A program made the position numbers and the translations under genes. The notes beneath the pieces are model-generated. The model did not search any database and was not told the origin of the DNA. It was given only the letters and a program-made list of their open reading frames with translations. DNA of 64,000 nucleotides, from contig JAACJK010000173.1 in the NCBI GenBank assembly GCA_013368325.1, forward strand, positions 124,001 to 188,000, read 5' to 3'. Position 1 is the first letter of the stretch; the number at the start of each line of letters is the position of its first letter. Positions 1 through 64,000 of the stretch are shown piece by piece. The DNA is from Ephemerocybe angulata (taxonomy: Eukaryota > Basidiomycota > Agaricomycetes > Agaricales > Psathyrellaceae).

Positions 1-1
1 C

Positions 2-1127
2 GACCGTGACCTCAAGTACTACGTGTCCGCTAGCCAAAATCATCCTGTTGACCTCGCCACCCTCATCCAGTCAAATCACGATGACCCCCTTTTCGAGGTA
101 TTGATTATCTCCCATTGAATTGATTCCGACCTCTGACTCTAGCTTAGAACTTCCTCCCGAAGCTCCAGGATCATATTCTCGGTCGCTGCATTGGCCGGGA
201 TTTTGATGGAGACAACCACGACGATTTCACCGATGAAGAGAGAAACACCGTCCGCATTCAAGGAGGCCGGATTTACGAAGTGAAGACCTGCCAAGTAAAC
301 TACACGACCTACGATAACAGACGCGACTACGACGTCATTAACCCAAAAACTCATCCCGACATTATGGTACTTTCGCAAGAGGACAATAAGGAGACGAGCC
401 CCTTCTGGTATGCAAGAGTAATCAAGGTATACCATGCAAAGGTGACGTGCACGCACCGAGAATCTCGTCTTCGTGGTGCCGAGAGAATGCAGTTCTTGCT
501 CGTTCGGTGGATGGGGGATGAACCGGACTATGCGTTTGGATTTCGACGTGCCCGGCTTCCAAAGGTTGGATTTGTCGAGCATCTGGGTTTTGCGTTCGGG
601 TTTCTAGACCCAGCACAAATTGTGCGGGGTTGCCATCTTATCCCAGCGTTTGATGCAGGGCTCACGCTCGAACTTCTACCGTGTTGGGATACGGTGGCGC
701 GCCAACACGGGCCTCGGAATGCGGATTATACGAACTACTACGTCAATATGTGAGTAACGCTTTTGGTGTCTGAATCCCATTCTGACTTTTAACCAGCTTT
801 GTTGACCGTGACACGGTCATGCGTCATTATGGCGGCGGGATTGGCCATTATAACCAAACGGGCAAGGCACCAGACGAAGATCCATCTGGGCTTGCCGCTG
901 AAGAGGATCCACCAGCGCAAGCCGACCCAATGGAGGAAGACGACCCTCAACCTGTGCTCAGAAGGATACCCATGTTGCCAGGAACAGGGCCGTTGCTTGA
1001 AGAGGACGATAACGAGAGCGCATCTGATACCGAGAGCAGTGATGATGGTAGAGAGTCCGATGCAGACGACGACGACGATGAACGGGGCTCAGATGAGGAT
1101 ATTGAAGATTTGTATCAGTCCGACTAG
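2..1127 (+). CDS. C-terminal part of a Plavaka/CACTA-type transposase-like protein (5' end outside window)
   Basis: Three exons read as one frame: 2-97, 148-749 and 797-1127, with GT-AG introns 98-147 and 750-796; the stop is TAG at 1125-1127. The translated part is about 343 residues. The blocks 'FTDEERNTVRI', 'NYTTYD', 'FWYARVIKVYHA', 'FLLVRWMG' and 'GFLDPAQIVRGCHLIPAF' recur in the C-terminal region of large agaricomycete transposase-like proteins, which I associate with the Plavaka (CACTA-related) group. The last 80 residues are strongly acidic (Asp/Glu/Ser runs). The catalytic core would lie upstream of the window, so activity cannot be judged. The family link is from memory and moderately sure; the exon structure follows from frame continuity. 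Confidence 0.65.
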
Positions 1128-1258
1128 TATACCATAAAATATTTCTTTTCCTGCAAAATAGAAAGTGGTCAGAGCCGGACTTGAACCGAAGTCCTCCTCC
1201 AGCCCATGCAGAAAATCATTCACCTCCTCGAAACTCGTCTTTAAGGTTGACCACCATC

Positions 1259-1741
1259 ATGGATCCTTCCACCCCAATTAAAAGCAAACCAAAAACAGAT
1301 ACCATTCCATCCACGCCAGAGCTCGAAGAACACCAGCCATACCAGACATCCGGGCCATGGGATTCTCCGTCTCCTAAAACGGCAGCATGGAAGCAGAAGA
1401 AGCGCATTCACGATTTGCGAGGCTTGAGGCAGCGAGCCCGAGCACGTATGTCCCTTATGGTCTTCGAATTATTATATTCTGACAAAACCACAGGTCGGGC
1501 GGAGGACACAGTTCCAACAAGTGACGCCGAAGAAGAGGAACTCCCCCTTCCACCACTGATCGGAAAGCCATTTTCGCCGAAGGATCAAGCACCTCCGGAA
1601 CCCGATGCTACGACCATGGCGTATATAGAAAGTCTGCGCCGCCGCTGCAAGGCTTTAGAGGAGCTTCTGGAGGTTAATAACATCCTTGTCCCTGCTGATA
1701 CCCCTGCAGTAGAGTATGTTAGGCTGCCCGTTACCCATTGA
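1259..1741 (+). CDS. Small hypothetical protein downstream of the transposase-like gene
   Basis: I do not recognise this protein. The frame is open from 1181, but the ATG at 1259 (MDPSTPIKSKPK) is the more natural start because the upstream part is low-complexity. A likely 48-nt intron at 1446-1493 (GTATGT...CACAG) is a multiple of three, so the frame is open with or without it. The spliced product is about 144 residues, Pro/Glu-rich, with a basic stretch (KQKKRIHDLRGLRQRARAR) and a C-terminal heptad-like segment (YIESLRRRCKALEELLEV) that could form a short coiled coil. It lies about 130 bp after the transposase-like gene on the same strand and may belong to the same element. Confidence 0.45.
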   Translation: MDPSTPIKSKPKTDTIPSTPELEEHQPYQTSGPWDSPSPKTAAWKQKKRIHDLRGLRQRARARMSLMVFELLYSDKTTGRAEDTVPTSDAEEEELPLPPLIGKPFSPKDQAPPEPDATTMAYIESLRRRCKALEELLEVNNILVPADTPAVEYVRLPVTH

Positions 1742-2400
1742 TGTACTCGCATTGTCTTATAATATGGCCTCATTGTTTTATTGAAGCATATCCTCATGTG
1801 AATGGTTAAAATTATTATAAGTATACTATGAACACCCCCATGCCTTATACCCATCTCACATTACCATACAATCCTATATAATCCTTCGCAGCATATTGCC
1901 ATCATTCACGACACGCGTAAGGTCAAATCAGATCTGCCCCCATTCACTGATGGTTTCACCCTTTGACCATTCCTTTTTGTCCACATATCCCTGCGCCCCA
2001 TACACTCAGCTGTCCCCAGAACTCAATCCCAACCGTACGCACCACGCGCTGAAGAAAGGTGAGCTCGCGACATCCACACCAAGCGAGCCAGAGTACCTGA
2101 TTTCAGTGATCGACATCCCAACCCCATAGACTATCCACCTCTTCGTCGCCGCTCACAGTGAGCTCGACCCGAGGCTACCGAAGGTTCACAATCAGCCAGT
2201 ACGTCGAGGCATGTATGGCGACGAAATAGACTCACCGACATCCGACCACAGTGCGCTCGATATTCCGTCTGGACTCTTCGCGGATACTGGACGAGCATGG
2301 CAGCATGACGGGCTCTGGTTTGTGAGCACCCTGAATGTCAGTACAAAGTCAATGCAGAATGGCAGCGGCACTCACCGGACATATTCTTCACGGTTACAGG
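1742..2400. other. No clear gene
   Basis: AT-rich tail after the preceding gene, then sequence with short open frames only. From about 2160 the minus strand shows a splice-acceptor-like sequence before a Ser-rich frame like those in the locus to the right, so the left end may be a decayed extension of that locus. Confidence 0.4.
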
Positions 2401-3139
2401 CACTTCTGCGAATGTGCGGGTCAGAGGGCATTAACGAACGACCCCAGCGGCGACGAAGGGTCGTATTGTCGAGGCCGAGAGCGCGTGAACAGCACGATGG
2501 GCCCGGGTCTGAGCCCGCGGAATGTCAGTAAGTCAATGAAGAGACAGAGACGAAACTCACCAGCGTGGGGATTATTCTTCGCGGTGAAGCTTGGTTCTCT
2601 TGCTGGCGTACGCCTGAAGGCGTGCGAGTCAGAGCTGCGACGCCGAGAAGAATACATTGCTTACCTCGGGTGTGTCTGCCCAACAGCGAGCTCGACCCTA
2701 AGCCCAACCACAAAGGCAAGTCAGAATGGTGAATAGAGGAGGCGTGAGCTGACCTGTGCTGGTGTGGTTGGGTTGTTCGTGGTATCAGTCTGCGAGCTCG
2801 TCAGCGTTGGGGCTTGCGACACGTCGAACGAGGTACTCACGATGTGATGCGAGACTCTGAATCCTTTTCTCTGTGAGCACAGCGGTCAGACTTGACAGCA
2901 GCGACGACGAGCTCGCGCCTAAGCACAACGACGAAAATACAGTCAGTCAGCCGATACAAACAACTAGCTAGGCCCAACTCACCGTGTGGTCCGACGGCGA
3001 CGGCGACGAGCATATGTGAAGGAGAGGGGATAAGCCCGGGCCCGCCCGTTTCCTCTTCTGCCTGAGCTTGTCCATCCATGCTCTGGCGTTGACTGACCTC
3101 ACTTCCGAGCCAATCTAGCGAGTTCAATGAACTGAACAC
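2400..3139 (-). other. Possible minus-strand multi-exon gene with repeated Ser/Leu-rich exons
   Basis: On the minus strand a TATA-like stretch (near 3170) precedes an ATG at 3139 (MFSSLNSLDWLGSE). Frame-compatible exons follow, separated by GTGAGT/GTAAGC...CTTAG introns. Two of them start with near-identical Ser-Ser-Ser-Leu-Leu sequences (about 2920 and 2697), as if one exon had been duplicated. The frame is lost near 2430. I could not assign a function. It may be a decayed gene or chance splice signals in duplicated sequence, so the interval is a suggestion, not a model. Confidence 0.25.
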
Positions 3140-3942
3140 ATGTCCTGAGCAAGGTAATACCCCATTTTATAGAACTCCAATCATCCATTTTCATGACCCC
3201 CCAGGGGCCAGGGTCGGCTTTTCCCATGCTTCGAAGGGAACAGATACGGAGAGTAATCGAAGTGGCGTCGCCCATTCGATTCAGTTTTGAGCAAATCAAA
3301 GATCTCGGCACGGGGATAAACCACCTGAGACACAGCGGAAATTGAATATAGCGCTCACCAAGCGCCCATGCGGCGTACAGTGCGTCCGCATTCGCGTGCA
3401 CTAGAGATTTGGCAACTGATCGAAACTCAGTCCCAAATCTACCCGCTCTGTTCTTTGGCCAGCGCATTGCGCTTCCCTCTTCTCAGTCTCCCCGTCGTAA
3501 CGAGGATGGCGCGAATGGGAAGGTCTCTGAAATGCCAGCTGTGAGGGCGAGAGCGGAAGTGTTGTCATTCATGTCAGATGCGACGATCGAGGTCACTGGG
3601 CTTCGATGATGATGTGTTTCGATAATATATCCGGAATATCTCATGCGAACTCATCTACCTTTGCGAAAGTAGCTTTCGGAGCTCATAGGCGCAGCGTCTG
3701 TGTGGAATGGGTCATCCGGCGTCGCATGCACCGTGACAGTGGTGTTTCCTTGTCCTTTTGCACCATATAATTCATGAAGTTCCACAACGAAGACTACAAC
3801 GAACACTGAAGCACAGAAGGGGAGCGAGATGCTGATATACAAATGGAAAACAGAAAAAATAAAGACGACTACACAGCCGATGAATAGGGGGACGGGTCAC
3901 GGAATAAATACATGAAGAAAAGAGAATCATCTCGTAACAATC
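3140..3942. other. Spacer left of DUF6533 copy 1
   Basis: No convincing gene. A block near 3060-3100 matches 11,790-11,825 in unit 2, and 3630-3690 matches 11,835-11,900, so about 530 bp (3100-3630) looks inserted in unit 1 or deleted from unit 2. The minus-strand open frame covering 3099-3467 has no recognisable domain. Confidence 0.4.
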
Positions 3943-5918
3943 CTAATCACCTGCAGACTGTGAGGTTCTGGCTCGCAATTCCCCATTCTCCTCAGCGCCA
4001 GGAATTGCCCCTACTTCTGTCTCCTCACCGTGCCTCGCCGTGCCACCTTTAGCATCCCCCTGGCGTCCGAGACCCGCGTAGCGCCGCACCGGCCGCAGTG
4101 GGATACCAGTAGGTTTGTCGTTGTCGTTGTTCTCGGAGTTATCTGCTGGAACGGGAGGTCCGAAGAGGAGTGATGAGACGGATTTTTGGATGCCGGGATC
4201 CCCGGTCTTTCGCATGTTTAGGAGGAGGCGGCATGCCAGAATAGGTATCACCGTATACTGAGGACTAATTGATATTGGAAGACTGAATATGTCGGAGTGA
4301 ATCTTTGGAGACAGCACCTACTCGTTTGCAATACTACCGCATTGATTTGAAGATTAAATGCTTGGACAGACTGAGAATATTGTGGCACTTACGTATCCGT
4401 AATGTTATAGAATCCAAGAAACTGGGTGGTACTGGGTAAGCCATGCGACTTTCCTGCAGGGCTGGAGCCCGTACCTTAAAAAAACTGCCAGTCACAGCAG
4501 AAAAGAGGCGTAATGCTGAGATCACCATCAACAAACCGGGCAAAAATATGGCACATCGGAACATACCGACAAGTGAAACGATCTGCACACCGCTATCTCG
4601 ATGAAGAACATGCAATAGTGTGCCTGTTGTGTTCCTGTAACGAACAAGGAACACCGATAGCATCAGGATAGCCATGGCTATTTTTTGGTCAAAAAGAACA
4701 TGTTTGATATCGGCGACCAGGATGGTGGTACTTACATGTAGCCTTTGCCAAACTGATGTATCCCGCAATTACCGCCATCTTAATAGCATCGGATGACCGG
4801 TTCCCCCACCAGGTGTGTGTGTGTGTGTAACACCCATACCCCAGTTCTTGATCCAGTTCGGAATGTAGTAGTCCTGGTATTTAAATTCAGTGAGTCGTAA
4901 GTACCCTGTCAGTGGGGGGTCGTACCGCGTGACGCTTCGGAGTCCACCCGGCCTGCCAAAATAATCACTGTAATGGTCAGACCCTGATTCCCCTAGTTAG
5001 CAGTACCCATCTTGCTGGAGTGAATCTCACCGTATATATCAAGATGCACAGTGCAAGGTATCTTCTCCGTGCCCCAAGCAAAGCATGGAGGCAAAGCAGG
5101 ATGACGACTGGGACCACACTGTGAGTCTCACGTGTTTAACAACACTATCCATCTATACACTAACCTTCTGCTCCATAAATATTAACTTGTCCTATCGCTG
5201 AGGTTGCGGCGGTGTGGATCAGGGTCATATTTGCAGTGAGGAAGGCTTCAGGCACCGGCCTTACCTAATACGTTAGCGATGTACAGTCCCCGACAGACCT
5301 GAGGAGTAGCCTGGCATGAGCACTGAGAAAGGGTGGCCCACAAGCGATGCGGGATACCTTGGGGGTCAAGTACATATGAATCCTAGATTCCACTGAACCC
5401 ATATGAGATGACACAGCGGAAGAAGGTATGACAGCCAACGCACGAAATACTGTCACTATAATGTCGCAAATAGGGATGTATCGAAGCAGGAGGAAAAGTA
5501 TTTTTCCTGTTCGCCATTTCTGGGGCCAGATGGTGGATACCTAAAAAAAGTGTACAAGTCGTTCGCTTTTCAGCGATAAAAGGTCAAGAAGGAGGCCCTC
5601 CACTTACTTCCTCTGCAAGTGTTGTGAGATAGTGGTAGAGCTAGGGCCGATTGAGAAAATATTAGACCGCAAAACCACGAAATGGTCGAGCGCATGCCAA
5701 AGGATTACTTACATAAAAAGTCCAAAAGCCAACTTAGAAAATGTATGTGAAAAGAGCAATCATATAGCTCAATGTAATGGCTTACGCGAAATATGCTTTA
5801 GTTTGCGGCCACTAGATTAGCGCAATCTTTGTAAATGAATGATGGCACCCACATCCTGCGTGAGCCATAAAGGATCTAGATCTGTCAGTTCCACTATTTC
5901 CTCTGGCAATAGGCTCAT
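3943..5918 (-). pseudogene. DUF6533 family membrane protein, copy 1 (disrupted)
   Basis: Minus-strand gene with about ten short exons. It starts at an ATG (5918, MSLLPEE) and stops at 3943-3945. Recognisable parts are the N-terminal DUF6533 signature ('LYHYLTTLAEE', then 'VSTIWPQKWRTGKILFLL'), a hydrophobic exon (5050-5100), an 'RYRNTTGTL' exon (about 4640) and a C-terminal exon with 'ILACRLLLNMRK' before a hydrophilic tail. DUF6533 proteins are multi-pass fungal membrane proteins of unknown function. In exon 2 (about 5797-5820) copy 1 carries two extra bases relative to copy 2, which puts a TAA in the frame that copy 2 keeps open, so this copy is probably dead. Exon borders in the middle are not fully resolved. 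Confidence 0.7.
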
Positions 5919-6951
5919 GACGGTTTGTGCTCTGAATGTTGAGATGGGCTGGCCGAACTATTCTCAACTCAATGTCCTATTATACAGGTTGCGGGCGCCG
6001 AAGCCCTCACATTCGAAGCTCGACGCAACAGTGCTTAGGAGTGGGAACATCACGGTTCCTGATAGATCTTATGCTCCCTTCACTCTTCTATGCATCTACT
6101 CAGTTGAATTTACACATTGGAGAACCAATGCCTCAGTCCCATTTAGTTCGAAATGCTACTCGTTATTCTCCCGTGAGAAAAGTGTGTTGAACCTTAACTG
6201 GCTACCTCGGACATGGCCTCAACAATTGAAATGGTAAAACTTCCCCAGGAGAAGATAGCAGTCTGCAGTAAGATATCATACACATAGGGTGTTCGTTGGA
6301 TCTCGTCCGTATTTAGTGTCCCTCCTGAGCGTCTCCGCCCTACTGCAAGCTGTTGAACAAGTGAGGTCCATTTGGCTCGCTATACCTGGTGAGGCTGAGT
6401 TTGAGATAACATTCTATTACCCCAGGGGCACGTTTGGGCTCAGTAATCGTCCGAGTGGATGATGAAAAATGTGAAAACTGTGATCTTCAAGGAAGATTTC
6501 TTGTCCTCCAACTATAGACTCGGGTATCAATCACTAGATGCTCGATAAATATAGAGCTTGAGAACACAACAGGGGACTTAGCTCAACACACCACGTCAAA
6601 CATGCTTTCTAGATTCCAAGCCCAAGTAAGCTTCACATCTCCCAGCGCGGGGAAGACTTAGTCCGTGATAATCAGTGCCATGATGGGCTCCCAGTCATGA
6701 ATCGTGGGGAAGTCGATGCCTCGGAGAAGAGCTATCAAGACGTAGGCACCTTTGCGGAGAGGCTGTAGTACTCCACATAGCCACCAGCCATCGTGGAGTA
6801 CCCGCAGCATGGGCGCCCCAGATTATGATACTTGGGACTGAAACTGCGCCAAAGGAGTGCATCATCCCCATGTACTTTCCTTGGGGGCTGGGGGGGTGGG
6901 TGTAATCGCACTCCTGTAGGTCGTAGTGATCGTCGGATGTTAGGAAAGGGG
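5919..6951. other. Duplicated spacer upstream of DUF6533 copy 1
   Basis: Homologous to 14,049-15,250, and in part to 21,100-21,780. Short minus-strand frames with hydrophobic stretches are kept between copies (for example near 6640-6860), so it may be the wreck of another membrane-protein gene, but I cannot name one or build a continuous model. Confidence 0.4.
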
Positions 6952-7404
6952 TGTGAGGAGGGTAGTGTGACTACCCTCCGATGCCATCAGCAAGAGTGCG
7001 TGCCAAGTTCCAACCGCCGTAGGCCCGAGTAGGCAAGGGCCGTCACGATTAGGCGCCCAACGCTCCACCTCGCAGGTGGTTGATCCCGACCTCTCTGTTC
7101 CGCCTTCAAGTTCATTTTCAAGCTCACCACGCGAGTCGTCGAGACCCCTCGTACCGTTTCCTTCCGTATTTCCTCCCCCGCTTTTCGTATAAAAGACTTG
7201 CCTGTTTTGTAGTCGCTCTGTGTGTTCGTACCCCTGTTGCGTTCGGGTTTCGTTCGGTTTCTCTCTCTCTCGTCGTTCTCTCTCACTCTCATGTATCATC
7301 GAATTATCAATCTATTGTTTTCTGTTCACGTGCCTACGTGAGTCCTCGCCCAGCCATCGTTCCGTCGCTCCCTCTGCACTCGCGCCACCCGAGTGCACTA
7401 CACT
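6952..7404 (+). mobile_element. Solo LTR of a retrotransposon
   Basis: The unit 2 sequence runs from the equivalent of 6941-6951 directly into that of 7405-7430, so 453 bp are extra here. The insert begins TGTGAGGAGG and ends ...GTGCACTACACT, is bordered on both sides by GGGG (4-5 bp target duplication), and has a TATAAAAG box near 7188 followed by a pyrimidine-rich stretch, as in an LTR promoter/R region. No internal retrotransposon sequence is present, which fits a solo LTR left by recombination. Which family it belongs to is unknown; it does not resemble the copia LTR at 36,233. Confidence 0.7.
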
Positions 7405-8213
7405 GGGGGCGTGCTTCCTGATTTTTTGTACCACGAACCTTGTAACACTGACACTATGGATATACTGAAGAGCAGAAGGAGGTTAAGATGGCATTCCAGT
7501 GCAAACAAAAATCCATAAATAGGGACGAGAGTATGTGAAGCAACAGTTCACGACTGCGTACGCACATAACAGCGAGAACTACAAAAGAACGAAACTCAGC
7601 AAGCGAGCGATAGTCCGATCCAGAAACAATCCTGGGCCGTGCCTAGAAGATTCGACATCCTCAAAGGGAACGAAACACGATCAAAAGCAAAGATAAACTC
7701 CCAAGACGTAAGGCGAGACGTAACAGAGAAAGTCCCACCCAGAGCCGACGCTGAGTCTGGAAGCTAGAGTAGTCAGACACGAAGCGATATAGTACCATGA
7801 TGACAGCGAGAACGATCCCAGAACAGGAAGCACAGAAGCACGAAGTAAGCAGCAGCGCGCGCCAAAGCGTAGCAATATCAGTGACAGTGGAACGAGGCCA
7901 CGAGCACGAAAACGCGAACGAAAATACTCCAGCGCCACTAACCCAACGTCCACCCAACACCACACCTCTCCATCCACTCCATGCCTCCCTCAAGTTTCAC
8001 CGCGCCGTGCACACTCGAGCACCCATCCCTCCAACGACGTGTACTACGAAGGAAAGTCGAAACTGAGCATGCAGCCAGAGCCGTATCAGATAACGACGAG
8101 ACCAATCCAGACGAGAGTAGAACGAGGACGATAACAACGCGAAGGCGCCCGAAAAGCCAAAGATGGTCGAGTAGAGCGAGGAATTGCCGTAGCCTGGAGG
8201 AGAGAGCCCGAGG
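7405..8213. other. 3' flank of homeodomain-like copy A
   Basis: Conserved with 16,730-17,545 downstream of copy B, including a block near 7990-8110 that also matches 17,290-17,380. Open frames exist on both strands but none is kept intact between the two copies, so I read this as 3' UTR and spacer. Confidence 0.5.
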
Positions 8214-9790
8214 CTAACCGTCCACCGTCGCAGAGTCGTTAACCTTAGCGGCAGGAGCAGCAGTCGCACGAGCAGTATCACCATCTGGAGCATTCACGTC
8301 CGTATCGCCAAGTTCTGAGCCCAAGGATACAGATCCACCTACAAACCCAAACTGAAACCCGCAAGCGTCAAGCCCAAAGATATACGGCACAGCCGAGAGC
8401 GAGATATCGACGCGCTCGAACGTGATGCCTTCATATAGCGCGTGTTCCAGGGCAGCAGCTGTTGGAAGGGGGTCGTCGATTTCGATGTCGGCTGGGGCTC
8501 GAGATCTGGCAGGCGACAGAGGCGGAGCGGGCAGAGAGCGAGAGGCAGTTCGAGGAGCAGCAGCAGGAGGACGTGTGGTTTTGGAACGCTTGCGAGAGGG
8601 TTTGGAGGACTGGGGAACGAGGATCATGGTCTTGACGGGTCGATGGGCGGGCTTCTTCGCTTGCTTTGCAGGGGGTTTGGGCCCTACCGTGACGGAAGGA
8701 AGAGAAGAACACGAGCAGGAGCCATTAGGAACTCGCAGCGGAATAGAGTCTATCATGGGATGAGACGATACCTTTCGTTTTGGGCACCCACACGCGCAGA
8801 ACGTTCTCGATTTGCGAGGTGCGTCTCTCGGTGAGCGGTTGGACCGGAGAGCTTTCGCTTGTAAGAGTGGATATACCTTCGCCGAGAGGGGCCGGCTTGG
8901 TCGAATCATAAGGTGGAACGGGGTCCAAGGCTAGAGTATACAGCCGCTGCGAGGCTCTTGTGAGCCGGGGCAGGTCTATAGGGGGCGATGCATGCGGGGA
9001 CGGCGCCGAGCGTGGAGGAGGGCTTGTGTATGGAGAGGAGGGAGGGAGGAAACACTGCGAGAAAGTCAGCGGGGAAGATGAACCAATTGGAGACGAAGGA
9101 AGGGTCGGAGGAGGGTGAGGGGTGGTGGAGGGTGAGGGGATGTCTGGAGAGCGATGAGCGTGAGTAGGAGCGCGTACGGGCGACGTACCTGCTGCATCGT
9201 CCCCGCTGGTTTCCATCGCCTCGTCTACTGCCATCAGTACCTGCGCAGGCGGCAACGACATGGGTACTGGCGCCGTCTGAGGAGGCATAGTGACATTTGC
9301 TGTGTCGTTCTTGCCTTGAAATCGATGAGACTGTATCAAACCGCGCAGATACGCTCGTACCTTTTTCGTCGTCGTCCTCCTCCTCTCCCTTCCTCATCCC
9401 CACGTCCTCCACCACCTCCTTTTTAGCCCGCACCCTCCCCCTCTTATCCTTCTCCTTCCTCTCCACCTCCGCCTCAACATCCCCGACCTCCATCTCATAA
9501 CTCCCCTCCGGAATCTCTATCCCCATCTTCTTCGCCCGTGCACGACAGCGGTACCACCACTTATGCACCTTCTCTACGTCGAGGCCGCGCGCAGCGGCCC
9601 ACGCAGCTCGAGAGGCGGGGGACGGGATGCGGCGGTCGAGCTCCCAGATGGCGGTGAGGCGCGCAAAGTGGGCGGCAGTGGGTGCTGCTGTGCGGGTCGT
9701 CGTCGGTGGCTTGGGGATCGCCGATGTGGTTGGAGTGCGTTTGCGTTTCTTGGAGGGGGCTGCTGGGGCGGAGGTGGGAGGGTGGGCCAT
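8214..9790 (-). CDS. Homeodomain-like protein, copy A
   Basis: Four exons on the minus strand: 9790-9361, 9314-9189, 9143-8772 and 8683-8214. All introns are phase 1 with GT-AG ends, giving 465 residues. A basic N-terminus (KKRKR) is followed by a helix-turn-helix region at about residues 37-90. Its third helix reads 'VEKVHKWWYRCRARAKK', which resembles homeodomain helix 3, but Arg occupies the position of the normally invariant Asn51. A Pro/Ser-rich middle follows, then an 'RVWVPK' motif, a basic 'PSRKRSKTTR' stretch that could act as a nuclear signal, and a C-terminal block 'ALYEGITFERVDISLSAVP' shared with copy B. A nuclear DNA-binding regulator is the likely role; the target is unknown. 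A small transposon sits about 105 bp upstream of the ATG. Confidence 0.75.
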
Positions 9791-9894
9791 CGTGCAAGAA
9801 GAAGATGGAGGAAGGGAGGAAGGCACGTCGGATTGGGGCGCTCGAAGGTGATGCCAAACAACGACCAAAGCGAGTACCCGCGCAGTGGCGCGCC

Positions 9895-10544
9895 TAGTGT
9901 TGCGGGAATTTGATGGGTCAAATTCGCATGGGCTAATTCGCAGGGCTAATTCGCGGCTGATTAGCCCGGCGAGTTTGAAGGGGGATTTGGGAGGGCGAAT
10001 TTGGGCGAATTTGCCAAAATTTGTCGTAATTTGTCGGGATGACTAGTAGCTCAATTTCGCGTAGTATTTTGGTTGTCCTTCCCTATCCTCTGCTATTCAA
10101 GAAGCAATATCATGCCAGAACTCAAAACCACAGAATCTAAGCTCGCCCATCTTATATAAATGCTACCTACAGCGATCTCCGGAAGGTATATCCTGAAGTT
10201 CCTGCCGATGCGCCACTACAAGTTCTCTGAGCACAAAGAAAAGTGTGGGAGGAGTGGCGGATGCATCGATGAAGATGAGGAATGGGCTACATTCAACGCT
10301 TGAAGCCTGGGGATGAGGTCCTGGTTGCCAAGACTCGATGGACGTTGTAGATAGGGCTAATTTGCAGCGAATCTGGGCTAATTTGCGCTAATTTGCTCTG
10401 TTTGTACGCCAAATAAAGCTCAATATTTGTTACACCCGTTTCGGCGAATTTGCGCGAATTTGCAGGGCGAATTTGAACCCCCTCCGCTGATCCCCGCAAA
10501 TTAGCAGGGCGATTTTGATTTGGGGTCAAATTCCCGCAACACTA
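9895..10544. mobile_element. 650-bp non-autonomous DNA transposon (hAT-like MITE)
   Basis: The two ends are inverted repeats starting TAGTGTTGCGGGAATTTGA, flanked by an exact 8-bp target duplication GGCGCGCC (9887-9894 and 10545-10552). Inside each end are many short repeats of GCTAATTTGC/GAATTTGC type, probably transposase-binding sites. There is no coding capacity. The 8-bp duplication fits the hAT group, although other superfamilies also make 8 bp. It lies in the upstream region of homeodomain-like copy A; copy B has uninterrupted, related sequence there. Confidence 0.85.
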
Positions 10545-10552
10545 GGCGCGCC

Positions 10553-10840
10553 GCGCCCGCCTATTAGACAGGCGCCCGACACGCGTCCGACTCCGACCGT
10601 TTGCTCTTCTGCATTTCACCTGGCTTGGCAAGGAGGTACAAATGGAGGATGCACAGACCGTGGTGAGCGGTAATCGCGCACTTTCTCGCTGATTCGTCAG
10701 GTGGTCATGGTACATCGCGTAAGACAAGCGCACCCCGACGCCGAGTCCGAGTCCGACCCGCTTGCTCTCCCCTAAGGCTTGATTTCTTTTCATCTGTCTC
10801 GGCAGGTGGAAGGAACCGCATGGGAGGCAGTACATGCTCA
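10553..10840. repeat. Tandem spacer repeat
   Basis: A block of about 140 bp occurs twice in a row (about 10,565-10,700 and 10,715-10,840). Each starts with an alternating GACGCG/CCGACTCCGACC stretch and continues into a GCTTGAT..TTTCA(C/T)CTGTCT-like run. Related single copies lie at 11,670-11,790 and 20,955-21,090, always at the border of a duplication unit. Confidence 0.6.
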
Positions 10841-12089
10841 GATCAAGCTCCGACCTCCGGCGTGGTCGTAGTCACGGTGCACGCTGCCCTCGCTATTTTG
10901 TGTATACACACAAAGCCTACCATTGCGTTCCATCAAGTTGGGGATCGTCGATGTGGTTGGCGGCATCCCTGACACTTCGTGGAAATCGCATATTGAGCTC
11001 GTAATATCCTCAATATTCGATATTGACAGGATTTAATATGAATATTGAGAAATGAATTAAAGCACTCTAGGACTCTGGGGTAATTTATCTGCGTCACACA
11101 TCGTACGCGCACCCCATATTCCCCCATTGCGGGCTACAGAGTACACGCACCCCTACAAACCATTCGGCGCGCTGAGAACCGGCCTTCTCATGTTTCTCAG
11201 CGCAAAGACCCGCAAACTTTATTCTCCCGATCCACACAGTATTTGGCAGGAAATTTCGTCGCATCTTTACTTACCGCTTCTCACCGTGGGTTCTTGACCG
11301 AAGTACCCCGTCGATATGAGGCTTCCAGGAGCTAGTGCGGACTCGGAGGACTCGGATCCCTTCTATATTCTACCAATGTGGTCACCTCCTAGGCCTATAA
11401 CAAAGTCGGGTAGTTCGCCCGAGGTGGTTCGGTGGGCATCGAGAATCGGACATCGGCCGTCGTCGCACAGTGGTCGCTGAGAGCGGCTCCTTCTCCGCAG
11501 TTCCCAAGGTACATCGGTGATATGTAAGCCCTGTCCAGAGTCGTTTCCCATCTTGTGGATGCGAGATGCTGCTCAAACGTCCGAGAATATCAGATATTGC
11601 GGCTACCGGCGGTCGGTCAGAAGGATGGAAGCGGGGTTACCATCCAGATCAAGTGAGGCTAGGCCACCGCAGTGACGCGTCCGCCCCCCGACGGCGACCG
11701 TTCGAAGAGGGAAAAGCTCAGGAGGGAAAGACACCTAGTGAGTATGAATCGTGCGGCTCGCTGACTAGCATGACACATCGCGTACGCTGGACTTGTCCAC
11801 CCATTCTTTGGCGTTGACTGCCTTTACTTCATGCACGGAATATCTTTCGCGATCTCCTCTACCTGTGCGAGAGTGGAGTTCCAAGTTCATAAACGCCGTC
11901 TCTTGCCCGAAAATATATACAATTTATGAGATTCAACCACCGAGACTACAATAAATACTGGAGCATAGAAGGGTGGGGGGATACTAGTATACAAATGGAA
12001 AAAGAAAAAAGGAAAGGGACTACACAGTCGATAAGTAGGGAATCGGGTCACAGAATACATGAGCGAAAAGAGAATCGGTCGTACCAATC
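10841..12089. other. Spacer between duplication units
   Basis: No convincing gene. A short stretch at about 10,937-10,962 resembles the N-terminal coding part of the homeodomain-like genes (compare 9710-9735). An AT-rich patch follows at 10,985-11,055. From about 11,820 the sequence matches the left edge of unit 1. Confidence 0.4.
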
Positions 12090-14048
12090 CTAATTACCTG
12101 CAGACTGCGATGTTCTGGCTCGCAATTCCCCATTCTCCTCAGCGCCAGGAATGGCCCCTACTTCTGTCTCCTCGTCGTGCCTCGCCGTGCCACCTGTAGC
12201 ATCCCCCTGGCGTCCGAGACCCGCGTAGCGCCGCACCGGCCGCAGTGGGATACCAGTAGGCTCGTCGTCGTCGTACTCGGAGTTATCTCCTGGGCGGGGA
12301 GCTCCGAAGAGGAGTGATGAGACGGATTTCTGGACGCCGGGATCTTCGGTCTTTCGCATGTTGAGCAGCAGGCGACATGCCAGGATAGGGAATACAGTAA
12401 ACTGGCCACTAATAGAGTTTGTAGGGATCAGTACACATGTCAATGTGTAGCTTTAGAGACAATAGAGTACCTACCCACCCAGAACACTACCTCGTTCATT
12501 AAGAAATGAACTGCTTGTACGGACTGAGAATATCGCAGTACTCACGCCGGAATATTGGAGGATCCAAGCAACTGTGTGGTAAAAGCTAAGCTACGTGACT
12601 TCTCTGTAGGACTGGAGCTCCTACCTGTTGAAAAGAGCCGACCAACGCAGCAAAGAGGCGGAATGCTGACATTACCATCAACCGACGGTGCAAAAACAAA
12701 CCACATCGAAACATACCTGTGAGTGAAATGATGTGCAGACCGCTATCTCGACGAAGAATATACAATAGTGTGCCTGTTGTCTTTCTGTAACGAACGAGGA
12801 ACACTGACAGCATCAGGATAGCCATGGCTATTTTTGGTCAAAAAGAACATGTTCGATATCGGCGACCAGGCTGGTGGTGCTTACATGTAGCCTTTGCCAA
12901 ACTGATGTATCCCGTTATTACCGTCATCTTCCTAGCATCGGATGACAAGTCCTGCGCCCAGGTACACCCATACCCCAGTTCTTGATTCAGTTTGGACCGT
13001 AGCAGTGCTGGTATATTTGAACCCAGTGAGTCATAATTAAAGTACCCTGGAACAGGGGGCTCTTACCGCGCGACGCTCCGGACCGACTTCGCAGAATAAT
13101 CACCGCAATGGTCGGACCCTGATTCCTCTTGTTAGCAGTACCCATCTTGCTGGAGTGAATTAATCTCACCGTATATATCAATATCAACAGTGCAAGGTAT
13201 CTTCTCCGCGCACCTAGCAAGGCATAGAGGCACAGAAGGATGACGACTGGGACCAGACTGTGAGTCATGAGTGTCTAGCAGCACTATCCATCAATACCGA
13301 ACCTTCTGTCGCATAAATAATTACTCTTCCTATCACTGGAGTGGCGGCGGTGTGGATCAGAGTCATATTTGCAGTGAGGACGGCTCTACTAGGTACCAGT
13401 CATACCTGGTGCTTCAGCTCCATACACTCCCTGACAAACCTGAGGAGTAGCCTGGCGTGAGCACTGAGAAAGCGTAGCCCACAAGCGATGTGGGATACCT
13501 TGGGGGTCAAGTCCATATGAATCTTAAGTTGCACTGGAACACCCTATGAGATCACACAGCTGAAGAACAGTTTTAACAGTCAACGCACCAAGGATCCCCA
13601 GTATAATGTAGCAAATAGGGGTGTATCTCAGTAAGAGGAAAAGGATTTTTCCCGTTCGCCATTTCTGGGGCCAGATCGTGGACACCTGAGAAAGATTCAC
13701 AAGTCTTTCAGCAATGAATGGTCAAAAAGGGCTTGGCACCACTTACTTCCTCCCCAAGTGTTGTGAGATAGTGGTAGAGCTAGGGAAGTTTGAAAGAATA
13801 TAAAACACCGGCACACACTGATCAAGGATATGCCAAAGGATTACATACATAAAAAGTCCAAAGGCCAACTGGGGAATAGTGAGAAGCACAATTTTATAGC
13901 TCAATGCGATGGCATACGGGAAATATACTGAGTTACGGCTACTAGATTAGCGCGAGCTTTGCAAATAAATATTGGTACGTACATCCTGCGTGGACGATAG
14001 AGAAACTCCGTGTGTCAGATCAGCTACGTCCTCCGGCGATAGACTCAT
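12090..14048 (-). CDS. DUF6533 family membrane protein, copy 2
   Basis: Minus-strand multi-exon gene starting at ATG 14048 (MSLSPEDV) and stopping at 12090-12092. The first exons join as exon 1 to 13,979, then a short exon 'LAVTQYIS', a short 'GLWTFY' exon, 'LYHYLTTLGEE', and 'VSTIWPQKWRTGKILFLLL'. This is the DUF6533 N-terminal signature and stays open where copy 1 has a stop. Later exons include a hydrophobic segment (near 13,200), 'RYRKTTGTLLYILRRDSG' (about 12,770) and a last exon with 'ILACRLLLNMRK' and a hydrophilic tail. The family is multi-pass, fungal and of unknown function. The middle exons are only approximately placed, so I cannot exclude a defect there. Confidence 0.65.
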
Positions 14049-15254
14049 GACGGTATGTGCTCTAAATGTGGGGATATTAGCCGAATTACTCTCAGCTGTC
14101 AGCGTCCTATTATGTAGGTTTCGGGCGCTAGAGGACTCACTTTCGAAGATTGACGATGGCTATAGTACCTCAGCGCTTAGCATTGGGAGGATCACGGTTC
14201 CTGATAAATCTTATGCTCCCTCCACTCTTCTATGCGTCTACTCAGTTGAAACAACACATCGGAGCACCAGTGCCTCCGTCCCATTCAGCTCGTTATTCTC
14301 CCGTGAGAAAAGCGTGTTGAGTGATATCGAACCTTAACTGGCTACCTCGGACATGGCCTCAACAATTGAAATGGTAAAACTTCCCCAGGAGAAGATAGCA
14401 GTCTGCAGTAAGATATCATACACATAGGGTGTTCGTTGGATCTCGTCCGTATTTAGTGTCCCTCCTGAGCGTCTCCACCCTACTGCAAGCCGCTGAACAC
14501 GTAAGGTCCATTTGACTCGCTATACCTGGCGACGCTGAGTTTGAGATAACATTCTACCCAAGGGGAACATTTGGGATCAGTAGAAGCGAAATAGAAGAAC
14601 TGAATCGTGCGTATGGGACGGTCCATCCCATGATGTAAAATGTTATCCTCCGAACAACCTCCGAATATAGACTCGGGTATCACTAGATGTTCGATAAAAT
14701 ATAGAGGTTGAGAATACAATAGCGGCTTCGCCCCTCACACCACGTCTTGGCACTATTGAACCAAGTGATCGTAGACTTGTCATAGACCATCCTCCTATGA
14801 TTCGAGCCCAAGTTGAACAGGCCGCCGAAACATGCTTCCTAGAGTCCAAGCCCTAGTAAGCTTCACATCTCCTAGCGCTGGGAAGACTTGGTCCGTGATA
14901 ATCAGTATCATGATGGCTCCCAGTCATAAATCGTGGGGAAGTCAATGCCCGGGAGAAGAGCGATCAAGACATAGGCACCTTCGCGGAGAGGCTGTAGTAC
15001 TCCCACATAGCCACCAGCCATCGTGGAGTACTTACCCGCAGCATGGGCGCCCCAGATTATGATACTTGGGACTGAAAGTGCGCAAAAGGAGTGGATCATC
15101 CCCTGTGCTTTTCTTGGGCTGTGGGGGTGGGTATAACTCTCCTGTGGGTCGTAGCGATCCATGGATATTACGAACGGGGCGTGCTTCTTGATCCTTTTTG
15201 TACCACGAACCTTGTAAAACTGAGATTCCAGTACAAACGAAAATCCACAAATTG
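14049..15254. other. Duplicated spacer upstream of DUF6533 copy 2
   Basis: Matches 5919-6890 and 7408-7520 of unit 1. The minus strand keeps an open frame at 14,908-15,294 with a hydrophobic C-terminal half ('GGYVGVLQPLREGAYVLIAL'). Parts of it are recognisable in unit 1 and near 21,600, which hints at an old membrane-protein gene, but no domain is identifiable. Confidence 0.4.
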
Positions 15255-15309
15255 AGGGAGGGGCCCTAAACTGTGACTTTATGTTCACGGTCACCCCCCG
15301 CTATTCCCA

Positions 15310-15420
15310 ATGACAAGAACTATGTCTACGTCGGCCTCCACATCGCGCACCGAGGTGCCACATTTCGCGTCCCCCTGGCGTCCAATACCTGCATAGTGAA
15401 CTGTTCTCAATGATATATAT
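15310..15420 (-). pseudogene. Remnant of a DUF6533 C-terminal exon
   Basis: The plus-strand sequence near 15,345-15,400 matches the coding sequence for the tail of the DUF6533 genes (compare 4030-4090 and 12,180-12,240, including the shared run TCCCCCTGGCGTCC). Only about 100 bp are present, so this is a fragment of a further copy. Confidence 0.5.
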
Positions 15421-15712
15421 ATGATATATATACCTATACTGGCTCGTCATCGTTTCCCTCGGCCCATCCTCAAAGCTATGCACGACGACGGGGGCATAAT
15501 TTACATAGGGCTAACTAGGGGAGGGTGAGCGAAGTTAAGCCCTCGTCTTGACTCCGGGAGGCGAGGAGACTTTAAGTCTAGCTCAGTCGGAGCCTTCGCC
15601 GGCCAGAAATATATATATGGGATGTATGACCAGCCCTCGCGGATGAGGAAGGAAATGCCGGCGCATCGAGGGCGGGAAGGGATTGAAAGGATATCCAAGG
15701 GTGTGTTAAAAG

Positions 15713-16586
15713 TATGGCGAGCCGTTTGGGTATTAATTATGACCGCAAACACTTTGCGTTTTGCGCAAATATTCGGCTCGTTTGCGCAAATCCGATCTGA
15801 CTTACGTTAGCGCAAACATAGCTCTCGGCAGCGCAACTTTTGTCCTGATAGCGCAAACTTTTTTCGGGTTGCGCAAATTTCAAGTCAACTCGAGATCAAG
15901 CGCGAACTTCCTTCTCACCCTGTAACATAGGGAGTCCTGCTCCAAATACGACTATGTAGTCTACAGAGGACTGACAATAAGTCGTTAGACTCTACTTCAG
16001 GCCGTTTTTAGATGTCCATTATCTACCGGTATATCCGTGAAGCCAAGCCGCCGAGCGGATGGGGAGAGACGAGACGAGGATGACCAGACTGGATAGTATG
16101 ACGAGCCGAGAGGTAGACGTATGAATCAGCTGATACAAGTTCATTGGTTTAACACTGGAGAAACTGACTATCTACTAGGGTGTCGGTACCATATGCCATG
16201 TATAAGTAGGTGACAATCCGAGTGTACAGTTGTATTGCTTGCCTACCAGCTACTCATAGCTTCTCGGAGCAAAGGACACTGCTACTAGTAATCAATGGCA
16301 CATGGAACGAAGGCATCCTTAGAGGTAGAAAAGTACATCTACTTAATACACTCTGTAGACTGTGCCCAAAACCAACTGGCTTGGAGTCTGGTTTGTCGTG
16401 ACCTGGACTTGCAATCTCGAAATTTGCGCAACCCGAAAAAGTTTGCGCTATCAGGACAAAAGTTGCGCTGCCGAGAGCTATGTTTGCGCTAACGTAAATC
16501 AGGTCGAATTTGCGCAAACGAGCCGAATATTTGCGCAAAACGCAAAGTGTTTGCGCTAATAATTAATACCCAAACGGCTCGCCATA
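15713..16586. mobile_element. 874-bp non-autonomous DNA transposon with about 190-bp inverted repeats
   Basis: Left end 15,713-15,900 and right end 16,395-16,586 are near-perfect inverted repeats beginning TATGGCGAGCCGTTTGGG. TAAAAG flanks both ends (15,707-15,712 and 16,587-16,592), a likely 6-bp target duplication. The arms are packed with GCGCAAA/TTTGCGC repeats. The 500-bp centre has no coding capacity. The superfamily is not assignable from the ends alone. Confidence 0.85.
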
Positions 16587-16592
16587 TAAAAG

Positions 16593-17545
16593 CGATCTCT
16601 GAAGACTGCGGGATGGAAGGCGAATGCGATCGATCCAAGTGAAGCCAGTTCCATCCGAGGAGCGGCGGGACCGACAAACCCAAATGCACATATATACAGG
16701 TATAGTAGAGTAGAAGTCAAATAGAGTCGGTGAGAGTACGTACAGCAACAGTTCACGAATGTGTACGCAAAGAACAGCGAGAACTACAATAGAACGAACC
16801 TCAACAAGCGAGCGATAGTCCGATCCGATGATATCATACGGAGTCCAATCAGAATACTAAGGGCGAAACAGCAAGCATGAGCATGAGCATGAGTACGACT
16901 ATCGGAAATGATCATGGGCCGTGCCCCGAAGATTCGACCGACCATCCTCAAAGAGAACGAAACACCCGGGCCATCAAAAGCAAAGACTATATCCCAAGTC
17001 GGAGCACGAGGCGTAACAGAGAAGTAACAGAGAACGAAAAGTCCCACCCAGAGCCGGCGCAGAGCCTAGAAGCTAGAGTAGACACAAAGCAATATAGTAC
17101 CATGATGACAGCCAGAACGGACTCAGCACAGGAAGTGCGAAAGCACGAAGGAATCAGCGCGCCAAAGCTTAGCAACAGTGTAGCAACAGTGGAACGAGGC
17201 CACGAGCACGAAGCCACGAGCAAACTAGTCCAGATCCAGTAGCCTAACTCCAACCCAACACCTTCATACACCCCATCCCGCCCTCAAGTTTCACCACGCC
17301 GTCCACACTCGAGCACCTGTCCCTCCAACGACGTGTATCACGAAACAAAGCTGAAACAGAGCACGCCGTATCAGAAAATGATGAGACGAACCCAGAAGCG
17401 AGTTGGACGAGGACAGCGTGTGACCAATAGCGGCAGCCAAGCCAAAGACGGTTGAGTAGAGCGAGCGAAGACGAGAGCGAATTCGAACACGAGACCGAGA
17501 AGGAGAAACCAACGTCGCTTGGCTCCACACCCATCGTAGCCGGCT
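16593..17545. other. 3' flank of homeodomain-like copy B
   Basis: From about 16,730 this is homologous to 7530-8210 downstream of copy A. Frames on both strands are not conserved between the copies. It is probably 3' UTR and spacer. Confidence 0.45.
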
Positions 17546-18122
17546 TCAGTGAGAACCAAGTGAGAACCGTGCAAAGCCAGAAGTCCGAGGAGAGAGCCCA
17601 AGTCTAAGTGTCCACCATCGCAGGACCGTTTGCGTCGCAGCAGCAACAGTCCCAGAATCCATTGAACCCGCGTTCAATGCACCGCCAAACTGAAACCCGC
17701 AAGCGTCAATGCCAAAGAGGTACGGCACAGCCGAGAGCGAGATATCAATACAGGGCGTAAAGGTGATGCCTTCGTACAGCGCGCGCTCTAGGTCAGCAGC
17801 TGTTGGGACGGGGTCGTAGATTTCGGTGTTGAGGTCGGCTTGGGCGTGGGAGCTGAGAGACGGAGCTGGTGCAGCACGAGGAGCATTAAGAGCAGGATTG
17901 GAGGTCTTGAGGGCGGTGATGGTGTTCTGGGCCGGCCGGGGAGCGCGTTTCTTCGCTTTCTTTGCGGAAGGTTTGAGCTCTAGAGACGACCCGAGGTAGG
18001 GAGCAAGACCAGACGACGCGCAGAAGCCGTTAAGAACTCACAACGACAACAGAGCCTACAAGGACGCGAGACGGTACCTTCAGCTTTGGGCACGAATACG
18101 CTCTGAACGTTGTCGTTGAGCG

Positions 18123-19476
18123 CAAAAGACCGATAGGTTTCGATTAATCGAAACGTTGAAAATCAACACTTTTGCGTTGAATCGATGTTCGATTAAACGA
18201 GGGCGATTAATCGTCCCCGAGGCTGAATACACGTTGGCAGCCACGGGTTGCGATTAATCATTCGCTTGTAAGCCAATGATTAATCCAGCCCGATTAATCG
18301 ATCACAGGGTACGGTGGGCATCCAGCTGCGTGAAAAGCTGGGCATGTATCGATTAAATAAAGCGGTTTAATCGGTGCCGCGGGGTTAATCCTGGTTAAAA
18401 CCTTGGCTCCTGATTAAACATCTGTCGATTAATTATTCGGTACATCGTAGATTAATCAGGCCGACTACATAATACAAAATATGCCTTGGTTAAAACAATG
18501 TACGGATGGAGGTGGGGGAGGCCGGTTGATAGGAGAAACCCGCCGAATAAACATTCACGAGATTAATCAAGTCTCTCACATCTCAGCGCACCGACGTACC
18601 TTGACGACACGACGTTGACGACTTCAATTAGTCGAGCCGAAGCCCCGACTAATTGGAGATCAACCCCTCTGTTGGCGCATCAGACAGTGCTGTCCGGCGT
18701 GAGGAGCAGGAATATCCTCCAAGTCCACTTCGCCACCCTTCGGAGGGGTGGCGGAGGGGGAATGAAGGACAGAGGTAAATTTAGGACATGTACTCCGACT
18801 TATATAGGCCCAAAAACGTTGGCCATGTGTGTTGTGCATTGCAAATGTTTGTAATGTTCAACAAACACGTACTCGTGATCCAGCAGGCGTCGCGACGCGG
18901 TGGTTTGAAACGATAAACAATGAAAAGTTATATAAGGAGGGTCCTCCATCGCCAAGTTAGCCATCTCCCCTTCCACTCTACCACTGCTATCGGGCTCGGT
19001 GGTCGAGGGAAAGGTGGGATCATTCCCGCCACATTGATCTCGGCTTTCCCAGGGGACAGCTACGTTCACCGCCTCACCGAGTCACCGACTCCCGTTGAGC
19101 TGTGTTGATGAGCGAGGGCCAGGTCTCAAGGAATAAACTGAATGGGTTTAAGCGGCCTTATTCGCTGTGTTTTGCTTAGGATAAATTAGAGTTACTTGGC
19201 AATCGACAAAGTGATTAAACAAAATTGTTCAATGAATTTGGTTTAATCGACACATGCCCAACACGACATCGCGGCAGTATGCCCACCGTACCCTCCGGTT
19301 GATTAATAGAACTGGATTAAACATTGGTTTACAAGCAGATGATTAATCGGAACCCATGGCTGCCAATGTGTATTTAGCCTTGGGCACGATTAATCGCCCT
19401 CGTTTAATCGAACGTTGATTCAACGCAAAAGTGTTGATTTTCAATGTTTCGATTAATCGAAACCTGTCGGGTTACA
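18123..19476. mobile_element. 1354-bp non-autonomous DNA transposon inside homeodomain-like copy B
   Basis: Flanked by an exact 8-bp duplication GTTGAGCG (18,115-18,122 and 19,477-19,484). Removing the insert and one duplicate rejoins the exon in the frame seen in copy A, which confirms the ends. The ends are inverted repeats with a shared run AGGTTTCGATTAATCGAAAC a few bases in. The arms carry many ATTAATC/GATTAAT repeats (subterminal motifs). No transposase is encoded; short frames inside (18,615-19,110) are not recognisable. The 8-bp duplication suggests a hAT-like or related superfamily. Confidence 0.88.
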
Positions 19477-19889
19477 GTTGAGCGAGGTCCGCTTTTCAGA
19501 GAGGGGTTGGACGGGAGCCGGGCGCGAGGTGGCCGTCGAAGCTTCTTCACTGGCGGTAGTGCATTTACCGTCATCATCGAGAGGGAACGTCGGCTTGATC
19601 AAATCGGACGCCGGCACAGATTCCAACGCGTGGATATACAAGCGCTTCGAGGCTCTTGTAAACCGGGGCAGATCTATAGGCGGCGATGCCGGCGAAGATG
19701 GCACCGAGCGTGGAGGGGGGCTTGTGAACGGAGACGAGGGAGGAAGGAAGCACTGTGATAGGGTCAGGGGAGAGGAGGTGAAGAATGGCGATGAAGGAGG
19801 CCTGAGAGCGGGGCGGAATGTCGGTGGACATGTTGGGGATGTCTGGAGAGCGGAGAGCGGAGAGCGGTGAGTGGTGAGTGGGAGGGCGG

Positions 19890-20520
19890 ACGGGCGACGT
19901 ACCATCTGCATCGTCTCTGCCGCTCTTCCACTGCTGGATCTCCTTCAGCGTTACCTGGGTCAGCGGGGAGGGCGTCAGGACTGTGAGCGTCGGAGGGGCT
20001 GAAGCGATATCGGCCTTGTCGGCCTTGCCTAGAAAAACGATGAAACCCTAACGCATCGCGCATGAATGTGACCGCCCTTCCTCAGCCTCCCTCTACTCAT
20101 GCCCTCATCTTCTTTCTTGACCCGCACCCTCCTCCTTCTGGCTCTCTTCTTCTCGGCCTCCTCTCCCTCAACATCGCCCACATCTGGGCGTACGGGCGAC
20201 ATGCCAGCTGCACCGTCCTCGCCGGCCGTCATCTGCTGGTTCTCCTCCGCCATTCCCTGGGCCAGCGGTTTCGGTGCTGGGGATGTCTGAGGTGCTATAG
20301 CGACATGCCCCGTGTCGTCCTTGCCTAAAAATCGATGAGACCCTATCAGAGCGCGCATATACACGACATACCTCGTGCTTCATCCTCCTCCTTCCTCATC
20401 GCCACACCTTTCACTTCCTCCACCTCCTTCTTAACCAGTACCCTCCTCCTCCTAGCCTTCTCCTCCCTCCTCCCTCTCCACCTCCTCCTCCATCTCCGCC
20501 TCCACATCCCCCACATCCAT
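19890..20520 (-). repeat. Internal tandem duplication in homeodomain-like copy B
   Basis: The end of exon 1 (acidic/basic 'GDVE...' stretch), intron 1 (ending ATCGATTTTTAGGCAAGG) and exon 2 occur twice in a row, once at about 20,520-20,210 and once at about 20,190-19,890. The second copy has its own 'GDVEGEEAEKKRARRRR' frame and a matching intron end. Copy A has only one. Confidence 0.65.
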
Positions 20521-20809
20521 CTCATAACTCCCCCCCGGAATTTCTATCCCAAAATTCTTCGCCCGCGCCCGGCAGCGGTACCACCACTTATGCACCTTCT
20601 CCGGCTCAAGGCCGCGCGCAGCGCGGCGATCGCGCCCAGATGACGCTGAGGTGCGCCAAGTGGGCGGCGGTGGGTGCTGCTGTGCGGGGCGCCGTCGTCG
20701 TTGGGTTGGAGATTGTCGTCGTCGTCGGCTCGGAGATCGTTGATGCGGTTGGCGTGCGTCTGCGTTTCTTGGAGGGGGCTGAAGGGGCGGAGGCGGGACG
20801 GCGGGCCAT

Positions 20810-21100
20810 TGTGCTGGGAGGAGATGGGGGAAGGGAGGAGAAGGAGGGAAGGAAGGGGTTGGGGCTTGGTTGGGGCGGGCGCTTATGTCGAGGCTGATGC
20901 CAAACAACGACCAAAGCGAGTACCCCCGCAGTGACGCCGCGGCGCACGCGCGCCTCTGACGCGCACCCCGACGCTGACTGTTTGCCTCTGAGGCTTGATG
21001 TCCCTTCACCTGTCTGGGAAAGGAGGAGAAACGCAGGATAGACAGACACGAAGTGAGTACGAATGCTGCGCAACTCACTAGGTCGTCATGGTACGTTATG
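20810..21100. other. 5' flank of homeodomain-like copy B
   Basis: Shares the block at 20,898-20,925 with the region directly upstream of copy A (9850-9880). It then runs through a GC-rich stretch into the spacer repeat also seen at 10,565-10,840. No gene. Confidence 0.45.
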
Positions 21101-21780
21101 CACTTGCCGGGGCTAAAGGCCTCACTTTCAACAAAGATCGATGATGGCTATACCTCGGCCCATAGCAGTAGGAGCATCTCAATTCCCGATGCATCTTATG
21201 TGTTCTCCTACCTTCTATGTAATTACAGAGTTTGTTTCCCACAGAATCAGCGCCCCAGTTTCATCCGGAGCTCGAGATGCCCCCCCATAATATCTGCGTT
21301 GAGTGATACTGGACTTCAACGGGCTTCGTCGGACATGGCCTCGACAATCGGAAAACTTGCCTTTTCTACAGGGGCTCAATAAGGAACAAAGGCAAATAGA
21401 AGAGGCGAATTCTGCGAAGGGTACCTTCAACGTGCGGACACTGCGATCTATACGGAAGACCTCTTGGGGCCATGTACAGTGTGCTCAAGCATAAGATTAT
21501 AGACCACATTTTTCCATAATTCAAGTTTACCTTAACAGGCCGGCGAACGTGCTTCCCAGAGTCCAAGCCCAGGACCCAGGTAAGGTTCACGTTTCCAGCG
21601 CGCGAAAAACTTGCTCTCCGACGATCAGGGTCATGATGGGCTTCTGTGTGGGAATTAGGGAGAAGGATGCCCAGGAGAAGGTCTGTAGATACATAATCAC
21701 CGTTCTAGCACACCCACATTGTCACCGGAAACTATGGACTGCACCGCAGGACTGGCGGCCGGGATGATACTGACTGCCAA
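21100..21780. repeat. Truncated third duplication unit (DUF6533 upstream spacer)
   Basis: Matches 14,115-14,960 of unit 2 with several deletions, for example the 21,115-21,210 block against 14,120-14,225 and 21,540-21,640 against 14,820-14,920. The DUF6533 gene itself is absent. This shows the unit was present at least three times. Confidence 0.65.
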
Positions 21781-21944
21781 AACCGCGCCAAGAAAGTGCA
21801 TTAATTTGAGAGGAGGAGCGGACAGTGGATGCTAGTACACATTCAAGCCAGTTTTACGCGTCTCTGATAAGACGGGATTTGTACATTTATTTAGATAAAT
21901 TTCGACAATAGCATTTTCGTTCGATACCTTTCTATGCCAGGGGT

Positions 21945-22869
21945 TCACCATCCAGAGGGCCGGACATGAACGACTATGTATGGATCAGATACCGACTCCT
22001 GTGTACCTGATAAAAACAGAAGGACTAGACATGAGTACGCCGCCCGTCATAAAATTCCAGACAAATTGATACCACATACCTTCATACCAAACAGTAATTC
22101 CGTCGACGTTTCCAACACAGTTATACAGCACCCAGATTCCACCTTCCGCACAGCTTCGGCTGGTCCACGTCCAAGTCAGTACAGTATTACCAACCCTCGA
22201 AAAGGCCGCATAGATAGGTCGCGGATGGATAATGCGAACGGATACGTACCAATCTGTGGATCTGTACCAGCCCTCAACGCTCTCTCCATCCCAAGCTACA
22301 GATCCACTTTCGCAAAATCGAGACCATTGGCTGGCCGGTGGCACCCCACACACCTGGGCGCCTAAGCTCCAGAGGTAGTTGTAACACTGCTCTGCGTCGC
22401 TACAATTGATTCTCTGCCTCCATATACATTCGCTAAACCGTCGTTGGATTTCGGACATTGAGCCAACTAGAGATCAAGTGGAATTATTAGTGGTAGTAAG
22501 TCGTGGATCCTTGGCATAAATTGTAATTGGGGCTTGAGAGAACTTACGGCTCTTGGGGCGAGGGAGGACGGGTCGGAGTATGTCGGCCCAGGTAAGATTC
22601 AGTTCTTGTAGTGTTGGGAGGCCTTTACCCGTTACGATTGGGGTCAGGTTGAACACTTGGAGGGGCTCCCAGGCGGGAACTCTTGATAGGTCAATACCCC
22701 GCGAAGCAGCCATTTCGACATAGTCCTCATTACTACGGACTTGTGTTTCTCCCACGAGCACTCCGCTTCTACCACCGGTCACGGTAGAGAGCGCCGCCGC
22801 ATAGGAGGCCGCGGCGAGCACGAGAGTAATAAACAGGACCAAATGTGAAAGCACGCTGGAGGAATGCAT
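21945..22869 (-). CDS. Secreted Cys- and Trp-rich hypothetical protein
   Basis: Minus-strand gene starting at ATG 22,869 with a clear signal peptide (hydrophobic run VLSHLVLFITLVLAAASYAA). Exons join by GT-AG introns: the first ends at about 22,548 (PRPKS) and continues at about 22,488 (LGSMSEIQRRFSECIW). A further intron follows 'RSTD' (about 22,247) to 22,160, and another follows 'ITVWYE' (about 22,092) to 21,997. The stop is TGA at 21,945-21,947. The mature part has several Cys and Trp residues ('CSDAEQCYNYLWSLGAQVCGVP'), as in extracellular fungal proteins. I do not recognise the family. A secreted surface or host-interaction role is possible but unproven. Confidence 0.6.
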
Positions 22870-23345
22870 TAGGTGAGGACCATCTATGAGTCCGCCATGC
22901 CTTTTTATACTCTAAGTGCCACTCCAGATTCGATCACTCGTGCTTTACTCGTGCTGATAGAACACGACTGGAAGGTGGAGCCCAGCCTTCTCCAAGTCTT
23001 CTTTTTGCAGATAGGTCAATAGAGTGCCCTGAATGAAGATTCTTCGACGTGTTCATGGATCAACAACTTTCGTAAACAAGGAGACCCAGTGAGAATGATT
23101 TGAGCTGGAAAAGCGCAGGGTGGATCTCCGGAACCTTAAAGAATCTATATTCTACTACGCTGATATACCCGAAGCCCTGTTTTCGCGATAGCGGCACCAA
23201 AGCGGCACTCATGTCTCGTAGAAGTACTCAAAGGCTGTACCAGCCGTCTTAAAGTCGATTTGACACGTCGATTAGACTCTGAACATGGACAAGTATGATT
23301 CTCTAGCTACGTTTCTCCGCTACTCTACAGATCGTTTCTTCCTCA
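22870..23345. other. Intergenic, nothing recognised
   Basis: Upstream region of the secreted protein gene, with a CTTTTTATACTC stretch near 22,900 that could be its TATA box. No gene is visible further right. Confidence 0.5.
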
Positions 23346-23561
23346 TCAAGTGTTCCAGACGTAGTGCCCGGCTTTCTTGTAGTCCCACACGAGTGTATTA
23401 TTTTTAGTCCGCAGTCCTACTACCCCTTCAAAATGCGTGACGAGAGGAGAATGCGACCCGTTGTACGAGACTCCCAGCACAGCCAACCTTCTGATGGGGA
23501 ACCTCGAGCACCGAGCGGCTGCAGCTAAAAGTCCAGTCGCATGGAACTTCCGTGACGACAC
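23346..23561 (-). pseudogene. Fragment of an F-box family protein (inverted)
   Basis: The minus-strand frame ends in 'NNTLVWDYKKAGHYVWN', equivalent to the 'YKVLVWDCHNNSYTGW' segment of the F-box gene at 25,017-27,005. Only this middle part is present, without an F-box or C-terminal half. It abuts, head to head, a second fragment on the plus strand. Confidence 0.55.
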
Positions 23562-23565
23562 CTAC

Positions 23566-24533
23566 CTTCCGTGACGACACCTACGCAAAATGGGAAACAG
23601 AGTACTTTGCGCCGGTGGAGGTCCGTCATTTTCAGTCTGGGGGCATCGTCGTCCCTCTATTCTTTCTGACTCCTTCCTTTTAAACAGATCTTTGCAAACG
23701 AGGCACACGTATTCTATGTTACCCACTACGGTATTGCGGGCCGCACGCTCGCTCATTTTGAATATGTCACGAACGCCGGACACATTGATATACGGTCCCC
23801 AGTCCCAAGAGGCTTGGGAGGTCCCTTCTTCTACACTTTCTTCCCTGGGAAGGGCCACAGCCTGGGGAGGGAGAAGACCAGCCCGAACTCAGTGTGGACC
23901 CTGAGCATGCTCTCTCCCCTTGATGGGAGCGAAGACCTAATCTTCGAAGTCCGGGAATCGTTCTTCTACTTCATGGACGACGACAATCCAGACACAGAAT
24001 ATGAAGATCCGTACGACCCCATGCTTATGTACTACGACTGCGACCGTGCCGCCCTCAAAGTCTACCGGTACGCCTTCAAATACGACTCCAAGTACCCTCA
24101 GCTGTCCTCTCTCACACGAGTCTCCACGGCTGAACATTCATTCGCCAAGTCGAGCAGCATCGAGTACCCTCGAAATTATCCTGCGTGGTACTTCCAGGCG
24201 GACTCTTTCCAGAGGTGCAATGGGAGTGATAGCACAGTGACGCTTTGGCGGTATCCGTACCCGGAATGGACTGCAGGGTGGCCTGACATCGACGGTGAAT
24301 GGCCCAACCCAGTTTTCGTTTCATTGGTTGACGGGAAGGAGCGCAATACTGATGGTGGGGTCACACTTGCGCCCTTGGTTGGTTTGGAGGAAATACAGGC
24401 CAATACCTGTGTGAAGAACACAGAGCTGTGCCCGGCGAGTGGGAAAGGGGTTATTATGTGGGAAGCTGAACCTGAAGAACCTGCTGAATTCGCGGGACCA
24501 TGGAGGTGGTTTGATCTGATAGAGGTAGCTTAA
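23566..24533 (+). pseudogene. C-terminal half of an F-box family protein
   Basis: An upstream stub (DDTYAKWETEYFAPVE) is followed after an intron ending TTTTAAACAG by one long exon, 23,693-24,533, that stays open for 280 residues ('IFANEAHVFYVTHYGI...' to '...WFDLIEVA'). It aligns along its length with the last exon of the gene at 25,017-27,005, including the closing 'LCPAS.KGV.MW' motif. The N-terminal F-box half is missing; instead an inverted fragment of a related copy lies to the left. It is probably a truncated copy, although the exon itself shows no stop. Confidence 0.6.
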
Positions 24534-25016
24534 AGAATGTCCTATATTGAATGCGTTTTGTCGCCCTCTTCTTTGAACTGGCCTTTTCTAACCTGTATTT
24601 CCCTAATCTTTTGCCGCGTGTTGACCGCGTGTTAATAACTGAATTACGGACTGAGCTTTGACTGAGCTTTTGTCATAGACCGGGCGGAACTTGAGGATGC
24701 CAGATGCGAGGGCCGTTTATGTGTTTGTTCACAACTCAACAGCCAATGATCTATTTCAACTACCTTTGCCGACCATTCACACCGCAATGGAAGCAGATCG
24801 ACTGATGGATATACCGAAAAATAGGCGCCCGCACCAGGTTTGGGGTTAGGTTTAATCACGTCATCTGTTCCTGGGAATTTTAAGAGCTTTCGAACCACAA
24901 CGCTTCTCGCTCAGCTTCGAGAGGTTCCTTCGTCACGCTGGCCATCTGCGACGCAAGGAACTCGGTAGTCGCTGAGATATACTTCGTTATTCCACAGCTT
25001 ACGTGGTAGACGGGAC
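24534..25016. other. Intergenic between F-box copies
   Basis: No gene recognised. It holds the 3' flank of the truncated copy and the promoter of the next F-box gene. Confidence 0.5.
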
Positions 25017-27005
25017 ATGGCATTCTCTCGACTTCCTCCCGAACTTCTACTCTTGATTCTGAGCGACTTGGACGCCATCGATATACACCACCTGCAGCTG
25101 GTTCGTTCATATTGGGGGGTCCTCAAATGAGTATATCTAACGCATGCCTCAATCCCAGGCCTGTAAAGCTCTCTACGAGGTTATCGAGGCATCCGGCACG
25201 CATGTTTGGCGCCAATTGCTACAGAGGCACTGTGTCCGGAACGATCTCTTCACTCCCAGCTACGCCCACCTAAACACCGCCGCTGAAGTCAAGCATGCCG
25301 CCACAGCGCCATTTCGCCTGGCATCTGCGTACAAGAAAGCAGCTTTCCACGGCACTGCAATCGGGAAATCAACCACGCTGCTCCAGTTTCCGGAGGGGTT
25401 CCTCGATTCCGACGAAGATGCCTTCCCTGAGATGCTCTTCATCCCAGGGGGAAGGTACCTCCTGATACTACTCAGTGGGTCTCTGTCTCTCTGGGATCTC
25501 CGTCATGCGCCAAACGTGGAGCTAGTCCTAGAGGAGGTGTTGGGACCGGGCGATCTCTTTGATAGTGTCGCCTACCTCAACTGCGTGGATAACACCATTC
25601 AGATCATCTGCCTTTTCAACGACAACTTGCCTCCGGGCTACGTCTCTCCGTGGGTACATTTAACGACAGTCGCTAAACTTTGAACTGAGCTTTCTCAATA
25701 GCGCGGCCGGAGGCGATGACGTTCCAATTACTACATACCATTTTATCGAGCTTCACTGGGCTGCCGATCACACGTTTACCTTCAATATCCGTGGAAAGCT
25801 TACCCTCGTCAATGCCTCACCATCCCAAATCAAGTTGTGCTCCGTCGTTGGGAACAGGATTATCAGCAGAGTTGAATACAAGGTTCTTGTGTGGGACTGC
25901 CACAACAACTCGTACACTGGGTGGAATTATCTCTGAGGAGGTAATTCAAAAATATATATAATATCTGAGGTGAGTCGGCTTTCCTCCCCAGTAATTGTCA
26001 ATATACCTCCCTTCCTTCCAGATCCTATCAAACGAGGAGTATGCCTTCCACATCACCAATAGGGGAGTTCAGTGTGTCGCATTCCCCGACTTCGACCCCA
26101 TCACCAGCGGCTACGTGGATATGGATAGCGCTGATATTAACTTCTACCATTGGGTCACACCCACCCTCTCCTTTGACTCCAGGCGTAGCCATGAAGGTGA
26201 AGAATATAGACATCCACCCGGTAAGATGATCTGGAAATCCCTCGCCTCCCGCACGGTTGAGGGAAACATCGAAATTTTCTTCGATGTGGCCAAATCATCC
26301 TTCATGGAGAAACACGATGGTGAGGAGACTGCCGAACGGCCCCTGAGGGCGCAGGGAAGTAACCAGAGGAGGCGGCCAGTAGATTACCGCGAGAGCTATA
26401 AGGATCATCAGCTCTATGGCACACTCCACGTCCACCGGTGGCTTTTCAAGTACAACCCCGTAAACCCAGCCGATTCCTCCCTGGTCCGGGCTCACACCAG
26501 CATCATCTCGAATCCCTCAATTCCTGGGCTCACGTACCCCGAATGCTATGCTGCGAGGTACCTCTCTACACCGTACTTCCAGAACTATGATGGGCCAGGG
26601 AATACCGTCACGCTTTGGTCGGATTCAGGAGGTGTATCCCTTGGGACGTCATTGGAGTGCAAGCCAGTGTTCATGTCCTTGGTCGATAGGCCTCAGGGGA
26701 AGGAGAACGAGGACAATAGGGTGAAGGTGGTGCCTTTGGTAGGTATTGACAACTTGGAAGAGGGTCCGCGACCTAGGTTTCCAAGGACATTGGTCGATAG
26801 GTCTCAAGGAAAGGAGAACGAGGACAAGAGGGTGGAGGTGGTGCCCTTCATAGGGGTCGACGACTTGGAAAAGGGTCTGCGACTCGTTGAAAGTATTCTC
26901 TGTCCGGCTAGCGCGAAGGGAGTTGTTATGTGGTATGCCGATCCCCCCGAGTCGGCGGAGGAAATGGGTGGGCAAACGCGGATTGAGTTGTGGGAGATTG
27001 CTTAG
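25017..27005 (+). CDS. F-box protein with beta-propeller-like C-terminal region
   Basis: Exon 1 (25,017-25,100, MAFSRLPPELLLLILSDLD) joined to exon 2 (25,159-25,649) gives a typical F-box (LPPELLLLILSDLDAIDIHH). Such proteins link substrates to SCF ubiquitin ligases. Exon 3 starts at 25,702 and contains 'YKVLVWDCHNNSYTGW'. The final exon starts after TTCCAG at about 26,022 and ends at TAG 27,003-27,005. An in-frame TGA at 25,934-25,936 lies just before the expected splice donor, so either the intron border is unusual or this copy is damaged. The last exon has an internal tandem duplication of about 117 bp (26,675-26,880, repeated 'LVDR.QGKENED'). Neighbouring fragments show that the family is locally duplicated. 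Confidence 0.65.
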
Positions 27006-28328
27006 GGGGAGGGTATTAATAGTACTACATTGTCTTGCAATCTATGTATGATAGCTCTCAGAGTCTCATCTATGCCAAAATCCATTGATGTCGAGCAGGT
27101 TGCAATTGGCTTGGGGTCCATTTGACGAGAGAGGATGTCATCCGGCCACTCGCAGTCCTGTCACCGGGTGGTGGAGAACGGCGACCGCCGCGAGATTGAG
27201 TAGCGTAGAAAGTGCCGGTTAGGACATAGTGAGGCGGAAGGAAGCGCGCTGTTCCAAATTGGGTATCAACTGACCTGTGCTGCTAGTGTCTGCAGAGCAT
27301 TAGGTCAAATGTGAGTATGTACACGGTATGGCTGCGAGGTAGCCTGGTGGTAAACGTACAGCCAGCGTTAATACACGCCCTCAGCCACCACCGTGACCGC
27401 CACTGACACCGAGGCCGACAGCACTACCACGGCCAGATGCGAGAATGCTCAGCGTGAGGGAGATGGCGATTGCGAGATTGGGAAATTGCGTTGCAGAGCT
27501 GTGATTCTTGTGGTGGGAAAGAATATATTCTTGTTGGCAATAGGGTGTTTACTTGTTAGACGCGATGAGGGGATTGTGATCGTTGGGCTTGATTTGGTAT
27601 GCACTAGATATCCGATACCATGATTTTATTTGTGCCCAAAGTCACCACTCTGGGTGTGTACAACTTTCTAACTGATAGTTTGCTGATGGTGCGGAGCGGA
27701 TTGGATTTTTTATTGATTCCTGCGTGACAATCAACCCATAATACACATTGCAGACACTGCGCATTCACAGCTTAGAAAGAATCTCTGTATTTTGAGATCA
27801 TAGCATGATGTTGCGAATAACACCCACGAACGAGCATTTATAGTGCGCCTTCGCCAAGCACCCAATCCTCCTCTCAGTTTACCAGACACTGATCACCGTC
27901 CGACGCTCGTCAGGCCATCATGTCACCTTTAGCTCTTCATACAGGAACCCATGCTCAGCACTCTCGGGGCTCTAGAGCATTTTCTACCTTCCCGGTGCCG
28001 CTAGGTAGGCTTATTTCTGGCAGCAGAGACACTACGTGACTGAGACAAAAGTCAACTGCGGAGATGGATCCTAAATATACAACAGTGTATCCGGTCTTCG
28101 ATGTTCGTGCCCGACGAGTTGGGGCATAGCATTGGTGTGGTAGCTTCCTGTTCCCTCCGATCGTCGACATCCGGCTGTCTAAGGCCTGAAATACCGCTCG
28201 TCATTTCTAATCAAACTGTCCATATATTTATCTAACGTGCTATGTATCCCCGAACGAGCAGGGCCTGGGAGGGGACTTGGAGACATATATACGCATTGGC
28301 TTCAGCTTTCTTACACCCAGTCTCTGTC
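27006..28328. other. Intergenic, 1.3 kb
   Basis: No gene that I can support; the plus-strand frame at 27,393-27,623 is low-complexity and unrecognised. A TATATATTT run near 28,222 lies about 105 bp before the hydrolase start and may be its TATA box. Confidence 0.45.
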
Positions 28329-29866
28329 ATGATGTTCGCTCTTTTGCCCCTCTTGCCTTTCTTCACCGTCCTAGGCTCCGTCTGTCTCACAACCGCGGTT
28401 TCTAACGGAAATTGCTTCGACACAGTCCTGCCCATCAGCATCACTGCAAACAACGTAGAGCTCAAGCTCTCTGCACCGCGCAACCAGCAAGAGCTCACAG
28501 ACATCTGGACCCGCGCCACGAGCCTCACATCCAACGTCACAGCAGAGATAATCGGAGGGCCAGTAACTAACAAGGCGACATACAAGATATGGACGCAGCT
28601 CTGTGTGCCATCGAAGCCTGATGCGGCCAAGACGGTGGAGTTCGCTGTTCACGGGTATGAATGAGCTCGATACTTAGTCGTTCGCCTGAAGGTAGCTAAT
28701 GTGGTCTTGAATGTAGAGTTGGCTTCGACCATACCTATTGGAACTTTGGCGGACCTGGGTCGAAGTACAACTACGTCGAGGCGGCTCTCAAAGCAGGGCA
28801 TGCTATCCTCATTTATGATAGACTCGGTATGTAGTGCACCCACTTATCACGCACACTTGACCCTTCAAGTCACATCGTGGACTCATTAAATGAAATTCTA
28901 CTTAGGGACTGGGCAGTCAGACAAGCCAGATGGTATCTCGAAACTCCAATTCCCGACGGAACTCGAGATTGCATCTGAGCTTGTCAAGTACCTTCGTGCA
29001 AAGCCCAGGGGGAACCAATTCAACCAAGTCGTTGGGATCGGGCACTCCTATGGAAGGTATGTCACAAGTTGCTGTATCTTTGAGCGGAGTACTGAGAAAC
29101 CCTCTGCGCACGCAACCCAGTGTGACATTGCTCAGCCTGGTCGGGAAATACGGCAACGTGCTTGACGCAGCTATACTTACCGGCTTTACAGCAGGCGGGG
29201 GGCTGGGTCTCACCGCTTTCGCCGCAGTGGGGTGGACGATTGCCGCGCAGCAGAACCCAAAGCGATTTGGTGCGTCCTCAACTTCATTCTAAGTTTAGCC
29301 TCTCAACCCGTCTATTTTGTCGCGTAAAGGCTCGCTTCCCACCTCGTATATGACTACAGAAGGCATTTCGAACAGTCAAAGCTTTTTCTTCCGATATGGG
29401 AATTACGAAACCGGTACGCACCTCTATCTGGTCTCTGGAGACTGGAGCAAGATTCTAAGCGCGCACCTTTGTATGTATTACCCAGCTGTTCTTCAAGCTG
29501 CCGAAGCCACGAAAGCGACTGCTACTCTGGGTGAACTCTTCACCGGAGCCGCAAACCCAGCGCTCAATTATACAAACCCCGTATTCATCGTGACCGGGGA
29601 CAAGGACTAGTAAGTCGCAAGACGCTTTCCTCAGCAACGTCCAAGGGCTAATTTCGCCATGCTCCTGTAGTCCATTCTGCGGCGGCAACTGCTACCAAAA
29701 GATCAACGGAGCAAACCTCGTCGACGCGAGCAAAGTCGTCTTCCCCGCCGTTCCAGAGTCCAAGTTCTCCACATTCATTCCGGCGGAGACGGGGCATGGA
29801 AACAACTTACATCTGAGCGCACCCGAGGCGTACGGAGAGATCCAGGGTTGGATCGCGCAGCTTTGA
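28329..29866 (+). CDS. Secreted alpha/beta hydrolase
   Basis: Seven exons with GT-AG introns: 28,329-28,654, 28,717-28,826, 28,906-29,056, 29,121-29,269, 29,330-29,413, 29,486-29,609 and 29,671-29,866. They give 379 residues. The N-terminus is a signal peptide (MMFALLPLLPFFTVLGSVCL). The fold is marked by 'HGVGFDHTYWNFG' (oxyanion region), 'IYDRLGTGQSD', the nucleophile elbow 'GIGHSYGS' (catalytic Ser), 'VTGDKDY' before the acid and 'GHGNNLH' with the likely catalytic His. It probably acts on an ester or similar bond outside the cell; the substrate is unknown. An upstream in-frame ATG at 28,242 would bury the signal peptide, so I chose 28,329. Confidence 0.85.
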
Positions 29867-30227
29867 GCCGCTTGGATTCCGTTTATCAATTGTTATAATC
29901 TTTTAATACTTACTTTCCTATGATGAGTGAGCCATGCTCTCCACGTTCGGACGCTTTCTTCTAGACTGTTTGAGATATGGAGTTTACGGCCCTAGACATG
30001 AGTAGCAGGCAGGTCTGTAAGCGAGATATAGCGTAGGAGAGCTCCGGAAGCAGGAGACATAAGCACGGAACGTCTCTTGATAAGCACATACAAGAATTGG
30101 CGCCAGTTGCAGAAGGAATAGCAGGGGAAAAGCATGAAGGTAGGCAGGCGACAGCAAGATACGCAGTAAAGTTCGTTGAAGAAAGGCAGTCACTAAATAT
30201 AGAGAGGCCATTCAGACGACGTAGAGC
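29867..30227. other. Convergent 3' flanks
   Basis: Space between the hydrolase stop and the stop of homeodomain-like copy C on the other strand. No gene is recognised. Confidence 0.5.
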
Positions 30228-31462
30228 TCATCGCAGATCCACAGGACTACCAGAGCATACAGGACACAAGCCAGCAAAAGCACCATCCGAGCCGTAAGTT
30301 TTGCCAAGGAAGCATAAGACGTAAGAGGTATTCGGCGTATCAGTTGCATATAAGAACTCCATAGGAGACATAGAGCACGAGGGCACGACAGTAGGGGTAG
30401 GACGTTCAGCGTGAGCAGCGCCAGCCTCAGAGGACGCACGGTCAGGGAGAGGGTCAAGGTAACGGCCGGTCACAGAGGCATTAGAGTCAGAAGAAGCGGC
30501 CGTCGTCGCTAGAACAGGAGGCACCGGTGTCGAAGTAGCATATCCAATTTGAGCCGGTGCACGAGAGGTATGGGATCCTGGGCGATGCGATCGCGTGAAG
30601 CTATTAGATACGAGCAGAATCGGCGGGATTGAGATACCACGACACCTTTCCAGTCAGGAAGGGGAGGTTGCTTCTGGTTCGAGAGTCGTCGAACGGTCTC
30701 AAGGGGCGGAACGTTCGGCATGGGATCGACAGTCGTGTCGTCGTTGTCCATTGGCTGCTCTAGAGGTAGAAATCCGTTAAAAAAGAATAGAGTATGCTGC
30801 CGATTATCGAGGTACCAAGTTTCCGAGGTTCGCTAGACATAGAGCTCGACAGCGCAGGAACGTTATCAGGCTCTGGCGAAGTGTTCGGAGACGACGTCGG
30901 GGGCGATGATTGCAACGCCGACGCCGGTGTTGAGGCACGCATAGAGAACGATGGCGACGAGGGTGGGGTTTCTTTCTTCACGGACATACCAGGCACTGAA
31001 TCGTCCGATGAGAGATTGACAATTGAAGTCGGAGGTGAGCCATTCGAATGCATATATGTGCGTACCGTGCCTACGATAATGCCCTTTATCCTTCCCTAAA
31101 CCTGCGTCCTCCTCCTCCCACACCTCCGCCTCGACGTTGCCCACCTCCATGTCATACGCCTCCCGAGATAACTCGATTCCCATCGCCTTCGCCTTCTGAG
31201 CCCGCCGGCTCCACCACCCGTGAACATTGTCCGGATTTACACCGCGAGCATTCGCCCATGCCCGGCGGGACGCCACTGTGGGGATGCGGGGGTCGGCGTC
31301 CCAGATCGCGTGGAGTTGCGCAAAGTGGTTGGCAGTCAGGCGTTTGTAGGTCGGCTTGGGCTTCTGGTTTGTGGGCTTCGCCGCCTTGCACGTTGGCTCT
31401 GGTCTTGACGCCGCATTCGCTGATTCTCCAAGCGCAGACGATGAGGGTATGATGGAGTTCAT
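30228..31462 (-). CDS. Homeodomain-like protein, copy C (diverged paralogue)
   Basis: Four exons on the minus strand: 31,462-31,066, 30,995-30,816, 30,759-30,646 and 30,577-30,228. All introns are phase 1, exactly as in copy A, giving 346 residues. The homeodomain-like part lies at about residues 38-94 and closes with 'VHGWWSRRAQKAKAMGIEL'. As in copies A and B, an Arg stands where Asn51 is expected. 'GNVEAE' follows the domain as in the other copies. The C-terminus ('MEFLYATD', 'LCFLGKTYGSDGAF') is only loosely related to that of copy A. The long conserved exon layout supports common descent; the role is presumably nuclear and regulatory. Confidence 0.7.
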
Positions 31463-31892
31463 CAGATAGATAGGGTGGAGGAGTGAAGAAGGATGAAGGA
31501 ATTCGAAAGTTCAAGGAAGAGGACGACTTGGCTGCTGAGATTGAAAGTTCTGTGTTCCGCTCCCCTGCCGGCCGAGGATAAGCTGGGCGCTTCGGTAGGC
31601 GCCTGGAAAAGCGCCGATCGCCCTGAAGACGCTGACCCCAATGGCTTAGCCTACCCAAGTCTCAAATCTCAGCTGAAGAGGGTAGCTGTTGATAGTGGCT
31701 AGGGAAGGATACACTAATCGCTCCTTCGATGCCCTGAGTACATACTAGACTCGGAGATGAGCCGCGGCTTCGATTCTTCGACAACAAACAACCTGGGAAG
31801 GCGTAGCATAGTTATTGCATGCGTATGTGTATATATTTACTGGAGCTAAGCGGTGGACTATCGTTCGTAGATATTGACTTCATCATCAACTA
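31463..31892. other. Intergenic
   Basis: Promoter side of homeodomain-like copy C and 3' flank of the I9-domain gene. No other gene is seen. Confidence 0.5.
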
Positions 31893-32623
31893 TCAGAAAA
31901 ACCAGAAGAACCCATTCCTCGTGGCACCATTACTCGCAGGCGCTGCACTGGTAGTGGAGGTACTCGTGCCATTGCCGCTACCGATGCCCGTAGCACTGCT
32001 TGTAATACCGCTTGTTGCACTGCTGGTAATGCTTCCAGGTTGTGTACTGGTAGTCTGAGTATTGGTGACGCTGCCGGATCCACTTGTAGAACTGGCCGAA
32101 CTTCGTGATACTTAAGAGGTACGTTCAGGTGATATTTGTGGGAACTCACGGTTGGGGCTGTATCGTCACTATCCCATCAGGCTCTGAATGAATGTTAAGG
32201 TCAGTGTGGGTCTGGGTTGCACTGGGTATCGGCTGTGAGGGACATGCCTATGTAGTCCACGAGCGTATCGCCAGCCAGCTGAGCTTGGAATGAGTCCGGG
32301 ATTGTCGCAGAGAATCCCTAAATTGGGATACCTTTAGACTACTGCTCCCATAGGAAGGTACTAAGGCCGCCCTTACGTTCAGTATCTTGGATCCGTGGTC
32401 AAACCTTTCCAGCACATGTCCCCCTATCTTCCATCGTTAGGATAGCACTTCGGGTGAGACAGCATCGGCATCCTTACCAGCTTGTTCAACCTCATATGCG
32501 TACTGATCAATCTGTGCACTGGACACGTTCGCCTTGAAGACGACAATGAACCCTTGCAATACGGAGCTATCAGCTGCAAGGAGATACGTAAGAAGCCAAG
32601 TACTCACTTCCAATCTGCGACAT
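31893..32623 (-). CDS. Peptidase inhibitor I9-domain protein with Ser/Thr-rich tail
   Basis: Six small exons on the minus strand: 32,623-32,608, 32,573-32,478, 32,423-32,377, 32,317-32,248, 32,183-32,150 and 32,100-31,893. They join in frame to 156 residues. Residues 8-80 ('VLQGFIVVFKANVSSAQID', 'GGHVLERFD', 'LNGFSATIPD', 'DYIEPDG') form an I9 domain, the fold of subtilisin propeptides and of fungal inhibitors such as POIA1. The rest is a Ser/Thr/Gly-rich tail of about 70 residues. There is no signal peptide,so it should act in the cytosol or on subtilases inside the cell. Intron 4 has a GC donor (GCATGT at 32,247). The tail exon depends on one acceptor choice. Confidence 0.7.
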
Positions 32624-32949
32624 AGGGGTGAATCGATAAGCTATGATAGAGGAAGAGGTTGGGCGGTGAATTGAGCTCAGAGGCTGATGATACACAGGCT
32701 ATGGACGTGAGTGCAGGGGAAGGAATGCAAGGATCGTCGATTCTGACGTCGAATGCGGGTTGAATGTTGTGACGTTGGCGCGCACAGCCCTTCAAGATCT
32801 TATCTTATCTTTACGAGTACATATGCATAAGGCTCGAGATCCTCGGTGTCGTGGAACAAAAATTGGTTTGACTGACGTACTAGATGGGCACTCTGGGACG
32901 AGAAGAGCTAACTATGAAAGATGGATCATGGAATAGTATGAGGCAAAAA

Positions 32950-33031
32950 TTCGGGTACGGGGAATCGAACCCCGAGCTGCCGCGAACACTCGCATGAGAG
33001 GCGGCAATGTTAGCCGTTACACCATACCCGA
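32950..33031 (-). tRNA. tRNA-Glu (anticodon CTC), with intron
   Basis: On the minus strand the acceptor arms TCGGGTA/TACCCGA pair perfectly. The D arm contains GTGTAACGGCTAACAT, the anticodon stem is GCCGC/GCGGC with CTC at 32,998-32,996, and the T arm is CGGGG-TTCGATT-CCCCG. A 10-nt intron (32,994-32,985) follows the base after the anticodon. A TTTTT terminator follows directly (32,949-32,945). The same tRNA with a different intron lies at 60,129. Confidence 0.95.
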
Positions 33032-34764
33032 TGTGATTGAAAGCCAGAACAGGCGGAGACAGCCAGGTAGCATTGGAAGCGCTCACAACAACAGTCCCGT
33101 ATTACATAGAAGCAAAGTACATAATAACGTAGTCTGAGCCGTACCTGGTGCCAAGAGCGACAGGTGGCTCGGAGTTCAAATATTTGATGACGGCTTTCCG
33201 GCAAGGAACCCAGGGCACGGCCATGGCGTTTTGATGGGATATTAGAGACGCGTCTTTCCCTTCCCTCTCCATCCCTTCCCCCTATCCGACCACCCACACT
33301 CGTTAAACTCTATGTCTACTACACTAATCTATATTACTATCTAAATGGGCGAAGAATCTGGGCGATGGCTCAATGAATCACTCTGCAAAGCGTTCAAACT
33401 TTCGGAACTCCGGCCTTTCCAGCTCCAACACGCGCTTGACCTTCGCAATGGCCGCGATGTCTTTCTGACCATTGCAACAGGCCAGGGAAAGACCGTAGTC
33501 CTTTTATCACCCCTGGTTGCCGCGAAGGAGAAGTCAGAGAAAGGGATAGGGATAGCAATTGTGCCTACAAAGGCTTTGGCCCAGCAACTCGTACGTGACC
33601 TCATTTACTTTTACTTCTTGTGTCCGAGCTCAGCCCTACCATGGATTAGGAGAAAACAGCGTCATCAGTGGGACTGGGAGCAGTCGCCGTCACCGAGGAT
33701 ACCATTCGGGAAGCGGAAGCTTTGGGTGTAGACCTCTTCAAGGTCCTCTCGGTGGATGGTCTCCGCCTTGCAATCATGAGCCCCCAAATGCTCCGAGGCG
33801 AGCGATTTAATGCCTGGATTCGATCGACACGCATTCGAGAATCTATTCGGTGGATGTTAATTGATGAAGCCCACCTAGTTCTCGAGGAATCCAGTCCGTT
33901 TAGGACGCCCTATACCAACATCGCACTTATGCGCAGCCGCCTTCCGTCCTCCACCGTCTGGTGCGCCGTAACAGGCTCGGTGACTCCAGTTAATGCGCCG
34001 GCTGCTGCAATTCTGCTGGGCTTTCGGCCTGGTCTATATGTCGACGCCCGGTATCGCTTGGATCGCCCGCATATCAAGTATATCCCCCGCATTCTCCAAC
34101 ACTCGACTTCGGGCGGCGAATTCCTTGATCTCGCCTCTACCGTCCCCCTTTCCCTCACATCCGCTCAGCAAATCACCACCACACTCATTTTTACGGAAAC
34201 TATCGCAACCTCGCACGCAGTAATGCGTTTTCTCGACTCACTTATCCCCTCCTCTGTTCCTAATCACTCGCAAATAATCAAACTTTATAATTCTCTAATG
34301 CCTCTTGAGTACCGCCAAAAGTTCATTCGGGATATTACCTCGGGAGAAACACTTCGGATCGGGGTGGTGACGGATTCCCTCACTTACGGACTCGATATCC
34401 CAAATCTGGCGCGCGTCATGCTGTTCGACCTCTGCACCTCCCCGGAAATAATGAAGCAGAAGATGGGGCGCTGCGGGAGGGATGGCCGCCCCGCCGTGGC
34501 GATCACCTACGCTCCGGCATGGGTACAGGAGATTCTGGGCCACGAAATACAGACCCAGAAGGAGAAGGATGAAGCTCGCCGCCGTGCTGCATTGCACCCC
34601 ATGATTCAGAAGTGGTTTAATCCGACTCTGCACCAGTGCCCACGGCTCACGGACAACCAGTACTACGGCGATGATTTCGAGCAGCCGGATAATTGCTGTG
34701 TTGTTTGTTCTCCAGACCCTGAGCAAGACGCAGACCGCGCGGTCATCGAGAAATGGCAGTCAGC

Positions 34765-35962
34765 CACTATAAGCCATCCGCCCGGGAAAATTCACCGGTT
34801 ATTCGCTGGGTAGGCCCCTACCGATTTCGCCGGAAAACCCAGCAAATGTCTGCTGGGTATTGTGCTGTGTATTCCCTGGGTAGCCCAGGGGTGGTTACTG
34901 GGTATCACCTGGAGGGCACCCAGATGATTACCATGACCGCCACGCTAGGCGCCCAGCTGATATCCGAGGACATCTACCGGTGTTCTGTTGTTTTAACCTG
35001 GGTATACCCAGTAGATGACCAGCGGCTTTTACTGGACACCATCCACAGGATATTGCTGTCGGTTCCCATAGAATATCCAGTAAATAACCGGCAAATTTAA
35101 TCCAGTCCACTCGATGATGTGCAATAAAACGGATTATATTGGTAGATAGTATGTAGATACAGGCTCCAGACTACTAGTGACCTAATCGCTGTACTATGTA
35201 CCATAGCAAGCCTGTTATTTAAGCTTCAAGCTTTCAAGCCTCGTTACTTCGCGCCCACCGCCCGCCGCCATCCTCGCCTCTGAAAACACGGAACAAACAC
35301 GGAACTGCAGAACTTCAGCTGCCACTGCATGCGTGCTGAGCAAGGTGTTAGTATTGATACGTCAGGATGCTGGGCGGGTATGTGATTGCGGCGATGGGAG
35401 CGGCTGACAATGAAATCTCGTTGTTACTGTGAACGTGGAGGCACGAGGGTAGTACAGGAGGCGAAAGCAAGGGAATCACCGCTCACCTGAATGATTCAGT
35501 ACCGAGCGACAAGGTGCGTAAATGAGTAAAGGCGAGATAAAGGAGGGCTTGATTACGCACCATATGCCCGTTCTCTGAGCAATGCACGCCCAATGCACGA
35601 CAGAGAGTGGCGGGAATCAAGAGGGAGTAGCAATCGATCTGCTGCGCTGCTCGATTAATATCTATAGTTTTGTAGCTCCGATTGAATGGACTTGACGATC
35701 GCCAAGCGATTAGTGGCAATGGCGGGAAGATGGCAGGGACACATACCCAGTGGCCACCCGGTGACCCGTCACCCAGTATATTTCCAGGACACCCAGTGCC
35801 CACCCAGTGCCCCCAGTCAATGCCCAGAACACCCAGTGAATGCCCCGAAGATGAATCCAGTCGATATCCAGGTGCCCAGGGGACACCTGGAGACTCCCAG
35901 CGGAAAACCGGAGACACCCAGCAGATGCCCGGGGGATTTGACCGGGTGGATGGCTTATAGTG
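34765..35962. mobile_element. 1.2-kb CACTA-type non-autonomous element
   Basis: Ends are inverted repeats beginning CACTATAAGCCATCC, flanked by a 3-bp duplication AGC (34,762-34,764 and 35,963-35,965). CACTA ends with a 3-bp duplication are diagnostic of the CACTA/EnSpm superfamily. Both arms contain many CTGGGTA or TACCCAG-like repeats, inverted with respect to each other, which are typical subterminal binding sites. No transposase is encoded. It interrupts the helicase frame after the codons for 'EKWQS'. Confidence 0.88.
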
Positions 35963-36232
35963 AGCACTACATGCCCGTCAACCCCAGGCTCCCGAGACCG
36001 GAGCTGCCACTGTTTCAAAGGGACTACCTAGGTCGGATGGGACATACCGCAGCCTTTTGACTGGCGAGCGAGACAATCTCAAGGCAGGACTCATGTCCTG
36101 GAGGAGAAGAACATGGAACTCGCTTCGCAAAGAAACTCCAGCAGACATGCATACCCCAGCCGAAGTATTTCTACCCGCCCACATCCTGGTCTACTTGGTC
36201 AATCACGCCCACATCTGCTCCAGTCGCGAGCG

Positions 36233-36592
36233 TATAGAAGTAGCACTAATACAACGCAGTGGCTAAGGCTACTGAACTTACCGAGAGACTAACTAAAGAG
36301 GCGAGCTAAGTGACTACTGAGAGAGACTGGTGAAGTCGATTGTAGATTGAGGTCTAACTAGAGGGTATTTATACATGTCTGAGAGTGTGACCAGAAGTGT
36401 GACTTATACTAATAAGTAAGTAACGGTTGACGAGAGTATATAATGCACGAGTCTGTGATTAGAAGCACTTCAGTGCACGTCAAGGGCATGATGTCATAGG
36501 CTGGTAAAATAGCCTGAATATAGAGGGAAATTTCAAGTCAATGACATCATATGTCTCAGCCTGTCTTCGTGCTATATGCCATATGTTCAACA
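36233..36592 (-). repeat. 3' LTR of the copia element
   Basis: 360 bp, preceded (in element orientation) by the polypurine tract at 36,593-36,604. It nearly matches the LTR at 42,071-42,430. Confidence 0.95.
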
Positions 36593-36635
36593 CTCCCCCT
36601 CGCTAAGTGCATCTGTCAGAGATCGCTGAGCGGAC

Positions 36636-39600
36636 CTAAGGTGAGTAAAACTCTAGTCCTAGTTGTTCCCTGAACTCGACAAACTTGACGCGACCAAGTG
36701 GCTTTGTCATAGTATCGGCAGTGTTCTCAGAGGTGTCAACTCTAAGTATTTCCACATTGCCATCTTCCACACATTCACGGATATAATGATAGCGAACATC
36801 GATGTGTTTGATGCGCCTTTCCTGAATGGGGTTGGAGCCAATGAAGATAGCTCCATTGTTGTCGGAACAGATTGGAACTTTGCCAACGGTCATTCTAAGC
36901 TCTTTAAACATGTGCTTCATCCACATAACCTGACGACTGCAATCTGACAGTGCCATGTATTCTGCTTCAGTTGAGGAGAGAGCAACAGTCTTCTGAGCAT
37001 GTGACGTCCAACTGACAGCGGCGTTAGCCATCTTCACCACATATCCAGTCACAGATCGACGCTTGATCAGATCAGCGGCGTGATCAGAATCCGAATAGGC
37101 AATAAGTCCCTTGCCGGAACGTCCATCAAGAACCAATGAATAGTCCATGGTGCCTCGGAGGTATTTGCAGATATAGAGCGCTCGGTTGAGATGCTCTTGT
37201 GTCGGATTTGCTGCAAATTGCGACAGCTTGGTGACAGCATATGCAATATCAGGGCGTGTGCCTAGCATGAGGTACAGCAATGATCCGATCACAGACTGGA
37301 AGCGGTGTCTCAGTTGTGGGTCAACAGGACCTTCATTGGGTAGAGGGCGATAGCCTTCAACCATGGGTGTGGGAGCGACTCGGCAGTCCATCATTCCGAA
37401 GCGCTCAAGGACAGCTTTGAGATAGTTGGTTTGATCAAGTAAGATCTTGCCATCCTTGCGTTGGATACGCATTCTGAGGAATTCAGACGGTTCACCTAAG
37501 TCCCTACATTCCCATTTGTCCATAAAGAGGTTCTTCTTGGACACAACGAGGTTGGGTTTTGGTCCCATGAATAGAAGATCGTCGACATAAGCGACCACGA
37601 TGACAAATTCACCGTGAGAGTCCTGGAACATGAAAATCCCAGTGTCGGTCGATAGTCGCTGAAACCCTAAGAGCTTCATTGACCCTACAAGCTCCTTGTA
37701 CCATGCGTTGGAGGCTTGCTTTAGACCGTATATGGCACGATGTAGTCGATAGACTTTACGCGCCTGCCCTTTGATAATGAAGCCTTCAGGTTGGAGCATG
37801 TAAATCTCCTCTTCTAACTTGCCATATAGAAAGGCAGTTTTCACGTCGACGGCTGTAATATCCCAGCCCTCCAATGCAGCTAGTGCCAAAAGGAGACGAA
37901 CAGATTCGTATCGTACGACGGGTGAGAAGATCTCGTTGAAGTCTATGCCCTCAACTTGTGAGAAACCTTTGGCAACTAATCGGGCACGTTTCCGACCATC
38001 TGATTTGATGTCGAAAACCCATCTGTTTGCTATAGCCTTTCGGCCAGCAGGTAGATCAGTTAGCGAAAGAACTCCGCGTTTGAAGAGAGCCTCTATCTCC
38101 TCATTGCAGGCCTTAAGCCATTCTTCCCTTTCAGGCTTTGGTAAGCGCATGATATCGCGGAATGTCCACTCGCGTGGTGCTTTTTGAGGTAAGTCTGCAG
38201 GAATTGCCTTTGACAGCAAATGTTCCATAAACTCTACTCCCCCTTCACGGACCAATTTTGCAATATAGGTACCGTAGTCATTCCGCATGGCATCTGCTTG
38301 GTCAGATGATGATTCATCAGAGTCACTTTCATCAGAAGACGATTCTTCGACTTCTGGAGGAGGTGGTGTTGGTGCAGGAATTGGTCCGGGAACCTTTTCC
38401 TTTCCTTTCTGTTGCGAACTACCAGATGGCCTAGTCTCGGTGTCGCCTACAAGTTTTTTCCACTCCTTTTGACCAATTTTCTCAGATTCAACAGGGTTCC
38501 GCTCCCCGTATGAGTTGCCAGGCTTGGTTGGAACTTTCCGCAGTCTGCTTGACGCTCTAGTAGGCGCCGGAGGATCACCTCGTGGAGCACGTTGTCTACC
38601 ACGTTGTTGAGGTTCCTCATTCACCGGAGGCAGAGGTTGCGGCGGATGCGGGCCTTGATCATCGTCATGATTGGGGCCGTTATCCCTTTTAGGTATAGGG
38701 GGTGATGGAGGACGAGGCAGAAAATCATTATCGTCATTATCTCCATCTTCCTCGGGAGGAATGCTATTCTGATCTTGCGATCCCGAAGGTTCGCCTTCTC
38801 TGGTTGTACCGTGTGGTACCACATCTTTACACTTGGGAAAGTATGTCTCATCAAAGGTGGCTGTTGTCGACTTGAAGAGGACATTGTTGGGTTGGCGCAT
38901 GAAGAGATAACCCTTCATTCCTTCCGGATAACCTAAGAAGATCATCATCTCTGATTTCGGAGCCAGTTTATTAACTCGTACATCAGGTGGAAGATAGACG
39001 TAGGCGCCACAGCCAAAAACACGGAAGTGGGATACATCCGGTTTCTTCTTATGTACTAACTCATAAGGAGTTTTCCATTTGAGACGCTTCATGGGTGTCC
39101 TGTTATAGAGGTGCACCGCATGTAGCACAGCAAATTCCCACCAAGACTGAGGAATACAGGCATCCAGTCGCATGGCCTGGGCCTTATCCATAATCGTCCT
39201 GTTGAAGCGTTCTGCCCTTCCATTTTGTTGAGGCACGTGTGGAACACTTTGAAGAATCTTGATTCCTTTCTCTTTGAGGAGATTGTCAAATTCGTGCGAC
39301 TTGTATTCTCCCCCTCCATCTGACATCCATTGCTTAACGCTGGAGCCATAAGTGTTTTCTACCATTGCTAGGAAATTGCGAACGGCTTGGAGGGTGTCAT
39401 TCTTTTTCCTCAAAAGAGTAATCCAGGCATGACCTGAGTAGTCGTCAACGAATGACACATACCATGTGTAACGATGGTACGACTCGATAGGAAAGCTCTT
39501 AAGATCTGAATGAATCTTTTCAAAAGGCTGTTCCGCACGAGTTTCCGAAATGGGGTAAGACTTTGATGGCATCTTCCCTTCTGTGCATCCACGACAGATC

Positions 39601-40397
39601 GGAATTTTCTTAGGAATCGAGATTTCTGGGAATTTCTCTGTGCTCCCCCTGGCCCTTTCGAGCACTTCTTTGGAGGGATGCCCAAAGCGTTTATGCATGG
39701 TTTCGTAATCAACACTGTAAAGTGTCGACAGGGTATCCGCAAGTTTGTTCTGCTGAACGATTTTGGTGCGAAACCAATAGATATTATCGTCAGGGAACTG
39801 TGGGCGGCAGATAACCAGTTGATGATGCAAGGCAGTGTAAATTCCTATTGCATCCTTGTTGCCTTTCACGTATGATCCAGGTCTTTGTAAGAGCTCCCCC
39901 ATAGAGAGGAGTCTTGTATCGAGATTGGGGATATGAAATACTGGAGAGATGCGTGATCGTACAGGTGCGGGCTTTCCCGTTGTTGGGTCATACCCAAAGT
40001 GTTCAACGAAAACCGACCCAACTCCTTGCATTTGGAGTATGCTGTTTTTAGCAGCAGTACGGATCTTTGGACCATTGTCTAGAATCCGGTAATCGTGAAA
40101 GTCTGATATCGCCGCAGTGACGTGTATCGAAGCACCTGAGTCCAATATCCAGAGTTGAAGCCCTGGATTCTCACACTGAGCACAATTAATTGCTGGATTC
40201 AAAGAATCGATTCGAGAAGCAATAGATTTAAGTGCAATACAAGCATCCATATATACATCGTCGCTAAAATCCAACATGTCTAATCGAAGAGACTGTGGAT
40301 CAGCTAAGACGTCAGCGAAATGCTTGGTCAGGTGTGAGGATGGGACGTACGAGTTCGCATCATCGTTGTACCCTGTGTTAATCCCGTCAAGCTGCAT
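36636..40397 (-). CDS. Copia Pol polyprotein
   Basis: One open frame of 1,253 residues. In order: aspartic protease 'WILDSGASIHVT' (about residue 83-94); a GAG-pre-integrase His/Cys segment ending 'CRGCTEGKMPSKSYP'; integrase core ('HSDLKSFP', 'FVDDYSGHAW', 'DGGGEYKS', 'PQQNGRAERFNRT'); reverse transcriptase ('FDIKSDGRKRARLVAKGF', 'YGLKQASNAWY', 'VAYVDDLLFMG' near residue 935); RNase H ('AYSDSDHAAD', 'SSTEAEYMALSD', 'KHIDVRYHYIRE'). All expected active-site residues are visible and no stop interrupts the frame. It overlaps gag by 70 nt in the -1 frame; the frame is open upstream of the ATG, so expression by frameshift or splicing is more likely than independent initiation. Confidence 0.95.
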   Translation of the reverse strand: MQLDGINTGYNDDANSYVPSSHLTKHFADVLADPQSLRLDMLDFSDDVYMDACIALKSIASRIDSLNPAINCAQCENPGLQLWILDSGASIHVTAAISDFHDYRILDNGPKIRTAAKNSILQMQGVGSVFVEHFGYDPTTGKPAPVRSRISPVFHIPNLDTRLLSMGELLQRPGSYVKGNKDAIGIYTALHHQLVICRPQFPDDNIYWFRTKIVQQNKLADTLSTLYSVDYETMHKRFGHPSKEVLERARGSTEKFPEISIPKKIPICRGCTEGKMPSKSYPISETRAEQPFEKIHSDLKSFPIESYHRYTWYVSFVDDYSGHAWITLLRKKNDTLQAVRNFLAMVENTYGSSVKQWMSDGGGEYKSHEFDNLLKEKGIKILQSVPHVPQQNGRAERFNRTIMDKAQAMRLDACIPQSWWEFAVLHAVHLYNRTPMKRLKWKTPYELVHKKKPDVSHFRVFGCGAYVYLPPDVRVNKLAPKSEMMIFLGYPEGMKGYLFMRQPNNVLFKSTTATFDETYFPKCKDVVPHGTTREGEPSGSQDQNSIPPEEDGDNDDNDFLPRPPSPPIPKRDNGPNHDDDQGPHPPQPLPPVNEEPQQRGRQRAPRGDPPAPTRASSRLRKVPTKPGNSYGERNPVESEKIGQKEWKKLVGDTETRPSGSSQQKGKEKVPGPIPAPTPPPPEVEESSSDESDSDESSSDQADAMRNDYGTYIAKLVREGGVEFMEHLLSKAIPADLPQKAPREWTFRDIMRLPKPEREEWLKACNEEIEALFKRGVLSLTDLPAGRKAIANRWVFDIKSDGRKRARLVAKGFSQVEGIDFNEIFSPVVRYESVRLLLALAALEGWDITAVDVKTAFLYGKLEEEIYMLQPEGFIIKGQARKVYRLHRAIYGLKQASNAWYKELVGSMKLLGFQRLSTDTGIFMFQDSHGEFVIVVAYVDDLLFMGPKPNLVVSKKNLFMDKWECRDLGEPSEFLRMRIQRKDGKILLDQTNYLKAVLERFGMMDCRVAPTPMVEGYRPLPNEGPVDPQLRHRFQSVIGSLLYLMLGTRPDIAYAVTKLSQFAANPTQEHLNRALYICKYLRGTMDYSLVLDGRSGKGLIAYSDSDHAADLIKRRSVTGYVVKMANAAVSWTSHAQKTVALSSTEAEYMALSDCSRQVMWMKHMFKELRMTVGKVPICSDNNGAIFIGSNPIQERRIKHIDVRYHYIRECVEDGNVEILRVDTSENTADTMTKPLGRVKFVEFREQLGLEFYSP

Positions 40398-41704
40398 AGC
40401 AGCGTCTTCATCTCCACCCCAGAGAGATCCTTCCGCATCTTGATGGTAAGATCCTCATCGCCAAGTGAGACAGCATCGTCATCATCGACAATGGTAGATT
40501 TGATGGGTGTAGGAGGTGGAGACTCAGTCCTAGCGCGCTTGCTTGGTGGAGGAGAGCTGAGTCGATCAGCAAGTGGAATCTCCTCAAGAACCTTCAAGTT
40601 GCGAGCAGTCTTGGAGACATCGAGTGCTTCGCAGATCTTTTGGGCCTGAGCGACGCTTGGATAGACAGAGTGAGTGACGGTGGAGGTGATCTTGTCGCCA
40701 GTCGCAGGTGTGAAAGCCTTGGCAGGCAGGTTGACGGGTGCCTTGCGGACGACAGATCCCTGAGATCTGATGGTGACGACGGAGGCCGCAGTGGGCTGTG
40801 GGACGTGTGGAGCCAGATTGACGACATGTTGCCCAAGAAGGACAGCAGAGGACGCCATGTGAGACAGATCGTGGGCTTCGTGGGTATGGTGATGATGTTG
40901 ACGAGAATTACCTTGGCCGGAGCCTTGGTTCTTCTTTTTCTCCTTCTTCTTCTTTCCACCAGCGTTGCCACGGGAGTTATTCTTGGGTTCCTGGTTAGAG
41001 GCATTCCCAGAGGAGTTATCCGCGGGCTTGTTCTGTTGTTTCTGTTGACGCTGTTGGTTGAAAGAAGGGTCGTTGTTCTTCCTCTTGATCGCCGTCATCT
41101 TGTTGGCGTGAGCAGAGCTTTGAGTGCGCTCATACTCGGCAATGATCGGGCCTCGTATACTCTCCACAGTGAGTTGACTCTTTGCTTTGGTCTGGAGGAT
41201 GAGGCCGATGATCTGGTCGTACTTGGCAGGAAGAGCGTTGATCAACATCATGGACTGGATGAAGTTGTCAAAGCTGACTTGATTGGCAGTCAGCCTATCC
41301 AGAAGCTCCTGAAACTTGGCCAGTTCTGGGCGGGGATCGTTGCCACTGAACTTGAACGACACAAGCTTCTTGAAGTCCGCATAGATCACGGTAACTCCAG
41401 GAGTACCATATGATTCCTTTAAGAGGTCCCAGACGCCTTTGGAAGAGGTCTGGACAGTGACCGCACTTCGGATAGAAGGGGTTAACCTCAGGATAATTGC
41501 ACCACGTGCTTGCTTGTCTTGCATGTCCCATTTGGCTTGGGCTTCCTTCTCCTCAGCGGTATCACCCTTGGTGGGCCTTTTGTTGGTGCCGTTGACATGG
41601 AGGGAAAGTCCTTGGAGTTCCAGATATGCCCACATCACATCGGACCACATTGCGTAGTTGGTGCCGTCGAAGACAGGGACGAGAGTGGTAAGGGTGTTGG
41701 ACAT
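40328..41704 (-). CDS. Copia Gag-like protein
   Basis: 458 residues. The first 220 match the copia gag (UBN2/DUF4219-like) pattern: 'FDGTNYAMWSDVMWAYLE' at the start, 'WDLLKESYGTPG' and 'FQELLDRLTANQ..FD'. In place of the usual CCHC zinc knuckle there is a Gln/Asn-rich, Lys-rich stretch (about 215-285, including 'GGKKKKEKKKNQG') and a His run ('HHHHTHE'). The C-terminal third is Pro/Ser-rich and acidic. The start ATG is 367 nt from the 5' LTR. It ends inside pol. Confidence 0.9.
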   Translation of the reverse strand: MSNTLTTLVPVFDGTNYAMWSDVMWAYLELQGLSLHVNGTNKRPTKGDTAEEKEAQAKWDMQDKQARGAIILRLTPSIRSAVTVQTSSKGVWDLLKESYGTPGVTVIYADFKKLVSFKFSGNDPRPELAKFQELLDRLTANQVSFDNFIQSMMLINALPAKYDQIIGLILQTKAKSQLTVESIRGPIIAEYERTQSSAHANKMTAIKRKNNDPSFNQQRQQKQQNKPADNSSGNASNQEPKNNSRGNAGGKKKKEKKKNQGSGQGNSRQHHHHTHEAHDLSHMASSAVLLGQHVVNLAPHVPQPTAASVVTIRSQGSVVRKAPVNLPAKAFTPATGDKITSTVTHSVYPSVAQAQKICEALDVSKTARNLKVLEEIPLADRLSSPPPSKRARTESPPPTPIKSTIVDDDDAVSLGDEDLTIKMRKDLSGVEMKTLLCSLTGLTQGTTMMRTRTSHPHT

Positions 41705-41749
41705 ATTGAAGATCTGAAATGAATCAAATCAGCAATTGATCTCCAATCA

Positions 41750-42070
41750 AAGATGCAGCCATAACAGCGCTTCTTTCCCCAAGAGTGAAAATTGCTTATT
41801 AAGCAATTCTCTGGGTGAAAAGCTTAGTTAATCACCATATTGATCGCAGCCACCACAGCGCAGATCAAAATCAATAACAAACGCAGCCATTACAGCGCTG
41901 ATTATTATCGATAGCAATCAAAATGAACGCAGCCATTACAGCGCTGAACATTCTGACGCACAGTCTCAAGGGTAAGTCAGAGCCATTGGGTATGCAGCCA
42001 TTATAGCGCAAACCGAGAGTTGGGAGCAGCCATTACAGCGCATACCCTTGGCCTCTCGGGGCTCATAACT
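41750..42070 (-). repeat. Repeated motif in the copia 5' leader
   Basis: Between the 5' LTR and gag the sequence GCAGCCATTACAGCGC (plus-strand reading) occurs about six times with one or two changes (near 41,756, 41,849, 41,883, 41,931, 41,996 and 42,027), separated by 18-75 nt. It is untranslated in the element. It might be a packaging, dimerisation or protein-binding site. Confidence 0.8.
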
Positions 42071-42430
42071 TATAGAAGTAGCACTAATACAACGCAGTGG
42101 CTAAGGCTACTGAACTTACCGAGAGACTAACTAAAGAGGCGAGCTAAGTGACTACTGAGAGAGACTGGTGAAGTCGATTGTAGATTGAGGTCTAACTAGA
42201 GGGTATTTATACATGTCTGAGAGTGTGACCAGAAGTGTGACTTATACTAATAAGTAAGTAACGGTTGACGAGAGTATATAATGCACGAGTCTGTGATTAG
42301 AAGCACTTCAGTGCACGTCAAGGGCATGATGTCATAGGCTGGTAAAATAGCCTGAATATAGAGGCAAATTTCAAGTCAATGACATCATATGTCTCAGCCT
42401 GTCTTCGTGCTATATGCCATATGTTCAACA
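42071..42430 (-). repeat. 5' LTR of the copia element
   Basis: 360 bp. In element orientation it starts TGTTGAACA and contains TATATA-like sequence (near 42,278) upstream of the leader. Confidence 0.95.
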
Positions 42431-43140
42431 GAGCGTTTCAAGCTTGTCATGGCGGCTTGGAAATGGGTTGATAAGCATGGGCTCAAGTTATACGACTGGC
42501 TTGTTTCAGAGCTCAAAGCATATAAGAAGCCCGGCGCTTCATCTAATACCACCCTTTCGACGACATCACCTCAAGACGACAATGCGATCACCGCCGCAGC
42601 CACAATTCAGTCCGTACCTGAGGTGTCGATCCCATCTCCTGCGACTACAAGCACCACCATCACCCTTTCCGGCAAATTGAAGCTCATCCTTCGCCCGCCC
42701 CAGAACGTCGAGTCCGCGAGCACTCAATTAGGAAAGCGGTCAAGGACTCGTTGGCTGACTCGGAAGGAGGACCGGCAACAAGACGTAAACGGGCTCGCGT
42801 ACCAAAGAAGGGGAAAGAGAATCACAATATTTAGTATACCTAATCTCGTCGATACCTAACGTACTTATTACATTCATTGTACATTCACTCTAAGTCACCC
42901 CCAATAAATGGACTGACATTCGATTCACCCGCATCATACACCATTGGGTTTGTTGGAATTGAAGTTTCATCCTCGAGATCGGCGGAGTCTTCTGCTATGG
43001 GACCGTCGTTGACCGTGCGTGCAATAAAGGCATCGAGCTTCCCGGCCACCAAGATCTCGTATCCCTTTCCAAACTCGTTAATGACTTCGTAAGGCTGCTT
43101 TCGACCAGGTTTGTGTGCGAGGATGCCGTCCGATCGGTAA

Positions 43141-43834
43141 CACAGGGCCAGAAGTACCATGTATTCAGAGAAAAGATACTGAAAACATGCTGAAAACAAT
43201 CTATATTCTTACCGCATGTTTTCAAGGGAAATATGCGGAAAACATTCACGCAGAGTGTTTCCCGGCCGAAACATCGTGAAAACATTCTGAAAACATGCGA
43301 CGGACAAAGCACGCACATGTTTTGGCCGTGATTCCCCGCGGAAACATTCTGAAAACACACAAAGGTCATGTTTTCAGAATGTTTTCCCCGGTAAACATGG
43401 TGAAAACACCTCGCAGCTCACCAGTTGACGTCTACTCCCCGAAAACACTAAGTCGATTACTCCGTACTCGGTAAGGCTGTCCTCGAGCCTATCCCTCCCT
43501 GGTGGTATCTGGGAGCCTCGTATCTTTCTGCTTTCCTAGGCTTTCTGCGACGAATTTAGTACAGCATGTTTTCACCATGTTTACCGGTGGAAATATCCAG
43601 GAAACGCACAAAGGGAGTGTTTACCGGATGTTTCCCGGTGGAAATATGGTTAAATCCTTTGATCTCTTTGTCCATTGCATGTTTTCAGAATGTTTTCAGA
43701 ATGTTCCCGCTTGGAAACGTGGCGCAGGAATGTTTCCCGCACATATTCGGCGGAAACATGTTGAAAGAATATCAATTGTTTTCAGCATGTTTTCATGATC
43801 TTTTCACTGAATACATGGTACTTCTGGCCTTGTG
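43141..43834. mobile_element. 694-bp non-autonomous element in the DUF6589 gene
   Basis: Inverted ends CACAGGGCCAGAAGTACC and CACAAGGCCAGAAGTACC (from the two sides), with a 3-bp duplication TAA (43,138-43,140 and 43,835-43,837). Dozens of GTTTTCA/GAAAACAT repeats fill both arms. No coding capacity. A 3-bp duplication and CACA ends suggest a CACTA-related element. Confidence 0.85.
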
Positions 43835-44973
43835 TAATGCTCGCCAAGTGTGTTTATGTCTGCGTCCTTCTGTGGGTCCGTGTGTGACGATTTTCGCTTT
43901 TGCAAACCAAAGATCCCGGGAAAGAGATCCCTGAGTGCGCTAAACCCTCCAATATTTAGACCAACAGCCTCAGAGAGATGGCGTGAGTCGAAGCTGTGGC
44001 TTTTGGAGTTGAAAAGTCGCTTAAGCCAGAAGTTGAAGTGCTCTTGTAGCAAGTCGAGTTCGAACCAATGCCCGGGCTTCCCAGATGGATTGACGAGATA
44101 ATTGTTTAGAATGGCGTCCTTTAGTGCCTCAGTGAATTCACACATGAAGTTGCAGGCAAGCTCGAGCATTTCGTTTCCGTAGTTTGTTGACCCTGCACCC
44201 CAAAAGGAGAATCGAAGCAACTGACGAGACTTATGGTCAGCCAATGACATTAACGAAGTACCAAGTCGGGCGCCTAACCTTTATTACTTCGAAAACTCGT
44301 CCAATATCCCCCTCTGCAATTGAAGCGCATAGCTCCAAGTACCAGAAGGTCATCCGCATGAAGTTGATGGTATTTGCGAGCGACTCGTCTGGAAGCTGAG
44401 CGCAGCTTGGATGCTCGGGCACATCCGAGTCGGAGCGCGATGGAGGCAATTCATCAGTCATCGGACTCGAGGTTGTGGTGCTCATTGGCTCTACTGGCTC
44501 CCTCGCCTCGTCTGCAGCAGCGGATGTGAGGTAGCGTCTGTAGGCCTCCGTGGAGAACTCCTTGAGGTCGGAAAATTTGAATGCCTTGAGAACTGGATCG
44601 GACGAGAAGTAAATCTGCAAGCCATCAAGTAGCTTTATATTGGCAGCCTGCTTCTCGCATGTACGTTCTTCGCATAGAATTCTGGTGGAACAACTCAGAG
44701 ATGAGTTCAATGGTAACCTACGGAGATACACATACCGTAATGCGTCCAGGGCTAAGGCCTCAAAGATGTCTTCCAATATGTGGTGCGCTTGGTAGAAGTC
44801 ACACTTCGTTGGATTGAATTTATCGCGTCGGATTGCGTGGACATCGTGACGAAGCCCGTGGACGCCGTTTCCGACTGTATCTGACCAAGTGATACGGATA
44901 ATTGCTTTCTGCCAGTTCCATTTGAGATGCCAGAGTTGGATCACCGGAAGAACCCAATCGTGCCTATCGTACG

Positions 44974-46735
44974 CATCAGGAAAAGGCCAGACGCGTGGGA
45001 GCCGTGGGTCACGGCCATCACGCGTCCACGATCACCGTGGGCCCACGAGGAATAGCGTTGATCACGATGGAACGTGGCACCACGCTTCGCCGTGGGCAGC
45101 GTGGGCCACGCTCTCCACGATGCCCCCACGGCGCTCACCACGCCTTCCACGCTACCCACCACACCTCTCCACGGTCGCCCACGCCAATTCACAATCCGAT
45201 TTTCGGTCGCTATTCACTCATATTCATTGATGACATGGTAAATTTGTTATATTCAGGAGTCTAACTACTACAGTAATACATCGAAACATCCTGAATGTGC
45301 TATCTACAATTACCAACCAAACCACCTTCTTGTGAGCGTCAACGCCGAACGATATAGATGAACAGTCGGTCGGATCGCGGCATTTACTAGCCATAACTCG
45401 GAGATTCTACAAGAGATGTCGAGTCAGCAAGGTAATCGCTACAGCGTGATAATAGACGTACCAGGTCCAGGGAGACGCCATTTTGGGACAGAGGGGAATA
45501 GCGAGGTGACACAGACAAAGGCCGAGGGGGTTCGAGGCACTGTGAGGCATGGAGAAAGTCAGAAGATTGTCAAGGGGCACAAAAACGGCACTGACCTTCG
45601 GGGACTTGCCAATGGCTGGATCGCGTCAGTGTACACGTAGTGAGGGAAGGAAGGCTTGCGGTAGTATCGCTACAGTCTTCGATCGAAGACTTGAAGAGGG
45701 AGAATTAGCGGATGATGGCCTTTGAACGCGTCGATAACCCACAGATAACGTACCCATCCCATGGCAATCAAGATCGACTTGGATGGCGGGCTAGATTTCG
45801 ACGATAAGCAACGGTATAAAGAAAAGAAAGGTAGGAAGCACTTACAGATGGCATAAACCATCCAGCGTTGTGACTACACAAGGGGGAAAGGAGAACGGGG
45901 GTGGGGAGCGACGATGATGATGGTTGGGGAAAAGCCAGAGATGTCCGCGCGCACCCGGAAATTTGATTCCGTCACGTGTGCGCGGATTACCAATCGGAGT
46001 TCGAACGAACTTGTGGTATTCGCGCGAAATCGGGCTTCGAGGCTCGACATCTCTTTGGCAATCACTGGATGACTTTCCGCAGGCCTCTGACACAAAACAA
46101 ACCGCTCAACAAAACATATTTCTGAGGAAGCCGTGATGGCCGAGTACGAGGAAGGAAGGTGGAGTGATATGGCCGCGCTTAAGGCCAACACAAACTTCGA
46201 TGTTTGTAGAGGCCTCCAGAGGCCTCTACAAACAAATTCTCCTCGAACAAACCGTGCCATCATCTCCGACCTTCCTTACAAAGGTGTAAATCCGACGGCT
46301 ATCTGCTGTTGGAGACATCCTGCGGAAAGTCATCCACTTTCTGGCGTACCCACCGTTAAATTAAAGTACACAACTCTTATTAACCTGTCCATGTCCCTGT
46401 AAATGAATGTTTAGGAACTGGATTACACTCACAAACGCACAAAACAGACATGTTTCTCATTAGGTCTGCTGTGGTTTCCTCAAAAAGTGAACATTATAGA
46501 ACAGCCAGGACCTGTATATACTCCAAATAGTCCAAGAGAATAGGAGTCTACCCTTTCTGTACTGTAGCAGACTATATTTCCATGTTCTCCTCCGTGGAGG
46601 CGTGGACGCCGTGGTGTGATCGCCGAGCGTGGGCAGCGAATTGATGGCGTGGGCAGGCGTGGCGGTGTTCCCTCCACGATCAGACGCGCCTGCCACGGGC
46701 CCCACGCTCCCCACGCGTCTGGCCTTTTCCTGATG
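44974..46735. mobile_element. 1.76-kb non-autonomous element in the DUF6589 gene
   Basis: Perfect inverted ends starting CATCAGGAAAAGGCCAGACG, with a 2-bp duplication CG (44,972-44,973 and 46,736-46,737). Excision rejoins the protein at 'KTDTP|YDR', as expected for the family. The arms are rich in CGTGGG/CCCACG repeats. The centre has short frames only (45,416-45,640 and 45,842-46,263), without recognisable domains, and a 34-bp palindrome at 46,201. Superfamily unassigned. Confidence 0.85.
46201..46234. repeat. 34-bp near-perfect palindrome
   Basis: Two 16-bp arms (TGTTTGTAGAGGCCTC and its reverse complement) separated by CA. It lies inside the 1.76-kb element and would form a strong hairpin. 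Confidence 0.9.
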
Positions 46736-49177
46736 CGGCGTATCTGTTTTAGCCATATAGCGTTTCAGTTTCCGCATCCGGTCGATCGTCAGTTGGTCAC
46801 CACAGATCATAATGACATGCTCCTGAAGCCAGGTTGGGAGGATCCGCAGCTGCCCAATAAGCAAGTTATGGAGTACGTCCTGATTTCCGCTTGTCGTGGA
46901 TTCGTTGATTGAGGTTGGGCGCATAGGGATGATTTTGCTCTTGCGTAAACGAAGCCGGCGCTTGGCGAGGGCCTGAGTGAAAAGATCTTCGACCTCTGGG
47001 CCAAATCGTCGAAGTGCGGGGACGTGCTTGACCCAAACGCGAAGCAGAGTGGCGTGGCCCGTACCTTCAACATGCTTCCAGTCAATATCCGCAAATAGGG
47101 CGTCCACAGTGAGTTCCTTTCGCCGTTTTTCTCGCAGCGCTTGGAGGATTGGCTCGGACTTGAGGGCTCCGGGGGCCACATCTTCAAGCTGAATCAAAGT
47201 CGCTGCCGTGCCGCTCTGCATTTCGTCACTGTGGGCGACGGTTGGCTGCCAAGCTCGGCGCATCTTGTTAACATTGTCGAACAAGAGGAGGAAGGTTGAC
47301 TGGCGATTTTGTAGGAGAGCACCAAACGATTGTAATTGGTAGTCAGAGTCGTTGGCGAGAACGTGCAGAGTCGCAAGAATAGTGTCGTATGAGACAGTGA
47401 GTCCCATCCGGCCGAGGATAGAAATTATATCACGGTTAGCATTGCAGGTGAACAGAAAAATTCCGATGACCGTCGCAAAGACTATTGCGTATTTATAGCG
47501 GAAGTAGAGCAGCGAAAGTATTGCTACTGTTACGCCCTGTACACCGTCATTGCACCGTCAGTGGAGGGAACGATTTACTTGAGGTGGTAAGGTACGTACC
47601 AGCCACGGATCGCGACGAGAATCTGGTGGAACACCGGAAAGCGAAGGCGGGGTTGTCTCAAGGAAAGGTGATCGGTCGGCGGGCTCCGGTAGGTCATCTT
47701 CAGGCTGCACTTCGACCTGATCTTCGTCCATTTCAGTTGGCAGGTCCGGGAGATACTGTGGGGGACTTGAAGGCGGTAGTGGTTCTGGCGTGTTCGCCTG
47801 GGACGACGGAATATGCCGCGCAAGTTCCACCCGCTTTCTGGTGTTTCCGTTCACAGCTATGGTCGAAAGCAGTGAGAATATCGCAGGGGCCTCCTTCGAA
47901 ATAAGTTCCTGGCTCGACGTAATGCTCCAGGACGTAAGGCTTGTCCAATTGAGCATCTCTGTTGGCGCACGGGTGAACCCAAACGAGGCTTGGAGTAGCC
48001 GCTCGCTCTCCAGGTCCACCAACTCCAAGATCCTCCCCAAACTCCAGTCGAGAAGTGCGTTCTTGGTGCTGGAATGACTTGGTCTTGCCTGTACAAACGT
48101 CCCGTCCAATCGCACAGATGGAGGAAGCGCGTACGGAGGTACGCTCAGCGAGAGAGCACGATCGACCCTTCCATCTAAATCCAGTCGCGCGTTTGGATGC
48201 CGAAAGAAGTAGTCGACGATGGCCACAGGATGCTCGCTCACGTTTGCGCTCTTTGACTTAATGAAGTCTGCCAGTGCCTGAGTGATCTCTTTGTACCGAG
48301 AAAAGCTGTTTTCGCCAGAAAAGTAGACTTTAAGTAGGGCTCCGAATGAATCGAAGCCAGCACGACGCATGCACCGGTACACCACAACTGCTCTTGCCTC
48401 TGGAGTCAAATTGTCCGAGCTTGGGAACTGGTACGTGGCACGATTGCGACGCTTTCTTGGCTGAGAGCTGAGTGTGGTCGTTTTCTCGGAATCGTAGAAG
48501 ATATCTTCGAAAAGACCGGCGCTAAACTGGCGCTCGCTCTCTTGCCACTTTCGGATCTCCGGATCCGTCGAGTCCACAGCCACAGGGCCTGGCGAGGAAG
48601 CTGCGAAGGGAAAGAGGGTCTGGCTTGAGGATGGATAGTGAGGCCATGCTGGGTGGGAGTAAATGGGTGTAGGGGTATATGGGAAGGGGTATCCGGGATG
48701 AGGAGAAGGCGAGCTGATCGGATTTCCGTGTGGTTGCGCAAACGAAGCCATTTGGGAAAGGTCGTGAGGCTGGGAACCTGGGTAATATGAATATGAGGGA
48801 TTGGTTTCCCTTTGTGGGGTTTGAAGTGGTATGCTGTTCTGCTCATCGCTGTCCAAAGAGTCTTCCATTGTGGTGGGCGGTAAAGAAAGTAATCTAATCG
48901 CCCCTATCTCTTACCATCAAATCTCGGAAACCCTTCGGCAGGAAAAGATCATCATTTATTTCAGACTCCGAGCCACCTGGCTGCCAAGACCGGGGTTATC
49001 GACCAGACTCTATATTGAGAACGACTTTTTCTTCTCTACTAGAGTCTGGTTCACGAGACTAATAATAACGAAGCACGTTCCCAGATTACTTAGACCTCAG
49101 CTTCAAAGCCCCATATAACCTGAACTCAGCAGCATTGTCAGCGCCACTTCGACTTCAGGTAAAAGCGAAGCTGGGAC

Positions 49178-51975
49178 TCACGCAATACGGTAAATGATCG
49201 AGATGCAAACGACAATCGCGGCCCATTTTCCATACGAGATGTTGTCAATGTCCAAGTAGTTCAGCACATCATCTCCGGACACCGTGCACGTCGATGGTGT
49301 CGAGGATGGATAAGCACAGGCGCAGGCTCCATTGACGATGGTATTGCATGTGAAGGTCACGCCACGCAAGTCAGACTAGACGTTCGAAAGCCGGATTAGC
49401 GACTGCCCATGACTGTTGGACGAAGCTTACGTTGGTTAAAAGCTCGAATGCGTACTTCTGGTAGTCCATGAAGTGGAAACTGTAATACCAGAAACGAGGC
49501 AACGACCTCGCTTTGATGCTGCGCATAAATCATGAGTTCGCCTGTCACATAAGCTGGGGTATTTCGAGACTCACAAGTATCCCCCGACGCTCATCCAAAA
49601 CCCATTCAAGCTTGGAATGAAGTCAGCACGTATGTCTCGTTGTAGTCGAACGGATGGTACGGACAATGCGGTTATCGCGAGTGCGGCAACGAAAATTGGC
49701 AGCAAGGACGCCACGACCACCACCTGACTTTCCGCTGCAAAAATAGCCAGGAACAAGAACCCCAGGAAGCGGAAGAACGCCGCAGCGCCGGGGTTCAGAC
49801 CCTAGAATAACACACATCACGTCAATAACCGTACACTCGAGACACAGGGCACGGAAAACGCACGATAGCCCAGTAGCAGATCACAGTGAAGAGGACGGTG
49901 CAAAAGAAGAGGAATGGAATGTTGACGAGGGTGTTGGCGAGGACAAACGGTAGCGTGGTATAGAGGCCATTTTTCGACTCGCGGTAATACACCGACCGCT
50001 CTTCTAAAACTGAATTGGACAGGAACGTGGTCAATCAGTTCATATCTGAGTTGTGAATCGAGTCGCATGCGACGCGAAACATGTTCGACTGTGGCGTTGT
50101 ACTCACATCCAGGGATACCTGCGACAGACATCTGCCCGAAATCGAATATCAAGCTCAAATTCGCGAGTCCAGTAAAGAGTGCAGGTACTCACGAAAGCCA
50201 GGAACGCGACGCTGTAGAAATGGACAGAAAGTCGATCATTGATAATGGAGTCCTTGTGCCCGAGGCGAATCCAGATAGTCCTGCGAAACGTCCATATGTC
50301 AGTATTTGTACCTCAACGGGATGGAACGGTATCGACGTACGCCAACATGAAGCCCATCCCGCCATACATCCCCGCCCTCACACCGTACGCCAAAAGGTTG
50401 CGCATGTAGTTCTTGACGCTTCTCTCCGCCAAGATCAAGGTATGCAGACCGAGCGTAGCCACCGGTCCCGCTTTGCCTTTCGTAACCACCTCTGGTGTTT
50501 CTCCCAGGACATCCGAAGATGAGGTCGCCACAAGAGTCCCGGGAGCTTTGGAACTCTGTTGTCCATTCCTTCGTGTGCGATAAGAGAGGAAGAATTCCCG
50601 GAAGTCTTCAACGGCAGTCGATCGGGATTTCTCACTATCCGACGCATTGAAATCTGTATTCAAAAAGTTCATTGCGTGGTCTGCCGGATTGATCTATGAG
50701 GCACGAGGCAGAGGTATCAATGGAGCAGCCAAAAAGCGACGAAAGCATGGGGTACATACGAAACGTCCAACGGGTCTTTTCCAAGCATCAAAGAAAGCAT
50801 CGAGCTCGTTGACCCCGCCAGAGTAGCACAACTTCCCCTCGGCTAGGAAAACAACAGTAGTAAACTGCGAGAGGGTGTCGAGAGACGGCTGATGGATGCT
50901 CGCCACGACGATCATGCCTTCCGCCAGCGCCAAGGTCCGGATAGACGATATAACTTCCCGGGCGGCGGTGCTATCCAACTTTTGACATTCGGAGGAAGGA
51001 GAGTAAATGAAATCTTGATGAAATCGATCGTATGATAGAGTGCCCATAGACGTTACGTACCCCCGATGTCACTTCGTCAAGAAATAGAATACGTCTGTCG
51101 TTTGAACCCCATCCGACAGTGAAAGAGTGCTAGTTAGTAAGTCGGACGAGAAAGGGTGTCTCTATATGTCCTCACGGGAATGTCACCATCGCACAAGCGG
51201 CAGTTACTCGGCGTTTCTGGCCTACAAATGGCAGAGTTTAGTAGCCGAATTAAACACTACTCGTAAGTCGAAGAGACTCACCTCCAGAGATTCCCCTAGA
51301 TATGGGAGTCCCAATCTTCTGCTCGGCGCAAGACTGTAGCCCGAGAGCGGTGATAACTCGCTGCACGCGCTCGTTCACCTGTTTCCTGGGCATAAGGGGA
51401 AGACTGAGCGAATGCCCATTAGCATACCATGCGCCGCAGCGAGGATGTCGACACGCACTGCAGTCGCAAGGCGTAGGCGATGGACTCTCGGACAGTAAGG
51501 ACACCTAGAAGGGCATCTTCCTGCTCGACAAAACACGAGACCTTCGCTATCGATCTTGCGTCCAGCGGCTTCCCGTTCAAGGTCGCCTGCCCCACCGTCA
51601 GTGTCAGCGGCGACAACGGAGCCAAGGGGGCGCTAAACGCGACATCACACATACCTTTCCACCTGGAAGTGCTTCCTTTCGAAAGGCCATCAGGTCGAGA
51701 AGTGTGCTCTTCCCCGCACCTGAAGGTCCCTGGGCATCGAAGCGACGTGAGAATCGAACGACCCGAGATCGTCATGAACCTACCATGATCGCCAGAAGCT
51801 CCCCAGCCCTGACTTCCAAAGAGATGTCGTCGATGAGGAGCTTGGACCCCCCATTCGATGCTGATGGTACAGAGTAGCTCAGGTGCTCATAGGAGAGTAC
51901 GGAACCGACGCCCTCCGCTCGAAGTGTTGGCGTAAGGGTTCCGGAACCGCGCGTCGAATCCTGGTCGGACTTCAT
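49178..51975 (-). CDS. ABCG-type half-size ABC transporter
   Basis: Minus-strand gene with many short introns, ATG at 51,975 (MKSDQDSTRGSG) and TGA at 49,178-49,180; about 600 residues. The nucleotide-binding domain comes first: Walker A 'GPSGAGKSTLLDLM' (about 51,720), 'SCFVEQEDALLGVLTVRES', signature 'ISGGQKRRVT' split by an intron at 51,278, Walker B 'RILFLDEVTSG' (about 51,080) and 'ASIHQPS' (H-loop). Six membrane segments follow ('FLFFCTVLFTVICYWA', 'FFRFLGFLFLAIFAAE' and others). A luminal Cys-rich loop ('CNTIVNGACAC') precedes the last helix. Domain order NBD-TMD and the size fit the ABCG/White family, which exports lipids, sterols or drugs. The end after 'IIYRIA' may continue through a further splice. 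Confidence 0.85.
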
Positions 51976-52379
51976 AATCGCTGTAGGTGAGATATACAAA
52001 GTGTCGGGGAGTTGGTAGGGAGGGAGTCCGTGTTATGAGATGCGAAAGCATTCCATGTCTCCCCTTTAAATGCTGAAAGCTACAACTCCTTCGAGTCCGG
52101 GTTGTGCCTCGCGTCTTGGACGGGATGATGGGATCTCGATAGAACATCCGCTCACCCCGCTCGGAGCTTGGATTCACTCGAAGGCCTGTCGATGCAAGCT
52201 TGAGGGATCGGCGTCAGTGACGAAACAAGGAATTTGAATTGGACAGGCGTAACTTACCAACCTCGCTCCCTCCGCACACAAGAGATAAATATAACCCAGA
52301 GATAAGTAGCGCCACTGGACTCAGGCCTGGACGAGGAATAAATACAAGTGGTCGGCGAAGAGACTGGTCCGAAGCCATG
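51976..52379. other. Upstream region of the ABC transporter gene
   Basis: No gene recognised. Confidence 0.5.
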
Positions 52380-53200
52380 AGGGTCATTGAAAGGGCTTGA
52401 GGGGAAACCGCACATCACCATGGGTCGCCGCAAGAGCATCGTGGCCAAGAGGCGGGTTGACTTTGGGACCTTTGGAAAGTGGACTTGAGACATTCTAGGC
52501 GAGCATTTTACACATGCCGCAGATATAGAACGCCAGGATCGACTGGTCCCTGACCAGCAGAAGACAAGTCTAGACGTAACGCATCAGCGCATAATATCTT
52601 TAGATTTGTATCGCCAAGTATATAGTCACCTACGGGGGAGGGTCGTTGAAACGGCCTTGCGAGTAATCCGCTCATCACACGCGTCGCTGCAAGAGCATCG
52701 TGGCCAGGAGGCGGGGTTGATTTGGAATCGTCAAAGCAATCGTGGACTCGGGACGTTGGGGTCAGCCAGGCTTGGGCACCAGCCTTCAGAGCCTCAGAGC
52801 TACAGGTTCACAGCAAGCTCTCGATGAGTGTTTTACAGATGTAGAATGCCAAGATCGACTGGTCAATGACCAGAAGAATAGAAGTCTGGGCATAATGCAT
52901 CAGCCCATGCAATCCTTATATCTTTATTGACGAATAGTCACATACGGGTCGGACCGAGAATGTAATCAACTTCCACTTGGTCAAGCCAATTACGAAGTGT
53001 GCCTATGGTTCGGGCGCGACCCTCAGAGCTCCAGATTCACAGCACGCTGAGCGTTCTGCACATGTCCCAAATATATGGGGCCAGCATCGACGCTTGACTA
53101 TCTTCTCTGACTTCCCAGGTATCTATGAGGGAAAATAAGCCTAGACGTTTAACGCATCAGCCCATGCAATCCTTGGTAAATGTACCCATATTCACGTCAC
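52380..53200. repeat. Degenerate tandem repeat, about 290-bp unit, three copies
   Basis: Blocks recur in the same order: GCAAGAGCATCGTGGCCA (52,431 and 52,689), ATCGACTGGTC..TGACCAG (52,537 and 52,852, more decayed near 53,086), and CATCAGC(C/G)CAT (52,584, 52,898 and 53,156). The copies are clearly diverged. No coding function is visible. Confidence 0.7.
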
Positions 53201-53664
53201 CATCGTCTTCTATTCAAGCCAGGTCGAAAGCCGCGATGATACACATAGTATTCAGAGGGTTTTCGATGTCAAGAATCTACTGGCAGCCCCCGTTTTGCGA
53301 TATGTATTTCGGCCAGGCCAGTCAATTCCTTAGTGGACGTCTCCCACATTGGGAGGTATTTCCTCGGGTCCTCGTTCTAGTCGCTAAGGGTTTGGGTCTG
53401 AGATTCAGCGCTCATAGGGTCGCGTTTCTTCGATGTGAATTTGGCTTGTCGAGCTGTTGTAGACAGATATGTCGTTCTTGTTGGTAGAGACGAGCTGAAC
53501 CAGAGCGTGACTCGGCATTTCCCCTGCGTCACACTTTCCCACGGAAAGTCACGGATTCTGTGACGCTGCCCGAACGCTGACGGCGTTCACCCCGCAACGG
53601 CGAGGCTCTCTCGCACACCTGACGACCTCGACAATCTTAAACGATCCTGGATACGACGGGAACC

Positions 53665-54563
53665 ATGGACCAGCCTCCAACAGTTCTATTTGATTCCTAC
53701 GAGCAAGACTTCTTACATATCATCGACGGTGTTCGTCAGAAACTTGAGGGAGAGGGACGGAATGGAGTAGGGGGTATGTTCTGGTCTGGAATTCAGGTGG
53801 GGTTGGGACTGATAACAAGTCAGAACAGCGCAAAGCAGCTCTAAGAAAGGTTGAAATTGAGCTTGACGAGGCCGACGATATTGTGAGCAGCCGCAGTATC
53901 CTCTCCAAACCGCAGTGCTGATCTAGTGTTCGTTGCAACAGGTCTCCCAACTCGAAACTGAGATCCAGGGCATCCCAAAGTCTATTCAATCGGCCTATAC
54001 AACACGTTTGAAGTCTGCTCGTGCTGATTTGAACAAGTACAAGCGTCTGTCGAAGGATCTACACTCTCAAGCTGCGCGTTCCGACCTCCTTGGATCTAGT
54101 CGTCGTGGCCCAGGAACGAGCTCGGACGATCCATATGGCGAACGAAGTGACAGGGAACGACTTCTTGTTGGAACTGAGACTCTGGACGATGGGAGCAGAA
54201 GGCTTCAGGACAGCACGAGTTTGGCGCTGCAAACGGAGACGTATGGTGCGGAGATTCTGACGTCGTTGCGAGGACAAAGGGAACAGATCGAGAACTCGAG
54301 GAATACGGTGCGTCTTGTGTACTAATAACGTGGTATACCCTAACGATCTGACTTCTAGTTGGACACTGCGGACCGACATATTGACCGAGCGAGTGGAACC
54401 CTTACGAAGATGATTCGACAGTGCGTTTCCATGTGTACCCCGTCGACAACCTGACTAACTTTCCCTCAGGATGTACAAACAGAGAGTCATTCTTGGTGGT
54501 ATCATCGCTTTCTTTGTGGTCCTCATTCTCGTCATCCTGTACTTCAAGCTCTTCCGCCACTGA
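53665..54563 (+). CDS. vti1: Vti1-type v-SNARE (Qb-SNARE)
   Basis: Five exons (53,665-53,773, 53,824-53,882, 53,942-54,307, 54,359-54,420 and 54,470-54,563) give 229 residues, the usual length for Vti1. The N-terminal helical part ('FDSYEQDFLHIIDGVRQKL', 'RKVEIELDEADDIVSQLE') is the Vti1 N-terminal domain. The SNARE motif spans 'LALQTETYGAEILTSLRGQREQIENSR' to 'IDRASGTLTKMIRQM', and a single C-terminal membrane anchor follows ('GGIIAFFVVLILVILYFKLF'). The protein acts in fusion of Golgi-, endosome- and vacuole-bound vesicles. All introns are GT-AG and phases agree. Confidence 0.92.
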
Positions 54564-55495
54564 GGCACACGCCCTCACTCGGGCGCCCCGGCCCTTATCT
54601 CAATCCCCTCCACGTCCTCCTATATCGTTTATTGAGGGCCCCATTTTACTATACCCCTGCCCCAGTTGTACGACCTATGTACACGGATTCTGGATCTATT
54701 AGGACATTGTGTATCTTTCAGTGTAATTTATTCCTCTCTTTCTTGTACTCTGCCTGTTGCACTGCTCTTACTTCATCCCGTCGTCCCCATCCCGTCATCG
54801 GTTACTTACATTAAACCTTTTCAGTCTCTGTCTAGACAGTCGAAACACCGTTCTGGAGGGTGTTTTGCCATTGGGCGGGATGTCCGCGGATGCCATGGGC
54901 GCTAAACAGTTCCCGCCGCACCCACCGCCCCAACGCATGCAAGTGTGTCCTCCATTTCCAATGGCGGCTGACGGCAGGACCCCCTTCATTCAAACAGTTA
55001 CGTCCTATTTATGAATTGCTTAGCTTTCGCTCACACGTCGCATGCACCTACCTTGCAGACTTCAAGTTGCAAACACCAACACCAAGCCCCCAAGCCATCC
55101 GTTCGCTATTCAGCCCAATCGACCCTTCGCCCTACACCCATCCCTCTCGGGCACTCACTCCCCGCTTCATATGGAGGAAGGACTGCATCACTCCGAGCAG
55201 CGTAGATTGGGGATACACGCTCCAACCTCTGATGTGCTGGGCGCTTAATTGCTGGTGCCCATCGTCCACCTAAACAAACGAGTTTCTTCCGGGGCTTTCT
55301 CGCAGCTGTTCTCGACAGTACCCGGGCCCGCTTCGTAACCAAGCGTTTTTCTATTAGCGAAGTGAGTAACGACCGCACACTGTCTGGACCTACAGTCGCT
55401 CTACCATTGAATGAAACCTATCTAGCCCGCCCGAATCGGTGTGCCGCTTGTTCTCCTAGGCAGATGCGACCCACGAAAGGGTCGGGCATAACCCT
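54564..55495. other. Intergenic
   Basis: 3' flank of vti1, then about 700 bp without a recognisable gene. The frames around 54,860-55,270 are GC-rich and unrelated to known families. Confidence 0.5.
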
Positions 55496-55605
55496 CTGAG
55501 GCCTGTATATAAAGTCTCTAGAAACCGATACATGAGCTTCATTGCCTGGTGCATCCCTCCTCCTCTCTCTCTCAAACAGGCTGGTCCTGCCACATCCTCA
55601 TAAAA
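55496..55605 (+). promoter_or_regulatory. Promoter and 5' UTR of secreted-protein gene 1
   Basis: TATATAAAG at 55,506 is followed at about 40-60 bp by TTCATTGCCTGGTGCA and a pyrimidine-rich tract ending CAGGCTGGTCCTG. The same elements in the same order precede the two downstream paralogues. Confidence 0.7.
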
Positions 55606-56463
55606 ATGAAGTACGTTATTGAAATATCCTTTCGAGCCCCAGAATTTACGAATAATACTCATGGACAGATCGTTCGCACTCTTCACGACCTTCCTCCTCC
55701 TCGCCGCCTCGCCGATCATCGTTCTAGCCCGTCCTATTGTAAGTGCAACCATTTTCTACCCTCTGCAGGAAGCTAATGCCCTCGCTCTCATAGACGTTTA
55801 GCAATGATCCGTCTGAGCTCTCGTCAAGGGACGAAGCTGACCCCATCTATGACGTATCAGCGCGAGATCTCAAACTCGTTGACTTTCTCGTACGCGAAGT
55901 CGACTTCGATGCCTTGATCGAGGTATGTTGCACTACCCAAGAACTTTCCTAATCGAATGGCTAAACCGTCTTTACAGCGTCGCGGGGCAAAGAACGCTAA
56001 ACGGCCTAATAATAAGCCCAAGAAAGCGCCTAAGGCCCCTGCGAAGCCCGAACTCAAGCGTACAGCCAACGTCAAGCATAAGGCTCAAGGAAAGTCAGGC
56101 GCCGTGCGAGGCAAACCTAATGCCAAGGGCCGTTCACGCTCCCCTGTCCCACCACCAAGTCCTCCAGGCTCTCCCAGCCCACCGCCAAGCCCTTCGGACG
56201 CTTCCACCCCGCCACCCAGCCCTATAATCCCTCCCACTCCGCCACCAAGCCGCGCAGAGTCTCCCACATGGCCTCCGCCTGCGACGTATGATTCTGGAAA
56301 TTCGGGGTTCGTTCACCCGGATGCTGGCCAAGGGATATATTATCCACCTGCTAAAACGGATAGTAGTCCGACGTTGGGGAGGCCGCCCACACCGAAGCCA
56401 GGTCTCGGTAAGCGCATTGTGAATTGGGGGAAGGGCGTGTGGAATAGAGGCAAGCGGAACTAG
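55606..56463 (+). CDS. Basic, proline-rich secreted protein, tandem paralogue 1
   Basis: Four exons: 55,606-55,610 (ATG AA only), 55,669-55,738, 55,794-55,922 and 55,978-56,463, giving 229 residues. Residues 1-22 are a signal peptide (MKSFALFTTFLLLAASPIIV). An acidic segment follows ('SRDEADPIYDVSARDLKLVD'), then an Arg-Arg at the exon 3/4 junction that could be a Kex2 site. The mature part is Lys/Arg-rich and includes PPPSP repeats. It closes with 'GKRIVNWGKGVWNR'. The same architecture occurs in two neighbours. I do not recognise a known family; a secreted cationic peptide precursor is a reasonable guess. Confidence 0.75.
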
Positions 56464-56949
56464 ACGTAGGTATAAACTACTCTTGGGCTACTCTGTTACT
56501 CTGTTGGAATCGTGTCACCCCACCTTCAACCTCCTGCGATCGTGAGCTCAACTCGATGAACTATATAACGGCCATGAAACCGAAGATAAAAATAGACAGG
56601 GGGTGTGCTTATGCTTGTTCAGCTTCTCGCATAGCCACCGCTGATCTGAGGGGCTGGGCGCTTAACACCCTGAATCTTCCTGCCTTCAAAGTCACTCATA
56701 CAAAGATACGACACAGGCAGTTCTAAACAAGCATGTTCGGCAGCGCTCTGGAACTTCAAAGTTCGAAGACAGAAGTTTGTTTGATCCGATCTGGCTCGCA
56801 GTCTCGCAGTCATTCGCACTTGCACTTCGATTGGACCTACGGTCCCCCACAAATAAATAATGGGCGCTGGCTGTCTACACACAGATTTCACTGCCCATCA
56901 AGACCGCCCAGATAAAGCAGTGCTTTGTTTGTTTACCTCTGCGGCAGAA
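56464..56949. other. Intergenic between secreted-protein genes 1 and 2
   Basis: The right part (from about 56,875) is the start of the promoter block shared with gene 3, including CCCATCAAGACCGCCCAGA. Confidence 0.5.
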
Positions 56950-57090
56950 GCTCAGGGGCGGGTACTCTGGAAGCATACATAAGCCTACAGAAGTCTTTCG
57001 TTTTACTTCAGTGCCCGGTGCAGCTCCTCCTCCTCCTCTCATCCTCAGACGGGCTGGTCCCATTCACACTATACATACTACATATCAATC
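56950..57090 (+). promoter_or_regulatory. Promoter and 5' UTR of secreted-protein gene 2
   Basis: CATACATAAGCC (56,975) stands where gene 3 has TATATAAGCC. It is followed by TTCAGTGCCCGGTGCA and CAGACGGGCTGGTCCC. About 200 bp upstream of the ATG is conserved with gene 3. Confidence 0.65.
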
Positions 57091-57778
57091 ATGAAGTACG
57101 CCCTAGATATATCTTCAGTAATCACTACCACCCTTACCCTGCTTCGGCCGCTACAGATCTTTCTCGTTCATCGCGGCATTTCTTCTGGTTGTTGTGTCGC
57201 CTATTTTCGTCTTAGCACGTCCCATCGTAAGTGCATTAATATATTTTCTCTCCTTGCAAGGCTAGCTAACTACTTGTCAGATCACCGAGGTCCCAGAGTA
57301 TGAGCTCATCTCTCGAGACGAGGATGACCAGGTCTACGCTCTCATTTCTCGAAATGTTGAGCTCGCCGAGGACCTAGTGCGCAATTTCGACGCTCTCATG
57401 GAGGTACGTACATAGTCTCATTTGACAACACATGCGAGAACTGCACTAATTCATAAAACATACTTGCAGCGTCGAGGAGCGAGAGCCGTCACTCCAAAAC
57501 GAGCGTCTAATACTGCCCAGTCCCGTTCTCTTTCAAGGAAGCCCCGCACGTCTAAGAGCGGGAGGCCTAAGGGGTCCCGCTCTCAACCTCAGATTAGCCC
57601 ATCCAACCCCGGAAAATACCAACGGCCAGTTGAGTGGCCCGTAGGACCCCGGCCAAACCCAAATGCTCGCCCACCCCGCCCGGCTCCCCCACCACCGAAG
57701 CCCAGTGTGGGGGCTCGCATCGTAAATTGGGCGAAAGAACAGTGGAATAAGATCAAGCCTAGGCCAAGACAAAACTAG
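57091..57778 (+). CDS. Basic secreted protein, tandem paralogue 2
   Basis: Exons 57,091-57,095, 57,157-57,226, 57,281-57,403 and 57,470-57,778 give 168 residues. Signal peptide (MKSFSFIAAFLLVVVSPIFV), acidic segment ('ISRDEDDQVYALISRNVELA'), Arg-Arg at the last exon border, Lys/Arg/Pro-rich mature part and the family end motif 'GARIVNWAKEQWNKIKPR'. Exon phases equal those of genes 1 and 3. The mature part is shorter than in the neighbours and lacks the long PPPSP run. Confidence 0.75.
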
Positions 57779-58760
57779 ACTACCACGCGGCGTAAAGAAC
57801 CTTGGAGTGAGGTGGTGTGATGTAAACGATGTGATGGTAGGGACACTGTGTACTGAAGAAAAGATGTTTTCTCCCCCTTTAATTCAAGGGTGAATCAGGT
57901 CCTGGGTGATTCTTTGCGATTATATCCGGTCCTACGGTACAGATTGACATTGATGATATGCACATTGTTTTTTTCCTCTTTATGCCACATTCCCATTCCA
58001 ATAAGAAGATGTAATCATATATCTCTTGTGATTAACTTGGATGAACTCGCCAACTGAATTAGGCGCTGGGCGCTTATAATCACATTCAGCACACGAATGC
58101 CCATAGCCCGTCAGAAGCTGATAGCTGAGACCCGTGACCAGCCAAGAGCTCAATGACTTCCCCCGCACAAACACATCTCCTCATATTGGGAACTCCTTAC
58201 TTATTTTCCTTTATTGTCTCTCATCCTGTGTGCGCAACCAACTATAAGGGTGACAGGCCCTTGCTGTGCTGACGTACAGACTACAAAGGTTTATGAGTTA
58301 TTCTCCACCTCCTAAGCGATCAGTGGGTCCAGAGCGCTACACTGCCATAGACCGTACATGTCGCATCGATCTGACCAGCGGTATTGCAAGGCCCCTCAGG
58401 AGGGCTCGGCCCTGAGTGTTCTGCTCCCACTCTGTCAGGTATTTGATGCCACGCAGATCTTGACACGTAGAAAGGACAGTGGTTCTGTAAGCCCCAGAGC
58501 ACAGCTTTACTTTGCAAGTCCCTGGAAATGTATCTAGACCGATGGCTGCTCGGTGCGTGACAGCCTATGCCTATGGCATCGGGGCTGGTCGTCTTCCACA
58601 TGTGGTGAAAGTGTCTGTCTAGCGTAATGAGACCGAGTGTGATGTCGGGACATCTACTACTTTGTTGATAGTACTATACCCGACCAATTACTAACTGCCG
58701 TTGTCGCTCCGACTGGATCCACACTCCTTGATAATCACCAGTGTGGGTCTATGTACACTG
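57779..58760. other. Intergenic, 1 kb
   Basis: No gene recognised. GGGCGCTTA occurs at about 58,068, as it does after gene 1 and elsewhere. Confidence 0.5.
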
Positions 58761-58988
58761 GCACACAGAGTTGCCTTCCCATCAAGACCGCCCAGAAAAA
58801 GCAGTGCTCTGCTTGTTTACTTCAGAGGTGGAACCCAGTGGTGTGCAACTTTGAATTCTATGGGCGGCGATTTGAGGTCTATATAAGCCGACTAAAACGT
58901 TCGTTGTACTTCAGTGCCTGGTGCAACTCCTCTTACATTCATCGACAGACGGGCTGGTCCTATCTGCATTCTGTACAGGTTACCAATT
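58761..58988 (+). promoter_or_regulatory. Promoter and 5' UTR of secreted-protein gene 3
   Basis: TATATAAGCC near 58,879, then TTCAGTGCCTGGTGCA and CAGACGGGCTGGTCC. The 58,770-58,830 stretch matches 56,890-56,935 upstream of gene 2. Confidence 0.7.
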
Positions 58989-59843
58989 ATGAAGTACGCT
59001 CCAGACTCATTTTCGGTATTCACTGAATGACCTTACCCTTCTTTCTCAGATCCTTCGCATTCGTCACCACATTCCTTCTAGTTGTCGTTTCTCCTATCTT
59101 TGTCCTAGCACGTCCTATCGTAAGTATAGCATTCTCCGAATTCCCGTCACTCGCACTTACCAAAGCTACCACCTTTCTGACAGATCACTGAGGTCCCATC
59201 CGAGGTTATCCCCCGAGATGATGAAGACGACGTATACGCTCTCACAGCTCGGAATAATAACCTCGACCGGGTCCTTTTCCGCAGGTTCGACGTCCAGCGT
59301 GACGCCCTCATTGAGGTACATGGTCTCAATTCCGCCCACAGGCAAGGAGCTTTAACTCATATCGCTTATCTTCAGCGTCGCGCTGGAGCCAGAGCTACAA
59401 ACACAAAGCAAGGGTCTAACGCCCGGCCCGGTGCATCTGCAAAGGGACCCCAACCCAAACAGGGAAGGCCCAGGGGTCGCAAGCAACCACCTCGTCCAGC
59501 CAACAGCCCAAATAAGAAGCCCAAACACCCCAAACCTGCAGGCAGCAAGGTATTGAACCCTATCAGGAGACCCCCAGGTGCACCGAATCCGGCTCTTTTA
59601 GGAGTCGTCACCCCGAAGTCTGGTGGGCAATCAATCTACGATGGCCCAGCTAGACCAAGTAGCCCTACGCTGGGTACATGGCAGAGACCCCCGAGTCCCC
59701 CACCAAAGCCTAATATCGGGGCTCGCATTGTACAATGGGGAAAAAATGCGTGGAATAGAATCAAGCCAAACCCACGGCCTGACCAGACGACCACGCGTCG
59801 GGTGTCCAACTTTGGAGTGCGGCGGTATGATGCGAGGATATAA
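58989..59843 (+). CDS. Basic secreted protein, tandem paralogue 3
   Basis: Exons 58,989-58,993, 59,050-59,119, 59,184-59,315 and 59,376-59,843 give 224 residues. Signal peptide (MKSFAFVTTFLLVVVSPIFV), acidic segment ('IPRDDEDDVYALTARN'), Arg-Arg at the last exon border, and a long Lys/Arg/Pro-rich mature part ending with the family motif 'GARIVQWGKNAWNRIKP' and an extra C-terminal tail of about 25 residues. The signal peptide is nearly identical to that of gene 2, so these two are the closest pair. Confidence 0.75.
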
Positions 59844-60128
59844 TCTGTGTGGCGGCGAGAGGATCAAAGCGGTGCTGGGGACCTCTAGATTATAATAGCA
59901 TAGGCAGCATGAGTTATCTTGAAAAGCTTCTACCGGAGAGTACACCACGACGTTGTGGTACATTCAAAAACATCATCTGCGCAGATCAATCGATCAGCGA
60001 CAACTCGCCGCGAAGTCCGTAGAATGTCATGAAGCACGGATAAGTCACAACAATCTAGACGCCCAGACGCTATGGCCACAACTCAAGCCAATCGTTCGCG
60101 TCACAGCTAAACCCACGGCGAGTATGCA
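59844..60128. other. Short intergenic stretch
   Basis: 3' flank of gene 3 and 5' flank of the tRNA gene. Confidence 0.5.
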
Positions 60129-60216
60129 TCGGGTATGGTGTAACGGCTAACATTGCCGCCTCTCATCGATACGTGAAAGTCCGCGGCAGCTCGGGGTTCG
60201 ATTCCCCGTACCCGAA
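60129..60216 (+). tRNA. tRNA-Glu (anticodon CTC), with intron
   Basis: The mature sequence is the same as that of the gene at 32,950-33,031 (acceptor TCGGGTA/TACCCGA, anticodon at 60,162-60,164), but the intron is 16 nt (60,166-60,181) with an unrelated sequence. A TTTT terminator begins at 60,218. Confidence 0.95.
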
Positions 60217-61466
60217 GTTTTGCTTCTGATCCGTGCTTGAGCGGACGTCCGACGGGCGCTTAATGTCGGAGTATGAACGTAGGTCGCTCGCCTCTTTGAG
60301 CCTCTTGGCCTCTCTTGGCTCCTCTCGGTTGCGGAGGCATTATTTTGCGGAACGGGCCCTGTTGCCCCCCACACAAAAACTTTTAGTTTCGAAGGTGAGT
60401 GAGGTACTCTGATGGTCTAGACCACTGTCATCTCTCTCAAAATCGTGTGTTATCGACGTAGTGGCAGCAGTTCAGTAGGGTACCGTTCGAAAACGTGTCT
60501 TAAGATCTGTCCCTTCTGAAATCTCACAGGTAGATTCAGTCCTAAGTCGCACAAAAAAGGATGTGATGTGAGCAAACTGTACCAGCTCTAGTCGTTCCCT
60601 GTCGTTCCGTGCTGTGCTTATGGAGTATCGTCAGCGACCGTGGGCCTTGCCCAAGTCACCGGACCCATCACCGCATCAGTCTGCCGATGGTGCCGGCCGC
60701 TAGGTGGCGCGGTTCAAGTTAGTGCTCAACGCCTCGGAAAGTTGTTCCTCGTACCTCCGAAGTTTGATCTGAATTATTTCTCCAAAAAACGGGCCATAGA
60801 CCAACGGTGATGAGGCCCTTAGACTAATATACGTCGTTATTCGCGATTTCCGGAGGTTGAATAGAGTCGTCTCTAATATGGACCATGTACTACCTTGCTT
60901 GCTCCGGGGATCCGTCGGCATCCCAATTGAAGAGCGGGTGGCATACTTACTTGCCGGGTTGCTCCACGTGGTCATGATCGAGGATGACATTGTTCCGGAA
61001 TCCGCTCCCCATCAGTAACATTGAACTTGGGAGTCAACCACCATGTCTTCTACCCACTCCCGACGACCTCCTCCTGCAACATGAAGAACAAACATCTCAA
61101 AGCGGTATGCAGATCGTAAAATGGCGCGCTCTCTGCTGAAGGATGGAGGTATCTTCCGGTAGCGCCCAACACGCGGCAGCGGCCCATGGATAACCCGCCC
61201 ATTGATATGGCGCCGACATGGACAGCGAGCCGAACTTTCTGCTCCAATTTCAGCCAGTTATCAGCGTTATTTGTCGGTGCCCCGTTGGCATCGTATTGGG
61301 CCGTATATAAAGGCTTAACTTTCGTCGCAATCGCGCATTCAAGTGTCCTCTCCCCCTTTCCCCGCTTCGCTCGCGTTAGCGTTTCGCTTTCCTCCTCCTC
61401 CCTCCTCACCCTTCCTCCTTACGCCCGACTTCCACATATCCATTTCACCCCTTCCACCGATTCATC
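60217..61466. other. Intergenic, 1.25 kb
   Basis: No gene that I can support; the minus-strand frame 60,700-60,990 has no recognisable domain. TATATAAAGG at 61,311 is a good TATA box for the MFS gene, about 155 bp before its ATG, followed by a CT-rich leader. Confidence 0.5.
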
Positions 61467-63490
61467 ATGAATGAGCCCATTGAGGCTGCACTTTTCACCA
61501 GGCCCCCCGCTCTCAGCGCCGAGCAGGAAGAGCAGTACCGTGAGCTCGGACGCGAGGGACCCCTCGTCGTCGGCGCAGATCCCGCCGTTACTACCGCCGC
61601 TCAACCCACGCGGAAAAACTCCCTTCACCTCACCCGAACCGCCACCCACCAGACTCTCCAGCGAGTGTCGACGAAGGGGACGACGAGTTTTGCTGCGAAT
61701 GCTGGAGAAAAGCCCGTCACTGTGTCGGAGCTTGCTGGTATCCATACGAGAGAAGGTTTCAAGATCGTTGGTTTTACGCCTGGGGCTGGCGAAGATCCCA
61801 GGGAGTGGAGTAAGGGCAAGAAATGGTGCGTCCTAAGTCCTATGGTTCGATTTGAACGTGGCTCTCATCTTCTGTAGGTTCGTCACTGTTGCCACGTCCC
61901 TGCTCTGCCTCTCTGTCGCCCTCGGTAGTTCGATCATCACTGGAGAGTGAGTCCTTTCTTGCGACCTCTTGTCGGATTCCTTCATTCTGACGAGCGTCAA
62001 GTATGACTGGTCCAACGAAAGAGTTTAACACAACGCAAGAGATCGTCAACTTGACTGTAACATGTTTCGTCATTGGCTTCGGTATCGGGTAAGTTCACTC
62101 ATCTTTACTTACCCTCCACATCTTGACGACTCTCCTAGCCCGATGTTCCTCGCCCCCCTCTCCGAGATCTTCGGCCGCTCCCTCATCTATCGAGTGTCTA
62201 TGTTCCTCTTCTTCATCTTCACCCTACCTTCCGCGCTCTCGAAGAACATCGCCACCCTCGTCGTCGCCCGCCAGATTGCGGGTATCGCCGCGAGTGCACC
62301 TGTTACGAACGTCGGTGGAAGTATCGCCGATGTCTGGGAGGTCAAGGACCGTGGAGCGCCCATGGCGCTGTTCTCCGGTACCCTTTTCATCGGTCCGTGT
62401 CTAGGTCCGATGATCGGCGGCTGGATCGGTCAGCGCGCAGGCTGGCGCTGGATATGTGCGTACCCTTATTCATTCATAGCTATTCGAATAAGCTCACATG
62501 TTTAATAGACTGGGTCCTGTTCATCATCGTCGGGGCATGTTGGATCTTCACGTTCTTTATCCCCGAATCCCTTGCCCCTGTCCTCCTGCGCCGGAAGGCC
62601 GAGAAGCTCCGCAAGGACACCGGAGACGAGACGTACCAGACCCTGGAGGAACTTGAGCGCCTCCCGTTCACGGAGACGCTGAAAAACGCGCTGTACCGCC
62701 CCATCGTGATGTTGTTCACTGAGCCCATCGTCATCTTCATGTCCATCTGTGAGTATCTCTCGTCCCCTTTGTGGATCTACGCTGATACCTTTACAGACCT
62801 TTCGTTCATATACAGTCTGCTTTACCTCATGTTCTTCGCCTTCCCCATCGCCTTCGCCGAGATCCGCGGCTGGGGCGACGGTCTCACTGGAATTGCTTTC
62901 GTCAGCATCATGGTGCGTGTCGAGGTAGATATCACTTTACCTTCGTGTTAGCTAATCTCCCTTTACAGCTGGGCATCTTCACCGCCGGTCTCTTCGTTCC
63001 CATGAACGAGCGCAAGTACGCTGAAGCCACGAAACACGGCTCGTTCCCCGAAGCTCGCCTCTACCCCATGATGTACGGTGCCTTCGTCATGCCCGCCGCG
63101 CTCTTTATGTTCGCCTTCACTGGTGCCTACCCTTGGGTGCACTGGATTGGCGTGTGCATCGCGTCTTACATCTTCGGCTTCAGCATGATCCTCATCTACG
63201 TCTCCGCCAACTCGTACATCATCGACTCCTATAGCAACTTTGCGGCTACGGCGATGGCGGCGAAGACGCTCATGCGAAGCGAGATTGGCGCGATGGTGCC
63301 CTTGTTTGTGAACCAGATGTTCCATAACATGGGCTTCCAGTACGCAGGGTTGCTCTTGGGGTGCGTGGCGCTTGCGATTGCACCGATGCCTTTCATCTTC
63401 TTCAGGTATGGAGAGAAGATTAGGGCGAAGAGCGCCAGGGCGAGTCAGTTAAAGCGATTTGTACCTGGCGTGGCGGGGGAGAAGGCATAG
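61467..63490 (+). CDS. MFS transporter, DHA1 family (polyamine/multidrug type)
   Basis: Seven exons (61,467-61,825, 61,878-61,946, 62,002-62,088, 62,139-62,455, 62,509-62,748, 62,797-62,912 and 62,969-63,490) give 569 residues. A cytosolic N-terminus of about 125 residues precedes twelve predicted membrane helices. 'GFGIGPMFLAPLSEIFGRS' (motif A region), 'ARQIAGIAASAPVTNVGGS' and 'GPCLGPMIGGWIGQRAGWRW' (motif C-like) are typical of fungal DHA1 exporters such as Tpo1/Flu1-like proteins. A cytosolic loop in the middle ('RRKAEKLRKDTG') and the closing 'RYGEKIRAKSARA' also fit. It probably exports polyamines or drugs at the plasma membrane by proton antiport; the substrate is inferred from family only. 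Confidence 0.9.
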
Positions 63491-64000
63491 TTCGCGAAGC
63501 TGATCGTAGGCGATTAATCGGTTGCGGACGACCCAGTCACTGGATCGTCCGGGAGTACGGCGTGGAGGCGGGTGGAGGGTAGTTCTTTGGGGATTGTGTA
63601 GAGGTTGTTATACTTACGCTTTCGGTTACATACCACTAATGCTTTTCTCTTTTTTATTTGTTGACTTGTTTCACTCGCTTGACTTGTCTGCTTCCAATCA
63701 TTCCCGCTGTGTTTTATATCCTCTATATCGCATACCTACCTACCCACCCATGGATCTATTTATCGGTCAATTTACTCATTTTATATGAAGTTTTTTCTGC
63801 CTTTTAGATTTCCTAGGACCCCTTCGAACCCGACTTGAGAGCAAAGCAAAAATAAGCGCCCGAGAGAAGATAAGCGCCTTCAGGAATTTCGTCGATACTA
63901 TGGCAATAGCTACCAGGGAAATGTAAGGTACCCATTTAGAGCCTCACCTCTGAGTGTTATTGCCAGCGGATTCGGTATTTTGAATGGAAAATTTGGGTGG
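63491..64000. other. 3' flank of the MFS gene
   Basis: T-rich 3' UTR-like sequence, then unremarkable DNA to the window end. No gene recognised. Confidence 0.5.

Follow-up and report, generated by a model that had tools for sequence, protein, structure and literature searches.

A probable AcademH-like DNA transposon of Ephemerocybe angulata with a RecQ-like helicase gene and a putative DDE transposase of the DUF6589 family

What kind of element brings a RecQ-like helicase gene and a DUF6589 gene together at this locus of the mushroom Ephemerocybe angulata, and what moves it? The window, by which we mean the whole 64-kb stretch of DNA analysed, holds the two genes in convergent orientation with stop codons 25 nt apart (open reading frames ending at 42859 and 42885). 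They are interrupted by four nested insertions, and all four that the preliminary description had reported were located (A–D). Its proposal that the pair forms a DNA transposon is borne out by ends, duplications, relatives and empty sites. We consider it likely that this is an old, broken AcademH-like transposon in which DUF6589 is the DDE transposase and the RecQ-like helicase its partner.

The limits of the element were set by comparison with eight near-identical relatives elsewhere in the E. angulata genome, which have in common the sharp ends TAGTCT...AGACTA. The preliminary description had placed the ends at 33157 and 48981, with an exact 8-bp duplication, TGCCAAGA, outside them and inverted ends sharing CAGGTGGCTCGGAGT. 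The letters at 33149 and 48982 were read correctly and the 15-bp inverted match is real, and both speak for an element with those limits, but the counterparts of both sequences are internal to the element in 8/8 relatives, which refutes that version and leaves it practically no probability. TGCCAAGA lies 19 nt inward of the left end and 72 nt inward of the right end, the relatives carry GCCAAGACC at both corresponding places, and two further occurrences were found in the window, at 10326 and 52847. The 15-bp match is thus subterminal and does not form the tips. The relatives move the ends to 33130 and 49061; in an alignment with the intact C47 copy these fall on its bases 1 and 6098, and the blocks between them are collinear. 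The true duplication is the 9-bp ATAATAACG, whose only two copies in the 64-kb window start at 33121 and 49062 and flank the element (Table 1). When the four insertions are subtracted ~6.1 kb is left, and the intact relative measures 6,098 bp.

Table 1. Features of the transposon copy in the window.
Feature	Position	Strand	Details
Whole transposon	33130..49061		15,932 bp with its four later insertions; from comparison with 8 relatives
Left target-site duplication ATAATAACG	33121..33129		9 bp
Right target-site duplication ATAATAACG	49062..49070		9 bp
Left tip TAGTCTGAGCC	33130..33140	+	Same letters as left tip in 8/8 relatives
Right tip, inward reading TAGTCTCGT	49053..49061	-	6-bp terminal inverted match to left tip
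Left hairpin, predicted	33131..33175		z = -4.4
Right hairpin, predicted	48999..49056		z = -4.0; stem ACCAGACTCTA...TAGAGTCTGGT common to C47 copy
Subterminal direct repeat TGCCAAGA, left copy	33149..33156	+	
Subterminal direct repeat TGCCAAGA, right copy	48982..48989	+	
Subterminal inverted repeat CAGGTGGCTCGGAGT, left copy	33161..33175	+	Within predicted left hairpin
Subterminal inverted repeat, right copy	48965..48979	-	Reverse complement of CAGGTGGCTCGGAGT at 48965
RecQ-like helicase gene	33345..42859	+	Broken by insertions A and B; intron near 33594; compared with intact C47 gene
DUF6589 gene, putative DDE transposase	42885..48868	-	Broken by insertions C and D; introns; start codon by C47 comparison
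Insertion A, CACTA...TAGTG element	34765..35962		3-bp duplication AGC
Insertion B, Copia LTR retrotransposon	36233..42430	-	Duplication GAGCG; LTRs differ at 1 site
Insertion C, MITE-like, long inverted ends	about 43149..43826		~0.68 kb; exact ends uncertain
Insertion D, CATCA...TGATG ends	44974..46735		2-bp duplication CG

The preliminary description had proposed to look for other copies with the same kind of ends and duplications and for empty sites, and both are present in the genome. Duplications of 9 bp flank six of the eight full-length relatives (C184 has 8 bp; C118, with mixed flanks, has none), four of five internally deleted copies, the window copy, C117:1064271 and both C197 sets. 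C128, which is cut by a contig end, is counted among the exceptions, and C151:420087, a member of another family, has a duplication of 8 or 9 bp. An identical empty allele was found at four of eight sites queried, and the internally deleted copies keep ends identical to those of full-length ones. Because of these identical empty alleles and identical ends we conclude that the family moved recently; to judge from the sequences, near-identical sister copies jumped very recently in this same mushroom. In the C47 sister copy both genes are intact and fill the element. When 11 other loci were scanned for ends, five (C189, two C63 loci, C117:651438 and C125:238924) gave none with duplications, C185 gave one weak candidate (300035-306413) for which chance could account, and the two C24 loci, on a palindromic contig, gave tips with no duplication.

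The role of the helicase as a partner of DUF6589 holds beyond this locus. Matches merged by hand gave 39 DUF6589 loci and 40 helicase places, and 29 of the 39 loci have a helicase match no more than 10 kb away. Genome-wide searches supplied 24 of these positives and a separate search one, while four came from a search of loci selected for holding DUF6589, which favours the count. At the second C86 locus the sole helicase match is that of the neighbouring copy, 4.5 kb away. Genome searches did not show a helicase core in the 10-kb neighbourhood of the other ten loci (C77:297940, C77:282546, C117:651438, C121, C18, C207, C185, two at C63, and C197); the nearest match to C207 is 17 kb off. C121 keeps a cysteine-rich open reading frame that resembles the helicase tail by eye and is followed by other sequence. 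The pair occurs in ~13 lineages within this genome, a grouping made by hand and not by alignment. In five further mushrooms, too, DUF6589 genes have a helicase neighbour, by neighbouring locus tags or apparently on the same contig. The helicase gene in the window has DEAD and Helicase_C domains. Against the RecQ model TIGR00614 the helicase scores 56.6 bits, below the curated cut-off of 219.8, and is therefore named RecQ-like.

That DUF6589 acts as the transposase, as had been proposed, is most likely, judging from its predicted fold and conservation. The gene in the window matches PF20231 in three separate pieces on the minus strand, and our mushroom searches recovered at least 223 DUF6589 sequences. 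Predicted structures are RNase H-like and resemble the DDE transposases Hermes, P element, Tn5 and RAG1; acidic residues invariant in the alignments are kept in the predicted DDE-like fold. In such structure comparisons middling Z values, up to ~13 for helical models, can reflect no more than a common arrangement, and Foldseek alone gave no match below E 0.001. A DUF6589 profile found no relative among PDB sequences, the single row listed (E 0.097) being an unrelated enzyme, and the proteins scanned (three in Pfam, two in NCBIfam) matched no family except DUF6589. E936, D975 and E979 are all conserved, and the catalytic glutamate is not fixed among them; the choice of catalytic residues, with D524 and D684 as the putative aspartates, comes from predicted fold and conservation. 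The registers at the ends of the structural matches favour D975 or E979, given the positions that we take to be catalytic in Hermes, P, Tn5 and RAG1. These observations suggest that a large mushroom protein family consists of transposases, an assignment that is apparently new. A family that has hundreds of members in mushrooms and no assigned function thereby gains a testable one, that of a DDE transposase.

Could both genes instead be cargo that depends on a transposase from another locus? Internally deleted copies have moved although their length leaves no room for both genes, so action in trans does occur, as such a reading would expect. The two genes nevertheless fill the intact element, a DDE-type fold is predicted for DUF6589 itself, and the pair recurs across the ~13 lineages within this genome and in the five other fungi, and we regard cargo as highly improbable.

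If DUF6589 is the transposase, to which group does the element belong? The preliminary description knew of no such pair, but the view that none is described finds no support. AcademH, of the Academ superfamily (Kojima 2020, Mobile DNA 11:15), encodes a helicase and makes 9- or 10-bp duplications according to passages of PMC10045372; an excerpt of PMC10799480 gives its helicase domains as DEAD and Helicase_C and its occurrence as Basidiomycota. Our element resembles it in joining a helicase to a DDE transposase (here from predicted fold and conserved acids), in its 9-bp duplications and, by the organism names of DUF6589 matches, in its basidiomycete hosts. Since helicase and 9-bp duplications match AcademH, the element is probably not of an undescribed kind, and we call it AcademH-like, its putative membership in Academ being suggested by this resemblance. 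A separate, undescribed DDE superfamily that gained its RecQ-like helicase independently, with helicase and 9-bp duplication convergent, is unlikely. DUF6589 proteins matching no other family in the scans would fit it, as would the word DUF6589 appearing in no paper of the literature searched and the acquisition of RecQ helicases by another DDE group, KolobokH; but helicase and 9-bp duplication jointly correspond to the AcademH description, AcademH is reported from Basidiomycota, and, according to a section of PMC8290104, putative nonautonomous Academ elements are widespread in the mushroom Marasmius oreades.

KolobokH itself, in the portion of PMC9587614 that describes it and Kolobok-1_CCri, combines a RecQ helicase and a DDE transposase in fungi and is to this extent like our element. 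However, its duplications are TTAA and its tips RR...YY, whereas here we observed varied 9-bp duplications, TA... tips and a helicase encoded as a separate gene. The C/DxxH signature between the second D and the last E is missing as well, with no column pair above 30% in DUF6589 alignments of 44 and 51 sequences. Duplication length and sequence refute KolobokH identity, and its probability is very slight. The likeness to hAT and P element transposases is one of fold only, namely an RNase H-like core in which an all-alpha stretch precedes the last helix; hAT elements have the C/DxxH motif and usually 8-bp duplications, unlike the mostly 9-bp duplications here, and the profile search gave no DUF6589 relative among PDB sequences. 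The KDZ group (Zisupton, Dileera, Kyakuja) also comprises large fungal DNA transposons carrying accessory genes, but Zisupton and Zisupton-1_PGr have 8-bp duplications in the sections of PMC12730594 concerned, and the Pfam scan here gave DUF6589 only.

For the AcademH-like element we propose that DUF6589 would recognise the ends through the TAGTCT/TAGNCTCG tip, subterminal repeats and hairpins, excise the element and insert it elsewhere through cuts staggered by 9 bp, which would leave a 9-bp duplication. The RecQ-like helicase, as a carried partner, would probably open or remodel the ends or the gap. Both cut-and-paste rather than replicative movement and a part for the helicase in it are suggested by resemblance. 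The role of helicases in DDE transposition is a question raised by AcademH and KolobokH, and this family provides material on it, with identical copies whose genes are open and whose ends are known, besides empty alleles and deletion derivatives.

The termini suggest one testable answer. At most ends a predicted palindrome that could extrude as a hairpin lies just inward of the TAGNCTCG tip, its stem letters varying by end and family with the pairing kept; hairpin-forming termini whose stems differ in this way are apparently new. The pattern was noticed first and tested afterwards, with 293 controls drawn from three elements, and the right ends of the window and C47 copies have the same stem and hence are not independent cases. 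Several ends spoke against a hairpin reading: the C47 left end gave z = +1.3 (+0.9 at 110 nt), the C197 inner and outer right ends +0.25 and -0.2, the C24 left end -2.2 (-1.6 at 110 nt) and the C24 right end -0.9 at 75 nt, with -4.7 only over 140 nt, a size without control windows. We tentatively suggest, while thinking it unlikely, that ends are recognised partly by structure and that the element's RecQ-like helicase acts on the hairpins together with the DUF6589 DDE transposase. If true, this would be a DDE transposon using hairpin ends plus its own helicase.

The window copy is old and has both genes broken. Among the insertions that break them, D has ends of the form CATCA...TGATG, which an excerpt of PMC12730594 gives for PlavakaB.

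The ends of the window element were set by fetching and comparing the flanks of eight close relatives found in the same genome, seven of which (those with the helicase in one frame) have a helicase 74% identical to that of the window. Among the eight copies the shared identity begins with TAGTCTGAGCCGTACC and ends with ...GCGAGACTA. Six of the eight carry 9-bp duplications on both sides (CGGAGCTTC, GGTTCCCAT, GTTGCAAGG, ATCAGAACA, TCCCAGGCC and GACGAGGGT), and one has an 8-bp duplication (GATATGGC). Comparison of the left and right outer flanks of the C118 copy gave no matching duplication; its left flank is that of contig C192, and the first 12 bases of its right flank are those of a derivative at C151:484464. 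The C118 contig has thus probably been misjoined. In the window the relatives' tips are bordered by ATAATAACG, which is found nowhere else in the 64 kb, and a scan that sought inverted tips flanked by 8-10-bp duplications, blind to the relatives' tips, likewise ranked the 33130/49061 pair first. The preliminary description had set the ends at 33157 and 48981 beside an 8-bp duplication, TGCCAAGA (33,149 and 48,982), which lies inside the element at both ends and so does not flank it. Other copies with shared ends and duplications, for which it had proposed a search, do exist; among the eight relatives the duplication is 8 bp long in one copy and 9 bp in six.

The family formed by these relatives is young in this genome. 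Six full copies and a seventh (C145) show zero substitutions and 0-3 indels (13-14 for C118), while the eighth, C139, is 100% identical across the fetched parts, with ~0.7 kb outside the comparison. C139 carries a tandem duplication of ~0.71 kb that matches positions 1640-2354 of C47, an intact relative, and spans the 3' part of the helicase and the end of DUF6589. When left and right flanks were joined and searched in the genome, four of the eight sites had the empty allele whose existence had been raised earlier, uninterrupted, 100% identical and on another contig of the same assembly (C47 site on C187, C145 on C1, C184 on C60, C192 on C22); this query found no uninterrupted allele for the C55, C139, C117 or window site. 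The small contigs C145, C184 and C192 hold the filled allele and C1, C60 and C22 the empty one, as expected if the assembly contains two haplotypes. Internally deleted copies of 1,315-1,411 bp on C223, C22, C151 and C147 have both ends 100% identical, and all four have 9-bp duplications; a fifth, on C128, is truncated by the contig end. Since the deleted copies lack the length for both genes and gave no DUF6589 match in the genome search, the ends are sufficient in cis, with the proteins acting in trans.

As first described, the window has two convergent genes with stop codons separated by 25 nt, and all four nested insertions were identified. Two of them, one CACTA-ended and one a Copia retrotransposon with one site different between its LTRs, lie in the helicase gene; the other two, one MITE-like and one with CATCA...TGATG ends, lie in the DUF6589 gene. 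Subtracting the insertions leaves ~6.1 kb, compared with 6,098 bp for C47. Because both genes are broken, the window copy presumably has no activity of its own.

The best PDB and NCBIfam matches of the 673-aa helicase of C47 are to RecQ (E. coli RecQ, E 4e-11), with a recQ_fam score of 56.6 bits, far below the cut-off of 219.8. The suggested association of a RecQ-like gene with DUF6589 recurs genome-wide: a helicase match lies within 10 kb at 28 of 39 DUF6589 loci, against ~0.56 expected when 40 helicase places are scattered at random. Genome-wide searches supplied 24 of these and a search limited to DUF6589 loci supplied four, one of which (the second C86 locus) counts only via a neighbouring copy's helicase. 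At a 29th locus, C125:1059446, helicase motifs were read by eye after fetching more sequence. Both convergent and divergent pairs are present. In other species, five of 20 listed protein-database matches of the helicase adjoin a DUF6589 match.

Such a pair was initially thought to be undescribed. However, the portion of PMC10045372 that cites Kojima (2020) describes AcademH, an Academ lineage encoding a helicase, with duplications of 9 or 10 bp, and an excerpt of PMC10799480 places AcademH in Basidiomycota, Ascomycota and Mucoromycota. KolobokH, the sole other helicase-bearing group found in the literature searched, is ruled out for the window element by duplications, tips and signature. Because the word DUF6589 is absent from papers in the collection searched, a tie between DUF6589 and a transposase may, as far as that collection goes, not have been published before. 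Most likely, the DUF6589 protein would bind the tips and subterminal repeats, excise the element and insert it with a 9-bp stagger, helped by the helicase. The 9-bp duplications and empty alleles are direct observations; we infer from the predicted fold that cutting and joining would fall to DUF6589, and our guess is that the helicase unwinds or remodels ends or repair intermediates.

Other DUF6589 families have the same plan. Among 11 further loci scanned for ends, three have tips with duplications, two on C24 have tips without duplication, C185 has one weak candidate, and five yielded nothing.

Folding of 75-nt terminal windows just inside the tips was compared with that of their own shuffles, and at most ends it was the stronger. 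A z value of -3 was reached by 5 of 10 ends versus 2 of 293 internal control windows, in a pattern that was noticed first and tested second. Folding was not stronger than in shuffles at the C47 left and C197 inner right ends. Ends examined afterwards gave -2.2 (C24 left), -0.9 (C24 right, where a 140-nt stretch taken without controls gave -4.7) and -0.2 (C197 outer right). Stem sequences vary between families and between the two ends of one element. Because the C47 family was recently active without a left hairpin, that hairpin is not strictly required there.

Features of the window element, its relatives and other DUF6589 loci
Feature	Location	Strand	Ends or content	Duplication	Folding (z, 75-nt windows)
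SF2 helicase gene	window	+	DEAD + Helicase_C domains		
DUF6589 gene	window	-	PF20231, match split in three pieces		
Window element	33130-49061		relatives' tips		-4.4 and -4.0
Insertion	44974-46735 (window)		CATCA...TGATG; ends match PlavakaB description	2 bp	
Intact relative	C47				right -5.1; left +1.3
Eighth copy	C139:587118-593929		6,812 bp end to end		
Further locus	C117:1064271-1070285		tips TAGGCTCG/TAGACTCG	GGCTGCGGG	-6.3 and -5.0
Further locus	C197		two nested sets of tips	AGCGCCAGG and CCCTCAGCC	inner: left -2.4; right +0.25
Further locus	C151:420087-426613		tips	8 or 9 bp	-1.2 and -2.8
Coprinellus aureogranulatus pair	NMY22_g17518 + g17517		neighbouring locus tags		
Marasmius crinis-equi pair	V5O48_007455 + 007454		neighbouring locus tags		
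Marasmius sp. AFHP31 pair	PQX77_011584 + 011585		neighbouring locus tags		
Coprinopsis sp. matches			helicase + DUF6589; contigs equal in size		
Armillaria novae-zelandiae matches			helicase + DUF6589; contigs equal in size		

At C197:184220-186475 lie two nested transposons, each with its own 9-bp duplication and TAG...CTA tips; the inner one (2,108 bp, with a DUF6589 fragment) sits 36 bp inside the outer. C24:5595-24500 holds a 9.4-kb palindrome with arms 99.8% identical and, at its centre, the right-hand terminus of a DUF6589/helicase element. A fold-back in the assembly may explain it, or an inverted duplication that began by priming at the terminal hairpin. Inverted helicase pairs on C143 and C144 suggest similar palindromes there.
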